The notes under the pieces: model-generated | What the model was told of the DNA's origin: nothing | Databases searched by the model: none | Seen by the model: the letters and a program-made list of their open reading frames with translations, nothing else | NCBI GenBank assembly: GCA_947594675.1 | Contig: CANQEF010000060.1 | Location: forward strand, 1-7,045 | From: an uncultured Bacilli bacterium | GTDB taxonomy: Bacteria; Bacillota_I; Bacilli_A; RF39; UBA660 | Length of the DNA stretch: 7,045 bases | Reading direction: 5' to 3' | In this document: in pieces, positions 1 through 7,045 of the stretch | Numbering within the stretch: position 1 is the stretch's first letter | Layout: each line of letters begins with the position of its first letter | Translations under genes and position numbers: made by a program

Positions 1-278
1 CAAGGTGTGCCGTTAGTAATCCTCCTGTAATGATATTAGATGAGGCAACTTCTAGTATAGATACACGCACTGAAAAAGAAATTCAAGATGGTATGGATAA
101 GTTGATGAAAGGAAGAACCGTTTTTGTAATAGCTCATCGTTTATCAACAATTCGTAATTCTGAGACTATTATTGTTCTTGAAAATGGCAAAATTATTGAA
201 CGAGGAAGTCATGATACTTTAATTGCTCAAAAAGGAAAATATTATCAACTATATACAGGAGCATTTGAATTAGAATAA
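1..278 (+). CDS. ABC exporter ATP-binding subunit, C-terminal fragment (5' end outside window)
   Basis: The reading frame is open from the left edge (codons in phase from position 3), so this is the end of a larger gene; the ATG at 30 is an internal methionine, not a start. The visible part is the end of an ABC nucleotide-binding domain: the residues before it read ARCAVSNPP, then the Walker B strand VMILDE with its catalytic Glu, the D-loop (SSID), and the switch histidine in VIAHRLSTIR. The ending, ERGSHDTLIAQKGKYYQLY, is typical of fused permease-ATPase exporters of the MsbA/LmrA/multidrug type, which work as homodimers or heterodimers in the cytoplasmic membrane. The substrate cannot be read from this fragment. 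Only 21 bases separate it from the next gene, which suggests co-transcription. Family certain; specific role unknown. Confidence 0.93.
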   Translation, partial: RCAVSNPPVMILDEATSSIDTRTEKEIQDGMDKLMKGRTVFVIAHRLSTIRNSETIIVLENGKIIERGSHDTLIAQKGKYYQLYTGAFELE

Positions 279-299
279 TCAATAGAATAGGGGTAAATT

Positions 300-959
300 A
301 TGAAAAAAGTAAATGAAAAACATCTAACAATAAAATTTATTGTGATTTTAATTCACTTTATAATAATTACAATTTTATTTGTTAATTTTTACAAATTATA
401 TAAAGAAACTAATAGTATAAAATCATGGGAAGAAGTAGACAGTACGAGTGATTATACTTATATAACAATATCTAAAATGTCAGAAGCTTTTGCTACCTAT
501 CAAGACAAAAATATAACAATGCATTTTTGTATAGAAGAAGAACAAACAGGTAGATGGCATGTCTATATAATTGGAATTAATAAAGATGATTACTCTAAAT
601 ATAAAAAAATAATTGACTATTCATATGAAAAAATTAGTGAAAAGCCCAAGCCAATAAAGGTATATGGCTATCCTGAAATAACAGATGATAATTTAAAAAA
701 AGTAGCAATTAAAAATATTTCTAAATTTTTGCCAAAAGAAAATGAAATAACCATTACTGAAGAAAATTATGAAACATTTCTAACTAATAGTTATTTAGAT
801 ACAACCCAATCAAAGAAACAATCTTTCTCTATTGATTTAGCTATTTATTCTTTCTTATTATTCTTCTTTTTAATATCATTATTCTTAACTTTAATAAATA
901 AAGATATATTTGTAGAAAGAATTTATTCACATAAAAAAAGAACAATTGTTAAAAAATAG
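300..959 (+). CDS. Two-TM membrane protein of unknown function (219 aa)
   Basis: I do not firmly recognise this protein. A basic N-terminus precedes a hydrophobic segment at about residues 11-30. A mostly polar domain follows (about 35-175), and a second hydrophobic segment lies at about 178-199, before a very basic tail (HKKRTIVKK). By the positive-inside rule both ends should be cytoplasmic and the middle domain extracellular. That domain contains YGYP (122-125) and YLDTT (165-169), a pattern that loosely recalls the Firmicutes DUF6709-type proteins; this is from memory and weak. The start is supported by AGGGG at 289-293, six bases before ATG. It sits 21 bases after an ABC exporter gene and 33 bases before a FemAB-family gene, so an envelope-related role is possible but is only inference from context. 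Confidence 0.8.
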   Translation: MKKVNEKHLTIKFIVILIHFIIITILFVNFYKLYKETNSIKSWEEVDSTSDYTYITISKMSEAFATYQDKNITMHFCIEEEQTGRWHVYIIGINKDDYSKYKKIIDYSYEKISEKPKPIKVYGYPEITDDNLKKVAIKNISKFLPKENEITITEENYETFLTNSYLDTTQSKKQSFSIDLAIYSFLLFFFLISLFLTLINKDIFVERIYSHKKRTIVKK

Positions 960-974
960 AAAAATACTTATAAT
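946..974 (+). promoter_or_regulatory. Possible internal promoter for the FemAB-family gene
   Basis: TTGTTA (946-951, four of six consensus bases) and a perfect TATAAT (969-974) are 17 bases apart. The predicted start would fall near the GGAGG at 981, giving a very short leader. TATAAT-like strings are common in DNA this AT-rich, so this may be chance and the gene may only be read from the upstream operon. Confidence 0.3.
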
Positions 975-992
975 AATACTGGAGGTAATAAC

Positions 993-2219
993 ATGAAATT
1001 TCTAGAAATAACAGAAAAAGAATATCAAGCATTTTGGGAAACCCATCCTTTAAAAACATTTCTATCATCTACCAAAATAGCTAAATTGCGTGAAAAATCT
1101 AATTGGAAAACTTATTATGTGGGCATCAAAAATAAAAATAAATTACTAGCAGCCACTATGTTATTAGGAAAAAAGAAAGCCCTAAACCGCTATGAATTTT
1201 ATTCACCACGTGGTTATTTGCTAGATTTTAATGATGAAAAATTATTAACCTTTTTCACAGAAGAATTAAAAAAATATTTAAAAAAGAAAAAAGCCTATAT
1301 TTTTAGAGTTGATCCCTATCTTATATACAAACAAAGAGATATTGATGGAAATATAGTTGAAGGTGGAATGGACAACTCTAAAGTTGTAAAAAAATTAGAA
1401 GAATTAGGATTCAAAAAGGTAAGTACTAAAGATATGGAACAAGTAGGTTGGATGTTTTCCCTAGATTTAGAAGGTAAAACTGAAGATGATATTTTAAAAC
1501 AAATGCGTCAAAATACAAGAAATATTATTCGAAAGACAGAAAAATTTGGTATTACAGTAAAAACACTAACTTTTGATGAATTAGAAAGATTTTATAATAT
1601 CATGCTTGAAACTGGAGCTAGAAAAAATTTTCATGTTCGAGATATTTCATATTACCAAAATATGTATAAACTTTTTGCTCCGAAAGATGAAGTTAAGTTT
1701 TTTATAACGGAATTAGATTTAAAAAAATATATTTCAAATTTAGAACAAGAAATACAAGAAAAAGAATTAAAACTTTCTAAATTAAGCTCTAATAAGGCAA
1801 ATGAAGGAAAGAAAGATAATTTATTAGAAGAAATAAAAACAATTGAAAAAAGAATTGAAGAATCTAACACTATCAGAAAAGAAAGTAAAAAAGATATTAT
1901 AACTTTATCAGGTTCTATGTTTATATTAATAAAGCCAGAAATAGTTTATTTATCTAGTGGCAACTACGAAGAATATTTAAAATTTAATTCACAATATCTA
2001 ATTCAATGGGAATTAATAAAATATGGCATAAAAAATGGCTTTAAAAAACACAATTTCTATGGCATTCCAGCCAATATAAATGAGCATCCTAAAGATTATG
2101 GAATCTATGAATTTAAAAAGGGATTCAATGGTTATGTTGAAGAATTAATAGGTGAATTTGAATTACCAATTTCTTGGCATTATAATTTATTTAAAATAAT
2201 TCACAAAATAAAAAAATAA
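993..2219 (+). CDS. FemAB/FemX-MurM family lipid II aminoacyltransferase
   Basis: A 408-residue protein of the FemABX family. Members transfer amino acids from aminoacyl-tRNA onto the stem peptide of lipid II at the inner membrane face, building the peptidoglycan cross-bridge. Visible hallmarks: YSPRGYLLD (70-78) and FRVDP (104-108) in the first GNAT-like subdomain; a basic MRQNTRNIIRKTEK stretch (171-184); HVRDISYYQNMYKLF (214-228); SGSMF (306-310); and a C-terminal GIYEFKKGFNG (370-380) with IGEFELPI (386-393). Residues about 241-300 are Lys/Glu-rich and fit the antiparallel coiled-coil arm that Fem proteins use around tRNA. Length matches the family (about 400-420). GGAGG at 981-985, seven bases before ATG, sets the start. 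There is no signal peptide, as expected for a cytoplasmic enzyme. Which residue is added (Ala, Ser or Gly) and at which bridge position cannot be read from the sequence. Confidence 0.92.
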   Translation: MKFLEITEKEYQAFWETHPLKTFLSSTKIAKLREKSNWKTYYVGIKNKNKLLAATMLLGKKKALNRYEFYSPRGYLLDFNDEKLLTFFTEELKKYLKKKKAYIFRVDPYLIYKQRDIDGNIVEGGMDNSKVVKKLEELGFKKVSTKDMEQVGWMFSLDLEGKTEDDILKQMRQNTRNIIRKTEKFGITVKTLTFDELERFYNIMLETGARKNFHVRDISYYQNMYKLFAPKDEVKFFITELDLKKYISNLEQEIQEKELKLSKLSSNKANEGKKDNLLEEIKTIEKRIEESNTIRKESKKDIITLSGSMFILIKPEIVYLSSGNYEEYLKFNSQYLIQWELIKYGIKNGFKKHNFYGIPANINEHPKDYGIYEFKKGFNGYVEELIGEFELPISWHYNLFKIIHKIKK

Positions 2220-2265
2220 TATAAAGAGTAGATATATAAATAAACTTACAACCTATATTACTTTT

Positions 2266-2313
2266 AAAAAGAAATTATTTATTAACAAAATTACAAAAAT
2301 AATTTCTTTTTTC
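2266..2313 (+). terminator. AT-rich hairpin terminator after the FemAB-family gene
   Basis: A perfect 15-bp inverted repeat pairs 2266-2280 (AAAAAGAAATTATTT) with 2297-2311, with a 16-base loop; the 3' arm ends in a T-run. Only one G-C pair is present, so it is weak as a classical terminator. Its placement, 46 bases after the stop and 2 bases before the next promoter's -35, supports that role. Its reverse strand also ends in a T-run, so it could act in both directions. Confidence 0.5.
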
Positions 2314-2342
2314 TTGACATAAATGCACATATAATATAATAT
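2314..2342 (+). promoter_or_regulatory. Sigma-A promoter of the metal-efflux operon
   Basis: A consensus -35 TTGACA (2314-2319) lies 17 bases from a -10 TAATAT (2337-2342). An alternative -10, TATAAT at 2335-2340, gives a 15-base spacer. Transcription would begin near 2349, inside the repressor operator, which is the usual arrangement for ArsR/SmtB autoregulation. Confidence 0.8.
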
Positions 2343-2343
2343 G

Positions 2344-2369
2344 AATATATGAACAATTATTCATATTAA
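2344..2369 (+). promoter_or_regulatory. ArsR/SmtB-type 12-2-12 operator
   Basis: An imperfect inverted repeat is centred at 2356/2357. The inner 20 bp, ATATGAACAATTATTCATAT (2347-2366), match their reverse complement except for one base pair. This is close to the known SmtB/CzrA/CadC operator pattern with ATATGAA half-sites. It begins right after the -10 box and covers the expected transcription start, so bound repressor would block RNA polymerase; metal binding would release it. Confidence 0.85.
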
Positions 2370-2380
2370 GAGGTGATATC

Positions 2381-2677
2381 ATGAAAATGCATAGTAAAGA
2401 ATTATTATATGGATTAAGCGAATTTTATAAAATATTTGGTGATGAAACGAGACTACGTATTTTAGATCTTTTACTTAATAAACCATTATGTGTAAACGAA
2501 ATTAGTGAAGTGTTAGATGTATCTCAATCAGCTATTTCCCATCAATTAAAAAATTTACGAGCATCTAATTTAGTTAAGACAGAAAAAATAGGTAAAAATG
2601 TCTACTATACAATAAGTGATGATCATATTAAAATAATTTTAAAATATGGATTAGAACATATTTCTGAGGTGATGTAG
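2381..2677 (+). CDS. ArsR/SmtB-family metal-sensing repressor, zinc-type
   Basis: A 98-residue winged-helix repressor, the usual length for the family. FGDETRLRILDLL (19-31) is the family signature, and VSQSAISHQLKNLRASNLV (47-65) is the recognition helix region. The wing follows (TEKIGKNVYYTIS, 67-79). The C-terminal helix carries D80, H82, H93 and E96, with spacing identical to the SmtB alpha-5 zinc site (Asp104, His106, His117, Glu120). The CadC-type alpha-3 cysteine site is absent: the motif is LCVNE, with a single Cys (C37), and there is no N-terminal Cys pair. Zinc (or cobalt) is therefore predicted as inducer rather than cadmium or lead. GAGGTG at 2370-2375 favours ATG 2381 over the ATG at 2387. 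It is followed directly by its target pump gene and probably represses its own operon through the operator at 2344-2369. Confidence 0.93.
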   Translation: MKMHSKELLYGLSEFYKIFGDETRLRILDLLLNKPLCVNEISEVLDVSQSAISHQLKNLRASNLVKTEKIGKNVYYTISDDHIKIILKYGLEHISEVM

Positions 2678-4480
2678 ATGAAACGATTATTAAAGATTTT
2701 ACTTAGTCTTATCATATTTATAATTTCTTTATTTTTATCAAATGATAATTTGAAATTATCATTTCTAGTAGTAGCATATATCTTAATAAGCTATGAAACC
2801 TATATTGAAGCTTTTAAAAATTTAAAAAAGAAAGAATTATTCGATGAAAACTTTCTAATGATAATCGCTACCTTGGGAGCTTTTATCATTAAGAGTTATG
2901 AAGAATCATTTATGGTAATGTTTCTCTTTGAAACAGGTGAATATTTATCTGACTTAGCAATATCTAAAAGTCATAAGTCACTTCTTAGCCTACTTGATTT
3001 AAAAAAAGATACAATTACTAAAATTGACAAAGATAAAGAATTAACAATTCCTGTGGAAAAAGCCAAAGTAAATGATATATTTATAGTAAAACCTGGGGAA
3101 AGAATTGCTCTAGATGGAAAAGTTATTGAAGGCTCAAGTCTTGTAGATACCTCAGCCTTAACAGGCGAATCATTGCCCCGTAACATCAATAAATCTGATT
3201 TAGTCTTAAGTGGCTTTATCAATGAGACATCACCCTTAAAAATAAAAGCTACTACTGACAGTACTACTTCAACATCAGCTCGTATTATAAAACTTATAGA
3301 AGAAAGTGATACAGAAAAAAGTAAAACAGAAACATTAATTACCAAATTTTCCAAAATTTATACACCGGTAATAGTTTTTATAGCCTTAATCATGGGAATA
3401 GTCTTTTCTTTAATAACAAAAGACTACAAAACTTGGATTTATAAATCTTTAGTTTTTCTAGTAACTTCCTGTCCATGTGCCTTAGTAATATCTATTCCTT
3501 TAGCATACTTCTGTGGAATTGGTAATGCTAGTCGTAAAGGTATTTTAATAAAAGGAAGTAAAGAACTAGATACTTTAAAAGATATTGAATATCTATTATT
3601 TGATAAAACAAATACCCTAACTAAAGGAAATTTCACTGTCACAAAAATAAAAAGCTTTAATATTAATGAAAAAGAATTATTACAATATGCCGCATCTTGT
3701 GAAAAGAATTCTCTTCATCCTATTGCCTTAGCAATCAATAAAGCCAATAAAGAAAAACTATTACCAGTTGAAAATTTAAAAGAAATAAGTGGACGTGGAA
3801 TTAGTTGCTCTATAAATAATAAAAAAATTTTACTTGGTAATAGACAATTAATGCAAGATGAAAAAATTTCAGTAGATGAAATTAATGAAGTAGGAACAAT
3901 TATTTATCTAAGTATAAACAATGAATATTTTGGATATCTAGTTATTTCTGATGAATTAAAAACTTCTTCCTTTAATATAAAATATTTAAAAGAAAAATTC
4001 AAAGATATAGTAATTTTGTCTGGTGATAAAACTAGTGTTGTTAAAGATGTTGCTCAAAAATTAGATATAAATTCTTATTATGGAGAATTACTACCAGAAG
4101 ATAAAATTAATTATGTAAAAAAGTACCAAAGAAAAGGACCAGTAGCTTTTATTGGTGATGGTATAAATGATGCTCCAGTAATGAAAATAGCTGATATTGG
4201 TATTTCAATGGGAGTAAGTGGTAGTGATGCATCAATTGAAACTAGTGATATTGTCCTAATGAATGACAATCTCGATACTATAAAAATAGCTTTTGAAATT
4301 GCTAAAGACACTAAAAGAAAACTTATTCAGAATATTATTTTTGCTCTTTCAATAAAATTTATTGTTTTAATATTGGCATTTATTGGCATTAGTACTATAT
4401 GGATGGCTGTTTTTGCTGATGTAGGTGTTACTTTATTAGTTATACTAAATGTGCTAATTCTTTTTATAAAAAAGTACTAA
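2678..4480 (+). CDS. cadA: P1B-2 type Zn2+/Cd2+ efflux ATPase lacking the N-terminal HMA domain
   Basis: A 600-residue P-type ATPase that would export Zn2+ (and likely Cd2+/Pb2+) across the cytoplasmic membrane. Motifs in order: membrane helices at about 4-21, 25-43, 55-71 and 73-91; actuator-domain TGES (162-165); helices at about 227-247 and 255-280, the latter with the metal-binding CPC (265-267); the phosphorylation site D309 in DKTNT; the nucleotide-domain His-Pro (347-348) and GRG (372-374); the hinge GDGINDAP (493-500); and two final helices with K560 and D581 in ADVGVT. CPC plus these Lys and Asp residues defines the P1B-2 (ZntA/CadA) group. There is no N-terminal CxxC metal-binding domain, so it is shorter than CadA/ZntA (about 730). 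The fourth residue of DKTGT is Asn312. GAGGTG at 2666-2671, inside the end of the repressor gene, sets the start; the ATG directly follows the repressor's TAG. The symbol is family-level; the partner repressor points to zinc. Confidence 0.95.
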   Translation: MKRLLKILLSLIIFIISLFLSNDNLKLSFLVVAYILISYETYIEAFKNLKKKELFDENFLMIIATLGAFIIKSYEESFMVMFLFETGEYLSDLAISKSHKSLLSLLDLKKDTITKIDKDKELTIPVEKAKVNDIFIVKPGERIALDGKVIEGSSLVDTSALTGESLPRNINKSDLVLSGFINETSPLKIKATTDSTTSTSARIIKLIEESDTEKSKTETLITKFSKIYTPVIVFIALIMGIVFSLITKDYKTWIYKSLVFLVTSCPCALVISIPLAYFCGIGNASRKGILIKGSKELDTLKDIEYLLFDKTNTLTKGNFTVTKIKSFNINEKELLQYAASCEKNSLHPIALAINKANKEKLLPVENLKEISGRGISCSINNKKILLGNRQLMQDEKISVDEINEVGTIIYLSINNEYFGYLVISDELKTSSFNIKYLKEKFKDIVILSGDKTSVVKDVAQKLDINSYYGELLPEDKINYVKKYQRKGPVAFIGDGINDAPVMKIADIGISMGVSGSDASIETSDIVLMNDNLDTIKIAFEIAKDTKRKLIQNIIFALSIKFIVLILAFIGISTIWMAVFADVGVTLLVILNVLILFIKKY

Positions 4481-4482
4481 TT

Positions 4483-4497
4483 GTTATATAATATAAC
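4483..4497 (+). promoter_or_regulatory. 15-bp palindrome overlapping a possible -10 box upstream of the lysozyme gene
   Basis: GTTATAT-A-ATATAAC is a perfect dyad with a one-base centre. It overlaps a TATAAT (4487-4492) whose -35 (TTATAA at 4464-4469, 17-base spacer) is poor. It could be a weak promoter with an operator, or simply AT-rich coincidence. Without it, the lysozyme gene would be read from the metal operon. Confidence 0.25.
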
Positions 4498-4515
4498 TAA
4501 GGATGTGACATTTTA

Positions 4516-5721
4516 ATGAAAAAGAAACTTATATTGTTTTCAGTCTTTAGTATCGCTCTACTTTTAATTTTTATAGGGAGTATTAAATTTTATCATAAAT
4601 GGCAAATTGACCACGCTACCATAAAAGTTGATCTAATTGATAACTTAAATGTAGAAGTATATTCTGATATAAAATTAAAAGATTTAATAAAAAATATTAA
4701 TGGCAAACTAGAAAAAAATGAAAAAATATCTACAACTAAACTAGGAAAGAAAGAAATTAGTTTTAAGTATACTAATGATGATAACATTAAAATACCTTAT
4801 ACATTTAATATTAATATTGTTGATACTACCAAGCCAATAATTAGTATGTATAATTCATATACTTTGTACGTTGGAGATGATACAAATCTAGCTGAAAAAT
4901 TTTTTTGTGGGGACAATTATGATGATAATCCAACTTGTATAATTGATGGAAATTATAATACATCCGCTCCAGGAACTTATCCAGTTACTTTTAAGGCAAC
5001 TGACAATAGTGGCAATACAATTTCTCATGACTTTATCATATATGTAATAGAAAAGCCCCAAAATAATAATGCAGAAAATTCATCAGAACCCGTTACAACA
5101 TCTTTTTCAGATATAGTAGAAAAACACAAAACAGAAAAAACAAAAATAGGAATAGATGTATCACATTGGCAAGGTGATATTGACTTTAACAAATTAAAGC
5201 AATCAGGTGTAGAATTTGCCTTTATACGTGTAGGCAGCCAAAAAGGGATTCAGGGAGAATATTATATAGATAATAAATTCAAACAAAATATTAAAGGCTT
5301 TAATGAAGTGAAAATTCCTGTAGGTATTTATTTTTATTCATATGCCGATAACAAAAAAGCAGCTATTAAAGAGGCTAAGTGGATTTTAAAACAAGTTAAA
5401 AAGTATAAAATAGATTTACCAATTGTCTTTGACTGGGAAAATTGGTCTATGTATCAGGAATTTAATTTAAGTTTTTATCATTTAACAGAAATGGCCAATG
5501 CTTTTATAAAAACAGTAGAAGATGCCGGTTATGAAGGTATGCTTTATAGTAGTAAAAATTATCTTGAAAATATTTGGTATGATACAAAGCATCCTGTCTG
5601 GCTTGCTCACTATACCAACCAAACTAACTATGAAGGAGATTATAAATTTTGGCAATTATGTAGTAATGGAGTAGTAGATGGAATAGCCGATAATATGGTT
5701 GATATAGATATAATGTATTAA
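4516..5721 (+). CDS. Membrane-anchored GH25 muramidase with Ig-like domains
   Basis: A 401-residue cell-surface hydrolase. A short basic start and a hydrophobic segment (about 4-23) with no clear signal-peptidase site suggest a signal anchor with the rest outside. Residues about 35-103 look like a beta-rich stalk domain ending in FNINIVDTTKP. Residues about 104-178 form an Ig-like (DUF5011-like) domain with GTYPVTFKATDNSGN (153-167) and two cysteines (C131, C141) that could form a disulphide. A polar linker (about 180-208) leads to the catalytic domain: GIDVSHWQGDIDF (212-224) with D214, VFDWEN (304-309) with D306 and E308, then FWQLC (378-382) and VDIDIMY at the very end. These are the GH25 lysozyme active-site strands; the enzyme cleaves the MurNAc-GlcNAc bond of peptidoglycan. 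AAGGA at 4499-4503 lies rather far (12 bases) from the ATG. It starts 35 bases after the metal pump gene, and its stop overlaps the convergent ylmH stop. Confidence 0.93.
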   Translation: MKKKLILFSVFSIALLLIFIGSIKFYHKWQIDHATIKVDLIDNLNVEVYSDIKLKDLIKNINGKLEKNEKISTTKLGKKEISFKYTNDDNIKIPYTFNINIVDTTKPIISMYNSYTLYVGDDTNLAEKFFCGDNYDDNPTCIIDGNYNTSAPGTYPVTFKATDNSGNTISHDFIIYVIEKPQNNNAENSSEPVTTSFSDIVEKHKTEKTKIGIDVSHWQGDIDFNKLKQSGVEFAFIRVGSQKGIQGEYYIDNKFKQNIKGFNEVKIPVGIYFYSYADNKKAAIKEAKWILKQVKKYKIDLPIVFDWENWSMYQEFNLSFYHLTEMANAFIKTVEDAGYEGMLYSSKNYLENIWYDTKHPVWLAHYTNQTNYEGDYKFWQLCSNGVVDGIADNMVDIDIMY

Positions 5722-6395
5722 TACTGTAATACTTGAATTATAAAATTACCACTTTTCGTATTTTTTAAAATACCACTATACTTAAATTTACCATAACCTT
5801 TTATACTAAAAATATCATTTTTCTTAAGTTTGTATGAAGAATTTTTACATATCTCATAGTTTACCATAACCTCTTTATTCTTAAACAATTTATTAATTTG
5901 ACTACGACTGGTATGAATGATACTAGAAATAATAGTATCAATGCGTTCACTAGAGGCAACTAATTCTAAAGAGTAAAAAGCCTTTTCATAATCTTTTAAT
6001 AAAGATAAATCTCTTTGTATTAAGGTAACGGAAGTATTACCAACCTTTAAAAAATTACTTTCAAAATAGTTTTGCATATGTTTAAGTAAATAGACATAAT
6101 ATTTATCATTTACAATTAAAATATCACCAAACATTTCTTTAGATATATTTAAAGCAAATATACTTCCTAAAATAGCTTGATGACGAAGAGGAGACCTACT
6201 TACTATTTCATAAAGAATAACTTCAGGTTCCTTAGAAATATAAAAAATATTTTTCTCACTATCTTTATAAGGGAAATATACTTTATAAGAATTTTTTTTG
6301 AGTTTACTTTTTAGAATATTTTGTTCTTTAGAATCAAGAAAATAAGTATTTAAACCTCTTTGTAGTCGATCAATATTTTTTTCAATTGTAAACAT
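5718..6395 (-). CDS. ylmH: YlmH-type S4-domain RNA-binding protein
   Basis: The likely start is ATG 6395, giving 225 residues. It has AAAGAGGA (6402-6409) six bases upstream and matches the usual YlmH N-terminus; in-frame ATGs at 6413 and 6437 lie at or before the predicted transcription start. The middle region has SPLRHQAILGSIFAL (about 68-82) and GDILI (90-94), which correspond to the HRDFLGSL...GDILV region of YlmH proteins. The C-terminal S4 RNA-binding domain (about 145-225) shows SERID (149-153), SR (163-164), VMVNYE and KGYGKF (199-204), and ends in a conserved Tyr. In Bacillus subtilis YlmH binds 50S subunits and has been linked to rescue of stalled ribosomes (overlap with RqcP). Its gene usually lies in the ylm-divIVA division cluster; here it stands apart. 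Family call strong; cellular role is by homology. Confidence 0.9.
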   Translation of the reverse strand: MFTIEKNIDRLQRGLNTYFLDSKEQNILKSKLKKNSYKVYFPYKDSEKNIFYISKEPEVILYEIVSRSPLRHQAILGSIFALNISKEMFGDILIVNDKYYVYLLKHMQNYFESNFLKVGNTSVTLIQRDLSLLKDYEKAFYSLELVASSERIDTIISSIIHTSRSQINKLFKNKEVMVNYEICKNSSYKLKKNDIFSIKGYGKFKYSGILKNTKSGNFIIQVLQY

Positions 6396-6401
6396 AAGGA
6401 T

Positions 6402-6426
6402 TCCTCTTTCCATTAATAGTATAGCA
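6402..6426 (-). promoter_or_regulatory. ylmH: ylmH promoter (extended -10) and ribosome binding site
   Basis: On the minus strand TGC-TATACT forms an extended -10 (TGn at 6426-6424, hexamer at 6423-6418). No good -35 lies 17 bases upstream, where the sequence is T-rich from the terminator tail. Transcription would start near 6411, so the in-frame ATG at 6413 would be at or before the 5' end. The Shine-Dalgarno AAAGAGGA at 6409-6402 then serves ATG 6395. Confidence 0.6.
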
Positions 6427-6434
6427 AATTTTTC

Positions 6435-6459
6435 CAAAAGAAAAAGACTTTTAGTCTTT
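6435..6459 (-). terminator. Short hairpin terminator of the four-helix-bundle gene
   Basis: On the minus strand AAAGACT-AAA-AGTCTTT (6459-6443) forms a 7-bp stem with a 3-base loop. It is followed by a T-rich tail (TTCTTTT). Its left arm overlaps the TAA of the upstream gene (6460-6458). The stem is weak (two G-C pairs), so termination may be partial and some ylmH expression could come from read-through. Confidence 0.5.
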
Positions 6460-6892
6460 ATAAAAATTTCTTCAGTTTTTCAACAGCTTTTTCTTGCATT
6501 TTAATATACTCATCAATTAAAGAGATAATTCTTTTATCAGCCTCTTTATTATTAAGGAGCTTTCTACCTTCTATTATTCCCATATTTGTTCCTTGCAATA
6601 ATAATTCTGCTAATTTAGAAGTTGAACTATCAGTAATTGTTTTCATTTGAACGGTATACCAAGTCATTACTTTATTAGCAGTGGACGTTTCATGAGGCTC
6701 TTTTGAACTATAATCTGGATAAATTTCTTCAATTTCTTCGGCTATCTTTTTATAATCATCATATTGTTTTTCTAATACTTCTTGAAATATTTTATCATCA
6801 ACTTTATCAAGAACATAATTTAAAGCATCCATTCCCATAAAACAACCTTTACTAAGCTCATCTAAAACATCGGCATTTTTTGTAATTTTCAT
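6458..6892 (-). CDS. Small four-helix-bundle protein (DUF2383/ferritin-like), function unknown
   Basis: The start is set at ATG 6892, giving 144 residues, because AAGGGAGGA (6907-6899) lies six bases upstream; an in-frame ATG at 6940 would add 16 unlikely residues. The protein is almost entirely helical, rich in Lys/Glu, and has no signal peptide or membrane segment. Features: SKGCFMGMDALNYVLDKV (14-31), a KVMTWYTVQMKTITDSSTSK stretch (74-93), LLQGTNMGIIEGRKLLN (98-114), and a C-terminal QEKAVEKLKKFL. The pattern resembles a conserved but uncharacterised Firmicutes family with a ferritin-like or DUF2383/PA2169-type four-helix fold; this is from memory. I see no convincing EXXH di-iron set, so iron storage should not be assumed. 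A possible promoter hexamer TATATT (6937-6932) lies upstream, without a good -35. Confidence 0.82.
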   Translation of the reverse strand: MKITKNADVLDELSKGCFMGMDALNYVLDKVDDKIFQEVLEKQYDDYKKIAEEIEEIYPDYSSKEPHETSTANKVMTWYTVQMKTITDSSTSKLAELLLQGTNMGIIEGRKLLNNKEADKRIISLIDEYIKMQEKAVEKLKKFL

Positions 6893-6960
6893 ACTTTTTC
6901 CTCCCTTAATAGTATTAGTAATAATAAAAAAAATATACAAATATTTAATTTTGAATGATT

Positions 6961-6990
6961 AAAATTGTGGAAAAACTCTACAATTTTTTT
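6961..6990 (+). terminator. Hairpin with T-tail between the divergent genes
   Basis: AAAATTGT (6961-6968) pairs with ACAATTTT (6980-6987). The stem continues inward by G-T, G-C and A-T pairs around an AAAAC loop, making 11 bp. Seven Ts (6984-6990) end it on the plus strand. It is placed one base before the -35 of the next promoter. No plus-strand gene lies just upstream, so it would stop rightward antisense or read-through transcripts, or leftward ones if bidirectional. Confidence 0.6.
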
Positions 6991-6991
6991 G

Positions 6992-7022
6992 TTGACAAAT
7001 CAAGACGGGGGGGGGGTATAAT
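6992..7022 (+). promoter_or_regulatory. Promoter with poly-G spacer, probably phase-variable
   Basis: Perfect -35 TTGACA (6992-6997) and perfect -10 TATAAT (7017-7022) flank a 19-bp spacer. The last ten spacer bases (7007-7016) are all G. Slipped-strand changes in the G-run would alter the spacer length; G8 would give the optimal 17 bp. The promoter reads rightward to a gene whose start is outside the window. Confidence 0.8.
7007..7016 (+). repeat. G10 homopolymer tract
   Basis: Ten consecutive Gs in a strongly AT-rich region, the longest G or C run I see in the window. It lies exactly against the -10 box. Mononucleotide G tracts of this length are typical contingency loci in bacteria. Confidence 0.9.
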
Positions 7023-7028
7023 CTTATT

Positions 7029-7045
7029 ATAAAATAAGGGAATTG
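7029..7045 (+). promoter_or_regulatory. Leader and likely ribosome binding site of a gene beyond the window
   Basis: The predicted transcript would start near 7029. AAGGGA at 7036-7041 looks like a Shine-Dalgarno sequence. The TTG at 7043 is too close to it to be the start, so the start codon is probably a few bases past the window end. Confidence 0.45.

Follow-up and report, generated by a model that had tools for sequence, protein, structure and literature searches.

The DNA analysed here (the window, 7,045 nucleotides of a contig from an uncultured Bacilli bacterium) has 25.4% G+C and 13.5% G, and close to its right end it carries a perfect -35 and a perfect -10 hexamer with a spacer of 19 nt, whose last ten bases are all G (Table 1). 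This arrangement agrees exactly, in sequence and in coordinates, with what a preliminary description of the locus had given. The window extends 23 nt beyond the -10 and stops short of any gene driven by the promoter.

Table 1. Features around the poly-G promoter at the right end of the window.
Feature	Position	Strand	Remark
DUF2383-like gene, divergent from the promoter and not driven by it	6458-6895	-	E 1.5e-5, below Pfam's cut-off
Hairpin followed by Ts, terminator-like	6961-6990 (arms 6961-6971 and 6977-6987)	+	directly 5' of the -35
-35 hexamer, TTGACA	6992-6997	+	perfect match, sequence read directly
Non-G part of the spacer, 9 nt, AATCAAGAC	6998-7006	+	sequence read directly
G10 tract, proposed slippage switch	7007-7016	+	sequence read directly
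-10 hexamer, TATAAT	7017-7022	+	perfect match, sequence read directly
First part of the transcript leader, truncated by the window end	7023-7045	+	resembles leaders of G004 poly-G genes

The longest other run of G or C in the window is of four bases. A first-order Markov estimate gives about 1e-4 expected G10 runs for the window, and G7 occurs as four overlapping matches, all within the G10 tract, against 0.04 expected from 200 dinucleotide shuffles, which upholds the earlier claim that such a run is improbable by chance. Perfect TTGACA-N15-21-TATAAT pairs were seen twice in the window against 0.04 expected; the other pair, at 2314-2340 and with 15 nt between its hexamers, precedes the genes for an ArsR-type regulator and a P-type ATPase. 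The general promoter scan took spacers of 16-18 only and therefore missed the poly-G site, whose spacer is 19; it returned 49 promoter-like sites in the window against 54 expected, so that loose promoter matches in such AT-rich DNA carry no meaning. The Rfam search of the window gave no match. Invertible promoters, as described for Bacteroides, Clostridioides and Mycoplasma in the available part of the source, also exert stochastic control at the promoter (PMC11868660), while the variable part here is a homopolymer. In the surroundings of the promoter (6700-7045) we found no convincing inverted repeats that would point to inversion; the only candidates that span it, two overlapping AT-rich repeats of 9-11 nt with 227-269 nt between their arms, look like chance.

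The hairpin upstream of the -35 has an 11-nt stem, 91% complementary, and folds at -9.3 kcal/mol (z about -3.5). A terminator scan of the window, which needs at least three G-C pairs, found none, this hairpin included. Similar sequence precedes the poly-G promoters of G004, a related genome described below. We considered whether an upstream hairpin is a universal part of these promoters and rejected it, since the frequency of hairpins with z < -2 is uneven across genomes: they precede 16 of 34 tracts in G001, 4 of 6 in G004 and 4 of 4 in G083, and are rare in G003 (1/20), G049 (1/12) and G109 (0/12), with 3 of 23 tracts in G005, G072, G026, G099 and G103 together.

Related loci were collected with the DUF2383-like protein as an anchor. 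They belong to uncultured Bacilli, and the closest ones carry isolate names starting with 'Lapin', French for rabbit, which probably places them in the rabbit gut. The longest nucleotide matches to the window are 71-80% identical, with 80% over 4.7 kb in L004, a locus of G004. Eight genomes (G001 to G007 and G112) were grouped as a single genus; we infer that the window belongs to it (G001 was also classed as a relative from a neighbouring genus of uncultured Bacilli).

Within 80 anchor loci (1.04 Mb) there are three tracts of G8 or longer, all just 3' of TTGACA. Runs of at least nine Gs are present in all 14 genomes behind the first anchor loci, with 1 to 95 nested hits each. All 36 distinct G9+ tracts of G001 were read: 34 lie between TTGAC[A/T] and a -10, each with an ORF behind it, and the remaining two are in, or interrupt, reading frames. 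The tract is exactly G10 in 31 of the 36, and 26 of the 34 promoter tracts have a spacer of 19. Beyond G001, TTGAC-N1-12-G8 occurs in 33 of 98 genomes of the family, where its nested hits number 554 and those of the reversed pattern 6; when the run is set to G9, the TTGAC pattern is found in 63 of 193 genomes of the order (reversed control, 6 hits) and in 27 of 295 of the phylum (reversed control, 2 hits), each of these samples including its own centre genome.

The counts beyond G001 take the -35 as given, and we also chose tracts by their G runs alone. In G001, G004 and G005, 45 of 49 such tracts are preceded by a -35 that matches at 5/6 or better, and two of the four others have no upstream sequence. 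With G9 as the sole criterion, 23 contexts were taken from 14 genomes; 16 of them have TTGAC no more than 17 nt before the tract. Of the seven without it, one begins at a contig start, and some contexts chosen in this way appear intragenic. Over 11 genomes we read 118 tracts, 111 of them with a -35 of at least 5/6. Downstream sequence of 30 nt is available for 101 tracts; a -10 of at least 5/6 follows 70 of these, whereas shuffled flanks would give 13.9. Between the -35 and the tract, both sequence and length vary across genomes; the gap is 0-1 nt in G049 and G103, 3-4 in G072, 5-9 in G005, and 7-10 in the other seven genomes, except for 2 of 34 tracts in G001. The 9-nt gap of the window is the commonest in G001 (30/34) and G004 (6/6). 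On the sequence evidence the poly-G promoters are a genome-wide class, which the preliminary description had missed.

The G run might be a sequencing or assembly artefact, for example two-colour dark cycles called as G, or it might mark a joint made in assembly where the contig ends. The window does end 23 nt after the -10, and a few tracts elsewhere look artefactual: G109 has a G15 that runs into poly-A close to the end of a contig, and in G442 a contig opens with a very long run of Gs. However, the window's tract leads straight to a perfect -10 and then to a leader like those of its relatives, every one of the G001 promoter tracts has an ORF behind it, and named loci with tracts come from two projects, the rabbit 'Lapin' series (L012, L014) and a chicken assembly (L011). 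We regard an artefact as highly improbable.

A second class of tracts, G9-G11, lies within or at the start of reading frames (L089, L090, L211; L092, L093), which suggests translational frame switching. LexA/SOS boxes beside the tracts were also considered; few were seen by eye, and with 3 of 111 tracts having one at no more than one mismatch they are not general.

An insertion element also meets the G tracts in the eight-genome genus. Its ends, GAGRCTGTCYGAGAATG on the left and TTGACAGACAAGC on the right, abut G runs: all ten left ends lie beside runs of 6 to 9 and all five right ends beside G10. GAGRCTGTCYGAGAA occurs ten times in these genomes, always after such a run of 6 to 9, and TTGAC stands within 20 nt of the run before each of the ten left ends. 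The right-end sequence occurs five times, each time followed by two bases and G10, and the element's right end supplies a replacement -35 at the usual 9-nt gap. A single complete copy of about 130 bp is in L180 (contig C33 of G001), and the other sites are L181-L190 and L286-L290. Compared by eye, the two ends agree at 11-12 of 16 positions as an imperfect inverted repeat. No transposase was seen in these stretches, because 9 of 10 end 9 to 114 nt past the left end. A looser end search, which allowed up to three mismatches, brought in one more left end, a variant lying next to a G run (L148); its two matches away from G runs, in L008 and L031, look like chance. The promoters might then have been spread by this element with its TTGACA end, or be its products, and their number would reflect transposition more than selection for switching. 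The contact of all fifteen ends with G runs, and the -35 that the right end provides, fit this. But the sequence from -35 to tract differs from genome to genome, most tracts, including the window's, are without element ends, and the left ends follow TTGAC in every case, as if the element had landed in existing promoters; we therefore consider such an origin very unlikely.

Slipped-strand mispairing would alter the number of Gs between the -35 and the -10, and this number would set the spacing of the hexamers and with it the transcription strength of the gene to the right. We infer such slippage in the living population, and an effect of length on transcription, from the following comparisons. 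Within genomes, promoters whose flanks are identical at 85% or more (paralogous sites, one genome per species) differ in tract length in 55 of 211 pairs, namely 9 of 10 pairs in G026, 35 of 160 in G001, 8 of 16 in G003 and 3 of 6 in G109. None of the 15 pairs in G049 or of the 4 in G004 differs, and pairs this similar are absent from the five remaining genomes. Tracts range from 9 to 14 Gs in G026. This suggests, at the level of sequence, that the tracts change faster than their flanks. Spacers peak at 19 (53/101), followed by 20 (19/101), a histogram partly conditioned by the -10 being searched at 15-22 only, and a permutation test gives no support for selection on total spacing between genomes (p 0.12).

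The available part of one report on Treponema pallidum describes, for tp0126, a poly-G likewise located between the -35 and -10, with 17 nt as the optimal spacing (PMC7864442). The earlier argument from spacing fits this case: a G10 tract (19 bp) is expected to be weak, and G9 or G8 (18 or 17 bp) to be stronger. As most spacers here are at 19, most of these promoters would be weak and would need the loss of about two Gs. Loss of mismatch repair as a cause was rejected: MutS was found in 94 of 98 family genomes, over the cut-off in 90, and with MutS so widespread slippage would not be boosted in this way.

Alternatively, the tract could be practically fixed, as a constant spacer or a DNA-structure element that keeps expression weak without frequent switching. 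In some genomes lengths are tightly clustered, with the 31 of 36 tracts at G10 in G001 and 11 of 12 at G8 in G049. Against a fixed tract stand the length differences between close paralogs, above all in G026, and Treponema tprL, whose poly-G lengths of 7 to 11 were measured within isolates and vary in vivo, according to the accessible portion of the same report (PMC7864442). A fixed tract is in our view unlikely.

The genes behind these promoters may mostly serve the cell surface. An N-terminal hydrophobic segment is present in 91 of 95 downstream ORFs from 11 genomes; in the background, ORFs taken from the anchor loci, 233 of 876 have one (Fisher p 2.5e-42). This value overstates the difference, because paralogs depend on one another, the TTGAC pattern was used to sample 8 of the 11 genomes, and the background ORFs were selected by a slightly different rule. 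These predicted segments suggest surface exposure of the products. The exceptions include a cation ATPase behind a G049 tract and two G083 proteins without the N-terminal segment. Domain families were taken from 20 scanned downstream proteins. Gp10_C was found in proteins of G004 (E 3e-32 and 1.5e-27), and Peptidase_M73 (camelysin) in proteins of G049 and G072, one of them with a concanavalin-like domain; the NCBIfam TasA/BsaA matches of these Peptidase_M73 proteins are far below the cut-off. Other families are SpaA (G109), LRR (G083), DUF6273 (G103) and a Listeria-Bacteroides repeat (L014). An FGE-sulfatase match just below the cut-off was obtained in one of two scanned G005 proteins, and the scan of three G001 proteins gave no match.

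For the window's own gene, the flanks of the tract offer a guide. Scored against 158 tract contexts, they match three G004 promoters best (45, 43 and 43; median 8). Of the three proteins behind these promoters, two were scanned and both carry Gp10_C. A fourth G004 promoter scores 35, and the membrane segment at the start of its ORF, which the contig end cuts short, is of another kind. Judging from these relatives, the truncated gene at the window end most likely encodes a protein with an N-terminal membrane segment; because both scanned proteins behind the nearest promoter matches carry Gp10_C, our best guess is that it is probably a member of the Gp10_C-domain family. The products of L160, L157 and their relatives combine an N-terminal membrane segment with a phage baseplate Gp10 C-terminal domain, and 6668 database proteins match the L160 product at E <= 0.001. 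The structure model of a Gp10_C-type protein is weak (pLDDT 68).

Taken with the recurrence of the promoters (34 in G001), the hydrophobic N-termini of 91 of 95 downstream ORFs and the 55 of 211 differing paralog pairs support the preliminary description, which had proposed a phase-variable promoter, probably of a surface gene. We hold it very probable that the window's site is a promoter made phase-variable by poly-G slippage, one of a family of promoters in this lineage that mostly drive proteins with membrane segments, and that the gene cut off here most likely encodes a protein of this sort.

The mechanism itself is already known. In Neisseria meningitidis porA, a poly-G between the -35 and the -10 changes the level of a surface protein as its length changes (PMC3639595). 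The window's promoter is like porA in having the poly-G in this spacer; unlike porA, a single gene of a Gram-negative pathogen, such promoters number 34 in one low-GC uncultured Bacilli genome, G001. Treponema differs in belonging to another phylum and in that the tprL poly-G spans part of the -10, and the available portion of that source makes no link with retroelement variation. Slippage switching, as proposed here, is described in Gram-positives for the pili of Bifidobacterium breve, a gut commensal in which a homopolymer switches a surface product (PMC9187656), and for mga of group A Streptococcus (PMC11868660), although the mga tract is within the regulator gene and not in a promoter spacer. 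These comparisons go as far as the accessible parts of the cited sources. Among the titles and beginnings of abstracts listed from the open-licence PMC literature (mostly the top 7 to 15 per search), we found no description of the mechanism in such a lineage or on such a scale, of poly-G spacer promoters in gut Bacilli, or of their coupling with diversity-generating retroelements (DGRs).

In the relatives the two occur together at some genes, with no DGR visible in the window. A reverse transcriptase search, with a broad family that covers more than DGRs, gave matches in 15 of 22 genomes, 14 of them over the cut-off, and repeat pairs with adenine-specific mismatches are present in G001, G004, G005 and G006. 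Compared over their last 400 nt with eight templates, seven of 43 poly-G-driven ORFs (G001, G004, G005) reach a match of at least 70% to one of them. In four of them the mismatches fall almost only at template adenines (23/24, 21/24, 19/20 and 16/16; for the 19/20 ORF the template sits on another contig), and three are less clean (21/36, 19/35 and 13/19); adenines make up 25-30% of the templates. A reverse transcriptase is near the repeats in the cassettes at G001 C1:101-114 kb and G005 C12; the match at G001 C22 contains stops, and the search of G001 C1:48-58 kb found none. Nine ORFs with a variable repeat were followed upstream. Three are directly behind a poly-G promoter, and a further one comes second after such a promoter. 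DGR variable proteins stand behind poly-G promoters in G001 and G005 (L207, L161, L176, L221). L208 has an ordinary TTGACA-18-TATAAT (by eye), and the 3 kb before it contain no G run of six or more; none precedes L222 either, in the 354 nt available upstream on its contig, and three of the nine are cut by contig or locus ends. A self-overlapping AT-rich pair in L147 that passed the repeat filter, and short pairs of L169 and L173 against L176 with 6 of 7 mismatches at A, were taken as chance.

The DGR variable proteins TaqVP and Mtd are comparable in that some of the poly-G-driven proteins carry C-terminal repeats that vary almost only at template adenines; unlike these, some of the targets here are additionally behind a putative switch promoter. 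For P0121, which is 98% identical to a G005 target, the AlphaFold2 model has a pLDDT of 83 and a pTM of 0.74. Its fold search gave three PDB matches at E <= 0.001, all of them TaqVP (best E 1e-9), with a TM-score by target of only 0.43-0.47 and an rmsd of 11-12; the next match is the TasA fibre (E 0.0076).

The data are compatible with two layers of surface variation in a clade of uncultured gut Bacilli, a scheme to which we give slightly less than an even chance. Dozens of surface genes would be controlled by poly-G slip promoters, most often in the weak 19-bp state, with few of the genes on in each cell; some would be hypermutated by DGRs as well; and the insertion element would target the G tracts and rebuild the promoter with its own -35. 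If so, gut bacteria with reduced genomes, known only from assemblies, hold a large set of switchable promoters. A count of the Gs in shotgun reads would show the state of each promoter, giving the on/off state of the surface repertoire from metagenomes, and the overlap with retroelements would make it testable whether bacteria make variants silently and expose few at once.

Spread of the promoters by viruses was also considered and discarded: a strict scan of IMG/VR with perfect TTGACA and TATAAT gave five stretches. Three of them have 51-54% G+C, one has 38% and one (L229) has 33%, and L229 shares the promoter layout of the window.
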